Shown here piece by piece: positions 1 to 64,000 of a DNA stretch of 64,000 bases. How positions within the stretch are numbered: position 1 is the first letter of the stretch; each line of letters begins with the position of its first letter. The DNA is from Gemmatimonadota bacterium (lineage in GTDB: Bacteria > Gemmatimonadota > Gemmatimonadetes > Longimicrobiales > Gaopeijiaceae). The position numbers and the translations under genes were made by a program. The stretch spans positions 83,912 through 147,911 of the forward strand of contig JABDLS010000058.1 of NCBI GenBank assembly GCA_013002885.1, given 5' to 3'. The notes beneath the pieces are model-generated. The model was not told the DNA's origin, did not search any database, and was given only the letters and a program-made list of their open reading frames with translations.

Positions 1-444
1 TCGTCCGCCGGGCTTGAGCAGCCGGAAGGCCTCTCTCGCCACCCGCTGAGAGTCGTCCGGGTACAGATGCTCGAAGAGGTCGGCGGCCAAAGCTACGTCG
101 AAGGAGGAGCCTTCCAGCCCCGTCTCACCGGCGTCGGCGCACAGGAAGCGCACGTTCGTCCTGGGTTGGGCTTCGAGTTGCTCCCGGCACAGATCGATGG
201 ACCGTTCACTGAAGTCGACACCCACGATCTCCCCTACCCTGTCGGCCAGGGCGAAGTCGAAGGTGCCCCACCCACAGCCGAGATCGACGACGCGATCGCC
301 TGGCTCAGGCTCGTGAATCTCCAGGACCTTCGCTACCCGGTAGCGCTGGAAGGCACTTTCGTGATCCACGAGATCGGCGCTCTCGAAGTAGTCGGACGAG
401 TCGTAGAAGTCACGGCCGATGCGACCAGGCGCAGAGTCGGTCAC
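1..444 (-). CDS. SAM-dependent methyltransferase, class I (partial)
   Basis: Only the first 148 codons lie inside the window; the gene leaves at the left edge, so its C-terminus is unknown. I translated it directly from the reverse strand. Residues 52-61 read VVDLGCGWGT, the glycine-rich SAM-binding motif I of Rossmann-fold methyltransferases. Asp77 in VGVDFSE fits the acidic end of strand beta 2, and DLFEHLYPDD plus LLKPGG fit motifs near the active site. The start is a GTG whose last two bases and next base form the TGA stop of the upstream GT2 gene, so the two are coupled. Neighbours suggest methylation of a glycolipid, glycan or small metabolite, but the acceptor cannot be read from the sequence. 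Confidence 0.85.
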   Translation of the reverse strand, partial: MTDSAPGRIGRDFYDSSDYFESADLVDHESAFQRYRVAKVLEIHEPEPGDRVVDLGCGWGTFDFALADRVGEIVGVDFSERSIDLCREQLEAQPRTNVRFLCADAGETGLEGSSFDVALAADLFEHLYPDDSQRVAREAFRLLKPGGR

Positions 445-1166
445 AGGCGTCCGAAGAGGTCCTGGAGCCGAAGCCACCACACGCGCCACACGGCCTCGCG
501 GACAATGCGCTTGGACATCTTCGATGATCCCGTGTCGCGCTCGGTGAAGAGGATAGGTGACTCCACCAGGGTGAAGCCCGCCCGCCAGGCGCGGTATTTC
601 AGCTCGATCTGGAAGGCGTATCCGTTGGACTGGACGCGGTCGAGGTCCACCGTTTCGAGGACCTCCCTCTTCCAACCGTTGAAGCCGCCGGTACCGTCTC
701 GGACGGGCATCCGTGTGATGGTGCGCGCGTAAATGCTCCCGAAATAGCTGATCAGGAGGCGTGACATGGGCCAATTGGCCACCGTGACCCGCCCTTCGAC
801 GTACCGGGACCCGATCACGACGTCCGCCTGATCGAAGAGAGCCAGAAGCCGGGGAAGAGCGTCGGGGGGATGCGAGAAGTCGGCGTCCATCTCGAAGAGG
901 ATGTCGTATCCTGCATCCAGCCCGAAGCGAAAGCCCGCCAGGTAGGCGCGTCCGAGACCTTCTTTTCCCGGTCGATGGAGCACCCTGACCCTGGGATCCG
1001 CGGCGGCGAGCTCGTCGGCGATCTGGCCGGTACCGTCGGGAGAAGCGTCGTCGACGACGAGCACGTCGATTCGATCGTCCTGTGCGAGCACCCGCGGCAC
1101 GATGCGAGGCAGATTCTCCACCTCGTCGTACGTGGGGATGATGACGAGAATGCGCCGCTCGTTCAT
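441..1166 (-). CDS. DPM1-like polyprenol-phosphate glycosyltransferase (GT2)
   Basis: A 241-residue GT-A fold glycosyltransferase of the dolichol/polyprenol monophosphate mannose synthase type. The N-terminus has the nucleotide-sugar signature IIPTYDEVENLP, then VVDDASPDGT, and the metal-binding DADFSHPPD near residues 93-101. There is no C-terminal membrane domain, as in soluble DPM1 proteins. The family loads a sugar, usually mannose, from a nucleotide donor onto a polyprenyl phosphate at the cytoplasmic face. The start ATG overlaps the stop of the flippase-like gene by an ATGA junction and the stop overlaps the following methyltransferase, so all three are likely one transcript. The actual sugar is not determinable. 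Confidence 0.88.
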   Translation of the reverse strand: MNERRILVIIPTYDEVENLPRIVPRVLAQDDRIDVLVVDDASPDGTGQIADELAAADPRVRVLHRPGKEGLGRAYLAGFRFGLDAGYDILFEMDADFSHPPDALPRLLALFDQADVVIGSRYVEGRVTVANWPMSRLLISYFGSIYARTITRMPVRDGTGGFNGWKREVLETVDLDRVQSNGYAFQIELKYRAWRAGFTLVESPILFTERDTGSSKMSKRIVREAVWRVWWLRLQDLFGRL

Positions 1167-2089
1167 GGGCTCGAGTCGGGTGCGTGCGTCCGTGTCACAT
1201 GTCCGGTCCAGAATGCCGCTGCAGGAACGACCTCCACGACCGTGGTCCAGAGGCGGGCGATGACCGCGACGGCACCAGCCGGCCCTGCTCCCAACTGGGG
1301 TGCCATGAGGGCCACCAGGAACCCCTCGCGTACACCGATGCCAGCAGGAGCGAACACCGCAAGGTACCCGAGGACGTACGCGGCGGCGAAGGCCGACGCC
1401 GTCGGGAGCAGCTCAGTCTCGAAGCCCAGGCTTCTCACCATCACCCAGAAAGCCAGAGCGTACGTGGCCCAGTTGGCGAGCCCGAGGAGGAACCACCCGG
1501 CGGCCCTTCCGGGCAGCAGATCCTCGGGCGGGGTCGACCGTGCGAGGCGGAACCAGAGCCCTACCACCCGGTGGAAGACAGGGGGCGCGAGACTCAACGC
1601 CAGGCCCCCAATGAGCACGCCGGGAATGACCCAAGGCCGGGCGCTCTCATCCGTGATGGTCCACAACGACGTGAGGCCGATGAGAGTCGCCGAGGCGAGC
1701 CCGATGCCCTGCCCCAACACAGCCGCTGCGGTGGCGGTGGAAGCCGGAATGCCACGCTCCCTTGAAAGGGCGACCAGGCCCGCGATCTGCCAGACCTTTC
1801 CGGGGACGTAGCGCCCGAGATTGGCAACCATGAAGAGCCGTATGCTGGTTGCTCCAGGCAGTGTTGCCCCACCGAGACCTCGAACGATGTGGCCCCAGAC
1901 CAGTCCGGTACCGAAGTACCCGACGAGGAGCAGTATGCAGCTACCTCCGAAAAGGGCCCAGTCCACCGGCCAGCTGGCGATCTCGACACCGCGCAACCGG
2001 GACGTCGTCAGACCGGCCTGAGCGGCGACGAACCACGTAACAATAATCGTGGCAACAAGTTGAGCTGCCAGCACGAGAATCTTTTTCAG
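1163..2089 (-). CDS. YbhN/UPF0104-type flippase-like membrane protein
   Basis: An integral membrane protein of about 308 residues with seven or eight hydrophobic segments. NLGRYVPGKVWQ and the later PAGIGVREG are hallmarks of the YbhN / lysylphosphatidylglycerol-synthase transmembrane family, often called flippase-like. No ATG, GTG or TTG sits at a sensible place. The reading frame continues upstream inside the YfhO gene, but a CTG at 2089 is preceded by GGAGG with a 7-base spacer. It forms a CTGA overlap with the YfhO stop and would give a normal membrane-protein N-terminus (M-K-K-I-L-V-L). A GTG at 2074 is the alternative. Its place between a lipid-linked-sugar synthase and a YfhO protein suggests movement of a lipid-linked sugar, by inference only. 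Confidence 0.8.
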   Translation of the reverse strand: MKKILVLAAQLVATIIVTWFVAAQAGLTTSRLRGVEIASWPVDWALFGGSCILLLVGYFGTGLVWGHIVRGLGGATLPGATSIRLFMVANLGRYVPGKVWQIAGLVALSRERGIPASTATAAAVLGQGIGLASATLIGLTSLWTITDESARPWVIPGVLIGGLALSLAPPVFHRVVGLWFRLARSTPPEDLLPGRAAGWFLLGLANWATYALAFWVMVRSLGFETELLPTASAFAAAYVLGYLAVFAPAGIGVREGFLVALMAPQLGAGPAGAVAVIARLWTTVVEVVPAAAFWTGHVTRTHAPDSSP

Positions 2090-4608
2090 GTCGCCGCCTC
2101 CGAAGTCCGCCGAGCGGCGAAGAGACTCCAGCCTCCCATGGCGGACAGCCCGAGGAGTACCAGCAGTGTCACCCAACGGCTTGCCGCGAGGAGGTCGGAC
2201 TCGTACCACATCTCCACTGAGCTGGTCCCCGCTGGAACAGCCACCGCCCGCACGGCGTGGTAGGCGCGAAGCACGTCCGCCGGTTCACCGTCGACGGATG
2301 CCCTCCACGCCGGGAACCAGTTGTCCGCCACCACCAGGAGGGCCGGTCGGTCGCTCACCACCTCGAAAGCGACCATGTCGACCTCCCGCTCGATCCATCG
2401 AACCGACCCCTCGACGGGACCGCCTGAGAGCTCGACGGGCGGCGCCTGGGCCAGGACAGCTTCGACGGAGGGGTCGTGGGCCTCGCTGAGGATGTAGGCC
2501 ACCGCCTCGTCATCGCCCTTTACCGTCGCGGCGCCCACCAGACGTGCCCTGGGAAGCCCTTGGTCAGCCAGAAGCGTGTGATACGTCTGCCCTCCGGCGA
2601 GTTGTGTTCGCGAGATGACGGGTCCCTGAGGTGCGGGACCCAACTCGATGTCGGGCCAGAGAATGTAGCGCACGTTGAGGATCTGGCGGACGTTGGGATG
2701 GAGGAGGTTTTCAGGAAGGCCGGATCCCACCATCCCGATGAGCTCACGGTACCGGGAGAGATCGTTGGGATGATGCCCCGCGGCGAGCTCGATGCCGTGC
2801 ATGGCCGGAGTCACGTCCTGTCCCCGTCCGGCCAGGGAGAGGAGGCGATACGGATCGTCGGTGTTCTCACGCTCGAGGATGGCCCTGATATTGGCGTCCG
2901 CCGCCGCCCACTGGTGGAAGTCGACGGTCTCGATGAAGGCACGGTCGATGCGAGCCGCGTCCACGGCCACGAGCGCCAGGAGGCCCACCAATCCCGCGAT
3001 CGCGGGGATCCGCCTGTCCAGTAGGGCCCACACGAGCCCCGCTGCCGCAGCCGTCAGGAGCAACGCGATGAAGGCCCCCTGAGCGATGTTGGGAAGGTGC
3101 GCCTGTAGGATCTGGAGGCGGCGAGCGTCGATGCTCGAGTAGACCACCGAAGTCCAGAAGGAGGTGAAGGCGCCCGACCCCATGAGCAGCGCCAGGACGC
3201 CGACGACCCCTACCCCACCGAGGGCCACCCGTCGAGCCGTCTGGTGAGGAGTGACCTGGCCTTCGCCCTTCTTCCCCCCTTCCTCGGGCGGACCCTCGGC
3301 GGCCAGGTCGAAGATGCGGTCCACACCCAGCGAGGCCAGGGTGATGGCGCCGAAGCCGAACAGATACATGACCATGTCCGGGGCCCGGAACAGCCGGATC
3401 CCAGGCAGGACCGCATAGAAGATGCTCCAGATGGGCGAGTGGGCCCCGAGGGCGAACCCCACGGCGAGCAGGCCAAGCACCGCGAAGAACCAACGGAGCT
3501 GCTTCCGGCGAGCGCCCACAAAAGAGAGCGCGGCGAGGAGGAGGACCACGATCCCCGCGTACGAGTGGTTGTCGCGGGTGAAGTTCCGACCCCAATACGT
3601 CCCCTCGGCCCACGCCGGTCCCCCGGCAGCGTTTCCGACGAACTCCGGAACGACGAGGGATACCACCTCTTCCGGGTGGAGAGACCACGAGCTCGACCAG
3701 GCCCGCCCGGACTCCCCGGCAGCCTCTCGGGTCGTCTGCACACGCCGTGAGTGCTCGGTGACGTACTCGATGGCGGGAACGAACTGGTACGCGGATCCCG
3801 CCGCTCCCAGGACCGCTGCGGCCATGAAGAGGCCGAATCGTACGGCGCCCGCCCGGGTGCCGCCGGCCGAAGGCCCCGCAGACGCCGCGTCCTCGCTGTC
3901 CGGCCCATCGGCCGCGCCGACCTCCGTTACGACCTCATCGGTGCCGCGCCCGATCTGAACCGCCCGGAAGATGGCGTAGAGCCCGGCACTCCCGAACAGG
4001 AAGTAGGCCATCTGGAAGTGGGTGGTGAACATGACCAACGCCACCACCAGGCCGATGGCGGCAAAGGAGCCCGAACTGGGCCGGGCATAGTGGCGTTCGG
4101 TCACCCAGAACAGCAGCGGGGCCAGCGCCGTGACGAAGATCTTCCCGTCGTGGCCGGGATGGACGAATCCGATGAGGAACGGCGCGAGCAGGTACGCCGT
4201 ACCGCCCAGGAGGGCCGCTGCCCTGGAGCAGCCGATGGATCGCGTCCAACCGAAGAAGAAGAGTCCGGATGCGAAGACGTGAAGGACCAGCTTCCAACCC
4301 AGCGCCCGATAGGTCTCGGTGAGGAGCAGGAGGAGGACCGACGGAGGATACAGTGAGTCCCCGGCACTCAGCGCTTCGAGGAACGGCGTTCCACCGAGAA
4401 TGTGGGGCGCCCATCCCGGGACCCTCCCGAGGCTGGAGAGCGCCTGTGCGTAAAGGTCCCGGGCCACGTAGCCCAGACCCATCGTATCGCCGCCGAACAA
4501 CATGCGATCCGTGAGAACGAACTCGCGGAAGAGGAAGGCGGTGAGCACGGCGTACAGAGCCGTGGGTAGCCAGCGTGGGACGTCGGGGGTGATGGGCTTC
4601 TTCGACAC
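2086..4608 (-). CDS. YfhO-family multi-pass membrane protein (probable GT-C transferase)
   Basis: An 840-residue protein with about a dozen hydrophobic helices in the first 560 residues and a C-terminal extracytoplasmic domain of beta character, ending in one more helix near residues 810-830. The C-terminal stretch DNWFPAWRASVDGE is typical of YfhO-family proteins. Early acidic residues Asp41 (LFGGDTMG) and Asp51 sit in the first predicted outer loop, where GT-C enzymes keep catalytic acids. In Bacillus the family member transfers lipid-linked sugar to an extracytoplasmic polymer; here the acceptor is unknown. Two low-complexity charged loops, near residues 225-255 and 440-460, interrupt the membrane domain. 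The GTG start directly follows the stop of the GT4 gene with no spacer. Confidence 0.82.
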   Translation of the reverse strand: MSKKPITPDVPRWLPTALYAVLTAFLFREFVLTDRMLFGGDTMGLGYVARDLYAQALSSLGRVPGWAPHILGGTPFLEALSAGDSLYPPSVLLLLLTETYRALGWKLVLHVFASGLFFFGWTRSIGCSRAAALLGGTAYLLAPFLIGFVHPGHDGKIFVTALAPLLFWVTERHYARPSSGSFAAIGLVVALVMFTTHFQMAYFLFGSAGLYAIFRAVQIGRGTDEVVTEVGAADGPDSEDAASAGPSAGGTRAGAVRFGLFMAAAVLGAAGSAYQFVPAIEYVTEHSRRVQTTREAAGESGRAWSSSWSLHPEEVVSLVVPEFVGNAAGGPAWAEGTYWGRNFTRDNHSYAGIVVLLLAALSFVGARRKQLRWFFAVLGLLAVGFALGAHSPIWSIFYAVLPGIRLFRAPDMVMYLFGFGAITLASLGVDRIFDLAAEGPPEEGGKKGEGQVTPHQTARRVALGGVGVVGVLALLMGSGAFTSFWTSVVYSSIDARRLQILQAHLPNIAQGAFIALLLTAAAAGLVWALLDRRIPAIAGLVGLLALVAVDAARIDRAFIETVDFHQWAAADANIRAILERENTDDPYRLLSLAGRGQDVTPAMHGIELAAGHHPNDLSRYRELIGMVGSGLPENLLHPNVRQILNVRYILWPDIELGPAPQGPVISRTQLAGGQTYHTLLADQGLPRARLVGAATVKGDDEAVAYILSEAHDPSVEAVLAQAPPVELSGGPVEGSVRWIEREVDMVAFEVVSDRPALLVVADNWFPAWRASVDGEPADVLRAYHAVRAVAVPAGTSSVEMWYESDLLAASRWVTLLVLLGLSAMGGWSLFAARRTSEAAT

Positions 4609-5727
4609 CTAGGCGGACCTGCGGATTCGAATGAGTTCCTCGTAGATCTCGAGATGGCGATCGGCCAGTCGAGTGTTGCTCCACCGTTCGACGACGAGCC
4701 GCCGTGCGCGAGCCCCCAGCTCAGGAAGGTCGCTTCGCGATAGCAGTACCGAAACGCACTGGGCGAGGTCCTCGGGACTCGCCGGTGCGAAGAGGCCTCC
4801 GACGCTCTCGTCGACGATTTCGGGGAGACCGCCCACCCGGGAGGCCGCCACCGGGATCTCGCACGACATGCATTCGAGTGCCGCCACCGACGTCGCCTCC
4901 ATGAGAGACGGGAATACCGCGAGCTCCGCCGAGGACAGGAGCCCCGGCATTTCGTCGTGGGCACGCGCGCCCAGGAATCGAAGGCGATCGGAGACGCCCA
5001 ATTCACCGGCCAGGCGCTCGAGCCGATCTCGCTCGGGGCCGTCCCCGACGATGACCGCCTCCACGTCGACCGAGCGGGCGATGAGCGGCAGAGCCCGCAC
5101 GAGGTATTCGACGCCGTTCTTCTCGAAGAGCCGCCGTGGCACCACGATCCGCCTCCGCCCCGCGGATGGAGGCCCCAGGGAGGGCGCCACGGGCCGGAAG
5201 AGCGACGTCTCCACACCGTTCGTCACCGGTTCTACGCTGATGCCGCGCGCGAGCCCTTCCGCCACGTCGGCGATCTCACGGCTTGCGGCCAGGTTCTTGT
5301 CTGTCGAACGGAGCAACCGACCCAGCAGAGTTCGCCAACCGGGCTTCTGAGCGAGCCGGAGGAAGTGTGACGTGTGCCAGGTGGCGACCAGGGGAACACC
5401 CCGAAAGGCCCGAGCGAGCTGCATGGGCATTACCGATTGGAACGCCTGAGCATGAAGGACGTCGGCGCCCAGGGACGCCTTCAATGTCCTGCGTACGGAG
5501 CCCGCTGCGTGACCCGCCCATCCGGCCGTCGACTTGCCTGGGAACCACGTTCTCCAGACGTGGACTCCTTCCCTCACCTCGTAGCGCGGCACCTCGGGCT
5601 TCGAGTGCGACGTGACGACGTCGACACGGTGGCCGCGTTCAGCGAGCGCTCGGCAAAGAAAGCGCACATGGCTCTCCAACCCGCCGACTTCGGGTGGGTA
5701 GTAGACACAGTGCATGACAATCTTCAC
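4609..5727 (-). CDS. Glycosyltransferase family 4 (GT-B fold)
   Basis: A 372-residue retaining GT-B enzyme of the RfaB/WecG-like GT4 group, probably cytoplasmic and membrane-associated. The N-terminal domain opens with YYPPEVGGLESHV, the acceptor-side glycine motif. The C-terminal donor domain carries IVVPRRLFEKNG, VGDGPERDRLE, and an E-x7-E region around LFPSLMEATSVAALECMS. GTG start at 5727 lies 12 bases after the wecB stop, with GAGG about ten bases upstream inside the end of wecB. It probably builds a surface polysaccharide or glycolipid; donor and acceptor are not predictable. Confidence 0.88.
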   Translation of the reverse strand: MKIVMHCVYYPPEVGGLESHVRFLCRALAERGHRVDVVTSHSKPEVPRYEVREGVHVWRTWFPGKSTAGWAGHAAGSVRRTLKASLGADVLHAQAFQSVMPMQLARAFRGVPLVATWHTSHFLRLAQKPGWRTLLGRLLRSTDKNLAASREIADVAEGLARGISVEPVTNGVETSLFRPVAPSLGPPSAGRRRIVVPRRLFEKNGVEYLVRALPLIARSVDVEAVIVGDGPERDRLERLAGELGVSDRLRFLGARAHDEMPGLLSSAELAVFPSLMEATSVAALECMSCEIPVAASRVGGLPEIVDESVGGLFAPASPEDLAQCVSVLLSRSDLPELGARARRLVVERWSNTRLADRHLEIYEELIRIRRSA

Positions 5728-5739
5728 CGCACCGTTTCC

Positions 5740-6891
5740 TCAGCCATCCCAGTCCGTCGTCTCCCGTGGGCGTCCGGTGAGCTCGGACACCACGATGTCG
5801 GCGATTCGCTCCCCGGCGCGGCCGTCGCCGTAGGGATTGGCCGCAGCCATAGCGCGATCGCCGGCCAGAAAGGCCTTTGCCCGGCCGGCGATCAGCTCGG
5901 CGTCGGTCCCGACCAGCTCCGCTACGCCGGCTGCGACCCCCTCGGGCCGCTCGGTGACGTCCCGAAGGACGAGGACCGGGACGCCGAACGTCGGGGCCTC
6001 CTCCTGGATGCCACCGGAGTCGGTCAGGACCAGATGGGCGTGGCCCAGAGCCGAAACCAGATCGAAGTAGTCCAGCGGGTCCGTCATTGTGATTCGTGGG
6101 TGCCCGGACAGCACTTCCCGGGCCGGTGCCTGGACGTTCGGGTTGGGGTGGACCGGATAGAGCACGACGACGTCGTGGTGCTCGTCGGCGATCTGTCGGA
6201 CCCCCTGGAAGACGCGGCGCAGGGGCTCGCCGAAGGACTCCCGGCGGTGGGCCGTGAGGAGGATGAGCCGGGCGTCTCCTCCGAGGACGATGTCGCGGAG
6301 GGCATCGTTGCTGATGGAGCGGTCCAAGCCGGCTACCGAGTGGAGGGCGTCGACCACGGTGTTCCCGGTCACGCGAACACGGCTCGCCGGGGCATTCTCG
6401 GCCAAGAGCAGGTCGCGGGCATGGCGGGTCGGCGCAAAGTGATGATCGGCGACGACGTCGGTCAGGCGACGTAGCACCTCTTCCGGGAATGGGGCGGCCT
6501 TGTCGCCGGACCGGAGACCGGCTTCCACATGGCCCACGGGAATCCGCTCAAAGAAGCCCACGAGGGCGCCGGTGAAGACCGTGGCCGTGTCGCCCTGTAC
6601 CAGGAGCATATCCGGGTCGAAATCGCGTACGGCTTCCCGGAGACCGTCCAGCGTCCGCTGTACGACGTCGTAGAGGGTCTGCCCCTCCTGCATTATGGCC
6701 AGGTCGTAGTGGGCCTTCATCTCGAAGGCATTGAGGACCTGATCCACCAGCTCGGTGTGCTGACCCGTGAACGCCACCCGAGTCTCCACGTCGGCGGCGT
6801 GGCGGGCGAGGGCGGCTACCACGGGAGCCATCTTGATGGCTTCGGGCCGTGTGCCCACCACCACCAGGACCCGATGCGTGGCGATGGTCAG
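5740..6891 (-). CDS. wecB: UDP-N-acetylglucosamine 2-epimerase (non-hydrolysing)
   Basis: About 383 residues, close to the 376 of the family. It interconverts UDP-GlcNAc and UDP-ManNAc in the cytosol, feeding ManNAc-containing surface glycans. Diagnostic stretches are VVVGTRPEAIKMAP, VQGDTATVFTG, GHVEAGLRSGD, LTAHRRESFG and LTDSGGIQEEAP with VLRDVTERPE. The open frame runs far upstream through the GT2 gene, but family homology starts right after the GT2 stop. The only candidate there is a CTG at 6891, overlapping that stop as CTGA, giving M-T-I-A-T-H-R-V. GGAG lies only three bases before it, so the start is inferred from homology rather than from a good ribosome site. Confidence 0.93.
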   Translation of the reverse strand: MTIATHRVLVVVGTRPEAIKMAPVVAALARHAADVETRVAFTGQHTELVDQVLNAFEMKAHYDLAIMQEGQTLYDVVQRTLDGLREAVRDFDPDMLLVQGDTATVFTGALVGFFERIPVGHVEAGLRSGDKAAPFPEEVLRRLTDVVADHHFAPTRHARDLLLAENAPASRVRVTGNTVVDALHSVAGLDRSISNDALRDIVLGGDARLILLTAHRRESFGEPLRRVFQGVRQIADEHHDVVVLYPVHPNPNVQAPAREVLSGHPRITMTDPLDYFDLVSALGHAHLVLTDSGGIQEEAPTFGVPVLVLRDVTERPEGVAAGVAELVGTDAELIAGRAKAFLAGDRAMAAANPYGDGRAGERIADIVVSELTGRPRETTDWDG

Positions 6892-7907
6892 GATCTCCGG
6901 GCGCGGGTCGCCTCGAGCTCGTCGCGAAGCTGCGCTACCTGCTCGCTGACGAGGCCGAAGCCGACGAGCAGGAAGCCGAGGGTCTCGAGGAGCATGACGA
7001 GATAAAGGAGCGGTCGGTACCCCATCGGGGGGATGTACGGCTCGAAGCCAAGCATCGGGTGCGCGAAGCGGAGATACACGGTTGCCAGGGCAACGAGCAC
7101 GCCGAGGAGCGCCAGGCCCAACCCCGTGCCGCCGAAGAGGAGGAGGGGCTTCCTGGAGAAGAGGAGAAGGAACCAAACGGAGATCAGGTCCACGACCCCC
7201 ACGAGGATCCGGAGCCGACCCTCGTATTTCGGCGTCCCCGCACGTCGAGGATGAAGTTCGATATCGATCTCCGTGACGGTGGCTCCCTTGGCGTGGGCGA
7301 GCACCACGAAGAAGCGGTGCCAGTCGTGACGAAGAGGTACGCCCTCGAGAATCTCCGCCCGGAAGGCCTTCATGGAGTTGAGATCGGAGACCGGAACGTC
7401 GAAGATCCTCCGGGAGAGCCGGTTGTAGACGGTCGACACGGTCTTCTTCCCGTACTCGCCTACCTTTCGTCCGGTAACGATGTCCCACCCCTCGTCGAGC
7501 TTCTCCAGGAAGCGCGGAATCTCATCCGGAGTGTGCTGTAGATCGGCGTCGAAGAGAACCAGATAGCGTTCGGTCGCGGCGGCGGCGGCGGTGACCATGG
7601 CCTCGGTCTTACCCCGGTTCGTCTTGTGGCGGATGACCCGGAACCGGCTCCATTCTGCTGCTTCCCGCTCTGCCAACTCGGCCGTGCCATCGGTCGATCC
7701 GTCATCGACCAGGATGACCTCACCGTCCAAACCGTGACGATTGAAGGCCTCCAGTAGCTCGGCCACCAGAGCCGGTACGACCGGGGTCTCGTTGAAGGCC
7801 GGAACGATGACGGTGAAGTCGGTGCGGGTCGCACCTGTCGGGTGGGTCTCGGGGGGGTGCTCGGCGATCTCGGTCCCAGGGCGCGGCCCACTCCCCTTCC
7901 CGGTCAC
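6888..7907 (-). CDS. GT2 glycosyltransferase with C-terminal membrane helices (CsbB/GtrB/DPM type)
   Basis: 339 residues. An N-terminal GT-A domain (TVIVPAFNE, ILVDDGSTDGT, and the DAD metal motif at residues 120-122 followed by LQHTPDE) is followed by hydrophobic helices at roughly 230-275 and 295-320. This layout is that of undecaprenyl-phosphate sugar synthases such as GtrB and CsbB, which load one sugar on the carrier lipid at the inner face of the membrane. The first 25 residues are Pro/Gly rich and outside the fold. The GTG start directly abuts an AGGAGG that overlaps the rpoN stop, with no spacer, an unusual arrangement. It is downstream of rpoN and coupled to wecB. Partner candidates are the YbhN and YfhO proteins further on. 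Confidence 0.86.
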   Translation of the reverse strand: MTGKGSGPRPGTEIAEHPPETHPTGATRTDFTVIVPAFNETPVVPALVAELLEAFNRHGLDGEVILVDDGSTDGTAELAEREAAEWSRFRVIRHKTNRGKTEAMVTAAAAATERYLVLFDADLQHTPDEIPRFLEKLDEGWDIVTGRKVGEYGKKTVSTVYNRLSRRIFDVPVSDLNSMKAFRAEILEGVPLRHDWHRFFVVLAHAKGATVTEIDIELHPRRAGTPKYEGRLRILVGVVDLISVWFLLLFSRKPLLLFGGTGLGLALLGVLVALATVYLRFAHPMLGFEPYIPPMGYRPLLYLVMLLETLGFLLVGFGLVSEQVAQLRDELEATRARRS

Positions 7908-7911
7908 CCTC

Positions 7912-9420
7912 CTAGACCCGCTTGCGCATCCGCGCCGTCAGGATGCCCATCTGGTCCCGGTACTTGGCCACCGTGCGTCGGGCGATCTTCACGCCGTCCT
8001 CCATGAGCCGGTCGACGATGGCCTGGTCCGTGAGTGGCTTCTTCGGGTCCTCGGCGTCGATCATGTTCTGGATCTTGTCCCGCACGCCCCGTGCCGAGAT
8101 GTCTTCCCCGCTCGTGGTCGACAGGCCACTGGAGAAGAAGTACTTGAGCGAGTACACGCCCCGTGGGGTCTGCACGAACTTTTTGTTGGTGACGCGTGAG
8201 ACCGTGGACTCGTGCATCTCGATATAGTCGGCGACCTCCCGAAGGGTGAGCGGCTTCAAGTACTGGACGCCCCGCTCGAAGAACTCCCTCTGCCGGTCGA
8301 CGATGAAGTTCATCACCTTGAGCATGGTCTGACGCCGCTGCTCGATGGCCTGGATCATCCAGTTCGCGGAGTTCAGCTTGCTGGCGATGAACTCCTTGTT
8401 CTCGCCGGTGAAATCCCGCTTGTTCCGCGCAACCTCCCGATAGGAGCGGGAGATCCGGAGCCGAGGCAGGCTCGTGTCGTTGGCGAATACCATGTACTCA
8501 CCATCGATCTTTTCGACTATGAGGTCGGGAATGACGTAGCGAGCCGGGTCCACCGCGTACTTGAGGCCCGGCTTGGGGTCGAGCTGGCTGATGCTGTCGG
8601 CGGCGTCCTGCACCTCCTTGGGAGTGAGCCCCAACTCCTTGCCGATCTCGGACCAGTGGTGGTTGATGAGCTCGTCGAAGAACTCACCGACGATCCGGTA
8701 GGCGACAGAGTCCTCATCGCTCCGATGGCGGAGCTGTATGAGAATCGACTCCCGCACGTCCCGGGCGGCCACACCGGGCGGATCGAAGCCCTGGATCACC
8801 TCGAGCATTCTCTCGGCCTCCACGACTTCATAGGGACGGAAGAGCACCTCGATCTCTGCGAGCTCGGCCTCCCGCTCTTCGTCGTCGGCGATCTCCCGGG
8901 ACTTCTCGATGACGGTCGGGCGCACGTCGTCGAGCCACTCGTTGACCCCCGCGACGGCCTCTTCCAGCGTGCACGCCAGCATGCCAGTATCGTCGATGTC
9001 GCCGATGAGCTCTTCGCCAAGGCGGAGTTCGCGCTCGGAGATGCTGAGCAGCCGAAGCTGGTCATTGAGATGGTCGTGGAGGTCCTGAGCCTCGACCGGT
9101 GTGGGCTCGTAGTACTCCTTGTGCTCGTACTGCTGGCGCCGCCCACCGACGTCGAAGCCGTCGAGGAGGATCTCCTCCCAGTCGACGTCATCATCGCTCA
9201 TGGGCTCGTCGGTGGAGTCCTCCTTGAGCTCGACCTCCTTCTGCTCCACCGCCTCCTGCATCTCCAGGAAGGGATTTTCCTCCATCTGCTCCTTGAGATG
9301 CTGCTCGAGGTCAAGGAGCGGCATGTACAGAAGCTCCATCGCCTGATACAGGCGAGGGTTGATCCGCATCTCCTGCCGGAGCTGCGTGCTCTGAGTGAGC
9401 TTCTGGTTGAACGAACTCAT
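7912..9420 (-). CDS. rpoN: RNA polymerase sigma-54 factor RpoN
   Basis: 502 residues. The N-terminal region I (residues about 1-50) starts MSSFNQKLTQSTQLRQEM with the usual Gln/Leu content that contacts activators. An acidic region II (about 60-95) separates it from the core-binding domain, and the RpoN box ARRTVAKYRD at 480-489, which reads the -24 element, is complete. Sigma-54 directs RNA polymerase to -24/-12 promoters and needs an AAA+ activator; no such activator is in the window. It follows lptB by 49 bases, the same lptA-lptB-rpoN order known in Proteobacteria. Confidence 0.97.
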   Translation of the reverse strand: MSSFNQKLTQSTQLRQEMRINPRLYQAMELLYMPLLDLEQHLKEQMEENPFLEMQEAVEQKEVELKEDSTDEPMSDDDVDWEEILLDGFDVGGRRQQYEHKEYYEPTPVEAQDLHDHLNDQLRLLSISERELRLGEELIGDIDDTGMLACTLEEAVAGVNEWLDDVRPTVIEKSREIADDEEREAELAEIEVLFRPYEVVEAERMLEVIQGFDPPGVAARDVRESILIQLRHRSDEDSVAYRIVGEFFDELINHHWSEIGKELGLTPKEVQDAADSISQLDPKPGLKYAVDPARYVIPDLIVEKIDGEYMVFANDTSLPRLRISRSYREVARNKRDFTGENKEFIASKLNSANWMIQAIEQRRQTMLKVMNFIVDRQREFFERGVQYLKPLTLREVADYIEMHESTVSRVTNKKFVQTPRGVYSLKYFFSSGLSTTSGEDISARGVRDKIQNMIDAEDPKKPLTDQAIVDRLMEDGVKIARRTVAKYRDQMGILTARMRKRV

Positions 9421-9469
9421 GCTTCCTCGGACGTAGAGCTTTCGTCACCCTCTCGGGCTGAACCCGGTC

Positions 9470-10342
9470 CTACTCCTCAATCCATCCCGGACGCTCATAG
9501 CGTCCCCTCATCCGAGCGGTAAGTGCCGGACCCAGATAGATCTCCGCAACTTCGTCGTTCCACACCAGTTCGGAAACCGTACCGCTCACCCTGATCTTCC
9601 CCTCATACATGATGTAAGCACGATCGACGATCTCCAATGTCTGCTCCACGTTGTGATCGGAGATCACCACGCCGATACCCCTGCCCTTCAGTCCCCGGAC
9701 GATCTCCTGGATGTCGTTCACCGCGATGGGATCGATGCCGGCGAAGGGCTCGTCCAGCAGCATGAACTTCGGACGCTGGACCAGGGCGCGGGTGATCTCG
9801 AGACGGCGGCGTTCTCCACCGGACAGCGCGTAGGCCTTGCTCTTCCGGAGCCCGTGGAGGCCGAGCTCGTCGAGGAGTTCCTCGAGGCGCTGCTTTTCCT
9901 CCCTCTGCGGAAGCCCGAGGGTCTCGAGGATGGCCAGCACGTTGTCCTCGACGGAGAGCTTTCTGAAGATGGACGGTTCCTGGGCCAGGTACCCCATCCC
10001 CTTCCGCGCGCGCCTGAACATCGGCGTGTCCGTCAGGTCTTCGCCGTCGAGGTGGACCGTGCCCTCATCGGGCGGAATGAGTCCCACCATCATGTAGAAG
10101 GTCGTGGTCTTCCCCGCCCCGTTGGGCCCGAGAAGGCCGACGATCTCGCCTTGGGTGACGGAAATCTCGACGTTGTCCACCACCTTCCGGTTCCGGTAGA
10201 TCTTGGTCAGTCCGTCCGCCCAGAGCCGGCTTCCGTCATCGGGAGCCTCGGGGATGTCGAGAATCGGAGCGGTCGTCGGCTCGGTGACGGCCGGTTCCGT
10301 CGCAAGATCGGGCTCCGGACCTTCGTTCATCGGCGTATCCAA
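9470..10342 (-). CDS. lptB: LPS export ABC transporter ATPase LptB
   Basis: ATPase that powers LPS extraction by LptFG and passage along LptC-LptA to the outer membrane. Walker [10 protein letters not shown] is at residues 72-80, the signature [11 protein letters not shown], Walker [14 protein letters not shown] and switch His in ISDHNVEQT are all intact. The protein is 290 residues against about 240 usual, because of an acidic, Pro-rich 40-residue N-terminal extension. The TTG at 10342 has AAGGAG five bases before it and overlaps the lptA end by 16 bases; an ATG at 10330 that would make an ATGA junction is the alternative. LptF and LptG are not in the window. Confidence 0.95.
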
Positions 10343-12231
10343 GGATGCTCCTTGTCCAGGCGGATCGCTCCGCCGTCATCGTTACGGTTGGGCTGTTGGC
10401 TGCGCCCGGGCTCTTCGTCCATTCGACCTTCGCTTCCCGGGTGAGCGTCAGATTCGTTCACCCAGCCCGTGTCTGGTATGGCCGCGGTGTCGCGCACGGC
10501 GGTCGTGTCCCCAGCCGCGGCGCTATCGGGAATCATGATCCGTGCGGAGTCCGCCACCGGCGACCGGCGCAGCGGTTCCATATGGACGCCTCGGGTCTGG
10601 CCGGTGACCTGCATTCCTTCCACACCGCCGGACTCGAGACGAATGCGGATCTCTTGCCCAACCACATAGTGGACTGCAGGCGGATGGGTTCCCGCCCGAT
10701 AGGTCGAATCGTTGGGTGGCAGGCGGTAGAGACTCCTGGCCCGCCCCCGTGCGATGATCTCCTCGACGTCGGAGTCGTCCGCAGGATCTGGCTCGGCAAG
10801 GAACTGAGTAACGTCGGGGGCGGCCGTCAGCATCGAATCCGTCGTCACCGGCATCACCATTGAGTCCGCCACTGGCATGAACACCGAGTCCGCAACCGGC
10901 AGCAACACCGAGTCCGCAACCGGCATCACCATCGAGTCCGCAACCGGCATCAACCCCGAGTCCGCCATGGCAACCGCCGGGCCGTTAGCGATCACGGCCG
11001 AGTCGCCTGGCGCCCTCATCGGCGGCAACGGCGGCGAGCCGACAAAACGGATGACCACCGTGTCGCCCTCGAGCCAATCGGTCCGCGCGACCTCAGGGAG
11101 CACGGCGGTGTTCAGTGAGTCCCGGGCGGTGGAAACGCTCCTCGCCGTTCCCGAAGCCACTACGCGCTGGAGCCGCTCGCCTGGCGCGGAGACCATCAGG
11201 GAATCGGCGGTGAGGACGAAGTCCTCGACGAGGGCCTCGGGACGTTGAAGATCGAGAGAATCGGGCTCCCCTTCCGCTGCAACGATCGTTGTCGCAACGA
11301 GACGGTCCAGGTCCCCATCTCTCAGGAGGACGACGATGCGCGCCGCGGTGAGGAGGACATCGGCGCCGACGAGACGCGCCTCGCGCAGGGCCCTGACTTC
11401 GCTGGCGTCGCCACCCGGGTTCGTCAAGGTGATGAATCGACCCGTCAGCTCGTACCCGGTGCCGACGACGCGGGCATCGTCCACCAGGTTCAAGCCCTCT
11501 GCGTCCTGGTCGTACTCGGCCGAGTCCGCGAAGGCGACGAGGGAGTCGCGTTCGATGACCACGTTCCTGGAAGCCGTGAAGTAGCCGGAGCCACGCAGGT
11601 AGATCTCGTCTGCCGTCACCGTGTAAGGCTCCTGTGCCACGGTATCCGGTGGCAGCGGCGCGCCGATACTGTCCACCCGTGTCGTATCCGGCAGAGGCGT
11701 GAGGACCACCGTGGGCCGCACGCCATCGGAGCCGATGGTCACCGTCATCTCCGAGACGTCGCGGAAGTCCGTCTGCAGAAGGTAGACGAGGTCACCGTCC
11801 CGGATGGACGAACCGTTCTCCCGGTCCACCACGGTCACGTCGCCCTGTGCCTGGAGCCGGCCCTCGTTCGTGAAATACTGGGCGCGGGCGGCTCGGAGTT
11901 CGCGCTCGGCCTCGACGTAGCGAACAGAGCCGAGGAGCTCCGACATGCCCCTCTGCTGATAGGCCACGGCGGAATCCGCGAAGATCTCCACCCCGCCCGC
12001 GCACGAGAAGTAGGCACCTCCGATATAGGTCACCGTCCCGATGCCGGGGAGGGTCTGGATGAAGGTGTCGTTGCGTCCTCGATCACCGAGGACGCACCCT
12101 TCCTGAGCAGCGCCACTCGACGGCCAGGCGATCGAGAGGCCCATGAGGAGTGTGAGCCGTGTCACATTCGCGATGGTGCCGCCCGCATCCCGGGTTGGGC
12201 GGGCCAACCACGTAGCGCGTGATAGGATCAC
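10327..12231 (-). CDS. lptA: LptA/OstA-like periplasmic LPS transport protein with repetitive tail
   Basis: 634 residues, far longer than the roughly 185 of Proteobacterial LptA. A signal sequence precedes GAAQEG. OstA-type beta-strand repeats are recognisable ([49 protein letters not shown]) through about residue 400. A Pro/Ala/Asp low-complexity region with five or six tandem octapeptides follows, then a long polar C-terminus. Position between lptC and lptB supports the role of bridging LPS across the periplasm. GTG at 12231 is the outermost start; GTG at 12165, leaving a shorter signal peptide, is equally possible. It might instead be an OstA paralogue that does not form the bridge. Confidence 0.78.
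10831..10970 (-). repeat. 24-bp tandem repeat encoding VADSxxxP octapeptides
   Basis: Inside the lptA-like gene. Five to six head-to-tail units of 24 bases encode [32 protein letters not shown] and flanking degenerate copies ([15 protein letters not shown]). DNA units are close copies around GAGTCCGC-AACCGGCA on the plus strand. The unit length is a multiple of three, so copy-number change by slippage would keep the frame. Confidence 0.9.
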
Positions 12232-12255
12232 GATTTCAGGGCGTCTACGATGGGT

Positions 12256-12804
12256 CTAGAAGACCCGCCGGATGCCGCCCCGAGCGTTGGCGATGCGGAT
12301 GTTCTCGAAGGACATATCCGACTCGAAGGCCGTTCCACTGGTCACGGTGCCGTCTTTCATCGTCCGTACGGTCGTGGAGTCGCTCCACACGCTTCCCAGG
12401 GCCGGATCGTAGTAGATCTCCTGACTCTCGATGGTGCTGGAATCGGCGTGGAGGAACAGGACCACATCGCCACGGGCGACCATCCGGTTGGTCTCCCGAT
12501 TCCATTCCCCGGCGACGCCAGACACCGTCGCCTGCTGCCTTCCTGTCTCCTCTTCATAGAAGACGATCTCCATCTGATGGAGATTGGCCAGACCCGTCTC
12601 CTCGAAGACGTACGCCGTATCGGCCTCGACCCGGCCCTCGCGGACGCCGTTGGCGGTGATGAAGCTGACCATTCCGAACGCCACATAGTCGGACTCCATG
12701 GACTGGAGTTCGTCGTCAGCGACCGGTGTGTTCAGCTCTTCGGTACACCCGGCCGCGATCCCGGTCGCGGCCAGGAGAGTGGCGATCTTCAGATAACTGT
12801 TCAT
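12256..12804 (-). CDS. lptC: LptC-like lipoprotein, LPS export
   Basis: 182 residues. The N-terminus has a lipoprotein signal with lipobox AAGC (Cys20), so the mature protein should be lipid-anchored, unlike the single helix anchor of E. coli LptC. The body is a beta-rich LptC/OstA fold: SDYVAFGMVSFI, TAYVFEETGLANLHQMEIVFY, ESQEIYYDPALG and the closing TSGTAFESDMSFENIRI, which is the typical ending of LptC. It accepts LPS from LptFG and hands it to LptA. Three bases separate it from kdsD upstream and 24 from lptA downstream. Confidence 0.88.
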   Translation of the reverse strand: MNSYLKIATLLAATGIAAGCTEELNTPVADDELQSMESDYVAFGMVSFITANGVREGRVEADTAYVFEETGLANLHQMEIVFYEEETGRQQATVSGVAGEWNRETNRMVARGDVVLFLHADSSTIESQEIYYDPALGSVWSDSTTVRTMKDGTVTSGTAFESDMSFENIRIANARGGIRRVF

Positions 12805-12807
12805 GGG

Positions 12808-13776
12808 TCAGACGGCTCCCGCTCTCATCAGGTCGTGCAGGTGGACGACGCCTTCCAATGTCCGATCGTCTCGGACGACGGGCAGCGCCATGATGCCATG
12901 CGCCTCCATCCTACTCGCGGCAGCCGACCCGAGTTCATTTGCGCCGGCGGTCTTCGGGTCGCGAGTCATGATCTCGGCGACATCTCGAGCGAGGAATTCG
13001 GCGTCGTGGTCCATCAGTCGAGCGAGGTCCCCGGCGGTGACGACGCCCGTGAGGCGGCCCTCGCCATCGACGATGGGCACCGTGCCTCGCTGTGCCGCCA
13101 GGGGGGCGATGACCTCTCTGACCGTCGCGCGCTCTCCGAGCGACGGAAAGTCGTCCGCCACCATGACGTCCCTGACGTAGACCGAGAGCTTCCGACCAAG
13201 AGCGCCCCCGGGGTGAAGCGCCGCGAAGTCCTCGGGCTGAAATCCCTTGAGCTGCAGGACGGTCACCGCCATGGCATCGGCCATGGCGAGGGCGGCCGTG
13301 CTCGACGACGTCGGCGCAAGATCCATGGGACAGGCCTCCTCCTCGACGGAGCAGTCCAGAACGACGGCGGCGTGGTCGGCTAGCTGACTGTGCGAGACGC
13401 CGACGAGGGCGATGATGGGTACGCTCAGCCGATTCAGGTAGTCGACCAGACCCCGCAGTTCCTCCGAATCACCGGACTTGGAGATGACGATGGCGACATC
13501 GTCGCGGCCTACGATGCCCAGATCGCCATGGAGGGCCTCCACAGGGTGCAGGAAGATCGCTGGCGTCCCGGTGCTGGTAAGGGTACCGGCCAACTTCCGG
13601 GCGATATGGCCGCTCTTGCCAATCCCGCACGTCACCACGCGGCCGCCGGCGTCGGCGATCAAGGAGCAGGCCCGGGCAAAGTCGTCGCCGATGCGCTGCG
13701 CCAGCGCAGCCACGGCTGCTGCTTCCAACTCCAGGACGCGCCTGCCCTCCGCGATGATCGCGCCGTCGTCGGTCAC
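12808..13776 (-). CDS. kdsD: D-arabinose 5-phosphate isomerase
   Basis: 322 residues, the expected size. It converts ribulose 5-phosphate to arabinose 5-phosphate, the first step of Kdo synthesis. A SIS domain (about 35-175) has GIGKSGHIARKLAGTLTSTG, HPVEALHGDLG and VISKSGDSEELRG. Tandem CBS domains (about 205-320) follow, with VRDVMVADDFPSL and DLMRAGAV at the end. The correct start is the GTG at 13776, which overlaps the kdsC stop as GTGA; the frame runs on upstream only as an artefact of G+C-rich sequence. Confidence 0.96.
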   Translation of the reverse strand: MTDDGAIIAEGRRVLELEAAAVAALAQRIGDDFARACSLIADAGGRVVTCGIGKSGHIARKLAGTLTSTGTPAIFLHPVEALHGDLGIVGRDDVAIVISKSGDSEELRGLVDYLNRLSVPIIALVGVSHSQLADHAAVVLDCSVEEEACPMDLAPTSSSTAALAMADAMAVTVLQLKGFQPEDFAALHPGGALGRKLSVYVRDVMVADDFPSLGERATVREVIAPLAAQRGTVPIVDGEGRLTGVVTAGDLARLMDHDAEFLARDVAEIMTRDPKTAGANELGSAAASRMEAHGIMALPVVRDDRTLEGVVHLHDLMRAGAV

Positions 13777-14336
13777 GTCCGGCTCCGATCCTCGACGTAC
13801 TCGTCGACGATCCGTTCGAGATCTCCCCGTGCCTGCAGGAGGGCATCGCAGAACTCCCGAACGGCTCCCCTGCCCCCGTGGCGCGTGGACTGCCAGTCGG
13901 CAACCCGGATGACAGGTTCCGTGGCGTTCGCGACGACCGCTTTCAGGCCCACCCGCTTCAAGACCGCCAGATCGGGTATGTCGTCGGCGACCATGGCGAC
14001 CTGGTCCCAGGCCACACCTTTTCGCTCCAGCAGCTTCTCCACGACCTTCAGCTTGTGGGCGTCGGGCTCCTGATGGCACTCCTCGACACCGAGCTCCCGG
14101 GCCCGGATGGCGGTGGCAGCCGAGACACGCCCGGAAACGATGGCCACGTCCAGCCCACCCCACATGAGCATCTTCACCCCGAGGCCATCCTGGATGTCGA
14201 AGCGCTTGAGCTCGATGGAGCGGCCCTCGGCATCCTCCCCCATGTAGACGCCGGCGTCGGTCAGGACCCCGTCGACGTCGAGAATGACGAGCTTGACCCG
14301 CTCCGCGACGGCCGCTGGAATCGACTCCGCACTCAC
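13773..14336 (-). CDS. kdsC: 3-deoxy-D-manno-octulosonate 8-phosphate phosphatase
   Basis: 187 residues, the normal length of the cap-less HAD phosphatase KdsC. Motif I is LVILDVDGVLTDAG with the nucleophile Asp and acid/base Asp, motif III Lys is in EPDAHKLKVVEKLL, and motif IV is VAMVADDIPDL. It removes phosphate from Kdo-8-P to free Kdo. Coupled by 4-base overlaps to kdsA before and kdsD after. Confidence 0.95.
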   Translation of the reverse strand: MSAESIPAAVAERVKLVILDVDGVLTDAGVYMGEDAEGRSIELKRFDIQDGLGVKMLMWGGLDVAIVSGRVSAATAIRARELGVEECHQEPDAHKLKVVEKLLERKGVAWDQVAMVADDIPDLAVLKRVGLKAVVANATEPVIRVADWQSTRHGGRGAVREFCDALLQARGDLERIVDEYVEDRSRT

Positions 14337-15196
14337 GAGACGCCTCGGTGGGACGGTGTGCCCCCGGGCGGCACGCCCTCGCGTGGGCGCTCGGCTTCAC
14401 CTGTGGCCGGGCTCTCGCTGAGGGCGGCCCGAATGCGCACGACGTCCCGGATCAGGTCTTCGAGCTCGGACAGAGGAAGCATATTCGTTCCGTCGGAAGG
14501 CGCGCTGAGGGGATCGGGATGCGTCTCGAGGAAGAGCCCCTCGCAGCCAGCGGCCACGGCGGCCCGCACCAGTGCCGGGATATGGACAGGATCGCCGCCT
14601 GATGATCCGTCGGCCCTGCCGGGGCGTTGGACCGAATGGGTGCCGTCGAACACCGTGGGGCACCCCGTGGCGTCCCTCAGCCTTCGAAAGGACCGCATGT
14701 CCACGACCAGGTCCCCATAGCCATGAATCGTACCGCGCTCCGTCACAGCGACCGGCCCGGACCCGGAGGCCTGGAGCTTCTCGACTGCAGACGCCATCTC
14801 CTCGGGGGCCATCCACTGACCCTTCTTGATGTTCACGGCCCGGCCGGTTTCGCCAGCCGCAACAAGCAGGTCCGTCTGACGGCACAGGAAGGCCGGGATC
14901 TGGATCACGTCCACGACCTCGGCAACGGGTGCAGCCTGGTGGGGTTCGTGAATGTCGGTGAGGACCGGCAGATCCGTCGCGTCCTTGACCCTCCGCAGTA
15001 GCTCGAGTCCCGCCTCCATCCCGGGACCCCGAGGAGAGGTCAGCTTCGACCTGTTCGCCTTGTCGAACGATGCTTTGAAGATGGTCGCGATGCCCGTCTC
15101 TTCAGCCAGTGAGGCCACCGCCTCGGCGATCCGGAGATTCAGCCCGTGGTCTTCGAGGGCGCAGGGACCGGCGATGAGGAAGAAATCTCGGAACAC
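14333..15196 (-). CDS. kdsA: 3-deoxy-8-phosphooctulonate synthase
   Basis: 287 residues, a TIM-barrel aldolase joining arabinose 5-phosphate and phosphoenolpyruvate to Kdo-8-P. Family stretches are IAGPCALED, FKASFDKANRSK, VLTDIHEPHQ, IPAFLCRQTDLL, NIKKGQWMAPEEM and VFDGTHSVQRPG. FLCRQ with the conserved Cys plus other ligands suggests that the metal-dependent and metal-independent forms must be separated by alignment; I did not decide this. It sits 42 bases after pyrG and is coupled to kdsC. Confidence 0.96.
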   Translation of the reverse strand: MFRDFFLIAGPCALEDHGLNLRIAEAVASLAEETGIATIFKASFDKANRSKLTSPRGPGMEAGLELLRRVKDATDLPVLTDIHEPHQAAPVAEVVDVIQIPAFLCRQTDLLVAAGETGRAVNIKKGQWMAPEEMASAVEKLQASGSGPVAVTERGTIHGYGDLVVDMRSFRRLRDATGCPTVFDGTHSVQRPGRADGSSGGDPVHIPALVRAAVAAGCEGLFLETHPDPLSAPSDGTNMLPLSELEDLIRDVVRIRAALSESPATGEAERPREGVPPGGTPSHRGVS

Positions 15197-15238
15197 GTCA
15201 CTGGCTCCTGTACCGGTCGGGTTGACGCGCCAAGCGCG

Positions 15239-17685
<2,447 letters not shown>

Positions 17686-17739
17686 GGCGCTTTGCCGGAG
17701 CCGGGAAGGCGGTGCGGGAATGCAAGATTCACGCGGGGA

Positions 17740-17769
17740 AAGCTACCGGAAACGGACGGTGAGGGTCAA
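17740..17769 (-). promoter_or_regulatory. Predicted sigma-70-type promoter of the kdsB operon
   Basis: On the minus strand TTGACC (17769-17764), an 18-base spacer and TAGCTT (17745-17740). It would give a leader of about 50 bases before the TTG of kdsB. It has the same 18-base spacer and TANCTT form as the promoters proposed for nuoA and dcd. Read by eye only. Confidence 0.45.
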
Positions 17770-17799
17770 CTCCGCGCCACGACCTGCGGCAGGGTCTCT

Positions 17800-18378
17800 C
17801 TACGCCTTGAGAAAGTTCTCGAGAAGTCGCGTTCCGTGCTCGCTGAACATCGATTCGGGATGGAACTGAACCCCCCACAGGGGAAGCTCCCGATGCCGGA
17901 TCGCCTGGATTTCCCCTTCGTCGGCGCATTCGATGCTCCACGCCACCGGTTCCAGGACCTCGGGAAGCGTCGCTTCGTCGGTGACCAACGAGTGGTATCG
18001 TGCCACCTCGAAGGGAGAGGGGATTCCGTCGAAAAGCCCCCTTCCCGAGTGACGAATGGGTCCTGTCTTGCCGTGCATGACTCGTCGCGCACGCACGGTT
18101 CGGCCCCCGTAGGCCTCACCCAGACTCTGGTGACCCAGACAGACGCCGAGCATCGGCATGCCCATCGCGCCCAGGGTCTGGAAGGCCTCGACGCTCACCC
18201 CGGCCTCCGAAGGCGTACACGGACCGGGAGAGACAACCACGCGTTCCGGTCCACGCTCGGCGAGGTCCCCGATGGTGCACTCGTCGTTGCGTACCACGAC
18301 GGGGTCCGCACCCAGGGCGCCGAGTAGCTGGACCAGGTTGAACGTGAAAGAGTCGTAGTTGTCGATGACGAGGAGCAT
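17800..18378 (-). CDS. Class I glutamine amidotransferase, TrpG/PabA type
   Basis: 192 residues, the normal size of anthranilate synthase or aminodeoxychorismate synthase component II. N-terminus LLVIDNYDSFTFNLVQ, oxyanion region VVSPGPCTPSEAG, catalytic Cys80 in GVCLGHQSLGEAYGG, and His173/Glu175 in GVQFHPES. It supplies ammonia from glutamine to TrpE or PabB. Neither partner is adjacent, so tryptophan and folate roles cannot be separated; a shared amphibolic subunit is possible. The start ATG at 18378 lies five bases after an AT-rich -10-like TATATT, suggesting a near-leaderless message. Confidence 0.93.
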   Translation of the reverse strand: MLLVIDNYDSFTFNLVQLLGALGADPVVVRNDECTIGDLAERGPERVVVSPGPCTPSEAGVSVEAFQTLGAMGMPMLGVCLGHQSLGEAYGGRTVRARRVMHGKTGPIRHSGRGLFDGIPSPFEVARYHSLVTDEATLPEVLEPVAWSIECADEGEIQAIRHRELPLWGVQFHPESMFSEHGTRLLENFLKA

Positions 18379-18383
18379 GGGAG

Positions 18384-18389
18384 AATATA
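18384..18389 (-). promoter_or_regulatory. Possible -10 element of the trpG/pabA-like gene
   Basis: TATATT on the minus strand, an AT-rich hexamer in otherwise G+C-rich sequence, ends five bases before the ATG. No convincing -35 is seen at 16-18 bases. If used, the message would have essentially no leader. Confidence 0.35.
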
Positions 18390-18498
18390 GTTCGGATCCG
18401 CTCCGTACTCTCTTGTGTAAGCACCATGGGCATGAAGGTCGGGCAGGCACGCTGCCTGGACCTGACGCCGCCAGAGTCGCGAAACCCGGGAGAAGGAC

Positions 18499-19530
18499 GT
18501 GTATACCCGCTGCCTCGTCTGTGCTACGCCCTTCGAGCCGAACCAGGAGCTCGAACACGCACCGCACGGGCAGAGGCTGGCTTTCGACCCGACTCGAGGC
18601 CGGCTCTGGGTGGTGTGCCGGACCTGCCGCCGCTGGTCCCTCCTCCCCATCGAGGAACGTTGGGAGGCACTGGAGGAGCTCGAGAAGCTCGCCACGGACA
18701 AGGCGACGCTCCTGTCCCAGACCGACAACATCGCCCTTCTTCGCCACGGCCCCATGGAAATCGTCCGAGTGGGTCGCGCCCAACGCACCGAGGAGGCGTG
18801 GTGGCGGTACGGCCGAGAGCTCGCCTCGAGGCGGCAGAAGTGGAACAAGCTCGGCCTCGCGGGCACGGTTGCGGCCGGAGCCGTGGTCGCTGGTGGTTGG
18901 GCGGCCGGCGGCATCTCCATCTTCGGTGCCTGGCTCGTCATGGGGCACGGAAGCGATACGCTGCGCGACGGCGCGCGCTGGCTCCGTTTTGGAAGCTCGG
19001 CTTGGCGCGGGGACCAGGCGTGCGAGGCGTGCGGACACCGCTTTCGGGCACTAGCGTACCGCGATAGGGCGTCATTGGGCCTCTTCCCCACCGACGAGAC
19101 CGGTCAAGTAGAGCTCGTCGCCCGCTGTCCCCGTTGTGGGCACTATCGAGAGGCTGGTCTTCATCTGACCGGTGATGAGGCCGATCGTACCCTCCGCCGC
19201 ATCCTGGCTTATCATCACTTCGCGGGGGCGTCCGAGAAGCGGGTGTTCAAGGCCAGCCGCCTCATTCAGGAGGCGGGCTCACCCCAGGATCTGACGCGCA
19301 TCGTCGTCCGAAACGGAAAGCGCCTGGGCGACCTTCAGCGAACGGGTGGCATCGCCCTCGAGATCGCGGCCAACGAGGCTACGGAACAGCGCCTCCTCGA
19401 AGCCGAACTCGCCGAGTTGGAGGCGCACTGGAGGCGGGAGGAGGAACTCGCTTCCATCATCGACGGTGAACTCACTCCCCTGCCGGTACTGGAGCAGATG
19501 CGACGGATGGTCACGGGCGGGAAGAACTGA
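18499..19530 (+). CDS. Hypothetical membrane protein with two zinc-ribbon-like Cys sets
   Basis: 343 residues; I do not recognise a family. Two four-Cys sets look like zinc ribbons: Cys5/Cys8 with Cys40/Cys43, and Cys175/Cys178 with Cys210/Cys213, each two CxxC pairs about 32 residues apart. Between them lies one hydrophobic, Gly/Ala-rich segment at about 117-148 that could span the membrane once or form a hairpin. The last 80 residues are helical and charged (EQRLLEAELAELEAHWRREE), likely coiled coil. The duplicated ribbon suggests an ancient internal repeat. GTG start; AGAAGG is only two bases before it. It diverges from trpG and converges with nadE, so context gives no clear function. Confidence 0.7.
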   Translation: MYTRCLVCATPFEPNQELEHAPHGQRLAFDPTRGRLWVVCRTCRRWSLLPIEERWEALEELEKLATDKATLLSQTDNIALLRHGPMEIVRVGRAQRTEEAWWRYGRELASRRQKWNKLGLAGTVAAGAVVAGGWAAGGISIFGAWLVMGHGSDTLRDGARWLRFGSSAWRGDQACEACGHRFRALAYRDRASLGLFPTDETGQVELVARCPRCGHYREAGLHLTGDEADRTLRRILAYHHFAGASEKRVFKASRLIQEAGSPQDLTRIVVRNGKRLGDLQRTGGIALEIAANEATEQRLLEAELAELEAHWRREEELASIIDGELTPLPVLEQMRRMVTGGKN

Positions 19531-19548
19531 ACCCGGCGACGAAGGGAG

Positions 19549-21351
19549 TCAGTAGTCGACGGGCCTGAGGTAGAACTCGCCAATGGCGGTGGAGGAGAGG
19601 ACCGCCACCGTCGGCAGCTCCCGCTTCCAGTGGGTGGAGTCCAGACGCCTCTGAACGACGGCAACGGCGTCCGCGTCGAAGCCCATCTGCACCACGGCGT
19701 CGGCCGCGTATCCTCGGACCATCCAGTGGAGGATCGGATCGGCGCGGTGGTACGAAATGCCGAGCTCGTCCTCGTCGTTGACGCCCTTCACCAGGTCCGC
19801 GGTGGCGGGCTTGTCGATGATGACGTCTGGCACACCCAGATGGCGCGCCAGCTTCCAAACCTGTGTCTTGAACAGGTCTCCGATGGGATTGATGGGCGGC
19901 GAGTCGTCGGCATGCCAGGTGAAGTACCCGAGGAGTCGCTCGCTCTTGTTTCCCGTCCCCAGAGGCAGCGCGTGAAGCTTGGCCGACTGATCGAAGAGGA
20001 TCACCGCCCGGAGTCGGGCCATGAGGTTGCCCTTCCGTAGAGAAGAGATGTCGGGCTCGTAGCTCTCCACGTACCGGTCGATAGGCTCGGAGATCTCGAT
20101 GGTGCGGGCGTGGGCTCCGGTGTCCTCGAGGGCGAGCGTCGCGTGCTCCACGCTTTCCGAGCTGGACGTGCGGTAGGGCAGTCGGAAGCCGTATACGTTC
20201 TCCGGACCCAAGGCGCGGCAGGCCAGGTAGAGAGAGACCGCCGAGTCGACACCCCCGGACACGCCGACCACCACGCGTTCGAAACCACGGCGACGGCGTA
20301 CCTCGTCGCGAATGAACTCGACGAGCGTCCGCTCGACGAGCTCGGTGTCGATGTCGAGCAGAGCCGGGTCGTCGGGGGCACCTCCTCCGTCGACGGCAGA
20401 GCCCCTCCCGGTGAGGCCCAAGGCGCCCGTCGAGGCCTCCGTATCGGACGCCGAGTCGTCTTCGCCGTTGCCGTCACCCACGGCGCGTCCCAGGGAGCGG
20501 CGCAGGTGAGGTAGCATCTGCTCCAGATCGGAAAGGAGCGGCGTAGCGTCACGCGCCCGATCGATGGCCGTGGGCTGCAGCGCCGCACGGGTCACCGTTT
20601 CGTCGAAGAGAGGGCCGCGGGCGATGATGCCGCCATCGGGTGCCACGGCCACGGAGCCACCGGGGAAGAGCTTGCCTCCCTCCGAGCCGACGAGCTGCGA
20701 AACGGCTACGAACACACCGTGCTCTTCGGCCATCGCGGGTGCCAGGCGGTCCCATCGAGCGAGGTTCTCCGGACGCCCTTCCCCCTTCGGTCCGAAGTCT
20801 CGGGCAGGAGAGGCGCTCACCACCAGCATGAGCTCAGCGCCGCCCAGAGCGAGAATCGTCGCAGGCAACGAGTGCCACGCTTCCTCGCAAACGAGGATCC
20901 CCATCCGCCCGAAGCGCGTGTCGAACGCTCGCAGGTCCGTCCCCGGCTCCACGAAGCGCGCTTCGTCGAAGACCCCATAGGTGGGCAGGAACATCTTCCG
21001 ATGGACGTGCCGAACGACGTAGCCCTCCAGCGTCGCCTCGAAGTAGGCGGCGCTGTTGTAGAGACGGCGGCGCCACCGCTCGTAGAAGCCCAGCACCACG
21101 TCCGGGGCGTCTGAGGTCGTCTCCCCCAAGGCCTTGGCCACGTCCTCAGCCGTCCGCGAGGCCTCCGACACGCCACCCTCCAGGAAGTAGCCGGAGAGGC
21201 TCGTCTCCGGAAAGACCACCAGATCGGTCTCACCGGCTTGACCGTCCACTATTTCGGCCACCCGCCGGAGATTGCCAGCAACGTCGCCCTTGGTGGGCTT
21301 GAATTGGGCCAGGGCCAGCCGAAGGGGTACGTCAGCGTGATCTTGTCTCAT
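19549..21351 (-). CDS. nadE: Glutamine-dependent NAD+ synthetase
   Basis: 600 residues, two domains. The nitrilase-type glutaminase (1-270) has Glu49 (FPETSLSGY), Lys119 (HRKMFLP) and Cys155 (ILVCEEAWH). The synthetase domain (about 330-600) has the PP-loop GVSGGVDSAVSLYLA, LGTGNKSERLLGYFTWHADD and the DELGISYHRADPIL tail. It amidates nicotinate adenine dinucleotide to NAD+ using glutamine. An acidic low-complexity linker (about 290-320) joins the domains. Its stop nearly abuts that of the convergent zinc-ribbon gene. Confidence 0.96.
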   Translation of the reverse strand: MRQDHADVPLRLALAQFKPTKGDVAGNLRRVAEIVDGQAGETDLVVFPETSLSGYFLEGGVSEASRTAEDVAKALGETTSDAPDVVLGFYERWRRRLYNSAAYFEATLEGYVVRHVHRKMFLPTYGVFDEARFVEPGTDLRAFDTRFGRMGILVCEEAWHSLPATILALGGAELMLVVSASPARDFGPKGEGRPENLARWDRLAPAMAEEHGVFVAVSQLVGSEGGKLFPGGSVAVAPDGGIIARGPLFDETVTRAALQPTAIDRARDATPLLSDLEQMLPHLRRSLGRAVGDGNGEDDSASDTEASTGALGLTGRGSAVDGGGAPDDPALLDIDTELVERTLVEFIRDEVRRRRGFERVVVGVSGGVDSAVSLYLACRALGPENVYGFRLPYRTSSSESVEHATLALEDTGAHARTIEISEPIDRYVESYEPDISSLRKGNLMARLRAVILFDQSAKLHALPLGTGNKSERLLGYFTWHADDSPPINPIGDLFKTQVWKLARHLGVPDVIIDKPATADLVKGVNDEDELGISYHRADPILHWMVRGYAADAVVQMGFDADAVAVVQRRLDSTHWKRELPTVAVLSSTAIGEFYLRPVDY

Positions 21352-21562
21352 CGAAGTGAGCGCGGTACAGGTGACGGGGTCGGCTCGTGCGTCGACACCA
21401 AGATACCCGATCTCTTCGCGGTCGTGGCAGCCCGGGTTTCCGCCCCGGGATCCCGCATGGCGAGCCGACCTCCGCGGCGACGCAAGGAACGACGTGACGA
21501 CAGGCGGTGTTAGAAGGCTTCTGAAGGCTGACCCACCAACGTTCGACCCTCAAGGGCTCTGC
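21352..21562. other. Divergent intergenic region between nadE and ctp
   Basis: About 210 bases, the longest gap in the window. It must carry promoters for both genes. On the minus strand TATCTT (21405-21400) is a -10 candidate for nadE but lacks a fitting -35. Two CCCGGG copies seven bases apart near 21430-21450 could form a small hairpin without a U-tract. No tRNA, small ORF or repeat was seen. Confidence 0.5.
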
Positions 21563-23158
21563 ATGATCACGAGATTCGTCGCCCCCGCGGCCATCGCCCT
21601 GGCACTGCTTCCGACTGGCGTTCAGGCGCAATCTTCCAACGGTTCTGACGGACAGCCTCCCCAGGTGGACGTTCTGGCCAGCGCCGTGAATGCGATCTCA
21701 CGCATGCACATGGATGCGTTCGCCGACTCGGTCCTATGGGAAGCGGCCATCGACGGTCTCATCAAGGCCCTCGATGATCCGTACGCGGAGCTCTTCACCC
21801 CAGCCGAGGCCCAAGCCTGGGAGGAGGACACGACCGGCAACTACTCGGGGGTCGGGCTACAGATCACCCAGCTCAACGACGAAATCACCGTGACGGCCGT
21901 CTTTCGGGGTTTCCCCGCCGACGAGCATGGCTTGATGGTGGGGGACGTCATCGTAGGCGTGAACACGCACGACGCCTCGGATTGGGGCACGGATATGGCG
22001 GCAGACTCCATCCGGGGCCCGGTGGGGACCGACGTCGAGGTGCACATCAAGCGTAGCGGGTACGAGCAACCCCTTTCGTTCGACATCACCCGCGCCGAAG
22101 TCCACGTCCCGGCCGTCTACAAGGGCGTGCTCGACGGTGATATCGGTTACGTGATCATGGACCGGGTGGCTCGCAACGCCGCGCGGGAGATGAACGAGGC
22201 CCTGGCCGAGATGGCGGACAAGAACGGCCTCATCATCGACCTTCGCCGCAACCCCGGCGGATTCCTCGACGAGTCCCTCATGCTCGCGGATCTCTTCCTT
22301 ACGCCCGGATCCACGCTGGCCAGCACGGTACAGCGCGTACCTGGCGGCGAGGCCTCCGAGCCCGAGTCGGACTCGTACAACGATCGCTGGCCCCAGCTCG
22401 TGCCCGACCTACCGGTGGTCATCCTCGTCGATGAATTCACCGCCTCCGGGGCCGAGATCCTGGCCGGCGCCTTGCAGGATTACGACCGGGCGGTGGTCCT
22501 CGGGCAACGCACCTTCGGCAAAGGCGTCGTCCAGACGGTCATGAATCTGCCCTACGGTCGGCGCCTTCGCTTCACGACGGGATCGTGGCTCACGCCCCTA
22601 GGCCGCTCACTGCAGCGGGATCGAGACGCTCAGGGTCGCCCGATCACGGAGAACATCGACAGCCTGCCGCGAGTGGAGACGACAGCTGGCCGCTCGCTTA
22701 TCGATGGCGGTGGGGTATTCCCCGACCTGGTGATCCGCGACGACACGCTCACCACCGCCGAGCAGAACTTCATCCGGAAGAGCAACGAGGCTCAGTTCCC
22801 TCTCGGGCTGAGGCTCACCGAGTACGGCTTCTCAGTGGCCGCGGACCGTCGCTCGTCCGGCGCCGAGCCAAGTCTTTCCGAGGCCGAGTTCGATCGATTC
22901 GTCAGCTCTCTCGTTGACGAGGGCATGGACGCGGCGCTCCTGGAGGACGAGCAGGTCCGGGGCTATCTGCGCTGGCGTCTCGAGATGGCGGTCGCGCAGC
23001 GAATGGACGATATCGCTGCCGAGGCGGAGTTCCGCATGAAACGCGATCCGGTCCTCACCGAAGCGGTCCGGCTGCTGCGTCAGGGTCCATCCCAGCTGGA
23101 GCTCTTCCAGATGGTCGATGCCATGCCTGACGCACCCCAGGGTCCGGCGAGACGCTAG
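21563..23158 (+). CDS. S41-family C-terminal processing protease (CtpA-like)
   Basis: 531 residues from the ATG at 21563, preceded by AAGGG about seven bases away. An N-terminal signal peptide ends near QAQS, so it acts in the periplasm. A PDZ domain lies at about 95-175 (YSGVGLQI, FRGFPADEHGLMVGDVIVGVN). The S41 domain follows with IIDLRRNPGGFLDES, nucleophile Ser295 in FTASGAEILAG and general base Lys320 in RTFGKGVVQTV. A helical C-terminal extension of about 130 residues is more than many CtpA enzymes have. It cleaves C-terminal regions of envelope proteins; its substrate is not visible here. It stands alone on the plus strand. Confidence 0.92.
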   Translation: MITRFVAPAAIALALLPTGVQAQSSNGSDGQPPQVDVLASAVNAISRMHMDAFADSVLWEAAIDGLIKALDDPYAELFTPAEAQAWEEDTTGNYSGVGLQITQLNDEITVTAVFRGFPADEHGLMVGDVIVGVNTHDASDWGTDMAADSIRGPVGTDVEVHIKRSGYEQPLSFDITRAEVHVPAVYKGVLDGDIGYVIMDRVARNAAREMNEALAEMADKNGLIIDLRRNPGGFLDESLMLADLFLTPGSTLASTVQRVPGGEASEPESDSYNDRWPQLVPDLPVVILVDEFTASGAEILAGALQDYDRAVVLGQRTFGKGVVQTVMNLPYGRRLRFTTGSWLTPLGRSLQRDRDAQGRPITENIDSLPRVETTAGRSLIDGGGVFPDLVIRDDTLTTAEQNFIRKSNEAQFPLGLRLTEYGFSVAADRRSSGAEPSLSEAEFDRFVSSLVDEGMDAALLEDEQVRGYLRWRLEMAVAQRMDDIAAEAEFRMKRDPVLTEAVRLLRQGPSQLELFQMVDAMPDAPQGPARR

Positions 23159-23181
23159 CGAGCGCTACCGCAGCTTCGCCC

Positions 23182-24096
23182 TCAACTACGGGGGTGGTAC
23201 CGGGCGTGAAGCTTCCTGAGGTGTGCCCGGTCCAAATGGGTGTAGATCTGAGTGGTGGAGATGTCGGCGTGCCCAAGCAGTTCCTGAACGGCTGCCAGGT
23301 CGGCGCCTCCCTCCACCAGATGTGTGGCGAAGGTGTGGCGCAGGGTGTGGGGCGAGACCTTCCGGCCGAGGCCTGCCCGGTCGCCGGCTTTCTTGACGAT
23401 GGCCCACACCGACTCCCGTCGGATGGGGCGCCCGTGCGTGTTCAGGAAGACCCGGCCGTCGCCTCCCCCGGTATCCAGCACCGGCCGGATGTCTCTCAGA
23501 TAGCGGCCGAGTGCACGACGGGCTGGCTCACCGACAGGAACGAGGCGCTCCTTCGACCCCTTCCCGAAGACCGTGGCGAAGCCCTCTTCGAGTTCGAGTG
23601 CAGAGAGACGTAGGTCGACCAACTCCGACACACGCACGCCGGTCGCGTAGAGAAACTCCAACATGGCCAGGTCCCGCCAGTACGTCGGGTGGTCCGGGTC
23701 CGGCGCGTCGAGGAGGCGCTCCGTCTCTTCTCGAGTGAGGAAGTCTGGCAGCTTTCGTTGAACGTTCGGGGAATCCAGTCGATCGGTGGGATCCGTCTCG
23801 ATGACGCCTTCGGCCAGGAGGAAGCCGTGGTAGGTGCGTAGCGCGGATTGCGCTCGCCGAATGGACGTGGGTGCCAACCCCGCGTTCTTGAGCTCGAACA
23901 TCCAGCCGCGCAGGAGGGCCACGGACACGTCCTGGGGCGCCCTGATGCCCGCGTCGGTAACGAAGTGGAGCCACCGGCGGAGGTCTCGTTCATACGCCTG
24001 TACGGTCCGCGCTGCGAGACCTCGCTCGAAGGTCAGGTAGTCGTGGAACTGCTCCATGTGGAAGGCCCGCTCATCGTGGCTGGATGCCTCACTCAT
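23182..24096 (-). CDS. xerD: Tyrosine recombinase XerD/XerC
   Basis: 304 residues, the size of chromosomal Xer recombinases. N-terminal SAM-like core-binding domain (about 10-100), then the catalytic domain with Arg155 (GVRVSELVDL), Lys182, His250 and Arg253 (HTLRHTFATH), His276 (LGHADISTTQIYTH) and nucleophile Tyr285. It resolves chromosome dimers at dif with a partner Xer. No dif-like site, attachment site or mobile-element gene is nearby. ATG at 24096 overlaps the dedA end by eight bases. Confidence 0.92.
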   Translation of the reverse strand: MSEASSHDERAFHMEQFHDYLTFERGLAARTVQAYERDLRRWLHFVTDAGIRAPQDVSVALLRGWMFELKNAGLAPTSIRRAQSALRTYHGFLLAEGVIETDPTDRLDSPNVQRKLPDFLTREETERLLDAPDPDHPTYWRDLAMLEFLYATGVRVSELVDLRLSALELEEGFATVFGKGSKERLVPVGEPARRALGRYLRDIRPVLDTGGGDGRVFLNTHGRPIRRESVWAIVKKAGDRAGLGRKVSPHTLRHTFATHLVEGGADLAAVQELLGHADISTTQIYTHLDRAHLRKLHARYHPRS

Positions 24097-24706
24097 CGGG
24101 CGGCCTACGGGTACGGAGCCACCAGAGAAAGGCCGCCGCCCCGGCCACGAGGGCTGCCGCGGCGAGCCACCGGTTGATGCTACCCAACACTCGTTCCAGG
24201 AAACCGAGATTCCGCCCGGCAAGCAACCCGAGTTGGACGAGGCCTCCGTACCACAGTGCCGATGCCACCACGATGGGAGGGACGACTCGGCTCCACGGTT
24301 GATGAGTGGTGCCTGCGAAGATGGGCACGACGGCCCGGATTCCCGGAAGGAAACGTGAGAAGAAGATCGCCGGAGTCCCCCAGCGTTCATAAAAGGCGGC
24401 TACACGATCCATCTGGTGGGGACGCAGCAGATGTCGACCGAGGCCTCCCTCGAAGAACGGCTTTCCGTAGCGACCGCTCAGACCGTAGATGAGGAGCGCT
24501 CCGCCGGCGTTGAAGATCCAGGTGCCAAGGAAGACCCAGACCGCATCGAGGCCACCGATCTCCGCCCCGACGAGGAAGCCACCGAGGGCTACGAAGGTGT
24601 CGGCGGGGACGGCGGGCACGAAGTTCTCGAGAGCGGCCCCCACCCAGAGGATGGCGTACAGCCCGGACTCGGAGACGCCGTTCATCCAGGCGAGGAAGTC
24701 CCTCAT
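24089..24706 (-). CDS. DedA-family membrane protein (SNARE-associated/VTT fold)
   Basis: 205 residues with four or five hydrophobic segments including two re-entrant-like stretches. Family marks are ENFVPAVPADTFVALGGFL and FFSRFLPGIRAVVPIFAGTT. DedA proteins are linked to membrane lipid scrambling, including undecaprenyl phosphate recycling; the cargo of this one is unknown. It follows ispF by 21 bases and is coupled to xerD. IspF makes isoprenoid precursor, so a link to polyprenyl carrier supply is attractive but unproven. Confidence 0.9.
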   Translation of the reverse strand: MRDFLAWMNGVSESGLYAILWVGAALENFVPAVPADTFVALGGFLVGAEIGGLDAVWVFLGTWIFNAGGALLIYGLSGRYGKPFFEGGLGRHLLRPHQMDRVAAFYERWGTPAIFFSRFLPGIRAVVPIFAGTTHQPWSRVVPPIVVASALWYGGLVQLGLLAGRNLGFLERVLGSINRWLAAAALVAGAAAFLWWLRTRRPPDE

Positions 24707-24727
24707 TGTGTCCTCCTCGTCATGGGA

Positions 24728-25234
24728 TCAGTCCTCGGCCGACTCCGGCGTCGAGATGCGGGCCACAATCGCGACGGCGTGCACGGCGATCCCCTCCCCC
24801 CTCCCGATCCAGCCCAGCCCTTCATTCGACTTCCCCTTCACCGAGACGCTTCCCGGCGGCACGCCAATCGCGTCTCCCAAACGGCGGGCCATGGCGCTGG
24901 CCCGGGGCCCGATCTTCGGGCTCTCGCAAACCACGGTCACGTCGACGTTCCCCACGCGATAGCCCCGCTCCTTCACGATCTCCGCCGCACGGCGGAGAAG
25001 GCCTATGGAGTCTGCGCCCTTCCACCGGTCGTCCGTCGGAGGGAAGTGAGTGCCGATGTCACCGGCCGCGACCGCACCCAGGATCGCGTCCGTGACGGCG
25101 TGTGCCACGGCGTCGGCGTCAGAGTGGCCCGAAAGGCCCGGGTGGTCGGGAATCGCCACACCGCCCAGGACCAGCGGACGCTCGGCATCGAAGCGGTGGG
25201 AGTCGTATCCGGTGCCGACCCGGAATCCGGGCAA
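24728..25234 (-). CDS. ispF: 2-C-methyl-D-erythritol 2,4-cyclodiphosphate synthase
   Basis: About 168 residues from the TTG at 25234. It forms the cyclic diphosphate of the MEP isoprenoid pathway, so this lineage uses MEP rather than mevalonate. Zn and substrate residues are in VGTGYDSHRF, LSGHSDADAVAHAVTDA, GDIGTHFPPTD and VKGKSNEGLGWIGRGEG. A CTG at 25255 that overlaps the fabF stop as CTGA is the alternative start, giving seven more residues. It follows fabF. Confidence 0.94.
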   Translation of the reverse strand: MPGFRVGTGYDSHRFDAERPLVLGGVAIPDHPGLSGHSDADAVAHAVTDAILGAVAAGDIGTHFPPTDDRWKGADSIGLLRRAAEIVKERGYRVGNVDVTVVCESPKIGPRASAMARRLGDAIGVPPGSVSVKGKSNEGLGWIGRGEGIAVHAVAIVARISTPESAED

Positions 25235-25251
25235 GGCGTTGGAAGGGGTGC

Positions 25252-26514
25252 TCAGTCCCAACCCCGAATGGCCAGGCAGACGTTGTGCCCGCCAAAGCCG
25301 AAGGAATTGGTGAGTGCAAGCCCCACGGGACGCTCGATGACGCCATGGTGGGCGTACTCGAGGTCGCACTCCGGATCGGCCTCCGAGAAGTTGATGGTGG
25401 GAGGGATCTTGCCCGTACGGCAGACCATGAGGGAGGCGATGGCCTCCAGGGCCCCTGCAGCACCCAGGAGGTGACCGGTCATGGATTTGGTCGATCCTAC
25501 CACGATCTCGTACGCACGGTCGCCGAGGACCTGCTTGATGGCCTCGGTCTCGATGGCGTCGGCCATGGTGGACGTACCGTGGGCGTTGACGTAGTCCACG
25601 TCACCGGGTCCCACCTTGGCGTACTTCATGGCCATCCGCATGGCCGACTGGGCACCGTAGCCACCCGGCGGTGGTGCGGTGATATGGTGTGCATCGGCGC
25701 TGAGGCCGTAGCCGACGATCTCACCCAGGATCTCCGCCCCGCGTGCCTCAGCGTGCTCCAATGACTCGAGGATCAGCGCTCCCCCGCCCTCACCCATCAC
25801 GAAGCCGTCCCGATCGATGGAGAACGGACGGCTCGCGCCTGCCGGGTCGTCGTTGCGGGTGGACATGGCCTTCATCGATGAGAAGCCGGCGAAGGTCATG
25901 GGCGTGACGGTCGCCTCGGCACCCCCAGCGATCATGATGTCGGCGTCACCATGACGGATGTGGCGCATGGCGTCGCCGATGGCGTGAGCCGAGGAGGCGC
26001 AGGCAGACACCGTGGCGTAGTTGGGGCCCTGGAGATTCCAGCGAATGGAGATGAGCCCAGCCGAGATGTCCGGGATGAACATGGGAATGAAGAACGGGCT
26101 CACCCGGTTCGGCCCCTGCTCGATGAGTTTTCTGTGCTGCTCTTCGAAGGTGGAGATCCCTCCGATGCCGCTCCCGAAGATGACACCGAAGCGTTCGGGA
26201 TTCGTGCCTTCCGGCACGCCCTCCAGCCCCGCGGATTTCAGCGCCTGCGCCGAAGCGGCCACCGCGAACTGCGACACTCTGTCGTGGCGACGTACCTCCC
26301 GCTTGTCCATGTAGTCGAGCGGGTCGAAGCCCTTGACCTCGCAGGCGATCCGACACGCGAAGTCGTCGGTGGCCTCGAATGCGGAAACGGTGGCACCTCC
26401 ACTCTTCCCCTCGAGCATGCCCGACCACGTGGACTCCACGTCGTTTCCGAGGGGGCTGACAACCCCCGTTCCCGTGACCACGACCCTCTTGGGGCCCTGC
26501 GTCCCGTTACCCAT
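25252..26514 (-). CDS. fabF: 3-oxoacyl-[ACP] synthase II
   Basis: 420 residues. Condensing enzyme of fatty-acid elongation. Catalytic Cys in VSACASSAHAIGDA, His in NAHGTSTMADA and His in GHLLGAAGALEA, with the FGFGGHN ending. It extends acyl-ACP by malonyl-ACP in the cytosol. 44 bases after acpP. Confidence 0.97.
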   Translation of the reverse strand: MGNGTQGPKRVVVTGTGVVSPLGNDVESTWSGMLEGKSGGATVSAFEATDDFACRIACEVKGFDPLDYMDKREVRRHDRVSQFAVAASAQALKSAGLEGVPEGTNPERFGVIFGSGIGGISTFEEQHRKLIEQGPNRVSPFFIPMFIPDISAGLISIRWNLQGPNYATVSACASSAHAIGDAMRHIRHGDADIMIAGGAEATVTPMTFAGFSSMKAMSTRNDDPAGASRPFSIDRDGFVMGEGGGALILESLEHAEARGAEILGEIVGYGLSADAHHITAPPPGGYGAQSAMRMAMKYAKVGPGDVDYVNAHGTSTMADAIETEAIKQVLGDRAYEIVVGSTKSMTGHLLGAAGALEAIASLMVCRTGKIPPTINFSEADPECDLEYAHHGVIERPVGLALTNSFGFGGHNVCLAIRGWD

Positions 26515-26558
26515 CTCGCCCTGGCCCTTCCTTGTTCATCGAGCCGAACGGCCCGCCG

Positions 26559-26801
26559 TCAGTCTGCAGCGTTCTCGTTGAGGTACTTGATGGCGTCCCC
26601 GACGGTCCGCATCTGCTCGGCGGCCTCATCCGGGATGTCGATCCCGAACTCCTCTTCGAACGCCATGACGAGCTCGACGGTGTCGAGAGAATCCGCACCG
26701 AGATCCTCCACGAACGAGGCTTCGTCGGTGACCTTGTCAGGCTCGACCCCCAGTTCGTTGATGATGATCTCACGGACTCTGGCCGCGGTAGGCTCACTCA
26801 T
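26559..26801 (-). CDS. acpP: Acyl carrier protein
   Basis: 80 residues, acidic. Ser38 in [12 protein letters not shown] is the 4'-phosphopantetheine attachment site. The frame is open further upstream, but the ATG at 26801 after a GGGGGGAAG ribosome site is the family start. It lies between fabG and fabF as usual. The 79-base gap upstream allows an extra promoter, though none is convincing. Confidence 0.97.
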
Positions 26802-26880
26802 CTGTGCTTCCCCCCTTTTGTGCCTTTGAAAAGCTTCGACTGATGGATCGTTCCAACGAAAACGGCGGTGGCCGCGAGAC

Positions 26881-27624
26881 CTACATGACCATCCCGCCGT
26901 CGACCGCCAGAACCTGGCCGGTAATGTAGCGCGCACCGGGCCCTACGAGAAACCGCACGACCTCGGCGATGTCCTCGGGTTCACCCAGCGATCCCAGAGG
27001 AATCTGCCCCTTCAGGGCCTCCACCTGGTCCTCGCTGAGCGCGTCGGTCATATCGGTGCGGATGAAGCCCGGCGCGACGGCGTTACATCGGACACCACGC
27101 GAAGCCAACTCCTTTGCGACCGATTTCGTGAGGCCAACCAGGCCGGCTTTGGAGGCCGCGTAGTTGGCCTGCCCGGCGTTCCCCGTCAGGCCGACGACGG
27201 ACGTGATGTTGAGAATAACACCCTCTCGGCGCTTCATCATGCCGCGCGTCACTGAGCGCGTGAAATTGAAGGCACCCTTGAGGTTGGCTGCGATCACTTC
27301 ATCGAATTCTTCATCCTTCATTCGAATAAGGATGTTGTCCCGGGTGATCCCGGCATTGTTCACGAGGACGCCAACGGGTCCGAGGGCGTCCTCGACCGAC
27401 TTCACCGTTTCGGATACCTGAGCGGGGTCCGCCACGTCGCAGGAGTAGCTCTGGTGACCCCGCCCAGGCAGGTCTGCAGCCGCGGCTGAGGCCCGTTCGG
27501 CGTTGCGGGCCACCAGCGCGACCTTCGCGCCAGCCTCCGCCAGGGCCGTGGAAATCGCAAGCCCAATGCCTCGTGACCCACCCGTGACGATGGCAACGAC
27601 GCCGTCCAGTTCCTTACCACTCAT
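26881..27624 (-). CDS. fabG: 3-oxoacyl-[ACP] reductase
   Basis: 247 residues, short-chain dehydrogenase. NADPH motif TGGSRGIG at 14-21, NNAGI at 89-93, catalytic Ser142, Tyr155 and Lys159 (YAASK). It reduces 3-ketoacyl-ACP. Coupled to fabD by an ATGA overlap. Confidence 0.96.
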
Positions 27625-28544
27625 TCGGATGACTCCCAGGAGGTGATGTCTGCCGGCTCCCCGACCGACCTGCTCGAGAGGCCCTTGGCGTTCCGCCGAT
27701 TGAGGGTCGAGAGGACCTTCCCCGGTCCGAGCTCCATGAAGCGGTCGGCACCGTGGGTGACCATGCGCTGAACCGAGGCGGCCCAGCGCACCGGAGAGGT
27801 GAGCTGCTTGACCAGGAGCTGACGCGCCAACTCTCCGGACCGCACAGGCTCAGCGGTGGCGTTCGAATAGACGGGGTAGCTCGGATCCCGGAAGGTCAGC
27901 TTCTCGAGATGGTCCCGCAGTCCATCGGCGGCTGGCTCCATGAGAGGCGAATGGAACGCTCCGGAAACGTTCAGCTCGACGACCTTCTTCGCTCCCGCCT
28001 CCGTGGCCAAGGCCATGGCCTCACGTACACCGGCCAGATCGCCGCTGATGACGACCTGCCCCCTGGAGTTGAAATTCGCCGGCACGCACACGCCGGCTTC
28101 CACGCGAGTGCACACGTCCTCGACGGTGTGATCGTCGAGGCCGAGGACGGCCGCCATTGCTCCCGGCCGGGTCACTCCGGTCTCGTGCATGAGCTCCCCT
28201 CGCAGGCGCACCGCGGCCAGAGCATCCTCGAAATCGAGAGTGCCTGCGGCCACGTACGCACTGAACTCGCCGAGGGAGTGGCCCGCGGCCATCTCCACCG
28301 GGGGAAGCCGGTCCTGCACGACGCGGAGAACGGCTACAGAGTGGGTGAGGAGGGCGGGCTGAGCGTTCTTCGTCGCGGTAAGCTCGTCCTCGGGTCCGTC
28401 TGCCATGAGGCCGGACAGCGAGAAGCCCAGGACGTCGTCCGCCGTCGACAGGATGTCGGCCGCGGCGGGATGCGCTTCGGCCAATTCGCGGGCCATGCCC
28501 ACGTGCTGGGAGCCCTGCCCGGGAAAGATCAGTGCGAGTGCCAT
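27621..28544 (-). CDS. fabD: Malonyl-CoA:ACP transacylase
   Basis: 307 residues. FPGQGSQ at the start, nucleophile Ser90 in GHSLGE, and the His of GAFHSPLM. It moves malonyl from CoA to ACP. 34 bases after fabH, coupled to fabG. Confidence 0.96.
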   Translation of the reverse strand: MALALIFPGQGSQHVGMARELAEAHPAAADILSTADDVLGFSLSGLMADGPEDELTATKNAQPALLTHSVAVLRVVQDRLPPVEMAAGHSLGEFSAYVAAGTLDFEDALAAVRLRGELMHETGVTRPGAMAAVLGLDDHTVEDVCTRVEAGVCVPANFNSRGQVVISGDLAGVREAMALATEAGAKKVVELNVSGAFHSPLMEPAADGLRDHLEKLTFRDPSYPVYSNATAEPVRSGELARQLLVKQLTSPVRWAASVQRMVTHGADRFMELGPGKVLSTLNRRNAKGLSSRSVGEPADITSWESSE

Positions 28545-28578
28545 GATTGGATGTGGCTGCGAGACGTGTGTCGAGCGG

Positions 28579-29574
28579 CTACATGCGGATGGTCATCGCG
28601 CCCCAGGTCAGTCCCGCACCGAAGGCGACGGTGAGGATGTTGGCGTCTGGACCGGCACGTCCTTCTTCAATGGCTTCATCCAGGGCGATGGGCACCGTGG
28701 CGGAGCTCATGTTGCCGTAGCGGTCGACGTTCACGAAGACCTTGTCCATGGGAATGCCGGCGTACTTCGCTGTGGCTTCGATGATCCGGATGTTGGCTTG
28801 ATGCGGAACTAGGAGGTCGACGTCCAATGCGGTCCACCCGGCCTTCTTGAGGGCGATGTCGCACGCCTCGGCCATGGACCGGACGGCATTCTTGAAGATC
28901 TCCCTGCCCTGCATCTTCAGCAGGTGCCTCCCCTCGTCGAGGACGGACTGGCTGAGAGGATCGACGGCACCACCCCCCGGACGGTAGAGCAGCTCCGCGA
29001 GGTTCCCATCGGACTGCAGGTGCGAGGAGAGAATCCCCCGCCCGGACCCGTTGGCCGGCTTGAGGACGGCAGCGCCGCCCCCGTCTCCGAACAGAACGGC
29101 CGTGGTGCGGTCCTCCCAGTCGAGGATGGCGCTCATCTTCTCTGCGGCGACCACGAGAGCGACCTCGCCCCGACCCGAGGCGATGTAGCCTTCTGCCATG
29201 CTCAGACCGTACATGTGACCGGTGCAGGCAGCCATCACGTCGAAGGCCAGCGCGTTGGAGCAACCCAGCAGCGCCTGCATGTCACACGCGGTGGACGGGA
29301 GCCAGCGGTCGGGGGTGGCGGTGGAAACGATGATCAGGTCGACCTCGCCCGGTTCGACTGCGGCCCGTTCCATGGCAACGCGAGCGGCACGGGCTCCGAG
29401 CTCGGCGGCTCCCATCTCCGGCGGAGCGATACGCCGCTCCCGAATTCCCGTACGCGTTCGGATCCACTCGTCGGAGGTGTCCATCCGCTCGGCGAGATCG
29501 TCGTTGGTGACGACATTGTCGGGAAGGAATCGCCCCGTGGAGGCGATTTCGGCGATGGGCTTCGGCTTCTTCAT
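28579..29574 (-). CDS. fabH: 3-oxoacyl-[ACP] synthase III
   Basis: 331 residues. Catalytic Cys117 (AACTGHMYG), His258 and Asn261 (VPHQANIRI) and the later Asn in GNMSSATVP. It starts fatty-acid synthesis by joining an acyl-CoA primer and malonyl-ACP; whether it prefers straight or branched primers cannot be said. ATG overlaps the plsX stop as ATGA. Confidence 0.95.
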   Translation of the reverse strand: MKKPKPIAEIASTGRFLPDNVVTNDDLAERMDTSDEWIRTRTGIRERRIAPPEMGAAELGARAARVAMERAAVEPGEVDLIIVSTATPDRWLPSTACDMQALLGCSNALAFDVMAACTGHMYGLSMAEGYIASGRGEVALVVAAEKMSAILDWEDRTTAVLFGDGGGAAVLKPANGSGRGILSSHLQSDGNLAELLYRPGGGAVDPLSQSVLDEGRHLLKMQGREIFKNAVRSMAEACDIALKKAGWTALDVDLLVPHQANIRIIEATAKYAGIPMDKVFVNVDRYGNMSSATVPIALDEAIEEGRAGPDANILTVAFGAGLTWGAMTIRM

Positions 29575-30542
29575 AGCTGCAGATCCTCCGCGCTGTGGCG
29601 CACGAGGTCGGAGCGGACCGCGCGGGCCGCGACAGCCAGCGCGTTGCGAATGGCCTTGGGAGGGGATTCGCCGTGACAGATGATAGAGACACCACCCAGG
29701 CCCAACAGGGGTGCCCCGCCATATTCAGCATAGTCGAGCACGCGGAAGACGTGTTCCAGGTCCAGGAGATCGTCGTCCACGGCCTCGAGCTCCCTTCGGA
29801 GCAGGTTCACGATGTAGCCAGCCACCGATTCGTAGAACTTGAGCAGGACGTTGCCCACGAATCCGTCGCAGACGATGACGTCGCACTCGCCTCCGACGAT
29901 GTCGCGCCCCTCGATGTTGCCGATGAAGTTGATCCTCTTCTCAGCCGCGAGGAGCTCGTGAGCTTCGATGGTGAGCTCGGTCCCCTTGCCCGGCTCCTCT
30001 CCGATGTTCAGGAGCCCGACCCGAGGGTTGTTCCGCCCCATGGTGTCTTTCGCGTAGACGCTGCCCAGATGTGCGAACTGGACGAGGTGCTGGGGCTTGC
30101 ATCCGATATTGGCCCCCGCGTCCAGGAGGAGGCAGAGCTCGCCGGCCGTGGGAAGGAGCGCGCCCACCGGCGGTCGTTCGACTCCCGGAAGGGGGCGCAG
30201 CGTGAAGAGAGACGAAGCCATCACCGCGCCGGTGGAGCCGGCGCTGACGAACGCGTCGGCCTCCCCTTCCTTCTGCATACGCAAGCCCACCACGATGGAG
30301 GACTCCGGTTTGCGGCGCATCACCGCCGCGGGAGGGTCGTCGGCCGTCACGCGGTCCGGGGCGTGCCGCACGTGAAGAGTGGATGGGATCTCGCCATGGC
30401 GCTCGAGCTCCTCGCGGATGATCGTCTCGTCGCCCACCAGGACGATCTCGACGCCCTCCGCGTCGCGCAGGGCCATGAGGGCTCCTTCGACCTCGGGGGC
30501 GGGCGCCAGATCGGTGCCCATCGCGTCGAGAGCGATCTTCAT
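29571..30542 (-). CDS. plsX: Phosphate acyltransferase PlsX
   Basis: 323 residues. It makes acyl-phosphate from acyl-ACP for the PlsX/PlsY route to phosphatidic acid. Start KIALDAMGTDLAP, SAGSTGAVMASSLFTL, LLLDAGANIGCKPQHL, NIGEEPGKGTE and CDGFVGNVLLKFYE are diagnostic. It lies 35 bases after rpmF; the rpmF-plsX-fabH order is conserved in many bacteria. Confidence 0.96.
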   Translation of the reverse strand: MKIALDAMGTDLAPAPEVEGALMALRDAEGVEIVLVGDETIIREELERHGEIPSTLHVRHAPDRVTADDPPAAVMRRKPESSIVVGLRMQKEGEADAFVSAGSTGAVMASSLFTLRPLPGVERPPVGALLPTAGELCLLLDAGANIGCKPQHLVQFAHLGSVYAKDTMGRNNPRVGLLNIGEEPGKGTELTIEAHELLAAEKRINFIGNIEGRDIVGGECDVIVCDGFVGNVLLKFYESVAGYIVNLLRRELEAVDDDLLDLEHVFRVLDYAEYGGAPLLGLGGVSIICHGESPPKAIRNALAVAARAVRSDLVRHSAEDLQL

Positions 30543-30577
30543 GACACGTACTCCGGGTTACGGCCCGGCGCCGCCAC

Positions 30578-30760
30578 TCAGTCTACGTCGACTTCGAGTA
30601 CGGGCTCGCCCTTGTAGTGGCCGCACGTGGGGCAGACCCGATGCGGGCGCTTCGCGTCCCCGCATTTGGGACATGTGTGAACAGCCACGTTCTCGGCCTT
30701 GTAATGTGTGCGGCGCTTCCGCTTCCGCTGCTTCGACGTGCGTTTCTTGGGAACGGCCAT
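30578..30760 (-). CDS. rpmF: Ribosomal protein bL32
   Basis: 60 residues. Start MAVPKKRTSKQRKRKRRTHY is typical, with a zinc ribbon Cys30/Cys33 and Cys43/Cys46. Part of the large ribosomal subunit. It lies four bases after the DUF177 gene, a very common pair. Confidence 0.97.
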   Translation of the reverse strand: MAVPKKRTSKQRKRKRRTHYKAENVAVHTCPKCGDAKRPHRVCPTCGHYKGEPVLEVDVD

Positions 30761-30764
30761 CGTA

Positions 30765-31271
30765 TCACTCGCTCTTCAGTTCCCGGAGTGCCGCCCAGCG
30801 AGGGTCGGCCTCTTCCGTGCTGCAGTCACAAGACCCCTCGTTGAGGTTGAGACCGCATAGAGGACAGAGTCCTCGGCACTCCGGCTTGCATACGACAAAG
30901 GGATTCGCCGCGAGGAGGACTTCCTCGCGTACTGCTTTGCTCAGTTCCAACTCCTCTCCGACGGGGTCCAAAGCATAGGCCCCGCCGTCCTCGTCCTCGT
31001 CGGCGTCATCGACGAAGACCATCGTGAGTTCCTCGGCGAACTCGGTGTCGACGCGCTCAAGGCAACGTCGGCACTCCTGTACCAGTGTTCCAGCGATTCT
31101 ACCCCGAGCCACCACCTCGCCCGTGCCCGCGTACGACGCGCGGACGCCGACCTTTACCTTCCCCGCCCACTCCAGGTCGGTGTCCTTCCACAGGTCGTCG
31201 TCGGAAGCCACCTCGGCTTCGACGTCTACGGGACCCTCTCGGTGCAACTGCCCGAGATTGACTCTGAGCAT
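30765..31271 (-). CDS. DUF177/YceD-family protein
   Basis: 168 residues from the ATG at 31271, a start matching the family opening LRVNLGQLHREGP. Contains VQECRRCLERV and a C-terminal Cys cluster (CKPECRGLCPLCGLNLNEG-x-CDC). The family is linked to 23S rRNA metabolism and is nearly always upstream of rpmF. A promoter candidate ends eight bases before the ATG, so the message may be leaderless. Confidence 0.9.
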   Translation of the reverse strand: MLRVNLGQLHREGPVDVEAEVASDDDLWKDTDLEWAGKVKVGVRASYAGTGEVVARGRIAGTLVQECRRCLERVDTEFAEELTMVFVDDADEDEDGGAYALDPVGEELELSKAVREEVLLAANPFVVCKPECRGLCPLCGLNLNEGSCDCSTEEADPRWAALRELKSE

Positions 31272-31279
31272 AGTCGTAA

Positions 31280-31307
31280 AAGCTAGTAACAACGCGCCGA
31301 ATGTCTA
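31280..31307 (-). promoter_or_regulatory. Predicted promoter of the DUF177-rpmF-plsX-fab operon
   Basis: On the minus strand TAGACA (31307-31302), 16-base spacer, TAGCTT (31285-31280). It ends eight bases before the ATG at 31271, so transcription would begin about at the start codon. This supports 31271 over an upstream in-frame start at 31292. Read by eye. Confidence 0.4.
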
Positions 31308-31356
31308 GGATTGGCGCCGTTTGCCGACCCGCGACCGAGGTGGGGTCAGGCAGCGG

Positions 31357-31776
31357 CTAGAGTCCCAGGCGCTCGTGCGTGGAGAAGAAGAAGGCGATTT
31401 CGGTTTCAGCGTTGGTATCCGAATCGGAGGCGTGGATGGCGTTTCTGCCTTTAGACTCGGCGTAGAGCTTTCGGACGGTGCCCGGCGCGGCCTCGGCCGG
31501 GTCGGTCGCGCCGATGGTCTCCCTGAGGCGGGATACGGCGTTCTCCGCCTCGAGCACCATGGGGATGACCGGCCCCGACGTCATGAACTCGACGAGCTCG
31601 TCGTAGAAGGGCCGACCCTCGTGGACGGCGTAGAAGGCCTGCGCCTGCGCCGTATCGAGTCGCGTGAGGCGAAGGGCCCGGATGGCAAACCCAGCCGTCT
31701 CGACGTGGGCGAGAATCTTGCCGGCTTTACCGGACCCGACGGCGTCGGGCTTGATGATCGCAAGTGTATGGCTCAT
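31357..31776 (-). CDS. ndk: Nucleoside diphosphate kinase
   Basis: 139 residues. Phospho-acceptor His115 in GRNAIHASDS, start TLAIIKPDAVG. It balances nucleoside triphosphates in the cytosol. Its ATG overlaps the CBS gene's stop. Next to sucCD, which makes ATP or GTP; Ndk and succinyl-CoA synthetase are known to interact in other bacteria. Confidence 0.97.
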   Translation of the reverse strand: MSHTLAIIKPDAVGSGKAGKILAHVETAGFAIRALRLTRLDTAQAQAFYAVHEGRPFYDELVEFMTSGPVIPMVLEAENAVSRLRETIGATDPAEAAPGTVRKLYAESKGRNAIHASDSDTNAETEIAFFFSTHERLGL

Positions 31777-32228
31777 GTCTCGTTCGGATCGTCTCGCTCG
31801 TCGTGGGTCTCTCCGTGCAGGGCACGAAGAACCGCGTTTCTCGTGACAAGGCCCACCAACTCACCGTCGCGAACGACCGGGAGTTGCTCGACCTTTCGAT
31901 TGACCATCATCCGTGCCGCGTCCACGAGAGGCTGGGCCTCAGACACACACAGCACGGCTCTCGTCATGATGTCGCGGGCCGTCGGAGCACCCGCACCAGC
32001 TGCTTCCCCTTCTTCTGAGGGAGCCTCCCTGAGGACGCGCCCCAGGGCGTCGCCCGTAGTGATGATGCCCAGCACCTCGTAACGCTCCCCGACAACGGGA
32101 ATCGCTCGGAGGCCGCGACGTACCATCAGGTCTACGACTTCGTCGAGAGGCGTATCAGCATACACCCGATACTTCGCCGGCTCCGCGGCGTCCTCGACCG
32201 TGAGATCCTCGGATCCCGGTTCCGTCAT
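31773..32228 (-). CDS. Tandem CBS-domain protein
   Basis: About 151 residues consisting of two CBS motifs (VYADTPLDEVVDLMVRRGLRAIPVV ... and ARDIMTRAVLCVSEAQPLVDAA). CBS pairs usually bind adenosine nucleotides and report energy state; no catalytic domain is attached. The ATG at 32228 has AGGAGG about nine bases before it. A GTG at 32309 would add 27 Arg/Ser-rich residues but lacks a ribosome site. Between sucD and ndk, so nucleotide sensing around these enzymes is a reasonable guess. The first motif is written as two overlapping pieces of the family pattern, not a catalytic site. Confidence 0.85.
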   Translation of the reverse strand: MTEPGSEDLTVEDAAEPAKYRVYADTPLDEVVDLMVRRGLRAIPVVGERYEVLGIITTGDALGRVLREAPSEEGEAAGAGAPTARDIMTRAVLCVSEAQPLVDAARMMVNRKVEQLPVVRDGELVGLVTRNAVLRALHGETHDERDDPNET

Positions 32229-32315
32229 GGCTCCAACCCTCCTTCCCCAGCCATCGCGTCGCGATGCCGTGGATGAGCCGGACCTGGCCAGCGTGTCGCG
32301 ATAGGACACGGCTTG

Positions 32316-33200
32316 TCAGGCCAGGGCCTCTTGAATGAGTCCAACGATGTCGGCCGGCCGTTTGGCGACGGCGATCCCGTTGTCCTCGAACGCTTTCATC
32401 TTCTCTTCCGCCGTCCCCGCCGAGCCGCTGATGATGGCACCGGCGTGCCCCATCCGGCGTCCGGGCGGCGCCGTCTGGCCGGCGATGAAGCCCACCACGG
32501 GCTTGCTCATGTTCTGGCTGACGTATTCGGCGGCCTCCTGCTCGTCGGTGCCGCCGATCTCTCCGATCATCACGACGGCGGTAGTCTCCGGGTCGTTCTC
32601 GAATGCCTCGAGGCAGTCGATGAAGTTGGTCCCGATGAGGGGGTCACCGCCGATTCCCACACACGTCGTCTGACCCAGTCCCACATTGGTGAGCTGGAAG
32701 ACGGCCTCGTAGGTCAGCGTCCCCGACCGGGACACGACGCCGATTGGACCTTCGGCGACGATCTGTGCCGGCAGGATTCCCACCTTCGACTTCCCCGGTG
32801 AGATGAGACCCGGGCAGTTGGGGCCGAGAACCCGAACGCCCTTGTCACGGGCGAAGGCGTGAGCCCGCGCCATGTCGAGAACCGGGATCCCTTCCGTGAT
32901 GGCCACGACGAGATCGACGCCCGCATCGGCGGCCTCGAGGATCGCTCCTCCGGCGAAGGCAGGCGGGACGTAGATCACCGAGGTATTGGCCCCGGTCTCG
33001 GCGACGGCCTGATCCATGCCGTTGTAGATCGGGACCTTCTCGCCGTCGGGCCCTTCGAAGCTCTGTCCGCCCTTGCCCGGCGTGACGCCCGCCACGACCT
33101 GGGTCCCGTACTCGATCATCTGGCTCGTGTGGAAGGAGCCGTCGCGACCGGTGATCCCCTGGACGACCAGCTTGGTATCGGAATCGATGAAGATAGACAT
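32316..33200 (-). CDS. sucD: Succinyl-CoA synthetase alpha subunit
   Basis: 294 residues. CoA-binding domain with [14 protein letters not shown] and the phospho-His in [11 protein letters not shown]. With SucC it converts succinyl-CoA to succinate with substrate-level phosphorylation in the TCA cycle. Eight bases after sucC. Confidence 0.97.
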
Positions 33201-33208
33201 ACGTGGCC

Positions 33209-34342
<1,134 letters not shown>

Positions 34343-34473
34343 GCGTTCTTGGTGGATGTGCGAGGGAGGCGACCGTGCACGGTGCCCCAAGGGTGGCCGG
34401 CGGCCGGAGAGCATGAGAAGCTACCAGAGGCCCCCGGGTGGATCAACGGCGGGGCCGGAGCGAAGGAGAACGG
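34343..34473. other. Intergenic region upstream of sucC
   Basis: 131 bases between the UPF0182 gene and sucC. It contains a perfect 12-base palindrome ACCGTGCACGGT at 34372-34383, 30 bases before the sucC ATG, possibly an operator but expected by chance several times in a window this size. No clear promoter hexamers or terminator seen. Confidence 0.35.
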
Positions 34474-37326
34474 TCAGCCCGCTTCGCCGCCGAGTCGTCG
34501 CAGCAGGGCACGGAGCTCGTCCAGCGCCGCGCCGTACCCCTGCCAGTCCCCCTGGCGGGCCCGCTCCTCGGCCTGCTCTAGAAGTCGGAGCGCCTCCGCC
34601 GGCCATGCATCGGCCTGGCCGCCCGTGGAAGACGGGTCAGGAGCGATCGCTCCCCCCTCCGTAGCTGTAACCGCAGGGGCCGTGGGGTCGGTAGCGATCA
34701 AGCCCACCGGAGGAGCGCCGGCCAGGGCCGCCACCGACGCCTCCAACGACGGGGTCATGACGACCCGTCGCCCATCGCTTACGACGAAACGCCGCAGCTC
34801 GGGAATCGCGTCGGCCTCGGCCGCGAGGAAGACGGGCTCCATGTACACGATCCGATTGCCCACGGGGATCAGGTGCAAGTGTCCGGTCCAGACCTGTGAG
34901 CCGCTCGTCCGCCAGAGGGAGAATTGCTCGGAGATGTCGGGGTCCTGCTCGACGAAGCTCTCCACCTGCCGGGGGCCCGACACCTGGTCACCTACCGGGA
35001 TGTCGAGGAGGGTGAGTTCGGGCACACCTCGATCGTCTGTTCGGGCGACCACCATCGCGGTGAGGTTCTCCCGACCCCGGGGCACGAAAACGGTCGTGAG
35101 CTGGAATCGTGACTCACTCTCCCATGGGAGGCGATAAACGCCGTACTCCGGGGCGTAGTCCACTTCGTTCTCGTTGACGGCGAGCTCACGCGGGATGTCC
35201 CACACGTCCTGTTGCTGCTGGAACGTCCGGGCGGTTTCCTGGTGGTACTGCAGCAGGACCTCGTTTTGCAGATCCAGAAGGACTCGTGGATATCGCAGAT
35301 GGCCGCGCAACTCCTCCGGCATTTCGCTCATGGGAAGGACGAGGTCCGGGTACGCCTCCTCGACGGCGTCGGCCAACGGATCGCGCACCGGGACACGGTA
35401 GAAGGCGAGATCGCCGGTAACCGCATCGACGGTGACCTTGAAGCTGTTGCGCACGTAGCGCCGACGGCGAGGTCCGAAATCGTACAGCGCTGAAAGCGGG
35501 TAGGCCGCTGTCGAGGTGAACCCCTCGAGGATCCAGATCACCCTTCCGTCGGCGATGACCGGATAGGGGTCCTCGAAGAAGTCCACGAAAGGCGCTACGG
35601 CACGCGCGCGGCTCACGACCTGGCGGCGGTGGATGAGGCGGCTCTGGTCGGAGAGTTCAGAAGAGAAGACCAGGTTCGGGTCGCCGAAGTGCCAGGCCAG
35701 GAGGAGCTTTCGCAGCGTGGATTCCAGGGCGATGCCCTCTGGGAAGTCGACTCCCGGTGCCCCGGGACTCCCGTCCGGCCCGGCGAACTGCTCTGTGCCG
35801 GCCGTAGCAACGACGTAGCGCGTCTCTGTCTGCGTGCGCGTTCCGAAGAAGATCTCGGGTCGCTCCAGCTCGAGGTCGTTCACCGCCGTGGGCCCCGAGA
35901 CGGCCTCCGGGGGGATGTTCCTCAGCAGGAGCTCGGGCCGGAAGTCGTCGGAGCGGGTGGCTGCGAGGCTGGCAACGGCTCCCACCCCCGCGACGTAGCG
36001 CTCCCGGAGATGGATGTTCTGCCAGTTCTTGTCCTGGATGCCGTCGAACTCCACCTCCCGGGTCGAAATGGCCACGGGGGTCAGCTCTCCGTCGGCGGTG
36101 GGATAGCGATCGATGGCGACGCGAGCGAACCCGTAATACGGGAAGAGCGCCTCGAGCTCCCGATAGGCCGTGAGGAGCGGCCGGGCACCCCAGACGGCGA
36201 GTCCGGCCATCTGCTCCTGGGCCTCCGTCCAGTCGATGGACGCCGTGTTGTCGTATGCGAAGGCTCTCCGCTCCATGCAGGGCGTCCCGACACCGTCCTC
36301 GGCGCAGGCGCCGTCGTGAAGCCCGAATCCAAGTCGGGTGAAGGTGAGATTATGCTCGATGTAGGGGGTTTCTTCGACGAGCTCGTTGGGGCTCACACGA
36401 AATCGCTGATACAACGACGGATACAGATTGCCGATGACCACGGTCCCGACAACCACAGCCGTGAACGACCCGACGATGGGCCACGGACGGTTCCGCAGCG
36501 CCCCCCACATCGTCCCGGCCGCTGCGCCCAGACAGATGACGGTGAGCGTCCGGAGCGCCGGCAGCCGCGCCTCCGCGTCGGCAGATCCGAATATTCCCTG
36601 CACCTCCGAGTTGCCGCTCAGAAGCAACTCGTAGCGCCCCAGCCAGAGACGGGCCGCAAGGAGGAGGAGGAAGATCGCCAGGAGCGCTCCCAGGTGCGCC
36701 CTGGGCATGTCTTGTGCCTGAAAGCGTCCTCGGACCCACGAAATGGCGCCGGTGGCGGAGTAGCCACCCGTAGCCAGCGTGAAGGCGAGGAACGTGACGA
36801 TGAGGGCATAAGTCACGACCCGGATGAGAACCGGCCACCAAAAGGCGTAGAAGCCCAGGTCGCGCTGGAGGATCGGATCCACATCGCCCCATGAAGCGCT
36901 TGAAACGGCGAGGAGTACCGCCCTACCTGTGGCGGGTGTCACGGCCGCCCCGAACCAGAGTCCGAGGATCGCCGAAGCGCTGAGGAGCGCCAATGTCACA
37001 TAGCGCTTGGGAAGCTGTTCGGAGATCTCGAGGTTGCCGAATCGTCGCCGTATCTGGATGCCGCCCAAAGTCGTGGCCGCCATCTTCAGATTGAAGTAGA
37101 CCACCACCGCCACGAAGAGACCCGCGCCGATCCGGACGCCCCACTCCCAAGCCATACGCGTCCAGAAGACGCCGATGTACCCGGCTTGAGCCTGCCAGAG
37201 GATCTCGACGTAGGCCGCAGTGATCGCCTCGCCGACCAGGATGACGAGGAGTACTCCGGTGACCGCCGCGATGGCGATCCGCCCGCCGCGAATGGCTGCG
37301 AAGAGATCGGAAGCGTCGCGGCTCAT
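34474..37326 (-). CDS. UPF0182-family large membrane protein
   Basis: 950 residues from the ATG at 37326; the frame is open further upstream inside pgm. Seven hydrophobic helices lie in the first 310 residues, followed by a large outside domain with family stretches PYIEHNLTFTRLGFGL, NIPPEAVSGPTAVNDLE, YFGTRTQTETRYVV-like and WILEGFTSTAAYPLS. The C-terminus is a helical tail after a Pro/Ala linker. Function is unknown across the family, which occurs in Actinobacteria, Cyanobacteria and others. It lies seven bases after pgm. Confidence 0.9.
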   Translation of the reverse strand: MSRDASDLFAAIRGGRIAIAAVTGVLLVILVGEAITAAYVEILWQAQAGYIGVFWTRMAWEWGVRIGAGLFVAVVVYFNLKMAATTLGGIQIRRRFGNLEISEQLPKRYVTLALLSASAILGLWFGAAVTPATGRAVLLAVSSASWGDVDPILQRDLGFYAFWWPVLIRVVTYALIVTFLAFTLATGGYSATGAISWVRGRFQAQDMPRAHLGALLAIFLLLLAARLWLGRYELLLSGNSEVQGIFGSADAEARLPALRTLTVICLGAAAGTMWGALRNRPWPIVGSFTAVVVGTVVIGNLYPSLYQRFRVSPNELVEETPYIEHNLTFTRLGFGLHDGACAEDGVGTPCMERRAFAYDNTASIDWTEAQEQMAGLAVWGARPLLTAYRELEALFPYYGFARVAIDRYPTADGELTPVAISTREVEFDGIQDKNWQNIHLRERYVAGVGAVASLAATRSDDFRPELLLRNIPPEAVSGPTAVNDLELERPEIFFGTRTQTETRYVVATAGTEQFAGPDGSPGAPGVDFPEGIALESTLRKLLLAWHFGDPNLVFSSELSDQSRLIHRRQVVSRARAVAPFVDFFEDPYPVIADGRVIWILEGFTSTAAYPLSALYDFGPRRRRYVRNSFKVTVDAVTGDLAFYRVPVRDPLADAVEEAYPDLVLPMSEMPEELRGHLRYPRVLLDLQNEVLLQYHQETARTFQQQQDVWDIPRELAVNENEVDYAPEYGVYRLPWESESRFQLTTVFVPRGRENLTAMVVARTDDRGVPELTLLDIPVGDQVSGPRQVESFVEQDPDISEQFSLWRTSGSQVWTGHLHLIPVGNRIVYMEPVFLAAEADAIPELRRFVVSDGRRVVMTPSLEASVAALAGAPPVGLIATDPTAPAVTATEGGAIAPDPSSTGGQADAWPAEALRLLEQAEERARQGDWQGYGAALDELRALLRRLGGEAG

Positions 37327-37333
37327 ACGAGAA

Positions 37334-38707
37334 TCAGGGGAACGTGACGCCCTGCTCCGCCAGCCACTCGGCCACGACGGCACGGATCTCGTCGAGACGC
37401 TCCTGCGTCCGGGCCTCGAGGCGCGCGACGATGACCGGCTGGGTGTTCGAGGTACGCAGCAGCGCCCAACCGTCCCCGAACAGAACGCGAACGCCGTCGA
37501 CGTCGATGACGTCGTAGCTCGCACTGAAGTGCTCCACGGCCCGCTCCACGATCTCCCATTTCTCCTCCTCCGTCACCTCGATGCGGATCTCGGGCGTCGA
37601 GACATACACCGGGAAGTCGCCAACCCGTTCGGAGAAGGATCGTTCCCCGTGACTGAGAATGGCGATGAGGCGGCAGGCGTCGTAGAGGGCATCGTCGAAG
37701 CCGAAGTAGTCGTCGGCGACCATGATGTGACCCGACAGCTCTCCGGCAAGGAGAGCTCCGGTCTCCTTCATCTTCACCTTCTGGAGGGAGTGGCCCGTCT
37801 TCCACATGATGGGTTCGCCGCCGGCGGCCTCGAAGACCTCGGGAAGCGCCTGGCTGCACTTCACGTCGAACACCAGCTTCTGGCCGGGGCCCCGCTTCTC
37901 CAGAAGGTCCAACCCGAAGAGGAGGAGGAGCATGTCTCCCCGGACGATAGCCCCGTTCTCGTCCACCGCGCCGATGCGGTCGGCGTCCCCGTCGAAAGCC
38001 ACACCCAGGTCGTGGGGCGACTCCTGTACAGTCCCGATGAGGTCCTCGAGATTCTTGTCCACCGTCGGATCGGGGTGGTGATTCGGGAAGGTCCCGTCGG
38101 ACTCGCAGAAGAGCGGCGTGACCTCGACACCCATGGCCTCCAGGAGTTGAACGGCCACGAGTGCCCCGCTCCCGTTCCCACAGTCTACCGCCACCTTCAT
38201 GTGTCGACCGAGCTGGAAACGACCGGCGACATCCTCCACGTAGCGGTCGAGGACCTCCACGCTGTCGAGATTCCCTTCTCCGTCCTGGAGATCCTCTTCC
38301 ACGATCCGCCGATGGAGGTCCTGGATGGCATCGCCGTATAGAGCCGCGCGCCCGGCGGTCATCTTGATACCGTTCCACTCCGGTGGGTTGTGCGAGCCCG
38401 TGATCTGAACCCCGGCGTGGGCCTCGAACGTCACCTCGGACCAGTACAGGACCGGCGTCGGTACGGTACCGACATCCAGGACGTCGGCACCCCCGGCCCG
38501 CAGCCCCCGGATGAGTCCATCCGCGAGGGTGGGCGACGACTCGCGGTTGTCGTGCCCTACGACGATGCGCGGTCGGTCGAGGCCTCCTTCGTCGCGGACC
38601 TGGGAGGCGAAGGCACGGCCGACGGCTTCGGCGATGCCCGCGTCCAAATCCTCTCCGACGATACCCCGGATGTCGTACTGGCGGAAAATGTGCGGCTTCA
38701 TGGTCAT
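37334..38707 (-). CDS. Phosphomannomutase/phosphoglucomutase
   Basis: 457 residues, AlgC/ManB-like alpha-D-phosphohexomutase. Phosphoserine Ser105 in TGSHNPPEWNG, metal loop FDGDADRIGA, sugar-binding GELSGHIMVADDYFG and phosphate-binding RTSNTQPV. It interconverts sugar 1- and 6-phosphates, supplying GDP-mannose or UDP-glucose routes for surface glycans. Substrate preference cannot be fixed. ATG 38701 is an alternative start two codons in. 57 bases after nuoN. Confidence 0.93.
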   Translation of the reverse strand: MTMKPHIFRQYDIRGIVGEDLDAGIAEAVGRAFASQVRDEGGLDRPRIVVGHDNRESSPTLADGLIRGLRAGGADVLDVGTVPTPVLYWSEVTFEAHAGVQITGSHNPPEWNGIKMTAGRAALYGDAIQDLHRRIVEEDLQDGEGNLDSVEVLDRYVEDVAGRFQLGRHMKVAVDCGNGSGALVAVQLLEAMGVEVTPLFCESDGTFPNHHPDPTVDKNLEDLIGTVQESPHDLGVAFDGDADRIGAVDENGAIVRGDMLLLLFGLDLLEKRGPGQKLVFDVKCSQALPEVFEAAGGEPIMWKTGHSLQKVKMKETGALLAGELSGHIMVADDYFGFDDALYDACRLIAILSHGERSFSERVGDFPVYVSTPEIRIEVTEEEKWEIVERAVEHFSASYDVIDVDGVRVLFGDGWALLRTSNTQPVIVARLEARTQERLDEIRAVVAEWLAEQGVTFP

Positions 38708-38764
38708 GCTGGAAGGCCTTCCTGGTTCGACGATGAGTCGATGCGGGTTCCGTTGCTCCCGAGA

Positions 38765-40297
38765 CTACTGACCCAGGCCCGGGACACCCGCCCCCATCAC
38801 GCCGAGCCCCTCTACACTCGCCCGGGCGAACTCCAACGCGCTCCCCGGGAAGAAGCCCAGGTAAAGGACGATGAAGACCGAGGCGACGAGGGCGACCCGC
38901 ATGGGGAGCGGCACCATGACCAGGGCATGCTGGCGTTCGGTGAGTTCGCTCTTCATCCACATGAACCACGCAACCCGCAGATAGTACCAGTACGAGGCGA
39001 TCGTGGTCAGCACGAGGATAACGGAGAGGTACCAAAGCTGGGCATCGGCGGCGCCCTGAAGAAGGTAGATCTTGCCCATGAAGCCCCCCGTGCCCGGGAA
39101 ACCGGCAAGGGAGAGCAGGAAGATCGTGAGGAGCACGCCGAGGAGCGGCTGCGACCACCCGAAGCCCGAATAGTCTTCCACCTGGAGACGCTCTTCGGCG
39201 TGATGGGCGACACCGATGACGATGGCGAAGGCGCCGATGTTCATCACGGTGTATACAAGGAGGTAGAAGAGGAGGCCCGCTGCTGCGGTCTCGTTGGACG
39301 CGGTGATGGCCACCAGGAGATAACCGGCGTGGGCGATGCTGGAGTACGCCAGCATCCGCTTCACGTTGGACTGGACCAGCGCAATGAGGTTGGCCACCAC
39401 CATGGTGATCGCCGCGAGCCACCAGAGGATCGGGTACCACGTCTCGTAGGCCCCGTCGAAGCCCACCATGAACACCCGGAGGAAGGCGACGAACGCCGCG
39501 GCCTTCACGGCGGCGGACATGAACGCCGTCACCGGCGCGGGCGCTCCCTCGTAGACGTCGGGGGTCCACATGTGGAACGGCACCGCCGAGACCTTGAAGC
39601 CGAAGCCGATGGTCAGGAAGGTGATCCCGAGGGCGAGGAAGGTGGGTGTGGCGGCGCCGGAGGCTACGCTCCGGCTGACGGCCGCGATGTTCGTGCTGCC
39701 CGTGGCGCCGTAGACCAGGGCGATACCGTAGAGGAAGAAGCCGGTGGCGAAGGCGCCCAGGAGGAAGTACTTGAGTCCTGCCTCCGCCGACTTCCGGTCG
39801 CGACGGTTGAACGCGGTGAGGGCGTACACCGCGATGGACATGACTTCCAGGCCCAGGAAGATGACGATGAGATCCCGGGCACCGGCCATGAACATCATTC
39901 CGGCCGTGGCCAGGAGGATCAGGCCGTAGAACTCCCCCGCCTGAAGCCGTTGCCGGTAGACGTAGGAGAACGAGATGAGGATCGAAAGCCCGGCGGCGAG
40001 GAGGAAGACCCAGTTGGAGAAGAGCCGGAAACCGTCCACGGCCACCATCGAGTCGCGCCCCACCTCGGTGATGCCATAGAGCCAGCCGTTGGCCATTGCC
40101 GCCAGGAGGACACCCACGAGGGCCAACCACCCCAGGCTCGCCGCATTGTTGAAGCTCGGGTCACCACCGTCGTTCTCCGCATCCTTGAACCGCCCCGACA
40201 CGCCCGTGATCAGAACGACCATGGCCCAGGCACACAGGATGATCTCGGGCAGGAGAGCCCAGAAGAAGTGAAGCTGGCGGCTGAAGTCTAGTTGCAT
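38765..40297 (-). CDS. nuoN: NADH-quinone oxidoreductase subunit N
   Basis: 510 residues, antiporter-like membrane subunit with about fourteen helices. VKAAAFVAFLRVFMVG and the Lys of the broken helix region (LKYFLLGAFATGFFLYG, KVSAVPFHMWTPDVYEGAP) mark it as NuoN. Pumps protons in the membrane arm. Last gene of the nuo set. Confidence 0.96.
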   Translation of the reverse strand: MQLDFSRQLHFFWALLPEIILCAWAMVVLITGVSGRFKDAENDGGDPSFNNAASLGWLALVGVLLAAMANGWLYGITEVGRDSMVAVDGFRLFSNWVFLLAAGLSILISFSYVYRQRLQAGEFYGLILLATAGMMFMAGARDLIVIFLGLEVMSIAVYALTAFNRRDRKSAEAGLKYFLLGAFATGFFLYGIALVYGATGSTNIAAVSRSVASGAATPTFLALGITFLTIGFGFKVSAVPFHMWTPDVYEGAPAPVTAFMSAAVKAAAFVAFLRVFMVGFDGAYETWYPILWWLAAITMVVANLIALVQSNVKRMLAYSSIAHAGYLLVAITASNETAAAGLLFYLLVYTVMNIGAFAIVIGVAHHAEERLQVEDYSGFGWSQPLLGVLLTIFLLSLAGFPGTGGFMGKIYLLQGAADAQLWYLSVILVLTTIASYWYYLRVAWFMWMKSELTERQHALVMVPLPMRVALVASVFIVLYLGFFPGSALEFARASVEGLGVMGAGVPGLGQ

Positions 40298-40303
40298 GGT
40301 GCC

Positions 40304-41953
40304 TTACTCGTCGCCGTCGGCGGTGGGCGTGTCTGCGTCTTCGGGGGTGCCGGACCCCGGGGTCGGCGAGGTCACGGTCGGGGCGACCTCCCCCGGGGGT
40401 GCGACGACCACCTGGAGGTCGTCGTCGGAAGTCGCGGCCTGAACGCCTGCGTCCTCGACACGCTCGATGACCATGCGCACACTGGGCTCCATGCGCTCGA
40501 GGATGGGCGTCGGATTCCAGCCGATGATGATCATGAGGGCACAAAGCGGCGCCATGATGGCCATCTCTCGGCCGCTCAGATCCTCGATCTGGCGGTTCTC
40601 GTCCTTCTCCAGCTTGTTGAAGAAGACGGTCTGCACCATGGGCAGCATGTAGTACGCCGCGAAGATCACACCCAGAGTGGCAATGAATGCAAGCGTCGGG
40701 TGGGTCTCGAAGGCCCCCATGAGGGCGAGAAACTCGCCCACGAATCCGCTGGTGCCAGGAAGACCGATGGACGCCAGCGCCGTGATGACGAACGCGGTTG
40801 CGAACCAAGGCGCCACACGGGCGATCCCGCCGAAATCGGCAATGGTCCGGGTGTGCCTCCTCTCGTAGAGCATACCGAGCAGAAGGAAGAGGGCGCCGGT
40901 GCTGATGCCGTGGGAAATCATCACCACGAGCCCGCCCTGCAGGCCGTTCACCGTGAGCGCGAATACGCCCAATACCACGAAGCCCATGTGGGCCACCGAC
41001 GTGTACGCCACCAGCTTCTTGGCGTCGGGTTGAACGGCGGCCACCCAGGCTGTGTAGAGAATTCCGATCACACCCAGGACCAGCATCGTCGTCACCACCG
41101 TCGGATGCTGGGCCGCCACCGGGAAGAGGGGCAGGAGGAACCGGAGAAAGCCGTACGTCCCCATCTTGAGGAGCACCGCGGCCAGGATCACTGAACCGGG
41201 CGTCGGTGCTTCCACGTGGGCGTCCGGCAGCCAGGTGTGGAGGGGAAAGACGGGGACCTTCACGCTGAAGGCCAAGGCGAAGGCCGAGAAGAGCCAGAGC
41301 TGCTCGGTTCCCGACAGGGGGACCTGAAGCAGATCGGCGTAGGCGAACGTCGCCACCCCCAGCATCGTTTTCGCTTTCCAGAACAGGTAGAGGATCGCCA
41401 CCAGCATGAGAAGCGATCCGAAGGCCGTGTAAAGGAAGAACTTGATGGCCGCGTAGATGCGGCGTTCCCCGCCCCAGATGCCGACGATGAAGTACATCGG
41501 CACCAGGGTGAGCTCGAAGAAGACGTAGAACAGGAAGACGTCGGTGGCGACGAAGACGCCTACCACCGCGGCTTCGAGGAGGAGCATGAGGGCGTAGAAG
41601 GCCCTCTCCCGCTCCTTGATGTAGTTGAACGACCCCAGGATGGCTATGGACGTGCTGAACGTGGTCAGCATTACCATGAAAAGGCTGATCCCGTCGATGC
41701 CCAGTGAGTAGTTCACTCCCCACGTCGAGATCCACGGGGTAGTGCTCTCCATCTGCATGCCGCCCACGGTGGGATCGAACGCCCACCAGAGGCCGACGCT
41801 GAGCACGAAGACGCCAAGGGACCACCAGAAAGCCACCGTCTTGGCCTTGCTCTCCTCGGCGGCCAGAACGAGGCCCATGCCGAGAACGGGTAGCCAGATG
41901 AGGGCGTGGAGCGCCCAGCCCGAGTAGCCGATGGAGTCGAGCAATGCAGTCAT
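40304..41953 (-). CDS. nuoM: NADH-quinone oxidoreductase subunit M
   Basis: 549 residues, antiporter-like subunit with about fourteen helices. FELTLVPMYFIVGIWG and KVPVFPLHTWLPDAHVEAP are the conserved proton-channel stretches. A 45-residue C-terminal tail rich in Pro, Asp and Thr follows the last helix, longer than in E. coli. Six bases before nuoN. Confidence 0.96.
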   Translation of the reverse strand: MTALLDSIGYSGWALHALIWLPVLGMGLVLAAEESKAKTVAFWWSLGVFVLSVGLWWAFDPTVGGMQMESTTPWISTWGVNYSLGIDGISLFMVMLTTFSTSIAILGSFNYIKERERAFYALMLLLEAAVVGVFVATDVFLFYVFFELTLVPMYFIVGIWGGERRIYAAIKFFLYTAFGSLLMLVAILYLFWKAKTMLGVATFAYADLLQVPLSGTEQLWLFSAFALAFSVKVPVFPLHTWLPDAHVEAPTPGSVILAAVLLKMGTYGFLRFLLPLFPVAAQHPTVVTTMLVLGVIGILYTAWVAAVQPDAKKLVAYTSVAHMGFVVLGVFALTVNGLQGGLVVMISHGISTGALFLLLGMLYERRHTRTIADFGGIARVAPWFATAFVITALASIGLPGTSGFVGEFLALMGAFETHPTLAFIATLGVIFAAYYMLPMVQTVFFNKLEKDENRQIEDLSGREMAIMAPLCALMIIIGWNPTPILERMEPSVRMVIERVEDAGVQAATSDDDLQVVVAPPGEVAPTVTSPTPGSGTPEDADTPTADGDE

Positions 41954-41965
41954 GGTCGGCGTCTC

Positions 41966-44127
<2,162 letters not shown>

Positions 44128-44128
<1 letters not shown>

Positions 44129-44421
44129 CACCACTTGAGCAGGTTGAAGCTGTCCACGTTCACCGTCTCGTAGTGGCGGAAGATGGAGATGATGATCGCC
44201 AGGCCCACCGCGGCTTCCGCAGCGGCGACGGTCATCACGAAGAAGACGAAGAGCTGGCCTTCGATACCGAACATCCGCGAGAACGCCACGAAACTCAGGT
44301 TCACCGCGTTCAGCTGCAGCTCGATGCACAGGAACATGATGATCGCGTTGCGACGGATGAGAACGCCAAAGGTGCCGATGACGAAGAGGATGGCGCTTAG
44401 CACCAGGGCTTCGGTGACCAT
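44128..44421 (-). CDS. nuoK: NADH-quinone oxidoreductase subunit K
   Basis: 97 residues, three helices. Membrane Glu residues typical of NuoK are in [12 protein letters not shown] and [13 protein letters not shown]. Overlaps nuoJ and nuoL by one base each. Confidence 0.96.
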
Positions 44422-44930
44422 CAGACCTCCCTCTTCGCCAGGACGATGGCGCCGACGATGGCCACCAGAAGGAGGATGCCCGTGATCTCGAAGGGCACCA
44501 CGTAGGTCGTGTAGAGCGGCTCGGCGATGGCCCCTACCGCACCGTGTTCGGCGATGGCTGCGTCGATGGCGACCGCGCCGGGGCCGGGAGCGGCTTCTGC
44601 TCCAGAGATTTCCGGAGCGAGGAGGCCAGCGATGGCGCCGATGAGCCCGAACGAAAGCACGGAAAACGCCCCGCCCCTCAGGTCTGCCTTGTACTCGTGC
44701 CCCAGGTTCAGGAGCATGATCACGAAGAGGAAGAGCACCATGATGGCGCCGGCGTATACGATGATCTGGATGGCCGCTAGGAAGTGGGCCTCCAGGAGGA
44801 CGAAGGTCCCGGCCATGGCGGCCAACGTCGTGACCATGAAGAGGAGGCTGCCCACCGGGTTCTTGGCCATTACGACGCCGATGGCGCCTCCGATGGCCAG
44901 TCCTGCGAAGAGATAGAAGAGGAACGTCAT
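44421..44930 (-). CDS. nuoJ: NADH-quinone oxidoreductase subunit J
   Basis: 169 residues, five helices, with the [16 protein letters not shown] helix characteristic of NuoJ. The true start is the ATG at 44930; the frame is open upstream toward nuoI. A short Ala/Gly/Pro loop at about 100-125 precedes the last helix. Confidence 0.95.
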
Positions 44931-44940
44931 CGTAGGGTGC

Positions 44941-45441
44941 TCACTCGCCCGCCGGGTCGCTGGGATCCCAAAGCAGCGTCGATGGATGTTCCTGCTCCAT
45001 GAGCCGATCCAGATCGTAGACGAAGCGGTCCCGCGTGTACTCGGCGTTTTCGAAGTGCCGACCCACATGGATCGCCTCCACCGGGCACACCTCCTGGCAC
45101 ATCCCGCAGAAGATGCAGCGGAACTCGTCGATCTCGTAGACGATGGGGTACCGGTTTCCCTGGTCGTCCTCTCCCCCTACCAGCCGGATGCAGTTGGCTG
45201 GGCAGACCGTCGGGCACAGCCCGCAGGCCACGCACTTGGGTCGACCGTCGGCGTGGGTCTCCATGACATGGGTGCCCCGCCAGCGCGGATGCAGATCCGT
45301 CTGCTCCTCCGGATACTGCTGGGTGACCTTCTTCGGGTTCACCATGTGCTTGAAGGTCAGCGCCATCCCACTGAGGGCCGCCCGGAGATACGACGTCGTC
45401 TCCGGTTCGGGGCGCTTCATGACTTTGACGTTGATGGCCAT
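44941..45441 (-). CDS. nuoI: NADH-quinone oxidoreductase subunit I
   Basis: 166 residues, peripheral-arm ferredoxin subunit. Two [4Fe-4S] motifs, CVACGLCPTVCP and CIFCGMCQEVCP, carry clusters N6a and N6b next to the quinone site. Confidence 0.97.
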   Translation of the reverse strand: MAINVKVMKRPEPETTSYLRAALSGMALTFKHMVNPKKVTQQYPEEQTDLHPRWRGTHVMETHADGRPKCVACGLCPTVCPANCIRLVGGEDDQGNRYPIVYEIDEFRCIFCGMCQEVCPVEAIHVGRHFENAEYTRDRFVYDLDRLMEQEHPSTLLWDPSDPAGE

Positions 45442-45460
45442 CGGTTCGTCCGTGCCTGTG

Positions 45461-46810
45461 TCAGTCGCCGCTCAGGGCGGTCTTCGCCGGCAGATCAGCG
45501 CTACGCGCCTGCCGCTCCCGACCGATCGATCGGATCTCGATCTTCTGGGCCGGGCCGGCTGCTGCACCGGTGATCGTTCGCCCGCGATCGATGAAGAAGA
45601 TGAAGGAGAAGGTGGCGATGCCGCTTACGGCCGTAAGCACCAGTCCGTAGCCGAATCCGTAGGGGACCCCGAGCTCTTCGAGCACGAGGATCGTGCCGCC
45701 AACCAGCATCAGATACGCGAGGGAAGTCGGGAGCATGACCTTCCAACCCAACGCCATCACCTGGTCGTACCGGAACCGTGGCAGCGTCCACCGGATCCAG
45801 ATGTAGACGAGGAGGAAGAAGGCGGTCTTGGCGCCGAATCCGAGGAAGGTCGCCATCGTTTTCCACGCCGCCGGCTGCGCCGCGACCGGGCTTCCGTCGG
45901 CTGCGAACCCACCGATGAGCTGCCCCTGGTACCAGAAGGCGTTATCCCACGTGCCAGGCAGGTCCCAGCCGCCGAGGAAGAGGGTGGCCATGAGGGCCGA
46001 GGCCGTCACCATGTGGCCGAACTCGGAAATCATGAACGCGCTGAACTTCATCGCCGAGTACTCGGTGTGGTACCCGGTGACCAACTCGGACTCGGCTTCC
46101 GGCATGTCGAAGGGGAGCCGGTTCGTTTCGGCAAAGGCCGACACCACGAAAAGGATGAAGGCCAAAGACAAGGGGAAGGCGAACCACATCCCGAGCTGCT
46201 GCTGCTGCCACACCATTTCCGTGAGCGTCACGTTTCCCGTCATCATGATGACGGCGATGATGGACAGACCGAGCGCTACCTCGTAGCTGACCATCTGCGC
46301 CGAGGCCCGGAGGCCACCGAGAAAGGCGTACTTGTTGTTGGACGCCCAGCCCCCGAGGACGACTCCGTAGACCGCCAAGGAGCTGAAGGCCAGCACGTAG
46401 AGGATGCCCACCGGGATGTCCGCGATGACCATGTCCACCACGCCCCACGGCGTGGGAAGGGGCGCAGCCACGGGGATTACCGCGAAGGTGACCAGCGAGG
46501 GAACCAACACCAGAACGGGCGCGAGGACGAAGAAGAAGCGGGATGCCGTGGCCGGCAGCGTCTCTTCCTTCAAGATGTTCTTGATGCCGTCGGCGATGGG
46601 CTGAAGGAGGCCGAAGGGCCCGACACGATTCGGTCCACGACGGTCCTGGATGAAAGCCGAAACACGGCGTTCGGCGTACGTCGCATACGCCACGGTCACG
46701 ATGACGATGGAGAAGAGGCCCAGGACCTTCAGGTAGGAGAAGAAGGTGAAGGCGTCGACGCTGACGATCCCCAGGATCGTGATGTCTCCCTGAACGGGCT
46801 GCAGTTGCAT
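45461..46810 (-). CDS. nuoH: NADH-quinone oxidoreductase subunit H
   Basis: 449 residues, longer than the usual 325-420. Eight helices with YAERRVSAFIQDRRGPNRVGP and ETNRLPFDMPEAESELVTGYHTEYS-type quinone-site loops (named here as family pattern). The extra length is an N-terminal leader and a periplasmic loop containing YQGQLIGGFAADG. Connects the Q site to the membrane arm. Confidence 0.96.
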   Translation of the reverse strand: MQLQPVQGDITILGIVSVDAFTFFSYLKVLGLFSIVIVTVAYATYAERRVSAFIQDRRGPNRVGPFGLLQPIADGIKNILKEETLPATASRFFFVLAPVLVLVPSLVTFAVIPVAAPLPTPWGVVDMVIADIPVGILYVLAFSSLAVYGVVLGGWASNNKYAFLGGLRASAQMVSYEVALGLSIIAVIMMTGNVTLTEMVWQQQQLGMWFAFPLSLAFILFVVSAFAETNRLPFDMPEAESELVTGYHTEYSAMKFSAFMISEFGHMVTASALMATLFLGGWDLPGTWDNAFWYQGQLIGGFAADGSPVAAQPAAWKTMATFLGFGAKTAFFLLVYIWIRWTLPRFRYDQVMALGWKVMLPTSLAYLMLVGGTILVLEELGVPYGFGYGLVLTAVSGIATFSFIFFIDRGRTITGAAAGPAQKIEIRSIGRERQARSADLPAKTALSGD

Positions 46811-46814
46811 CGCG

Positions 46815-48407
46815 TCAGTCTCCCGTCAGCGAAACGGACTCGTTGACCACGGCGCCCCGGGTCCCGATGTCGTCGTACGTCATGCCACTGAAGGCCGGGG
46901 CCTCGGCGGCGAGGGCCGCGAAGGCTTCAGCGGCGGTCTTCACCACCGATCCCCTGCCCAGCTCTGCGGCCAGGGCCCCGAGGACCAGCCAGGCCGGTCG
47001 GGCCATGCCGGGAGCGTCGAGAGAAGGCCAGAAGCGCTGGACCCTGCCCTCGTAGTTGGTGAAGGTGCCTTCCATCTCGGCATGTGACGTGATGGGGAGG
47101 ACGATGTCGGCCTCCGCGGCGGCGGCGGAGCCATGCGTACCGAGGTAGACGAAGAGGCCGGCGTCGGCGCCGAAGGCCTCCGCCTGGTCCAGGAGCCCGT
47201 CGCCGAGGACGATGAGGACGCCGTCATGGTTCGCGACGTTTTCCAAACCGCCGTGCCCCTCATCGTCGCCGACACGCTTCATGCCCAGGCGGCCGGCGCC
47301 CCCGGTATTCGGTGAGAGATCCTTCCGTCGAACCAGTGTCGGGAAGCCCTCGAGGGTCACCTCGTCTTCGGCGCGGGGCGAGCGGTACACGATGTCGCCG
47401 CCGCCGAGGGCGTCCACGAGACGCTTCAACGCCCCCAACGACTCGTTCGAGGCGAAGGGGGACGCTACGGCCTTCACGCTGCCCTTCTTGTCCGCGGCGC
47501 GCTCGAGAAGCGTCCGGAGCGCGTCACCCCATCCCATGGCGCCGGACGGCTCGCCGCCCCGGACCAACGGGGCCTCCAGACGGTCGCCGTGGTTCATCCA
47601 CTCGTAGTTGTGGCGGCCGTAGTCGCATATCCACCAGCCGTTGACGTCGAGGTTCTCCCTGGGCTTCAGGCGTTGTACGAGGTTGTCCCGGGTGTGGTGA
47701 TCGATGTTGCAGCCCTGGGAGCAACTCGTGCAAATGGACGGCGTGTGGGTCAGGTCCCACGCCCGTGCCTTGTGGAGGAAGTCCTTGGATACCAGCGCGC
47801 CCACCGGGCAGATATCGACGACGTTGCCGTGGAAATGCGTCCCGTCGAGACCCTCATCGAAGAAGGTGTCGATGACGGAACGATTGCCTCGCTCCACCAC
47901 CGTGAGGCGATGGTCCTGCTCGACTTCGCTCATGAAGCGAACGCAGCGGGTGCACATGACACAGCGGTCGCCGTAGAAGAGCACGTCTCCGCCGAAGTCG
48001 TCGCGGCCGAACACCCGCTTGGGCTCGCGGCCACGGCCGTGCTTCCTCCCCTCGGCATGGACGTAGTCCTGGAGGTAGCACTCTCCGGACATGTCACAGA
48101 TGGGACAGTCCAGGGGGTGGTTGACCAGGTAGAACTCCAAAACGCCTTGCCGGTGGTGCCTGGCTTCGCCGGACTGGGTGTTCACCACCTGTCCCTCGGC
48201 GACCGTCGTGACGCAGCCAGGCATGGGTTTCGGCGCACCCTCCACCTCCACGAGGCACATGCGGCACATGGCCGGGGACGAGAGGCCAGGATGGTAGCAG
48301 TAGTGGGGCACTTCCTCGCCCACCTGTTTCGCGGCCTCGAGGATGGTGGTGCCCTTCCGGACAGAGACCTCCTTCCCATCGATGGTGAGGGTGACCATCT
48401 CAGCCAT
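46815..48407 (-). CDS. nuoG: NADH-quinone oxidoreductase subunit G (short form)
   Basis: 530 residues against about 900 in E. coli. The N-terminal part is complete: [2Fe-2S] Cys37, Cys48, Cys51 and Cys65; the His-Cys3 region HPLDCPICDMSGEC; the [4Fe-4S] region DRCVMCTRCVRF with a later CPVGAL; and CTSCSQGCNID for an additional cluster N7-type site. The molybdopterin-fold domain that follows is reduced to about 270 residues but still ends in IVLPITSHAEMEGTFTNYEG. The ATG at 48407 shares a base with the nuoF stop. The shortening looks natural: the frame is intact and the neighbours are coupled. Confidence 0.94.
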   Translation of the reverse strand: MAEMVTLTIDGKEVSVRKGTTILEAAKQVGEEVPHYCYHPGLSSPAMCRMCLVEVEGAPKPMPGCVTTVAEGQVVNTQSGEARHHRQGVLEFYLVNHPLDCPICDMSGECYLQDYVHAEGRKHGRGREPKRVFGRDDFGGDVLFYGDRCVMCTRCVRFMSEVEQDHRLTVVERGNRSVIDTFFDEGLDGTHFHGNVVDICPVGALVSKDFLHKARAWDLTHTPSICTSCSQGCNIDHHTRDNLVQRLKPRENLDVNGWWICDYGRHNYEWMNHGDRLEAPLVRGGEPSGAMGWGDALRTLLERAADKKGSVKAVASPFASNESLGALKRLVDALGGGDIVYRSPRAEDEVTLEGFPTLVRRKDLSPNTGGAGRLGMKRVGDDEGHGGLENVANHDGVLIVLGDGLLDQAEAFGADAGLFVYLGTHGSAAAAEADIVLPITSHAEMEGTFTNYEGRVQRFWPSLDAPGMARPAWLVLGALAAELGRGSVVKTAAEAFAALAAEAPAFSGMTYDDIGTRGAVVNESVSLTGD

Positions 48408-49699
48408 CAGGCAGCCCCCACGCGTTCGCCGCGCCGGATGAGGGCGAGGTACTCGTCTCTGAACTTCTCGATGGACGACTGGACCGGCGCCGCCACCGAG
48501 TCGGACAACACACAGATGGTCGTTCCCACCATCTGCTGTGTCATCTCCATGAGTGTGTCCAGGTCCTCTTCCGTCCCCCTGCCCTCCTCGATGCGCTTGA
48601 GGATCTGAGCCGTCCATGAGGAGCCCTCACGACACGGAGTGCACTGTCCGCACGATTCGTGGGCGTAGAAGTCGACCATGCGGCGGACCTGCTTCACGAT
48701 GTCGGCGGTCTCGTCCATGACGATGACCGAAGCGCACCCGAGCATCGTTCCCACCTCGATACAGCCCTCGTAATCGAGGTTACACCGGGCCGACTCCTCC
48801 GCATCGATGATGGGGACCGACGATCCACCGGGGATCACGGCCTTCAGGGCCCTTCCGTCTCGCATGCCACCGCAGACGTCCTCGATGAGTTTCATGAGAG
48901 GAAAGCCGAGAGGCAGCTCGTAGTTGCCGGGCTTGTTCACGTGGCCGCTCACGCAAAACATTTTCGTCCCCGGGCTTTTCTCGGTACCGAACCCCCGGTA
49001 CCAGTCGCCCCCGTTCTCCACGATGTGGGGCACGGCGGCGAGGGTCTCCACGTTGTTGATGGTCGACGGCATGCCGAAGGCGCCCACGGCGGCGGGGAAC
49101 GGCGGCTTGACCCGGGGCTGTCCTCGCTTGCCCTCCAGCGAGTTCATCAGCCCCGTCTCTTCGCCGCAGATATAAGCACCCGCCCCTTGGTGGACAGTGA
49201 CCTCCAAGTCGTTGCCGGAACCGAATATATCCTTTCCGATATAACCTTTTGCGTAAGCGTCCTCGACGGCTCGCGCCAGGATCTGGTTGACCTCGAAGAA
49301 CTCGCCCCGGCAGTAGATGTAGACGTGGCCGGCGCCGATGGCGTACGCACCGATGAGGCAGCCCTCGATGAGTTGGTGGGGGTCCCACCGCATGAGCTCT
49401 CGGTCCTTGAACGTGCCTGGCTCCGACTCGTCGGCGTTGCAGAGCAGGTAGTGTGGCTTGCCCGAGTCCTTGGGCATGAAGGACCACTTCACGCCGGTGG
49501 GGAAGCCTGCTCCGCCACGACCGCGCAGTCCTGAGCCCTTCACCTCGTCGATGACGCCCTGTGGGCCCATCTCGAAGGCCTTCTCGAGCGCCTTGTAGCC
49601 GCCGCGCTCCACGTAGGTCTCCACACGGCGCTGTTTCGGATCGCCGAAATACTTGCTGACGATACGGATCTCGTGGTCCGATACGTAGGGATATGCCAT
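48407..49699 (-). CDS. nuoF: NADH-quinone oxidoreductase subunit F
   Basis: 430 residues. Binds NADH and FMN (GRGGAGFPTGVKW, GAGAYICGEETGLMNSLEG) and cluster N3 (SCGQCTPCREG). Entry point of electrons. Four bases after nuoE. Confidence 0.97.
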   Translation of the reverse strand: MAYPYVSDHEIRIVSKYFGDPKQRRVETYVERGGYKALEKAFEMGPQGVIDEVKGSGLRGRGGAGFPTGVKWSFMPKDSGKPHYLLCNADESEPGTFKDRELMRWDPHQLIEGCLIGAYAIGAGHVYIYCRGEFFEVNQILARAVEDAYAKGYIGKDIFGSGNDLEVTVHQGAGAYICGEETGLMNSLEGKRGQPRVKPPFPAAVGAFGMPSTINNVETLAAVPHIVENGGDWYRGFGTEKSPGTKMFCVSGHVNKPGNYELPLGFPLMKLIEDVCGGMRDGRALKAVIPGGSSVPIIDAEESARCNLDYEGCIEVGTMLGCASVIVMDETADIVKQVRRMVDFYAHESCGQCTPCREGSSWTAQILKRIEEGRGTEEDLDTLMEMTQQMVGTTICVLSDSVAAPVQSSIEKFRDEYLALIRRGERVGAA

Positions 49700-49703
49700 C
49701 GGT

Positions 49704-50357
49704 CTATTCGCCCTCGGCCTTCAGGTGCTCGCAGAGCTTCGGCACCTCGGCCGGCGTGACGTTCTCGTAGTAGCGTGAGTTGATCTGCACACACGTGGGG
49801 AAGCCGCACGCGGCCAGGCATTCCGCCTCGATCACGGTGAAGTTCCCGTCCTCGGACGTCTCCCCCAGCTCGGTGTCGGTGTAGCGCAGGAAGGCATCCA
49901 CGACTTCATCGGCGCCCGCGAGATTGCACGAGATGTTGGTGCAGACCTGGACCAGGTGCCGGCCCACCGGCCGCTTGTTGTACATCGTGTAAAAAGTCGC
50001 CACGCCCCGGACGTACGCCGGGGAGAGGTCCAGGAGCTCGGCACACCGGTCCATGGTTTCGGGGCTCAGGTAGCCGCGGAGTTCCTGTGCAAGGCCCAGG
50101 GTGGGCAGCAGAGACGCCTGCTTCGTGGGATACCGGGTCAGGATCTTCTCGAAACGCTCCTGATACTCGCCCTCGAAGAGCTCGGCCTCCGGCTCCTTCT
50201 CGGCGAGCATGTACGGCAGCGCGCCGGCCCCGGACGGGTGGCCCCCGTCCTTGGGGCGCTCACCGACGAAGTCGTCGCCGCGGACCTGCTCTTCCGTCAG
50301 GTCGAACTCACCGGTGTTGCCGGCCCATCCCGGGTTCCTGAAGGGAGCGTCGCTCAT
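49704..50357 (-). CDS. nuoE: NADH-quinone oxidoreductase subunit E
   Basis: 217 residues with a 50-residue acidic/Gly-rich N-terminal extension before the thioredoxin-like fold. [2Fe-2S] ligands are in CTNISC and CLAAC. The ATG at 50357 overlaps the nuoD stop as ATGA. Confidence 0.95.
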   Translation of the reverse strand: MSDAPFRNPGWAGNTGEFDLTEEQVRGDDFVGERPKDGGHPSGAGALPYMLAEKEPEAELFEGEYQERFEKILTRYPTKQASLLPTLGLAQELRGYLSPETMDRCAELLDLSPAYVRGVATFYTMYNKRPVGRHLVQVCTNISCNLAGADEVVDAFLRYTDTELGETSEDGNFTVIEAECLAACGFPTCVQINSRYYENVTPAEVPKLCEHLKAEGE

Positions 50358-51634
50358 CGATCGATCTCGCCAAGGACGATATCGAGGCTCGCGTTGATCA
50401 TGATGAGGTCGGACACGAGATGTCCTTCTGCCAGCTTGGGAATGACCGAGAGGTTCACGAACGAGGGCGGGCGCACCCGCCAACGGACGGGTTTGACGTC
50501 CCCTTCCTCGGCAACGATGTACATGCCGAGCTCACCCTTGGAGCCCTCTACGGCCATATAGCAGTCACCCTCGGGAGCAGGTATCCCGTCGGTGATGAGC
50601 TTGAAGTGGTGGATCATACTCTCCATGTCGGACATGCAGTCCGTCTTGGAGGGCAGAGAGATGTTCGGATCCTCCACGTTGATGGGACCCGCGGGAAGGC
50701 GCGACATGGCCTGGTAGATGATGCCCACGGACTGACGCATCTCTTCCATTCGGCAGAGATAACGGTCGTAGCAGTCCCCGTGCTCGCCCACCGGCACTTC
50801 GAAATCGTACGTCTCGTAGTCGTAGTACGGACGATCCTTGCGAAGGTCGTACGGCACGCCCGACGCCCGGAGGTTTGGTCCTGTGAAGCCGTAATTGATG
50901 GCCTCATCGGCGTTGATGACGCCTATGCCCTGCGTCCGGCCGATGTGGATCTGATTGCCTGTCAGAAGGCGGTCGACCTCGTCGAGGGTCTTGGGAAACT
51001 CGTCGACGAAGTTGAGCAGTTGCTCCATCCAGCCCTCGGGGATGTCGGCCATCATCCCACCCACCCGCGTTGCGGAGGTGGTGATCCGGGCGCCGGTGAG
51101 GGATTCGTGGAGCTGGTAGATCTTCTCGCGCTGCTGGAAGCTGTAGAGGAAAGGCGTGAAGGCCCCGACGTCGATGGCCGTCGTGCCCAGCCAGAGGAGA
51201 TGACCGAAGATCCGGTCCAACTCCATGATGATGACCCGGAGCACCTTGCAGCGCTCCGTGACCTCGATGCCCATCAGCTTCTCCACCGACATGACGAAGG
51301 CGCAGTTGTAGATGAGGGGCGCCAGGTAGTCCATCCGATCGGTGAGGGGGACGATCTGGTTCCAGGTCCGATACTCGCCGAGCTTCTCGAAGGACGAGTG
51401 CAGGTAGCCGATGTCCGGGCTCACCCGGACCACGGTCTCGCCGTCCAGTTCGCACACCAGGCGGAGAACGCCGTGGGTGGCGGGGTGCTGGGGGCCGATG
51501 TTGATGAGCATCCGGTCGCCGCCCAACTCCGGCTCGGGAATGTCGAAAGGCGCCAACGGGCTCGGCACCGCCGCCCCACCTGGCCCCATCTCCCGACCCC
51601 GGCCTACTCCGATCTCAACCGTTTTGGTGGACAT
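50354..51634 (-). CDS. nuoD: NADH-quinone oxidoreductase subunit D
   Basis: 426 residues, 49-kDa type Q-site subunit. NIGPQHPATHGVLRLV near the start (His residues of the quinone pocket) and the ending SLDIVLGEIDR are diagnostic. Separate from nuoC, unlike the fused gene of E. coli. Starts at the last base of the nuoC stop. Confidence 0.97.
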   Translation of the reverse strand: MSTKTVEIGVGRGREMGPGGAAVPSPLAPFDIPEPELGGDRMLINIGPQHPATHGVLRLVCELDGETVVRVSPDIGYLHSSFEKLGEYRTWNQIVPLTDRMDYLAPLIYNCAFVMSVEKLMGIEVTERCKVLRVIIMELDRIFGHLLWLGTTAIDVGAFTPFLYSFQQREKIYQLHESLTGARITTSATRVGGMMADIPEGWMEQLLNFVDEFPKTLDEVDRLLTGNQIHIGRTQGIGVINADEAINYGFTGPNLRASGVPYDLRKDRPYYDYETYDFEVPVGEHGDCYDRYLCRMEEMRQSVGIIYQAMSRLPAGPINVEDPNISLPSKTDCMSDMESMIHHFKLITDGIPAPEGDCYMAVEGSKGELGMYIVAEEGDVKPVRWRVRPPSFVNLSVIPKLAEGHLVSDLIMINASLDIVLGEIDR

Positions 51635-52329
51635 CAGCCTTCCTCTCCGTCTTGCGAGCCCTTGGTTCCGACTTCCGGGGCGTACTGCGGCTCACCGTAC
51701 ACGATGTCCTCGGCCAGGTAGTAGCGCTCCACGTCCTGGTTGAGAGCCCGTCGCGTCTGCTCGGCGCGCGAAAAGCGTCCTCGGAGGGGGAAGTCTTTCC
51801 GTAGGGGGTGACCCTCGGCGTAGTCCGACGGCATCAGGATGCGGCGGAGGTCGGGGTGGCCGCGGAAGGTCACACCGAAAAGGTCGTAGACCTCGCGCTC
51901 GAGCCAGTTGGCCGACTTCCAGAGATCGCAAACCGAATCGATCTCCAGCTCGTCCAGAGGGAGCGGGCAACGGATCCTCAAGGCGCGACCATGCGTCGTG
52001 GAGTACATCTGGTAGACCACCTCCACCGGGCGCCCCTTCCCGTAGTCCACCCCGGTCACATCCGACATCATGTCGAACAGGTGGTCCGGATCTTCCTTGA
52101 GCCACGCCAGGACTTCGTGGCTCCTGGTCGGATCGATCCAGACGACCCACTGGTCGCCGGCATTCAACCGGTGCCTCGACACGGCATCACCATACCGCTC
52201 GAGGAGAGCCTCGACTGAAGGGTGGTCGGAGGGATCGCCCGTGGACTGCGTGGAGGCCGACTCGGTGACGTCCGAAGAGACCGGACCCTCACCTACGGCG
52301 TCGAGACCGCTCATCTCTCGTTCAGTCAT
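51634..52329 (-). CDS. nuoC: NADH-quinone oxidoreductase subunit C
   Basis: 231 residues, 30-kDa subunit. ANWLEREVYDLFGVTFRGHPDLRRIL (family pattern, quoted in part) and DYAEGHPLRKDFPL are conserved. About 50 acidic residues precede the fold. Six bases after nuoB. Confidence 0.95.
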   Translation of the reverse strand: MTEREMSGLDAVGEGPVSSDVTESASTQSTGDPSDHPSVEALLERYGDAVSRHRLNAGDQWVVWIDPTRSHEVLAWLKEDPDHLFDMMSDVTGVDYGKGRPVEVVYQMYSTTHGRALRIRCPLPLDELEIDSVCDLWKSANWLEREVYDLFGVTFRGHPDLRRILMPSDYAEGHPLRKDFPLRGRFSRAEQTRRALNQDVERYYLAEDIVYGEPQYAPEVGTKGSQDGEEG

Positions 52330-52335
52330 CAGGCG

Positions 52336-53028
52336 TCAGGTCACGATGGTGTCGGCCGCTTCATCCGACTCGGGAGTCGGAATGTCGCCGGTAGACAACC
52401 GCTCCTGTCGGGTGGAGTTGCCGAAGGGCCCGGTGAGGCCGACGACCTGCTCGTCGTTGGCCCGCGGCGCCCCTACCGTGGCCGGATCTTCGGCACGGTG
52501 CTCGAAGTGCTTGGTCAGGCTTTCCTGGCGGATCTTCTCCTGAACCATCATGAGGCCATAGATGAGCCCCTCGGGCCTCGGCGGACAGCCGGGGATATAG
52601 ACGTCCACCGGAATGATCGTGTCGATACCCTGCACCATGGAGTAGACATCGAAGACACCGCCCGAGCTGGCACAGGCACCCATGGAGATGGCCCACTTCG
52701 GCTGGGGCATCTGATCCCAGATGCGGCGCAGCACCGGGGCCAGCTTGTACGGCACCCGTCCGGCGCAGATGAGAACGTCGGCCTGCCGGGGGCTGAAGGA
52801 CATGCGCTCCATGCCGAAGCGCGCCAGATCGTAATTCGACGCGGCCGAAGCCATCATCTCGATTGCGCAGCACGCGGTGCCGAAGGGCATGGGCCACAGC
52901 GAATTGAGCCGACCCCAGTTGATCAAGGCGTCGACTTTGCTCGTGAGGAAGGTGGGCGTTCCCGGACCGAGAATGCCACCGGTCGTCTTCGACACGCCAC
53001 CACCGGGAAGTACGTCGCCTAGTCCCAT
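52336..53028 (-). CDS. nuoB: NADH-quinone oxidoreductase subunit B
   Basis: 230 residues. Cluster N2 ligands are in [20 protein letters not shown] and PGCPPRPE. A hydrophilic C-terminal tail of about 50 residues follows. ATG at 53028 lies inside the last codons of nuoA (10-base overlap). Confidence 0.96.
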
Positions 53029-53375
53029 TCCAGACCTCCTTTCTTCCACTCGTAGACGAGCCCGATGGCCAGGACGGCCACGAACATGCTCATCGCGAGG
53101 AAGGCGCTCCATCCCAGCTCGCGCATCTGGACGGCCCATGGGATGATGAAGATCGTCTCCAGATCGAAGACGATGAAGCTGATGGCCACCATGTAGAACT
53201 TCACGGAGAAGCGCTGCCGGGTGCTCCCCAGGGGAACGATGCCCGATTCGTAAGGCATCAGCTTCTCGGGCGTATCTCGTCGCGGGTTCAGGATGTGCGA
53301 CGTGACGACCATTCCGAGGGCGTTCAGGATGGACACGCCGAACAAGATGAGGAGGGGGAGATAAGCTCCCGACAT
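53019..53375 (-). CDS. nuoA: NADH-quinone oxidoreductase subunit A
   Basis: 118 residues from ATG 53375; a GTG at 53405 would add ten residues, and neither has a strong ribosome site. Three helices, with [10 protein letters not shown] and [12 protein letters not shown] typical of NuoA. First gene of the nuo operon. Confidence 0.94.
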
Positions 53376-53426
53376 GTGTGCGCCTGGGTTTGTGAAATTG
53401 TTCACGAGGGTATCAGGCCGGGCGAA

Positions 53427-53456
53427 AAGTTACCCGAGACGCGGGGAGAGTGTCAA
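53427..53456 (-). promoter_or_regulatory. Predicted promoter of the nuoA-N operon
   Basis: On the minus strand a perfect TTGACA (53456-53451), 18-base spacer and TAACTT (53432-53427). Transcription would begin near 53420, 15 or 45 bases before the two candidate nuoA starts. Best-matching promoter in the window, but read by eye. Confidence 0.55.
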
Positions 53457-53493
53457 CCGGAGGAAACCCTTATTTTTTCGGACTTTCCAGGGT

Positions 53494-53523
53494 TTGACCC
53501 GCCTTCACCGACACGTCTATCTT
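53494..53523 (+). promoter_or_regulatory. Predicted promoter of dcd
   Basis: TTGACC (53494-53499), 18-base spacer, TATCTT (53518-53523), giving a leader of about 70 bases before the dcd ATG. It shares the spacer length and TANCTT form with the nuo and kdsB promoters. Confidence 0.4.
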
Positions 53524-53601
53524 GGGCGGCTCCCGGGACCGTCCGAGGCCCCGATCGAGCCTCCCCACACGCGTCCCGAACCTCCCGCAGAGCCCAACTA
53601 A

Positions 53602-54156
53602 ATGCCCATCAAGAGCGACAAGTGGATCCGCCGGATGTGCGAAGAGCACCGGATGATCGAACCCTTCGTGACGGGCCAGGTCAGCGACGGGAAGATCTCC
53701 TACGGGATCTCCTCGTACGGATACGACATCCGGGTATCGTCCGACTTCAAGGTGTTCACCAACGTCCACAACTCCGTCGTGGACCCCAAGAACTTCGACG
53801 ACCGCTCCTTCGTGGACATAACCGGACCGGAGTGCATCATCCCTCCCAACTCATTCGCCCTCGCCCGCACCGAGGAGTACTTCCGGATTCCGCGAGACGT
53901 CCTCGTGGTATGCGTGGGCAAGTCGACCTATGCCCGGTGCGGACTCATTGTGAACGTCACGCCGCTGGAGCCGACCTGGGAGGGTTACCTCACGCTGGAG
54001 ATCTCGAACACGACCCCTCTGCCCGCCAAGGTCTACGGTGGCGAGGGAATCGCCCAGCTCCTCTTCTTCGAAGGGGATGAAGAGCCCGAGGTCGCGTACG
54101 CCGACCGCAAGGGCAAGTACATGAACCAGAAAGGTGTCACGCTGCCGAAGATGTAG
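53602..54156 (+). CDS. dcd: dCTP deaminase
   Basis: 184 residues, homotrimeric dUTPase-like fold. [53 protein letters not shown] (catalytic Glu) and [11 protein letters not shown] are present. It deaminates dCTP to dUTP for dTMP synthesis; a bifunctional deaminase/dUTPase cannot be excluded by eye. No obvious Shine-Dalgarno sequence. Divergent from nuoA. Confidence 0.95.
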
Positions 54157-54199
54157 GCCGCGCCTCGGCGCCGGGAGAGTCAGCCAAGGGATGCATGGG

Positions 54200-54715
54200 A
54201 TGAAAAGAGGACATTTGATGGGATCGCAGGCGTTGCTCGCGGTGGCGGCGCTCGCCTTCGCGTTCCCGGGGCTTGCCTCGGCCCAACCCGGTGGCGCAGA
54301 GCGGGAGGCGCGATTGAACCAGCTCTTCTCCCAGATGTCGGTGGACACCGGTGTCCGCGTCATCACGCCTCAGCTCTTCATCGACCGCGGGGCGTTCCGA
54401 AGCATTACCCCCCAGGCCGTGCGCATCGAGTACGGGGGAGAGGTCCTGCCGGTGGAACTCGGTGATATCCGATCCGTGGAGGTCGAGGGACGTCATCCCA
54501 TTCAGGGGATGCTCTGGGGGCTGGGCTCCGGTCTGCTGGTGGGGTCGGTGGGCGGAATGCTCATCGGCTCCTTCTATTGTACCGATCCGTTCGACTGCGA
54601 GAGCGACGAGCGCAAAGGTGCCTACATCGGTGGCGCCGCGCTGGGAGCAGCGGGTGCCATCGGGGGTTTCGTCATCGGGAAGTACCAGATTTCCTGGCGA
54701 CCCATCTTTCCGTAG
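54200..54715 (+). CDS. Hypothetical exported glycine-zipper protein
   Basis: 171 residues from ATG 54200 (ATGs at 54191 and 54218 are alternatives; AGAGGA lies six bases before 54218). A signal peptide ends near LASAQPG. After a polar middle (VITPQLFIDRGAFRSITPQ) come two Gly/Ala-rich hydrophobic stretches, GMLWGLGSGLLVGSVGGML and GGAALGAAGAIGGFVIG, spaced by a small loop with two Cys (CTDPFDCES). This is the look of glycine-zipper envelope proteins. No known family recognised. Between dcd and the TfoX-like gene on the plus strand. Confidence 0.72.
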   Translation: MKRGHLMGSQALLAVAALAFAFPGLASAQPGGAEREARLNQLFSQMSVDTGVRVITPQLFIDRGAFRSITPQAVRIEYGGEVLPVELGDIRSVEVEGRHPIQGMLWGLGSGLLVGSVGGMLIGSFYCTDPFDCESDERKGAYIGGAALGAAGAIGGFVIGKYQISWRPIFP

Positions 54716-54762
54716 TCGCCTCGGTTCGACGGCCGCAAGCTCCCGAGGAGCGAGGTGACACC

Positions 54763-55092
54763 ATGGCCTACGACGAAGGACTGGCCCAGAGGGTCCGCGA
54801 GATGCTCTCTCACCGACCCGACCTCACCGAGAAGAAGATGTTCGGTGGCCTCTGCTTTCTTCTCGGCGGCAACATGTGCTGTGGGATCTCCGGCGACGAC
54901 CTCATGCTCCGGGTGGGACCGGACGCATATGAGGAGGTGCTGGCCAAAGAGCACGCCAGGGAGATGGACTTCACGGGGCGCGCCCTCCGGGGCATGGTCT
55001 TCGTCGGCCCACCCGGCCTCAGCACCGATTCCGCGCTCGCCGGCTGGCTCGCTCCAGCGGTGGAGTTCGCAGGCGGCCTTCCGACCAAGTGA
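54763..55092 (+). CDS. TfoX N-terminal-domain protein
   Basis: 109 residues. The motif KKMFGGLCFLLGGNMCCGI and LRVGPDAYEEVL match the TfoX-N fold, here without the C-terminal helix-hairpin-helix domain of the competence regulator TfoX. Stand-alone TfoX-N proteins are common and of unknown role. ATG at 54763 follows GAGGTG five bases upstream. Confidence 0.85.
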   Translation: MAYDEGLAQRVREMLSHRPDLTEKKMFGGLCFLLGGNMCCGISGDDLMLRVGPDAYEEVLAKEHAREMDFTGRALRGMVFVGPPGLSTDSALAGWLAPAVEFAGGLPTK

Positions 55093-55140
55093 TCTCAGCT
55101 TCCTCCCCCAACACCACCGACACCCTCCCTCCCGCGACCA

Positions 55141-56088
55141 TCAGCCCGCCGGACCGCTCAAGACCAGGGCATAAAGGCCGTCGTCGTCTTCGATCCAACG
55201 GTCCACGACGAGGCCCGCGGGCCGGTAGAGCCCCTCGATGGTGGGTCGGTCGTACTTGGAGCTGATTTCCGTGCGGATCGCCTCTCCCTCGGCTATGGCG
55301 ATCCCCGCCTCCCCGGGAAAGCGCACACATTGATCACGCCGGGCGACCAGGCTGGTCTCGATTCGCCCGCCTTCGGCGTCGTACGTCGAGCGATGTTCGA
55401 AACCGTCCAGATCGAAGTCGCTTCCGAATCGTCGATTGAGGACCGAGAGGATGTTGAGACTGAACCGGGCGGTGACGCCCCGAGCGTCGTTGTAGGCTGC
55501 CTCGACACGTCCTACCGTCTTCTTCGGCCCTGGGCGCAGGTCGACGCCGAGAAGGAAGCGATCCCCCTCATCGAGTCTGCTCGCGATTCGACAGAGGAGC
55601 TCTTCGGCCTGGCCCTCGTCGAAGTTGCCCAGAGTACTGCCCAGAAAGGCGATCCAACGCGGATGCGGGAGAGCTCCGGGCAGATCCAGAGGTTCCGTGA
55701 TATCACCGATGTGTGGCTGAACCTCGAGCTCGGGGTACTCCTCCCGGAGGCGTGCGGCGGTCTTCTCCAGGAAGTCCGCTGATACATCCACCGGAACGTA
55801 GGCTCGACCACAGCCCGCGGCCTCCATGGCATCCAGGATGATCCGCGACTTCTCGGCACTCCCGGCCCCGAGCTCCACCAGAGTCGCCGGACGTAGCTCT
55901 CCGATGAGCCCGGGCATGCTAAGCTCCAGAAGTGCCCGTTCTGTTCGGGTCAGATAGTACTCGTCCAACTCGGTGATCGCTTCGAACAGGCGCGAGCCCC
56001 TCTCATCGTAGTGGTACTTGGTGGGGATGCGCTTTTCCGGCCCGCGAAGTCCGGCGAATACCTCGGCGAACCCATTGTCGTCAATCAT
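55141..56088 (-). CDS. egtD: L-histidine N-alpha-methyltransferase EgtD
   Basis: 315 residues, the size of EgtD (about 320). It trimethylates histidine to hercynine with three SAM, the first step of ergothioneine synthesis. Family marks are PTKYHYDERGSRLFEAIT, LDEYYLTRTERALL, LVELGAGSAEKSRIIL (SAM loop), FLGSTLGNF and LLGVDLRPGPKK. The frame is open far upstream, but ATG 56088 overlapping the egtB stop by eight bases is the family start. Confidence 0.95.
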   Translation of the reverse strand: MIDDNGFAEVFAGLRGPEKRIPTKYHYDERGSRLFEAITELDEYYLTRTERALLELSMPGLIGELRPATLVELGAGSAEKSRIILDAMEAAGCGRAYVPVDVSADFLEKTAARLREEYPELEVQPHIGDITEPLDLPGALPHPRWIAFLGSTLGNFDEGQAEELLCRIASRLDEGDRFLLGVDLRPGPKKTVGRVEAAYNDARGVTARFSLNILSVLNRRFGSDFDLDGFEHRSTYDAEGGRIETSLVARRDQCVRFPGEAGIAIAEGEAIRTEISSKYDRPTIEGLYRPAGLVVDRWIEDDDGLYALVLSGPAG

Positions 56089-57430
56089 CTCTGGCACACC
56101 GTAATCCGCTGAAGATCTGGCGCCGGACGGGGTAGTCCCAGTTCCGGAAGGTGTTGCGAACGGCTCCGAAGCGCGTGGCCCACGACCCCCCTCGAAGTAC
56201 CTTGAAGTCAGGGCCGTAAAACGCTTCTGAATACTCGGGATAGGGGAACATCTGATAGCCAGGGTAGGCGTGGAAGTCGGAAGAGGTCCACTCCCACACA
56301 TTGCCCAGCATGTCCCAGCACCCCAGCGCCGACGCGCCGGAGGGATACGCGCCGACGGGTGTCGTCTCGAAGACCAGGGCGTCGAGATTGGCCTGCAGCG
56401 GCGAAGGCTCCTCGTCGCCCCATGGATAGGGGCTCCTGCGGTTCGACGCCGGGTCCCATGACGCGGCGGCTTCCCATTCGAATTCCGTGGGGAGGCGCTT
56501 GCCCGCCCATCGAGCGTAGGCATCGGCCTCCCAGTAGCACACGTGACAGACCGGGCGAGACGGGTCCAGCGCCCCGAGCCGGTCCATGAAGCGTTCCGAC
56601 CAACCGTTTTCGGCCCGGACCCAGTACTTCGGGGCGTCCACCGCTTCTTCCCTCCTCCAGGCCCACCCTTCCTGCGCCCAATGCGCCGGATCGTCGTATC
56701 CGCCATCCTCGATGAAGTCCAGATAGGCTCCATTCGTCACCGGGTGGACGTCGATGGCGAACGGATTCAACTCGACCTCGTGTACCGGCCTCTCGTTGTC
56801 GTACGTCGTGGACAGGTCGTCCGTCCCGATACGGACGGGGCCGCCGGGAAACCGAACCATCGCGTCGGTGGATGGCGCATCGGTCGACGCCGACGGGGCC
56901 GACATGGAACGCGGCGCAGGATACGGATCGCCCTGTTTGAGCTGGAGCGTCTGAAGGATGGTCTCGTTGTGCTGATACTCGTGCTGGAGGACCATCCGGA
57001 AAACGAAGCCCTCGTCCAGAAGCCGCCGCGTGCTTGCGCCGCTCACGGCCCCGTTCGAGCCTCCGAGAGGCAAGTCGCTCAGGCCATCGAGCACCCGTCG
57101 GCGCACCTCCGCCAGAAAAGTCCGACACTCCCGCAGGCTGGGCAGCGGCAGGGAATCGCGCACCGCTCGGGGGTTCTCGAAAGGATCGTAGATGCCGCTG
57201 AGCCCTTCCGACCCGGTCCCTCCGCCCCGAACGTTCTGCCGCAGCCAGACATCCTCGAAGTGCGCAATGTGGCCGAGATCCCATACGATGGGGCTCATGA
57301 GAGGATCGTGCTGCCGACGAAGGTCTGCTTCGGTGAGCCCCGCGGTGAGAAGAAGCGTGCGCTCCCTGGCTTCAGTGAGCAGGAGCGCGATCTCGCCCTC
57401 GGACAGTGCTCGGCCGACGTGTAGGTCCAT
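56081..57430 (-). CDS. egtB: Hercynine oxygenase / sulfoxide synthase EgtB
   Basis: 449 residues from the ATG at 57430, the usual EgtB size; the frame is open to 57517 but that would run into the divergent gene. The N-terminal DinB-like domain holds the iron-site histidines: His54 or His57 in LGHIAHFED and His150/His154 in HEYQHNE. The C-terminal FGE/formylglycine-type domain has the MLGNVWEWTSS and VLRGGSWAT signatures. It joins hercynine to a cysteine or gamma-glutamylcysteine thiol with O2. No egtA, egtC or egtE nearby, so a cysteine-using variant with an unlinked lyase is plausible. Confidence 0.94.
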   Translation of the reverse strand: MDLHVGRALSEGEIALLLTEARERTLLLTAGLTEADLRRQHDPLMSPIVWDLGHIAHFEDVWLRQNVRGGGTGSEGLSGIYDPFENPRAVRDSLPLPSLRECRTFLAEVRRRVLDGLSDLPLGGSNGAVSGASTRRLLDEGFVFRMVLQHEYQHNETILQTLQLKQGDPYPAPRSMSAPSASTDAPSTDAMVRFPGGPVRIGTDDLSTTYDNERPVHEVELNPFAIDVHPVTNGAYLDFIEDGGYDDPAHWAQEGWAWRREEAVDAPKYWVRAENGWSERFMDRLGALDPSRPVCHVCYWEADAYARWAGKRLPTEFEWEAAASWDPASNRRSPYPWGDEEPSPLQANLDALVFETTPVGAYPSGASALGCWDMLGNVWEWTSSDFHAYPGYQMFPYPEYSEAFYGPDFKVLRGGSWATRFGAVRNTFRNWDYPVRRQIFSGLRCARDD

Positions 57431-57561
57431 GACGTTGCCTGAAGGGAGAAAGTGGGCCCGCGGAAGGTAGAACGGGCCGGCGAGGGGATCTACCGGGTGC
57501 TCCGATGCCTTCCTCAACCGGTACGGGGTCGTTACCTGTTCCCGATGATCGGCGTTCCGAC

Positions 57562-58314
57562 ATGAAGAGAAGTCCAGATCAGGCCCAGAGTCTGCTCCAT
57601 GCCGACGGTGTGGAGAAGCGCTACGGCGGGGTCGTGGCTCTGGACGGCGTGAACCTCGCCGTTCCCCGAGGCAGCTGCTACGCCCTGGTCGGCGAAAGCG
57701 GCTCGGGGAAGACGACGTTGCTACGGACCTTCAACGCGATGGTCCGTCCGGACGCGGGGAGCGTCACCGTCTCCGGTCGACGGGTGGGCCAGAGCGATCC
57801 CGTGGCCCTTCGGCGATCCGTCGGGTACGTCCAGCAGGACGGCGGGCTACTGCCCCATTGGACCATCGAGCGAAATGCGGCCCTCGTGCCCCGCCTCAAC
57901 GGACGCCCGGACAGCGCTGAGCGCGCGCGCGCGGCTCTCGACCTCGTCGGACTGGCGCAAACGGATTTCGGAGGCCGCTGGCCCAAGGAGCTCTCGGGGG
58001 GCCAACGCCAGCGCGTGGCTCTGGCTCGCGCCCTCGCCGACGAGCCTGACGTCCTGCTCCTCGACGAGCCGTTCGGCGCTCTCGACGCCATCACTCGAGT
58101 CGAGGTCCAGAGGGTTTTCGCCAGGCTGCGGGGGCGCCTCGCACTTACCGTCCTTCTGGTCACCCACGACATGCGTGAGGCGTTCGAGCTCGCCGACGCC
58201 ATCGCCGTCATGAAGGACGGTCGGGTGGAACAGATCGGTCCGAGCTCCGCCCTCCTGAACGACCCCGAGACCGACTACGTGCGCGAACTCATGCTGAAGG
58301 CTGGAGTGGCGTGA
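57562..58314 (+). CDS. ABC transporter ATPase, OpuC/ProV type
   Basis: 250 residues from the ATG at 57562 (an ATG at 57505 is possible). Walker A VGESGSGKTT (about 43-52), Q-loop YVQQDG, signature LSGGQRQRVALA, Walker B VLLLDEPFGALDA and switch His in VTHDMREA. The sequence is like OpuCA/ProV, but the C-terminal CBS domains of OpuCA are absent. Overlaps the next gene as GTGA. Divergent from egtB, 131 bases apart, which suggests shared regulation and a related cargo. Confidence 0.9.
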   Translation: MKRSPDQAQSLLHADGVEKRYGGVVALDGVNLAVPRGSCYALVGESGSGKTTLLRTFNAMVRPDAGSVTVSGRRVGQSDPVALRRSVGYVQQDGGLLPHWTIERNAALVPRLNGRPDSAERARAALDLVGLAQTDFGGRWPKELSGGQRQRVALARALADEPDVLLLDEPFGALDAITRVEVQRVFARLRGRLALTVLLVTHDMREAFELADAIAVMKDGRVEQIGPSSALLNDPETDYVRELMLKAGVA

Positions 58315-59957
58315 AGCCGTCCCCTCCTTTCTGGTCGAGCCTTTCGTTCCGGGGCTCCCGCACGGCGAGCCGTCGTGCGACCGCGGCAGGATTGCTGGTC
58401 GTCGCCCTGTGGACGGTCTTCACGCCGCTCGAAGCCCAGGAGACGGGCGGCGACGCCGTCCGGCCCGATGCCGTCGTCGTGGGCAGCAAACCCTTCGCCG
58501 AGTCCTACCTCCTCGCCGAGATGTTCGCCCAGCTTCTGGAGGACCGCGGACACCCCGTCGACCGACGCCTGGGGTTGGGCTCCACCGAAATCGCCTTCGG
58601 TGGCATCCAGGCAGGCGCCGTCGATGTATACCCCGAGTACACGGGCACCGGACTTCTGGCCATCCTCGGCGAGGCTCCACCATCGGGAGCGGTGGAAGCC
58701 TACGCCCGCGTCACCACGGTCTTCGCGGAGCGGTGGGGGGCGCGATGGCTCCCGCCACTGGGCTTCGAGAACACCTACGCCATCGCCGTACGACCAGAGA
58801 CGGCCGACTCCCTCGGCCTCTCCACTCTCTCCGACCTCGCGGAGGTGGCCGAGGCTCTCGTCGCCGGGGTGAGTCCCGATTTCCAGGGACGAGCCGACGG
58901 GCTTCCTGGCTTGCAGGCGGCGTACGATCTGGTGCCCGGGCCCGTTCGCTCGCTGGTACAGTCGGTGAAGTACCAGGCTCTGGTCGAGGGCGAGGTGGAC
59001 TGGATCGACGGGTATTCCACCGACGGCCAGATCGAGCGCTACGGCCTCACGGTACTGAACGACGACCGGGGCTTCTTTCCGCCCTACGACGCCGCCGCGT
59101 TGGTGAGTCGACGTGTCGCCGAAGGGCGTCCGGCAGTCGTGGCGGTCCTCACCGAGTTGTCGGGCCGTATCGACGAGGAGTTCATGCGCGCCCTCAATCG
59201 ACGGGTGGAGATCGACGGGGCCGACGTTGCCGTGGTCGCCGCCGACGCCCTCCGCGAGCTCAGGCTGGTGAAGGGATCACCCGGGGTCCAGGCAGGCGCC
59301 GACGCGGTGGCATCAGGGCCGGACGACTCATTGGTGGCGTACATGTGGGGCCGTCGGGGAGAGACGTGGAATCAGACGCGGCGCCATCTGTTGCTGGTCT
59401 CCCTCTCCCTCCTGGCAGGCCTCTTCGTGGCCATACCTCTGGGGCTGCTCCTCGAGCGCGCCCGTGCCGCAGCGGAGGGTGTGATCCGGGCCGTGGGCGT
59501 TCTGCAGACGGTGCCGAGCATCGCCCTCCTGGCGTTCATGATCCCTCTGCTGGGCATCGGTGTCGCCCCGGCCGTCGTCGCGCTCTTCCTCTATTCCCTT
59601 TTCCCCATCGTCCGCAACACGTACAGCGGCGTCCGCGACGCTGATGGATCCGCGGTGGCTTCGGCCCGGGCCCTGGGAATGACCGAGTGGCAACTCCTCC
59701 GTGAAGTTCGCCTGCCGCTGGCGGCGCCGGTGATCATGGCCGGGGTGCGCACGGCCGCAGTCATCAATGTCGGAACCGCGACCCTGGCGGCGTTCATCGG
59801 CGCCGGCGGCCTGGGTGACCCCATCGTCGCGGGGCTCACCCTCTCCGACACCCGGATGATCCTCTCTGGAGCCATTCCGGCGGCGCTGCTGGCCCTCGTC
59901 GTCGATGCAGGGTTGGGTATGGCCGAGCGGGCCGTGACGCCGGAGGGCGTCGCCTAG
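58311..59957 (+). CDS. Fused substrate-binding protein and ABC permease, OpuBC/EgtU type
   Basis: 548 residues. A signal or anchor helix (about 25-42) is followed by a periplasmic binding domain of the OpuAC/OpuBC class (about 50-340: VVGSKPFAESYLLAEMFAQ, GLGSTEIAFGGIQAG, VYPEYTGTG). The permease domain (about 350-548) has five helices and the EAA loop ASARALGMTEWQLLREVRLP. The class takes up quaternary amines such as glycine betaine, choline and carnitine, and in some bacteria ergothioneine. In the described EgtU proteins the permease comes first and the binding domain last; here the order is reversed. Linkage to egtBD makes ergothioneine or hercynine the leading substrate, by inference. Confidence 0.88.
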   Translation: MKPSPPFWSSLSFRGSRTASRRATAAGLLVVALWTVFTPLEAQETGGDAVRPDAVVVGSKPFAESYLLAEMFAQLLEDRGHPVDRRLGLGSTEIAFGGIQAGAVDVYPEYTGTGLLAILGEAPPSGAVEAYARVTTVFAERWGARWLPPLGFENTYAIAVRPETADSLGLSTLSDLAEVAEALVAGVSPDFQGRADGLPGLQAAYDLVPGPVRSLVQSVKYQALVEGEVDWIDGYSTDGQIERYGLTVLNDDRGFFPPYDAAALVSRRVAEGRPAVVAVLTELSGRIDEEFMRALNRRVEIDGADVAVVAADALRELRLVKGSPGVQAGADAVASGPDDSLVAYMWGRRGETWNQTRRHLLLVSLSLLAGLFVAIPLGLLLERARAAAEGVIRAVGVLQTVPSIALLAFMIPLLGIGVAPAVVALFLYSLFPIVRNTYSGVRDADGSAVASARALGMTEWQLLREVRLPLAAPVIMAGVRTAAVINVGTATLAAFIGAGGLGDPIVAGLTLSDTRMILSGAIPAALLALVVDAGLGMAERAVTPEGVA

Positions 59958-59962
59958 CGGCC

Positions 59963-61246
59963 CTACCGGACGTCTTTCGTGCGCCCTGCCGACGGAGCCT
60001 TCCTCCCACCAGCAATACGGGCGAAATCCGACCCCGCCGGCTCCTGGAAGGCCTCGAGACCGAACTCTGGTAGGATCGCGATGAGGTGGTCGAAGATGTC
60101 GCCCTGGACGCCCTCGTACGTCGCCCACGCCGTGTCGTTGGTGAAGCAGTAGACCTCGATGGGAAGCCCTTTCGGCGTCGGAGCGAGTTGACGCACGAGA
60201 AGTGTCATCTCGTCGTGGACCAGGGGGTGGGCCTTCAGGTAGCTGAAGACGTAGGCCCGAAACGTCCCTGCGTTGGTCAGGCGGCGTGTCTCCGGAACGA
60301 CGTCTTCTCCGGCCTTCTCCTTCTGTGCCCGGTGCCGTGACAGCTCCTCCTGCTTCTTCGCCATGTACTCGTGCAGGAGCTCGAACTTGCTCAGGCGCGC
60401 CACCTCTTCGTCCGTCAGGAACCGCACCGTCGACAGGTCGAGGTGCACGGACCGCTTGATCCGCCTCCCCCCGGACTCGCTCATCCCTCTCCAGTTGCGG
60501 AACGAATCGGAAATGAACCGGTGAGTCGGGATGGTCGTGATGGTCTTGTCCCAATTCTGGATCTTCACCGTGTGCAACGCGATGTCGATGACGTCGCCGT
60601 CGGCGTTGGCCTGGGGCATCTCCACCCAATCGCCGATGCGGATGATGTCGTTGGACATGATCTGCAGACTCGCCACCAGGGACAGGATGGTGTCCCGGAA
60701 GACGAGCATGAGCACCGCCGTGAGGGCTCCGAGTCCCGAGAGGAATACGAGAGGCGACCGGTCGGCGAGAATGGAGATCACGACCACGATGGCCGCGATG
60801 TACACGATGAGCCCCACGACCTGCATGTAGCCCTTGATTGGTCGGCTCTTCGCCTGGGCGTAGGACTCGTTGTAGATGTCGTTGATGGCGTCCAGCAGCG
60901 CACTGAAGGAAAGCGCCGCGGTGAGGACGAGGAAGGCGAGGGCGACCCTCTGTGTGACCAGCGCCGCCACCGCGACGGCGTCGCCGCCCTCCACGATCTG
61001 ATCTGGCGTGAGCCCCAACGCGGGTCCGATTCCGTAGTAGACGACGACCGCCGGAATCGCCCGGGACAGGCGCGAGAGAACGTTCCGTTGGATGATGCGG
61101 TCGTCCCAGGTCGAGGCCGTCCGGGCGGCCACGCGCCGGATGACGTTGCGGAAGACCGTCACCGTCACTCGGTAGGCCAGGAATGCACCCACCAGTAGGG
61201 CGAGTGTCGTCCCGGCTTGGGGGAACCAGGTCGGCATGGACTCCAT
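59963..61246 (-). CDS. MscS-family mechanosensitive channel (YbdG-like)
   Basis: 427 residues. Four or five N-terminal helices, then the MscS pore helix region (LSGLGALTAVLMLVFRDTILSLVAS) and beta domain (IRIGDWVEMPQANADGDVIDIALHT, NWDKTITTIPTH), followed by a long C-terminal domain with an insertion rich in Lys/Glu. The insertion-bearing layout resembles the YbdG/MscM branch. It releases solutes on hypo-osmotic shock. It converges with the ABC permease gene, five bases apart. Confidence 0.9.
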   Translation of the reverse strand: MESMPTWFPQAGTTLALLVGAFLAYRVTVTVFRNVIRRVAARTASTWDDRIIQRNVLSRLSRAIPAVVVYYGIGPALGLTPDQIVEGGDAVAVAALVTQRVALAFLVLTAALSFSALLDAINDIYNESYAQAKSRPIKGYMQVVGLIVYIAAIVVVISILADRSPLVFLSGLGALTAVLMLVFRDTILSLVASLQIMSNDIIRIGDWVEMPQANADGDVIDIALHTVKIQNWDKTITTIPTHRFISDSFRNWRGMSESGGRRIKRSVHLDLSTVRFLTDEEVARLSKFELLHEYMAKKQEELSRHRAQKEKAGEDVVPETRRLTNAGTFRAYVFSYLKAHPLVHDEMTLLVRQLAPTPKGLPIEVYCFTNDTAWATYEGVQGDIFDHLIAILPEFGLEAFQEPAGSDFARIAGGRKAPSAGRTKDVR

Positions 61247-61337
61247 GGGGAAGCTCCGGCTCGGTGGGTCGGTACGCCGCTCGGTGCGGTCGCGCCTGCG
61301 ACGATCGGAAGGACGGCCGGGGAGGTCAAGCGGAGGT

Positions 61338-61366
61338 TTGCCGCCTTGGAGGACGAGGTCTATTGT
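61338..61366 (+). promoter_or_regulatory. Predicted promoter of the YkvI-like gene
   Basis: TTGCCG (61338-61343), 17-base spacer, TATTGT (61361-61366), ending eight bases before the ATG at 61375, so nearly leaderless. Read by eye. Confidence 0.4.
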
Positions 61367-61374
61367 CCGGCGCC

Positions 61375-62463
61375 ATGAGCCAGACTTCCGTCTTCCGCCG
61401 CTACTTCCTCCCCGGATTCCTCTTCCAGTCGGTGGTCATCGCCGGCGGCTACGGGACGGGGGCCGAGCTCTCTGAGTTCTTCCTCACCCAGGGCCCAATG
61501 GGAGGGCTGCTGGCCATCGCGGCGGCCACCGTGGTGTTCAGCGCGGTTTCCATGGCGACCTTCGAGCTGGCGAGGCTCTGGCACGCCTTCGACTATCGAC
61601 GGTTCTTCCAGAGGCTCCTCGGGCCCGGGTGGTGGCTTTTCGAGGCCTGCTACGTAGGCCTGCTCCTCATCGTGCTCGCAGTCGTGGCCGCCGCCTCGGG
61701 CTCCATCATGGCCGACACCTTCGGCGTCAACTACTGGGTTGGCGTGGGGGCCGTCATGCTGGCCGTGGGCGCGCTCGTCTTCGGCGGAAACGACGCCATC
61801 GAGCGGGTCTTCGCCGCATGGTCGTTCGTACTCTACGCCGTGTACATCGTCTTCTTCGTGTGGTGTTTCAGGGAGCTCGGACCCGAGATCTCCGCCGGCC
61901 TGGCATCCGAGCCCGTCGGCAGCGGTTGGGCGTGGGCCGGCCTTCGGTACGCAGGCTACAACCTCGCCGTGATACCGCCGGTGCTCGCCGCCCTGCGGCT
62001 CCACGATACCCGCAGGGAGACCTTCGTGGCGGGCGCCCTCACGGGGCCCATCGCAATGATCCCAGGTCTGCTGTTCTACCTCCCCATGATCGGCCTCTAT
62101 CCGGGCATTCTCGAGGCCACCGTACCTGCCACGGTGCTCCTCGAGCGGCTCGGCTCACGGGGCTTCCAGATCGCCTTCCAGGTCGTCCTCTTCGGAACGC
62201 TCATCGAGACCGGGGCCGGCCTCATCCACGCGGTGAACGAGCGCATCGCCGGCCTCCAGTCCGATCGGGAGAGCGAGATGGCCACCTGGGTGCGCCCGGT
62301 CGTCGCCCTGGGCCTTCTTGGGCTGGGCACCGTAGTGAGCGGCTTCGGGCTGACCGGTCTCATCGCGCGCGGGTACGGCACGTTGACCCTGGGCTTCATC
62401 GCCGTGTACGTGCTCCCGGTGCTCACCATCGGCGTCTGGAGGATCCGGACCGGGCGGCTCTAG
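61375..62463 (+). CDS. YkvI-family membrane transporter
   Basis: 362 residues with about ten helices. Opening VVIAGGYGTGAELSEFF contains the unwound first helix typical of LeuT-fold carriers, and the protein matches the COG3949/YkvI group. Likely a Na+ or H+ coupled transporter of an unknown substrate, acting at the inner membrane. It stands alone on the plus strand between two leftward genes. Confidence 0.83.
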   Translation: MSQTSVFRRYFLPGFLFQSVVIAGGYGTGAELSEFFLTQGPMGGLLAIAAATVVFSAVSMATFELARLWHAFDYRRFFQRLLGPGWWLFEACYVGLLLIVLAVVAAASGSIMADTFGVNYWVGVGAVMLAVGALVFGGNDAIERVFAAWSFVLYAVYIVFFVWCFRELGPEISAGLASEPVGSGWAWAGLRYAGYNLAVIPPVLAALRLHDTRRETFVAGALTGPIAMIPGLLFYLPMIGLYPGILEATVPATVLLERLGSRGFQIAFQVVLFGTLIETGAGLIHAVNERIAGLQSDRESEMATWVRPVVALGLLGLGTVVSGFGLTGLIARGYGTLTLGFIAVYVLPVLTIGVWRIRTGRL

Positions 62464-62519
62464 GAGCCTGCCAGCCCACCCGTCGCGAGCCTCCATGCCG
62501 AGATCCGCGTGTGGCCTCC

Positions 62520-63305
62520 CTACTCGTACAGATCGTCCAGATCTACCCGGGAGAGCTGGAAGAGATAGTCGGCGATCCGCCGACTCACCGCGTCGAAGCA
62601 GTCCCTCCCCTTCTCTGCCGTGGCTCCCGACGGGTCGCCCACGCCTGTGTCATCGGTTACCCGGCTCCACTGGCGCGGCGCCCATGCCCAGCCCTCACGC
62701 ATGGCGGTCAGCTTCCAGGACCGTCCTGACCCTGGGCCGGCCTCGTCGAGAGGGTGCACCAGGTCGGGCCTGAGGTGGAGCACCAGGCTGGTCTCCATCT
62801 CGCCTGCATGATCCCCTGCCTCCCCGAACATGTCCTGGGTTCCGTGAATCCGGAACCAGTCCAGCGTGCTGAGAAAGACGCCCGTGGCAGACTGAAGCTC
62901 GCGGATCATGGCACGGAAGTCGTTGCCTCCATGGCCGTTGAGGACCACCAGACGGTCGAAACCCTGACCCTCGAGGCTCTCGACCACGTCAGCCAACACG
63001 GCTGCCTGGGTACTCGGGTGCATGTTGATGGTCCCGCGGAGATCCATCTGCTGCGCGTTGACCCCGAAGGGCACGGTGGGCAGAACGAGGGTGCGGCACC
63101 CGCGTTCCCATGCCAGCCGACCGGCTTCGGCGGCGATGGCCTCGCTTTCGTACACGTCTGTGGCGTACGGCAGATGCAGGTTGTGGGGCTCGGTGGCTCC
63201 CCAGGGCAGCACCGCGAGCGTGCAGCCTCCGTCGCGGACGGTCGGCCAGGTGGTCTCCGCGAGGATCCAGGGTCGCCCCCCCGCCCCGCTCGGCCGCCGT
63301 GTCAC
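62520..63305 (-). CDS. Creatininase-family amidohydrolase
   Basis: 261 residues. Metal-site residues are present: Glu39 and His41 in GATEPHNLHLP, Asp50, the His of LNGHGGND and the Glu of GDHAGEMETS. The family includes creatininase, the FAPy-deformylase ArfB and the peptidase MftE of mycofactocin synthesis; no mycofactocin genes are near, so the substrate is open. Coupled by an ATGA overlap to the DAACS symporter upstream, which may import its substrate. Confidence 0.88.
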   Translation of the reverse strand: MTRRPSGAGGRPWILAETTWPTVRDGGCTLAVLPWGATEPHNLHLPYATDVYESEAIAAEAGRLAWERGCRTLVLPTVPFGVNAQQMDLRGTINMHPSTQAAVLADVVESLEGQGFDRLVVLNGHGGNDFRAMIRELQSATGVFLSTLDWFRIHGTQDMFGEAGDHAGEMETSLVLHLRPDLVHPLDEAGPGSGRSWKLTAMREGWAWAPRQWSRVTDDTGVGDPSGATAEKGRDCFDAVSRRIADYLFQLSRVDLDDLYE

Positions 63306-64000
63306 CCCGACGTCCCCTCTTCGCGCCTTCGGAGGGCTCCACCCCCAGCAGCGTCCGCGGACGGAAGGGGCGACGGCGTGTCGCCGGACTCAACCTGCGG
63401 CCCGTCGCCCACCCATCGGTCCACCACGACCGCAGTGGTGATCTGGCCCAGGAGGTTGGTCGTACTCCGGAACATGTCCGGAATCCGGTCGATGCCGAGG
63501 AGGATGGAGAGCCCTGACAACGGGATCCCGACGGCGTCCAACGCCGGCGCGAGGGTCACCACCCCCGACGACGGGACCGGAGCGACGGTGAGGGAGACCA
63601 GGAAGGTCGCGAGTATGGCTCCGCCGATGGCGGCGGCTTCGATCTGTACATCGAAGAGGAAGGCCAGGAAGATGATCGCGGCGCCCTGGAAGAGCGCCGA
63701 GCCCGCGCGGTACATCGATGCCCCCAAGGGAAGGACGAGGTCGGCGACGTTCTCCGATACGCCGAGCTTCTTCGTTTCCTCCAGCGTGACCGGGAGCGCG
63801 GCTGCCGTACTCGTCGTCGAGAAGGCGATGGACGCCGCGCCGAAGGTCCCTCCCAGGAAGCGGAGAGGGCCGATCCCACCCACGGCCTTGAGGAAAGGCA
63901 TGTAGACGAGGCCAATGTAGATGCCCAGCGCCAGGATGACGCAGACGACGAAGACCGCGAGGCTCTGAATGAGGCCCCACCCGAGCTGGGCCGTGACGGG
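63302..64000 (-). CDS. DAACS-family dicarboxylate/amino acid:cation symporter (partial)
   Basis: The last 232 residues are inside the window; the N-terminus lies beyond the right edge, and the frame is open to the last base. Match to GltP/DctA carriers is clear: the hairpin-1 region TFGAASIAFSTTSTAAALPVT and the next helix VLPLGASMYRAGSALFQG. The usual NMDGT sodium-site motif after LPLGA reads MYRAGS here, so cation binding may differ. A hydrophilic tail of about 30 residues ends the protein. Confidence 0.9.
   Translation of the reverse strand, partial: PVTAQLGWGLIQSLAVFVVCVILALGIYIGLVYMPFLKAVGGIGPLRFLGGTFGAASIAFSTTSTAAALPVTLEETKKLGVSENVADLVLPLGASMYRAGSALFQGAAIIFLAFLFDVQIEAAAIGGAILATFLVSLTVAPVPSSGVVTLAPALDAVGIPLSGLSILLGIDRIPDMFRSTTNLLGQITTAVVVDRWVGDGPQVESGDTPSPLPSADAAGGGALRRREEGTSG

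Follow-up and report, generated by a model that had tools for sequence, protein, structure and literature searches.

The arrangement of egtB and egtD beside the genes of an ABC importer, found in a stretch of 64,000 nucleotides from a Gemmatimonadota bacterium (here the window), raises the question of whether a bacterium predicted to make ergothioneine also takes it up, as a first-pass annotation of this DNA had proposed, or whether the importer serves another cargo.

Gene content of the locus

Two pairs of open frames diverge from a gap of 131 bases (57431..57561). On the reverse strand, egtD (55141..56088; TIGR03438 and Methyltransf_33), encoding the histidine N-alpha-methyltransferase that makes hercynine, is overlapped by 8 bases by egtB (56081..57430; TIGR03440), encoding a sulfoxide synthase. 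On the forward strand, the importer ATPase gene (57562..58314; ABC_tran) overlaps by 4 bases a gene for a binding-protein/permease fusion (58311..59957; OpuAC and BPD_transp_1). The frames and the gap are exactly as first described, namely egtB and egtD facing a two-gene ABC transporter across 131 bases; the gap is measured from the ATG of egtB to that of the ATPase gene, for which an in-frame ATG at 57505 is a possible alternative start. When 27 divergent gaps were compared in a search for a shared operator, which left out 10 further pairs as too long or, in one case, for a partial match, no 6- to 8-mer rose above the shuffled maximum.

EgtB scored 412.7 bits against TIGR03440 (cut-off 360) and EgtD 309.9 bits against TIGR03438 (cut-off 290.9), both NCBIfam equivalogs, and the nearest solved structures are mycobacterial EgtB (4x8b, E 2.4e-106) and EgtD (4pim, E 1.3e-58). 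Assignment of the EgtB as the selenoneine synthase SenA was rejected at 348.9 bits against NF041186 (cut-off 420). The genome that contains the window, which is 89.5 % complete, lacks the complete mycobacterial route with EgtC and EgtE: no match to EgtC was found in it, and its best match to EgtE reached 159.7 bits (cut-off 400). Other C-S lyases may serve instead. The cell is predicted from these genes to make ergothioneine.

The fusion places its binding domain first (OpuAC, residues 54–315, 58470..59255, forward strand), followed by the permease domain (BPD_transp_1, residues 374–541, 59430..59933, forward strand), in which a loop at about residue 450 is presumably of the EAA type. Its AlphaFold2 model has a mean pLDDT of 85.3. 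The ATPase carries Walker A, LSGGQ and LLLDEP motifs, and its best NCBIfam relative is the proV family, with a score below the cut-off. With OpuAC, BPD_transp_1 and ABC_tran encoded together, the system is an ABC importer of the quaternary-amine class, the class to which the binding domain had been assigned initially and with which the OpuAC match agrees.

Linkage of the importer to ergothioneine and selenoneine genes

We surveyed 148 genomes of relatives, including the window's own, and counted any egtD or egtB homologue within 10 kb of the importer. An importer match was present in 78 genomes, and these include eight with separate permease and binding-protein genes, one permease-like match (G047, 30 %) and one partial match in which no OpuAC was found (G037). 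Such a homologue lay within 10 kb in 40 of the 78, on the opposite strand in 37 of the 40, and 15 of the 78 had no egt match. The adjacency count omits eight permease rows from genomes already represented. Among the 70 genomes with no importer, 30 have egt genes. The number of EgtB matches, 55 at E 1e-60, is a lower bound, because a second EgtB type was missed (G006, G030, G111 and G141). Matches to PF04069 in the surveyed genomes are the importer itself, apart from the one in G047, an additional one in G099 and three weak ones in G104, G113 and G118.

As many of these genomes belong to one class and have common descent, the linkage could be inherited synteny with no functional tie, and it is indeed often missing, the egt genes lying on another contig in 21 and far off on the same contig in 2 of the importer genomes. 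We regard this explanation as very improbable. The outer neighbours of the linked loci change, the commonest shared one occurring in 4/27 and 5/26 cases in a flank comparison that used automatic gene calls with some shadow ORFs and returned 31 of the 37 linked loci (of 40) entered. The linkage is scattered on the tree, with 21 changes against 24.5 (19–30) when labels were shuffled. Moreover, the importer occurs in two architectures, the second of which is linked too, in its case to an EgtD-EgtB fusion gene, and gene orders differ between linked loci of different phylum labels.

The last observation comes from a scan of named genomes, in which the best 80 loci were kept and an egtB/egtD-family gene was counted if within 5 kb. 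Such a gene was present in 29 of these 80. Outside the records with Gemmatimonad titles, 18 of 54 loci among the best 80 were linked and 34 had no egt gene in the stretch examined; organism labels here are the depositors' titles, and three loci with other phylum labels (L160, L179 and L193) group with Gemmatimonad rows. In a sample of the linked loci, curated cut-offs confirmed the identities of EgtD and EgtB. In Gemmatirosa kalamazoonensis, the importer (62 %) is on a plasmid with no egt genes within 8 kb. Since the linkage recurs both in relatives and in other phyla, it goes beyond chance, and the expectation that it would be conserved among relatives is borne out. Searches of an open-access library gave no earlier report of it.

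In two betaproteobacterial loci (L224 and L227), the fusion gene directly follows senB and selD/senC, which are selenoneine genes. The Gemmatimonad-class loci that were searched yielded neither senB nor senC, and in both of the senB plasmid records inspected (of three) the importer was absent beside senB.

An alternative is that the system takes up betaines in general, glycine betaine above all, and lies beside egt genes because both serve stress tolerance or because methyl groups derived from betaine supply EgtD. It is the only OpuAC-type importer in its own genome, where no BCCT gene was found, and hence it may be the sole betaine importer there. An MscS gene adjoins the locus in the window, which would also suit a role in betaine uptake. 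MscS adjoins the importer in five loci, including the window, and adjoins egtB in four importer-less relatives. However, among the best 80 cross-phylum loci there was no MscS match, set against the 29 with egt-family genes; MscS was therefore rejected as a partner of the importer and is taken as local synteny. Nor does glycine betaine give any reason for the position directly behind senB-selD/senC. On these grounds we consider a general betaine importer rather unlikely, though the pocket, considered below, contributes evidence in its favour.

The ligand pocket

Alignment of the pocket had been set beforehand as one of two tests of the proposed ergothioneine uptake, the other being linkage in relatives, and its outcome went against the proposal. 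Residues G244, F293, Y337 and E375 of the Streptococcus pneumoniae protein SpEgtUC correspond to F62, Y110, F152 and D190 in the window, and F, Y and F at the EgtU-marking positions 244, 293 and 337 are the state of AfProX, the glycine-betaine/proline-betaine binder of Archaeoglobus fulgidus. Among the fused relatives aligned, G never occurs at position 244, nor F at 293, and position 375, D in the window, is mostly E outside the Gemmatimonad clade, whether linked or not. In SpEgtUC, the changes G244F and E375Q weakened ergothioneine binding approximately 100-fold and 500-fold, respectively (PMC9732360). PDB titles record ergothioneine bound by EgtUC with I243P, with T274G and with both; the two positions also differ in the window, which speaks for an ergothioneine-type cargo. 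Helicobacter pylori EgtU is also in the PDB (8dp6 and 8dp7); 8dp6 was not among the best five alignments listed in PDB sequence searches.

Other residues are shared with SpEgtUC, namely the cage residues Y341, Y419, Y443 and N339 (Y156, Y235, Y259 and N154 in the window) and the carboxylate ligands K242, T296 and R379 (K60, T113 and R194), but being largely common to other class members, they are not specific for EgtU. The four-Tyr cage of AfProX together with its F15 and F107 is matched by Y110, Y156, Y235, Y259, F62 and F152, and AfProX is a slightly stronger match in a sequence search, at E 2.9e-50, than EgtUC, for which the best value was E 1.2e-44; both observations favour a betaine importer. 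Against this, D109 and E145 of AfProX (positions 339 and 375) are replaced by N154, as in EgtUC, and by D190.

In sequence and fold searches, the best matches are sensor proteins for choline, acetylcholine and nicotine that are built on the same class of binding protein; the fold matches tie and are uninformative on the ligand. These matches raise the possibility that the cargo is instead a different quaternary amine or an amino acid (choline, carnitine, proline betaine or histidine), brought in as a pathway precursor or methyl donor. We judge this improbable, as the lysine and arginine that hold the carboxylate are kept; choline in particular fits less well, because OpuBC and OpuCC do without the lysine salt bridge (PMC9732360).

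We had expected the pocket to distinguish egt-linked from egt-less copies. This was rejected, the pocket being alike in both: the 11-position motif K-F-Y-T-F-N-Y-D-R-Y-Y is found in 33/40 linked rows, 17/23 with egt genes elsewhere and 8/13 egt-less rows (76 rows, which represent 75 of the 78 importer genomes, with G108 counted twice, incomplete sequences included, and G037, G047 and G054 left out).

Probable cargo and comparison with known systems

Because relatives of the importer adjoin ergothioneine or selenoneine genes in many phyla, its cargo is, in our estimation, somewhat likely to be ergothioneine or close kin (hercynine or selenoneine), in a predicted ergothioneine maker; genomic context favours such a cargo over glycine betaine, which we consider distinctly less probable. 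The original proposal that synthesis and uptake share one locus is partly supported: the linkage recurs, but the pocket looks more like that of a glycine-betaine binder. Import of ergothioneine by a producer is an inference. In the mechanism envisaged, the binding domain, tethered to the membrane, would enclose the trimethylammonium group within an aromatic cage (Y110, Y156, Y235 and Y259, with N154 at the base) and K60, T113 and R194 would grip the carboxylate, after which the ligand would be handed to the fused permease and uptake powered by the ATPase. Producers might regain leaked compound in this way or take that of their neighbours, and in importer-bearing relatives with no egt genes, the importer may be the only source.

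More tentatively, the binding-domain-first fusion may be the central component of a second class of bacterial importers for ergothioneine/selenoneine, whose pocket would be unlike that of EgtU (F, Y, F and Asp/Glu at 375). This class would be spread over some nine phylum-level labels and present in synthesisers, where it would allow chalcogen-histidine betaines to be recycled or shared, and not just made or just scavenged. The importers of ergothioneine so far described in bacteria are from non-producing hosts. Should the present family prove to transport ergothioneine or selenoneine, producers in many phyla would combine uptake with synthesis, the pocket rules derived from pneumococcal EgtU would be too restrictive as a guide to such importers, and the selenoneine clusters would have a candidate transporter. 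The use of external ergothioneine by producers becomes testable with one purified domain.

EgtU of S. pneumoniae (EgtUBC plus ATPase) and BilE of Listeria belong to the same quaternary-amine class as the window importer, and in all of them the binding domain is fused to the permease and the ATPase is separate. In EgtU, as in the Leuconostoc homologue, the permease precedes the binding domain, the reverse of the order in the window fusion. This reversal and the pocket residues F, Y, F and D, in place of G244, the F293/Y337 pair and E375, led us to reject membership of the SpEgtU subfamily, so that the importer is not to be identified with EgtU. The hosts in which EgtU was characterised do not synthesise ergothioneine (PMC9732360), whereas the window importer adjoins biosynthesis genes. 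Unlike AfProX, from which it also differs at D109 and E145, the window binding domain is fused to a permease and linked to egt genes. In the sen cluster (SenA, SenB and SenC), the synthase gene is senA, whereas the window has egtB by curated score, and two relatives of the window fusion are found directly behind senB-selD/senC.

Genes and domains of the window locus

Two genes on the minus strand, egtD (55141-56088) and egtB (56081-57430), overlap by 8 bases and encode proteins scoring above the NCBIfam equivalog cut-offs for EgtD and EgtB. Across 131 bases they face a plus-strand pair overlapping by 4 bases, namely an ABC ATPase gene (57562-58314) and a 548-residue fusion of binding protein and permease (58311-59957). 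The coordinates, curated scores and domains thus confirm the arrangement recorded in the first-pass annotation. The closest solved structure was mycobacterial EgtB (E 2.4e-106) for the egtB product and EgtD (E 1.3e-58) for the egtD product. As EgtC had no match and EgtE nothing above cut-off in the window's own genome (89.5 % complete), a complete ergothioneine route is a prediction. The fusion includes an OpuAC domain (residues 54-315) and a permease domain (374-541), and its AlphaFold2 model, from an alignment of 22 relatives, has a mean pLDDT of 85.3.

Convergent with the importer is an MscS-type mechanosensitive channel gene (59963-61246, minus strand). A creatininase-family gene (62520-63305, minus strand) lies two genes past it; the ORF in between, of 426 residues, matched nothing in Pfam.

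Distribution of importer and egt genes

The fusion, EgtD and EgtB were used as queries against 148 whole genomes, including the window's own, and found matches in 78, 90 (E 1e-20) and 55 (E 1e-60), respectively. The 78 importer genomes include eight with permease and binding protein as separate genes and two (G037 and G047) with partial or weak matches only. Of the 78, 40 carry a homologue of egtD or egtB no more than 10 kb away on the importer's contig, in 37 cases on the strand opposite the importer; the rest have egt on a different contig (21), far away on the importer's contig (2) or not at all (15). Over all 148 genomes, 63 have both, 15 the importer only, 30 egt only and 40 neither, and presence of the two is associated (Fisher p 3e-6, without correction for descent). 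Outer neighbours vary, the commonest being shared by 4/27 loci on the importer side and 5/26 on the egtD side (37 of the 40 linked loci entered, 31 returned), and a search of the divergent gaps gave no sequence word common to them. In four relatives without the importer (G001, G009, G011 and G061), MscS directly adjoins egtB, as if an intervening importer had been lost, and the importer can thus disappear with synthesis retained. In six linked genomes the importer adjoins egtD without egtB. Of these, G111 and G141 carry an egtB above cut-off elsewhere, G050 and G048 have a match that is partial or under the cut-off, G016 gave a weak match only and G019 none.

Scanning named genomes confirmed at least 573 relatives, of which the best 80 were kept by likeness to the fusion, regardless of gene context. 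Among these best 80, 29 have an egtB- or egtD-family gene within 5 kb (tblastn E <1e-8, at least 100 residues), that is 11/26 with Gemmatimonad titles and 18/54 others; by estimate (approximately 10 kb in 4 Mb), chance would place egtD so close at well under 1 % of loci. Two more of the 80 have an egt-family gene at 6-7 kb, none was found in the stretch covered at 49, and MscS was matched at none of the 80. The 18 are titled Nitrospira/Nitrospirales (five), Ignavibacteria (two), Burkholderiaceae and Betaproteobacteria (two), Halioglobus, Rhodospirillales, Myxococcales, Binatia, Eisenbacteria, Gemmataceae and Rokubacteria, with two unplaced. Curated cut-offs were exceeded for EgtD at L182, L201, L215, L220, L224 and L230, and for EgtB at L201, L214, L215, L218 and L222. 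The importer precedes egtD at the five Nitrospirales loci and L230, follows it at L215 and L220, precedes a single EgtD-EgtB ORF at L218 and is divergent from egtB at L201 and L222. Mapped onto a tree of 81 fusions, linkage to egt (30 rows) required 21 changes versus a mean of 24.5 (19-30) in 200 shuffles, and hence linkage is scattered rather than one inherited block.

At two Nitrospirales loci a sulfoxide-synthase-like protein is encoded alongside the importer and egtD (L182:5925-7310 and L183:5783-6997), that of L182 scoring 222 (OvoA-type), 185 (SenA) and 184 (EgtB) bits, all below cut-off. A flavoprotein disulfide-oxidoreductase-like gene (L094:5585-7015, plus strand) separates egtD from the ATPase gene of the importer; its best NCBIfam scores are below cut-off, and ergothioneine-disulfide reductase would fit as its identity.

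Joined ORFs and selenoneine loci

Four genomes (L101-L104) encode ATPase, permease and binding protein in separate genes, opposite a single ORF matching both EgtD and EgtB, and in a fifth (L105) a separate-gene importer lies opposite egtD. The L101 ORF (L101:9228-11585, plus strand) exceeds both NCBIfam cut-offs, with EgtD at residues 44-342 and EgtB at 360-782. EgtD comes first in these four and in the L218 ORF (L218:9334-11892), and a quaternary-amine importer adjoins every time. Fungal Egt1 has the same domain order, EgtD before EgtB. The pocket of the separate-gene importers differs again (F341, N419 and E375, SpEgtUC numbering).

On a Leuconostoc plasmid (L152:2302-6209), the gene for an EgtU-type permease/binding protein, whose pocket is of the G244/F293/Y337 type, stands in series with genes for an ATPase and an NAD(P)/FAD oxidoreductase, and a thioredoxin-family gene is close by.

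At L224:3614-9440 (Burkholderiaceae) and L227:2-5358 (a betaproteobacterium), egtD, senA (opposite strand), senB and selD/senC are followed by a fusion ORF that, with mechanically assigned ORF starts, begins 5 bases past the preceding gene or overlaps it by 1 base. At L224, SenB scored 428 (cut-off 300) and SelD 418 (TIGR00476, cut-off 125); SenA, with a cut-off of 420, scored just under it at L224 (416.2) and above it at L227 (427.8), and the EgtB-like protein of L232 is also SenA by score (432.1). The search gave no ATPase gene next to the L224 fusion, nor next to that of L227, where approximately 600 bases downstream were covered. Among 162 loci (L070-L151 and L154-L233), SenB with SenC was found at these two only, and of three senB loci found on plasmids, the two that were inspected lack the importer.

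Predicted cargo and relation to known systems

The binding domain, probably membrane-tethered through its own permease, would capture an N-trimethylated histidine derivative and hand it on to the permease, with the ATPase expected to drive import. In producers, the importer may recover leaked compound or take that of neighbours. In an ergothioneine-making Corynebacterium glutamicum, betP deletion gave marginally higher production (PMC12689799), a hint that producers re-import ergothioneine. The earlier suggestion that synthesis and uptake share one locus is partly supported, by gene context but not by the pocket, and with context for it and pocket against, we lean slightly towards an ergothioneine-type cargo.

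Searches of an open-access library gave no description of linkage between the importer and egt or sen genes, and the word 'transport' is absent from the portion consulted of PMC10702425. The window fusion has its binding domain first, whereas EgtU has the opposite order, and with this reversal it falls outside SpEgtU. What is new is a form of this already known importer class in which the fusion is reversed and linked to egt or sen genes.
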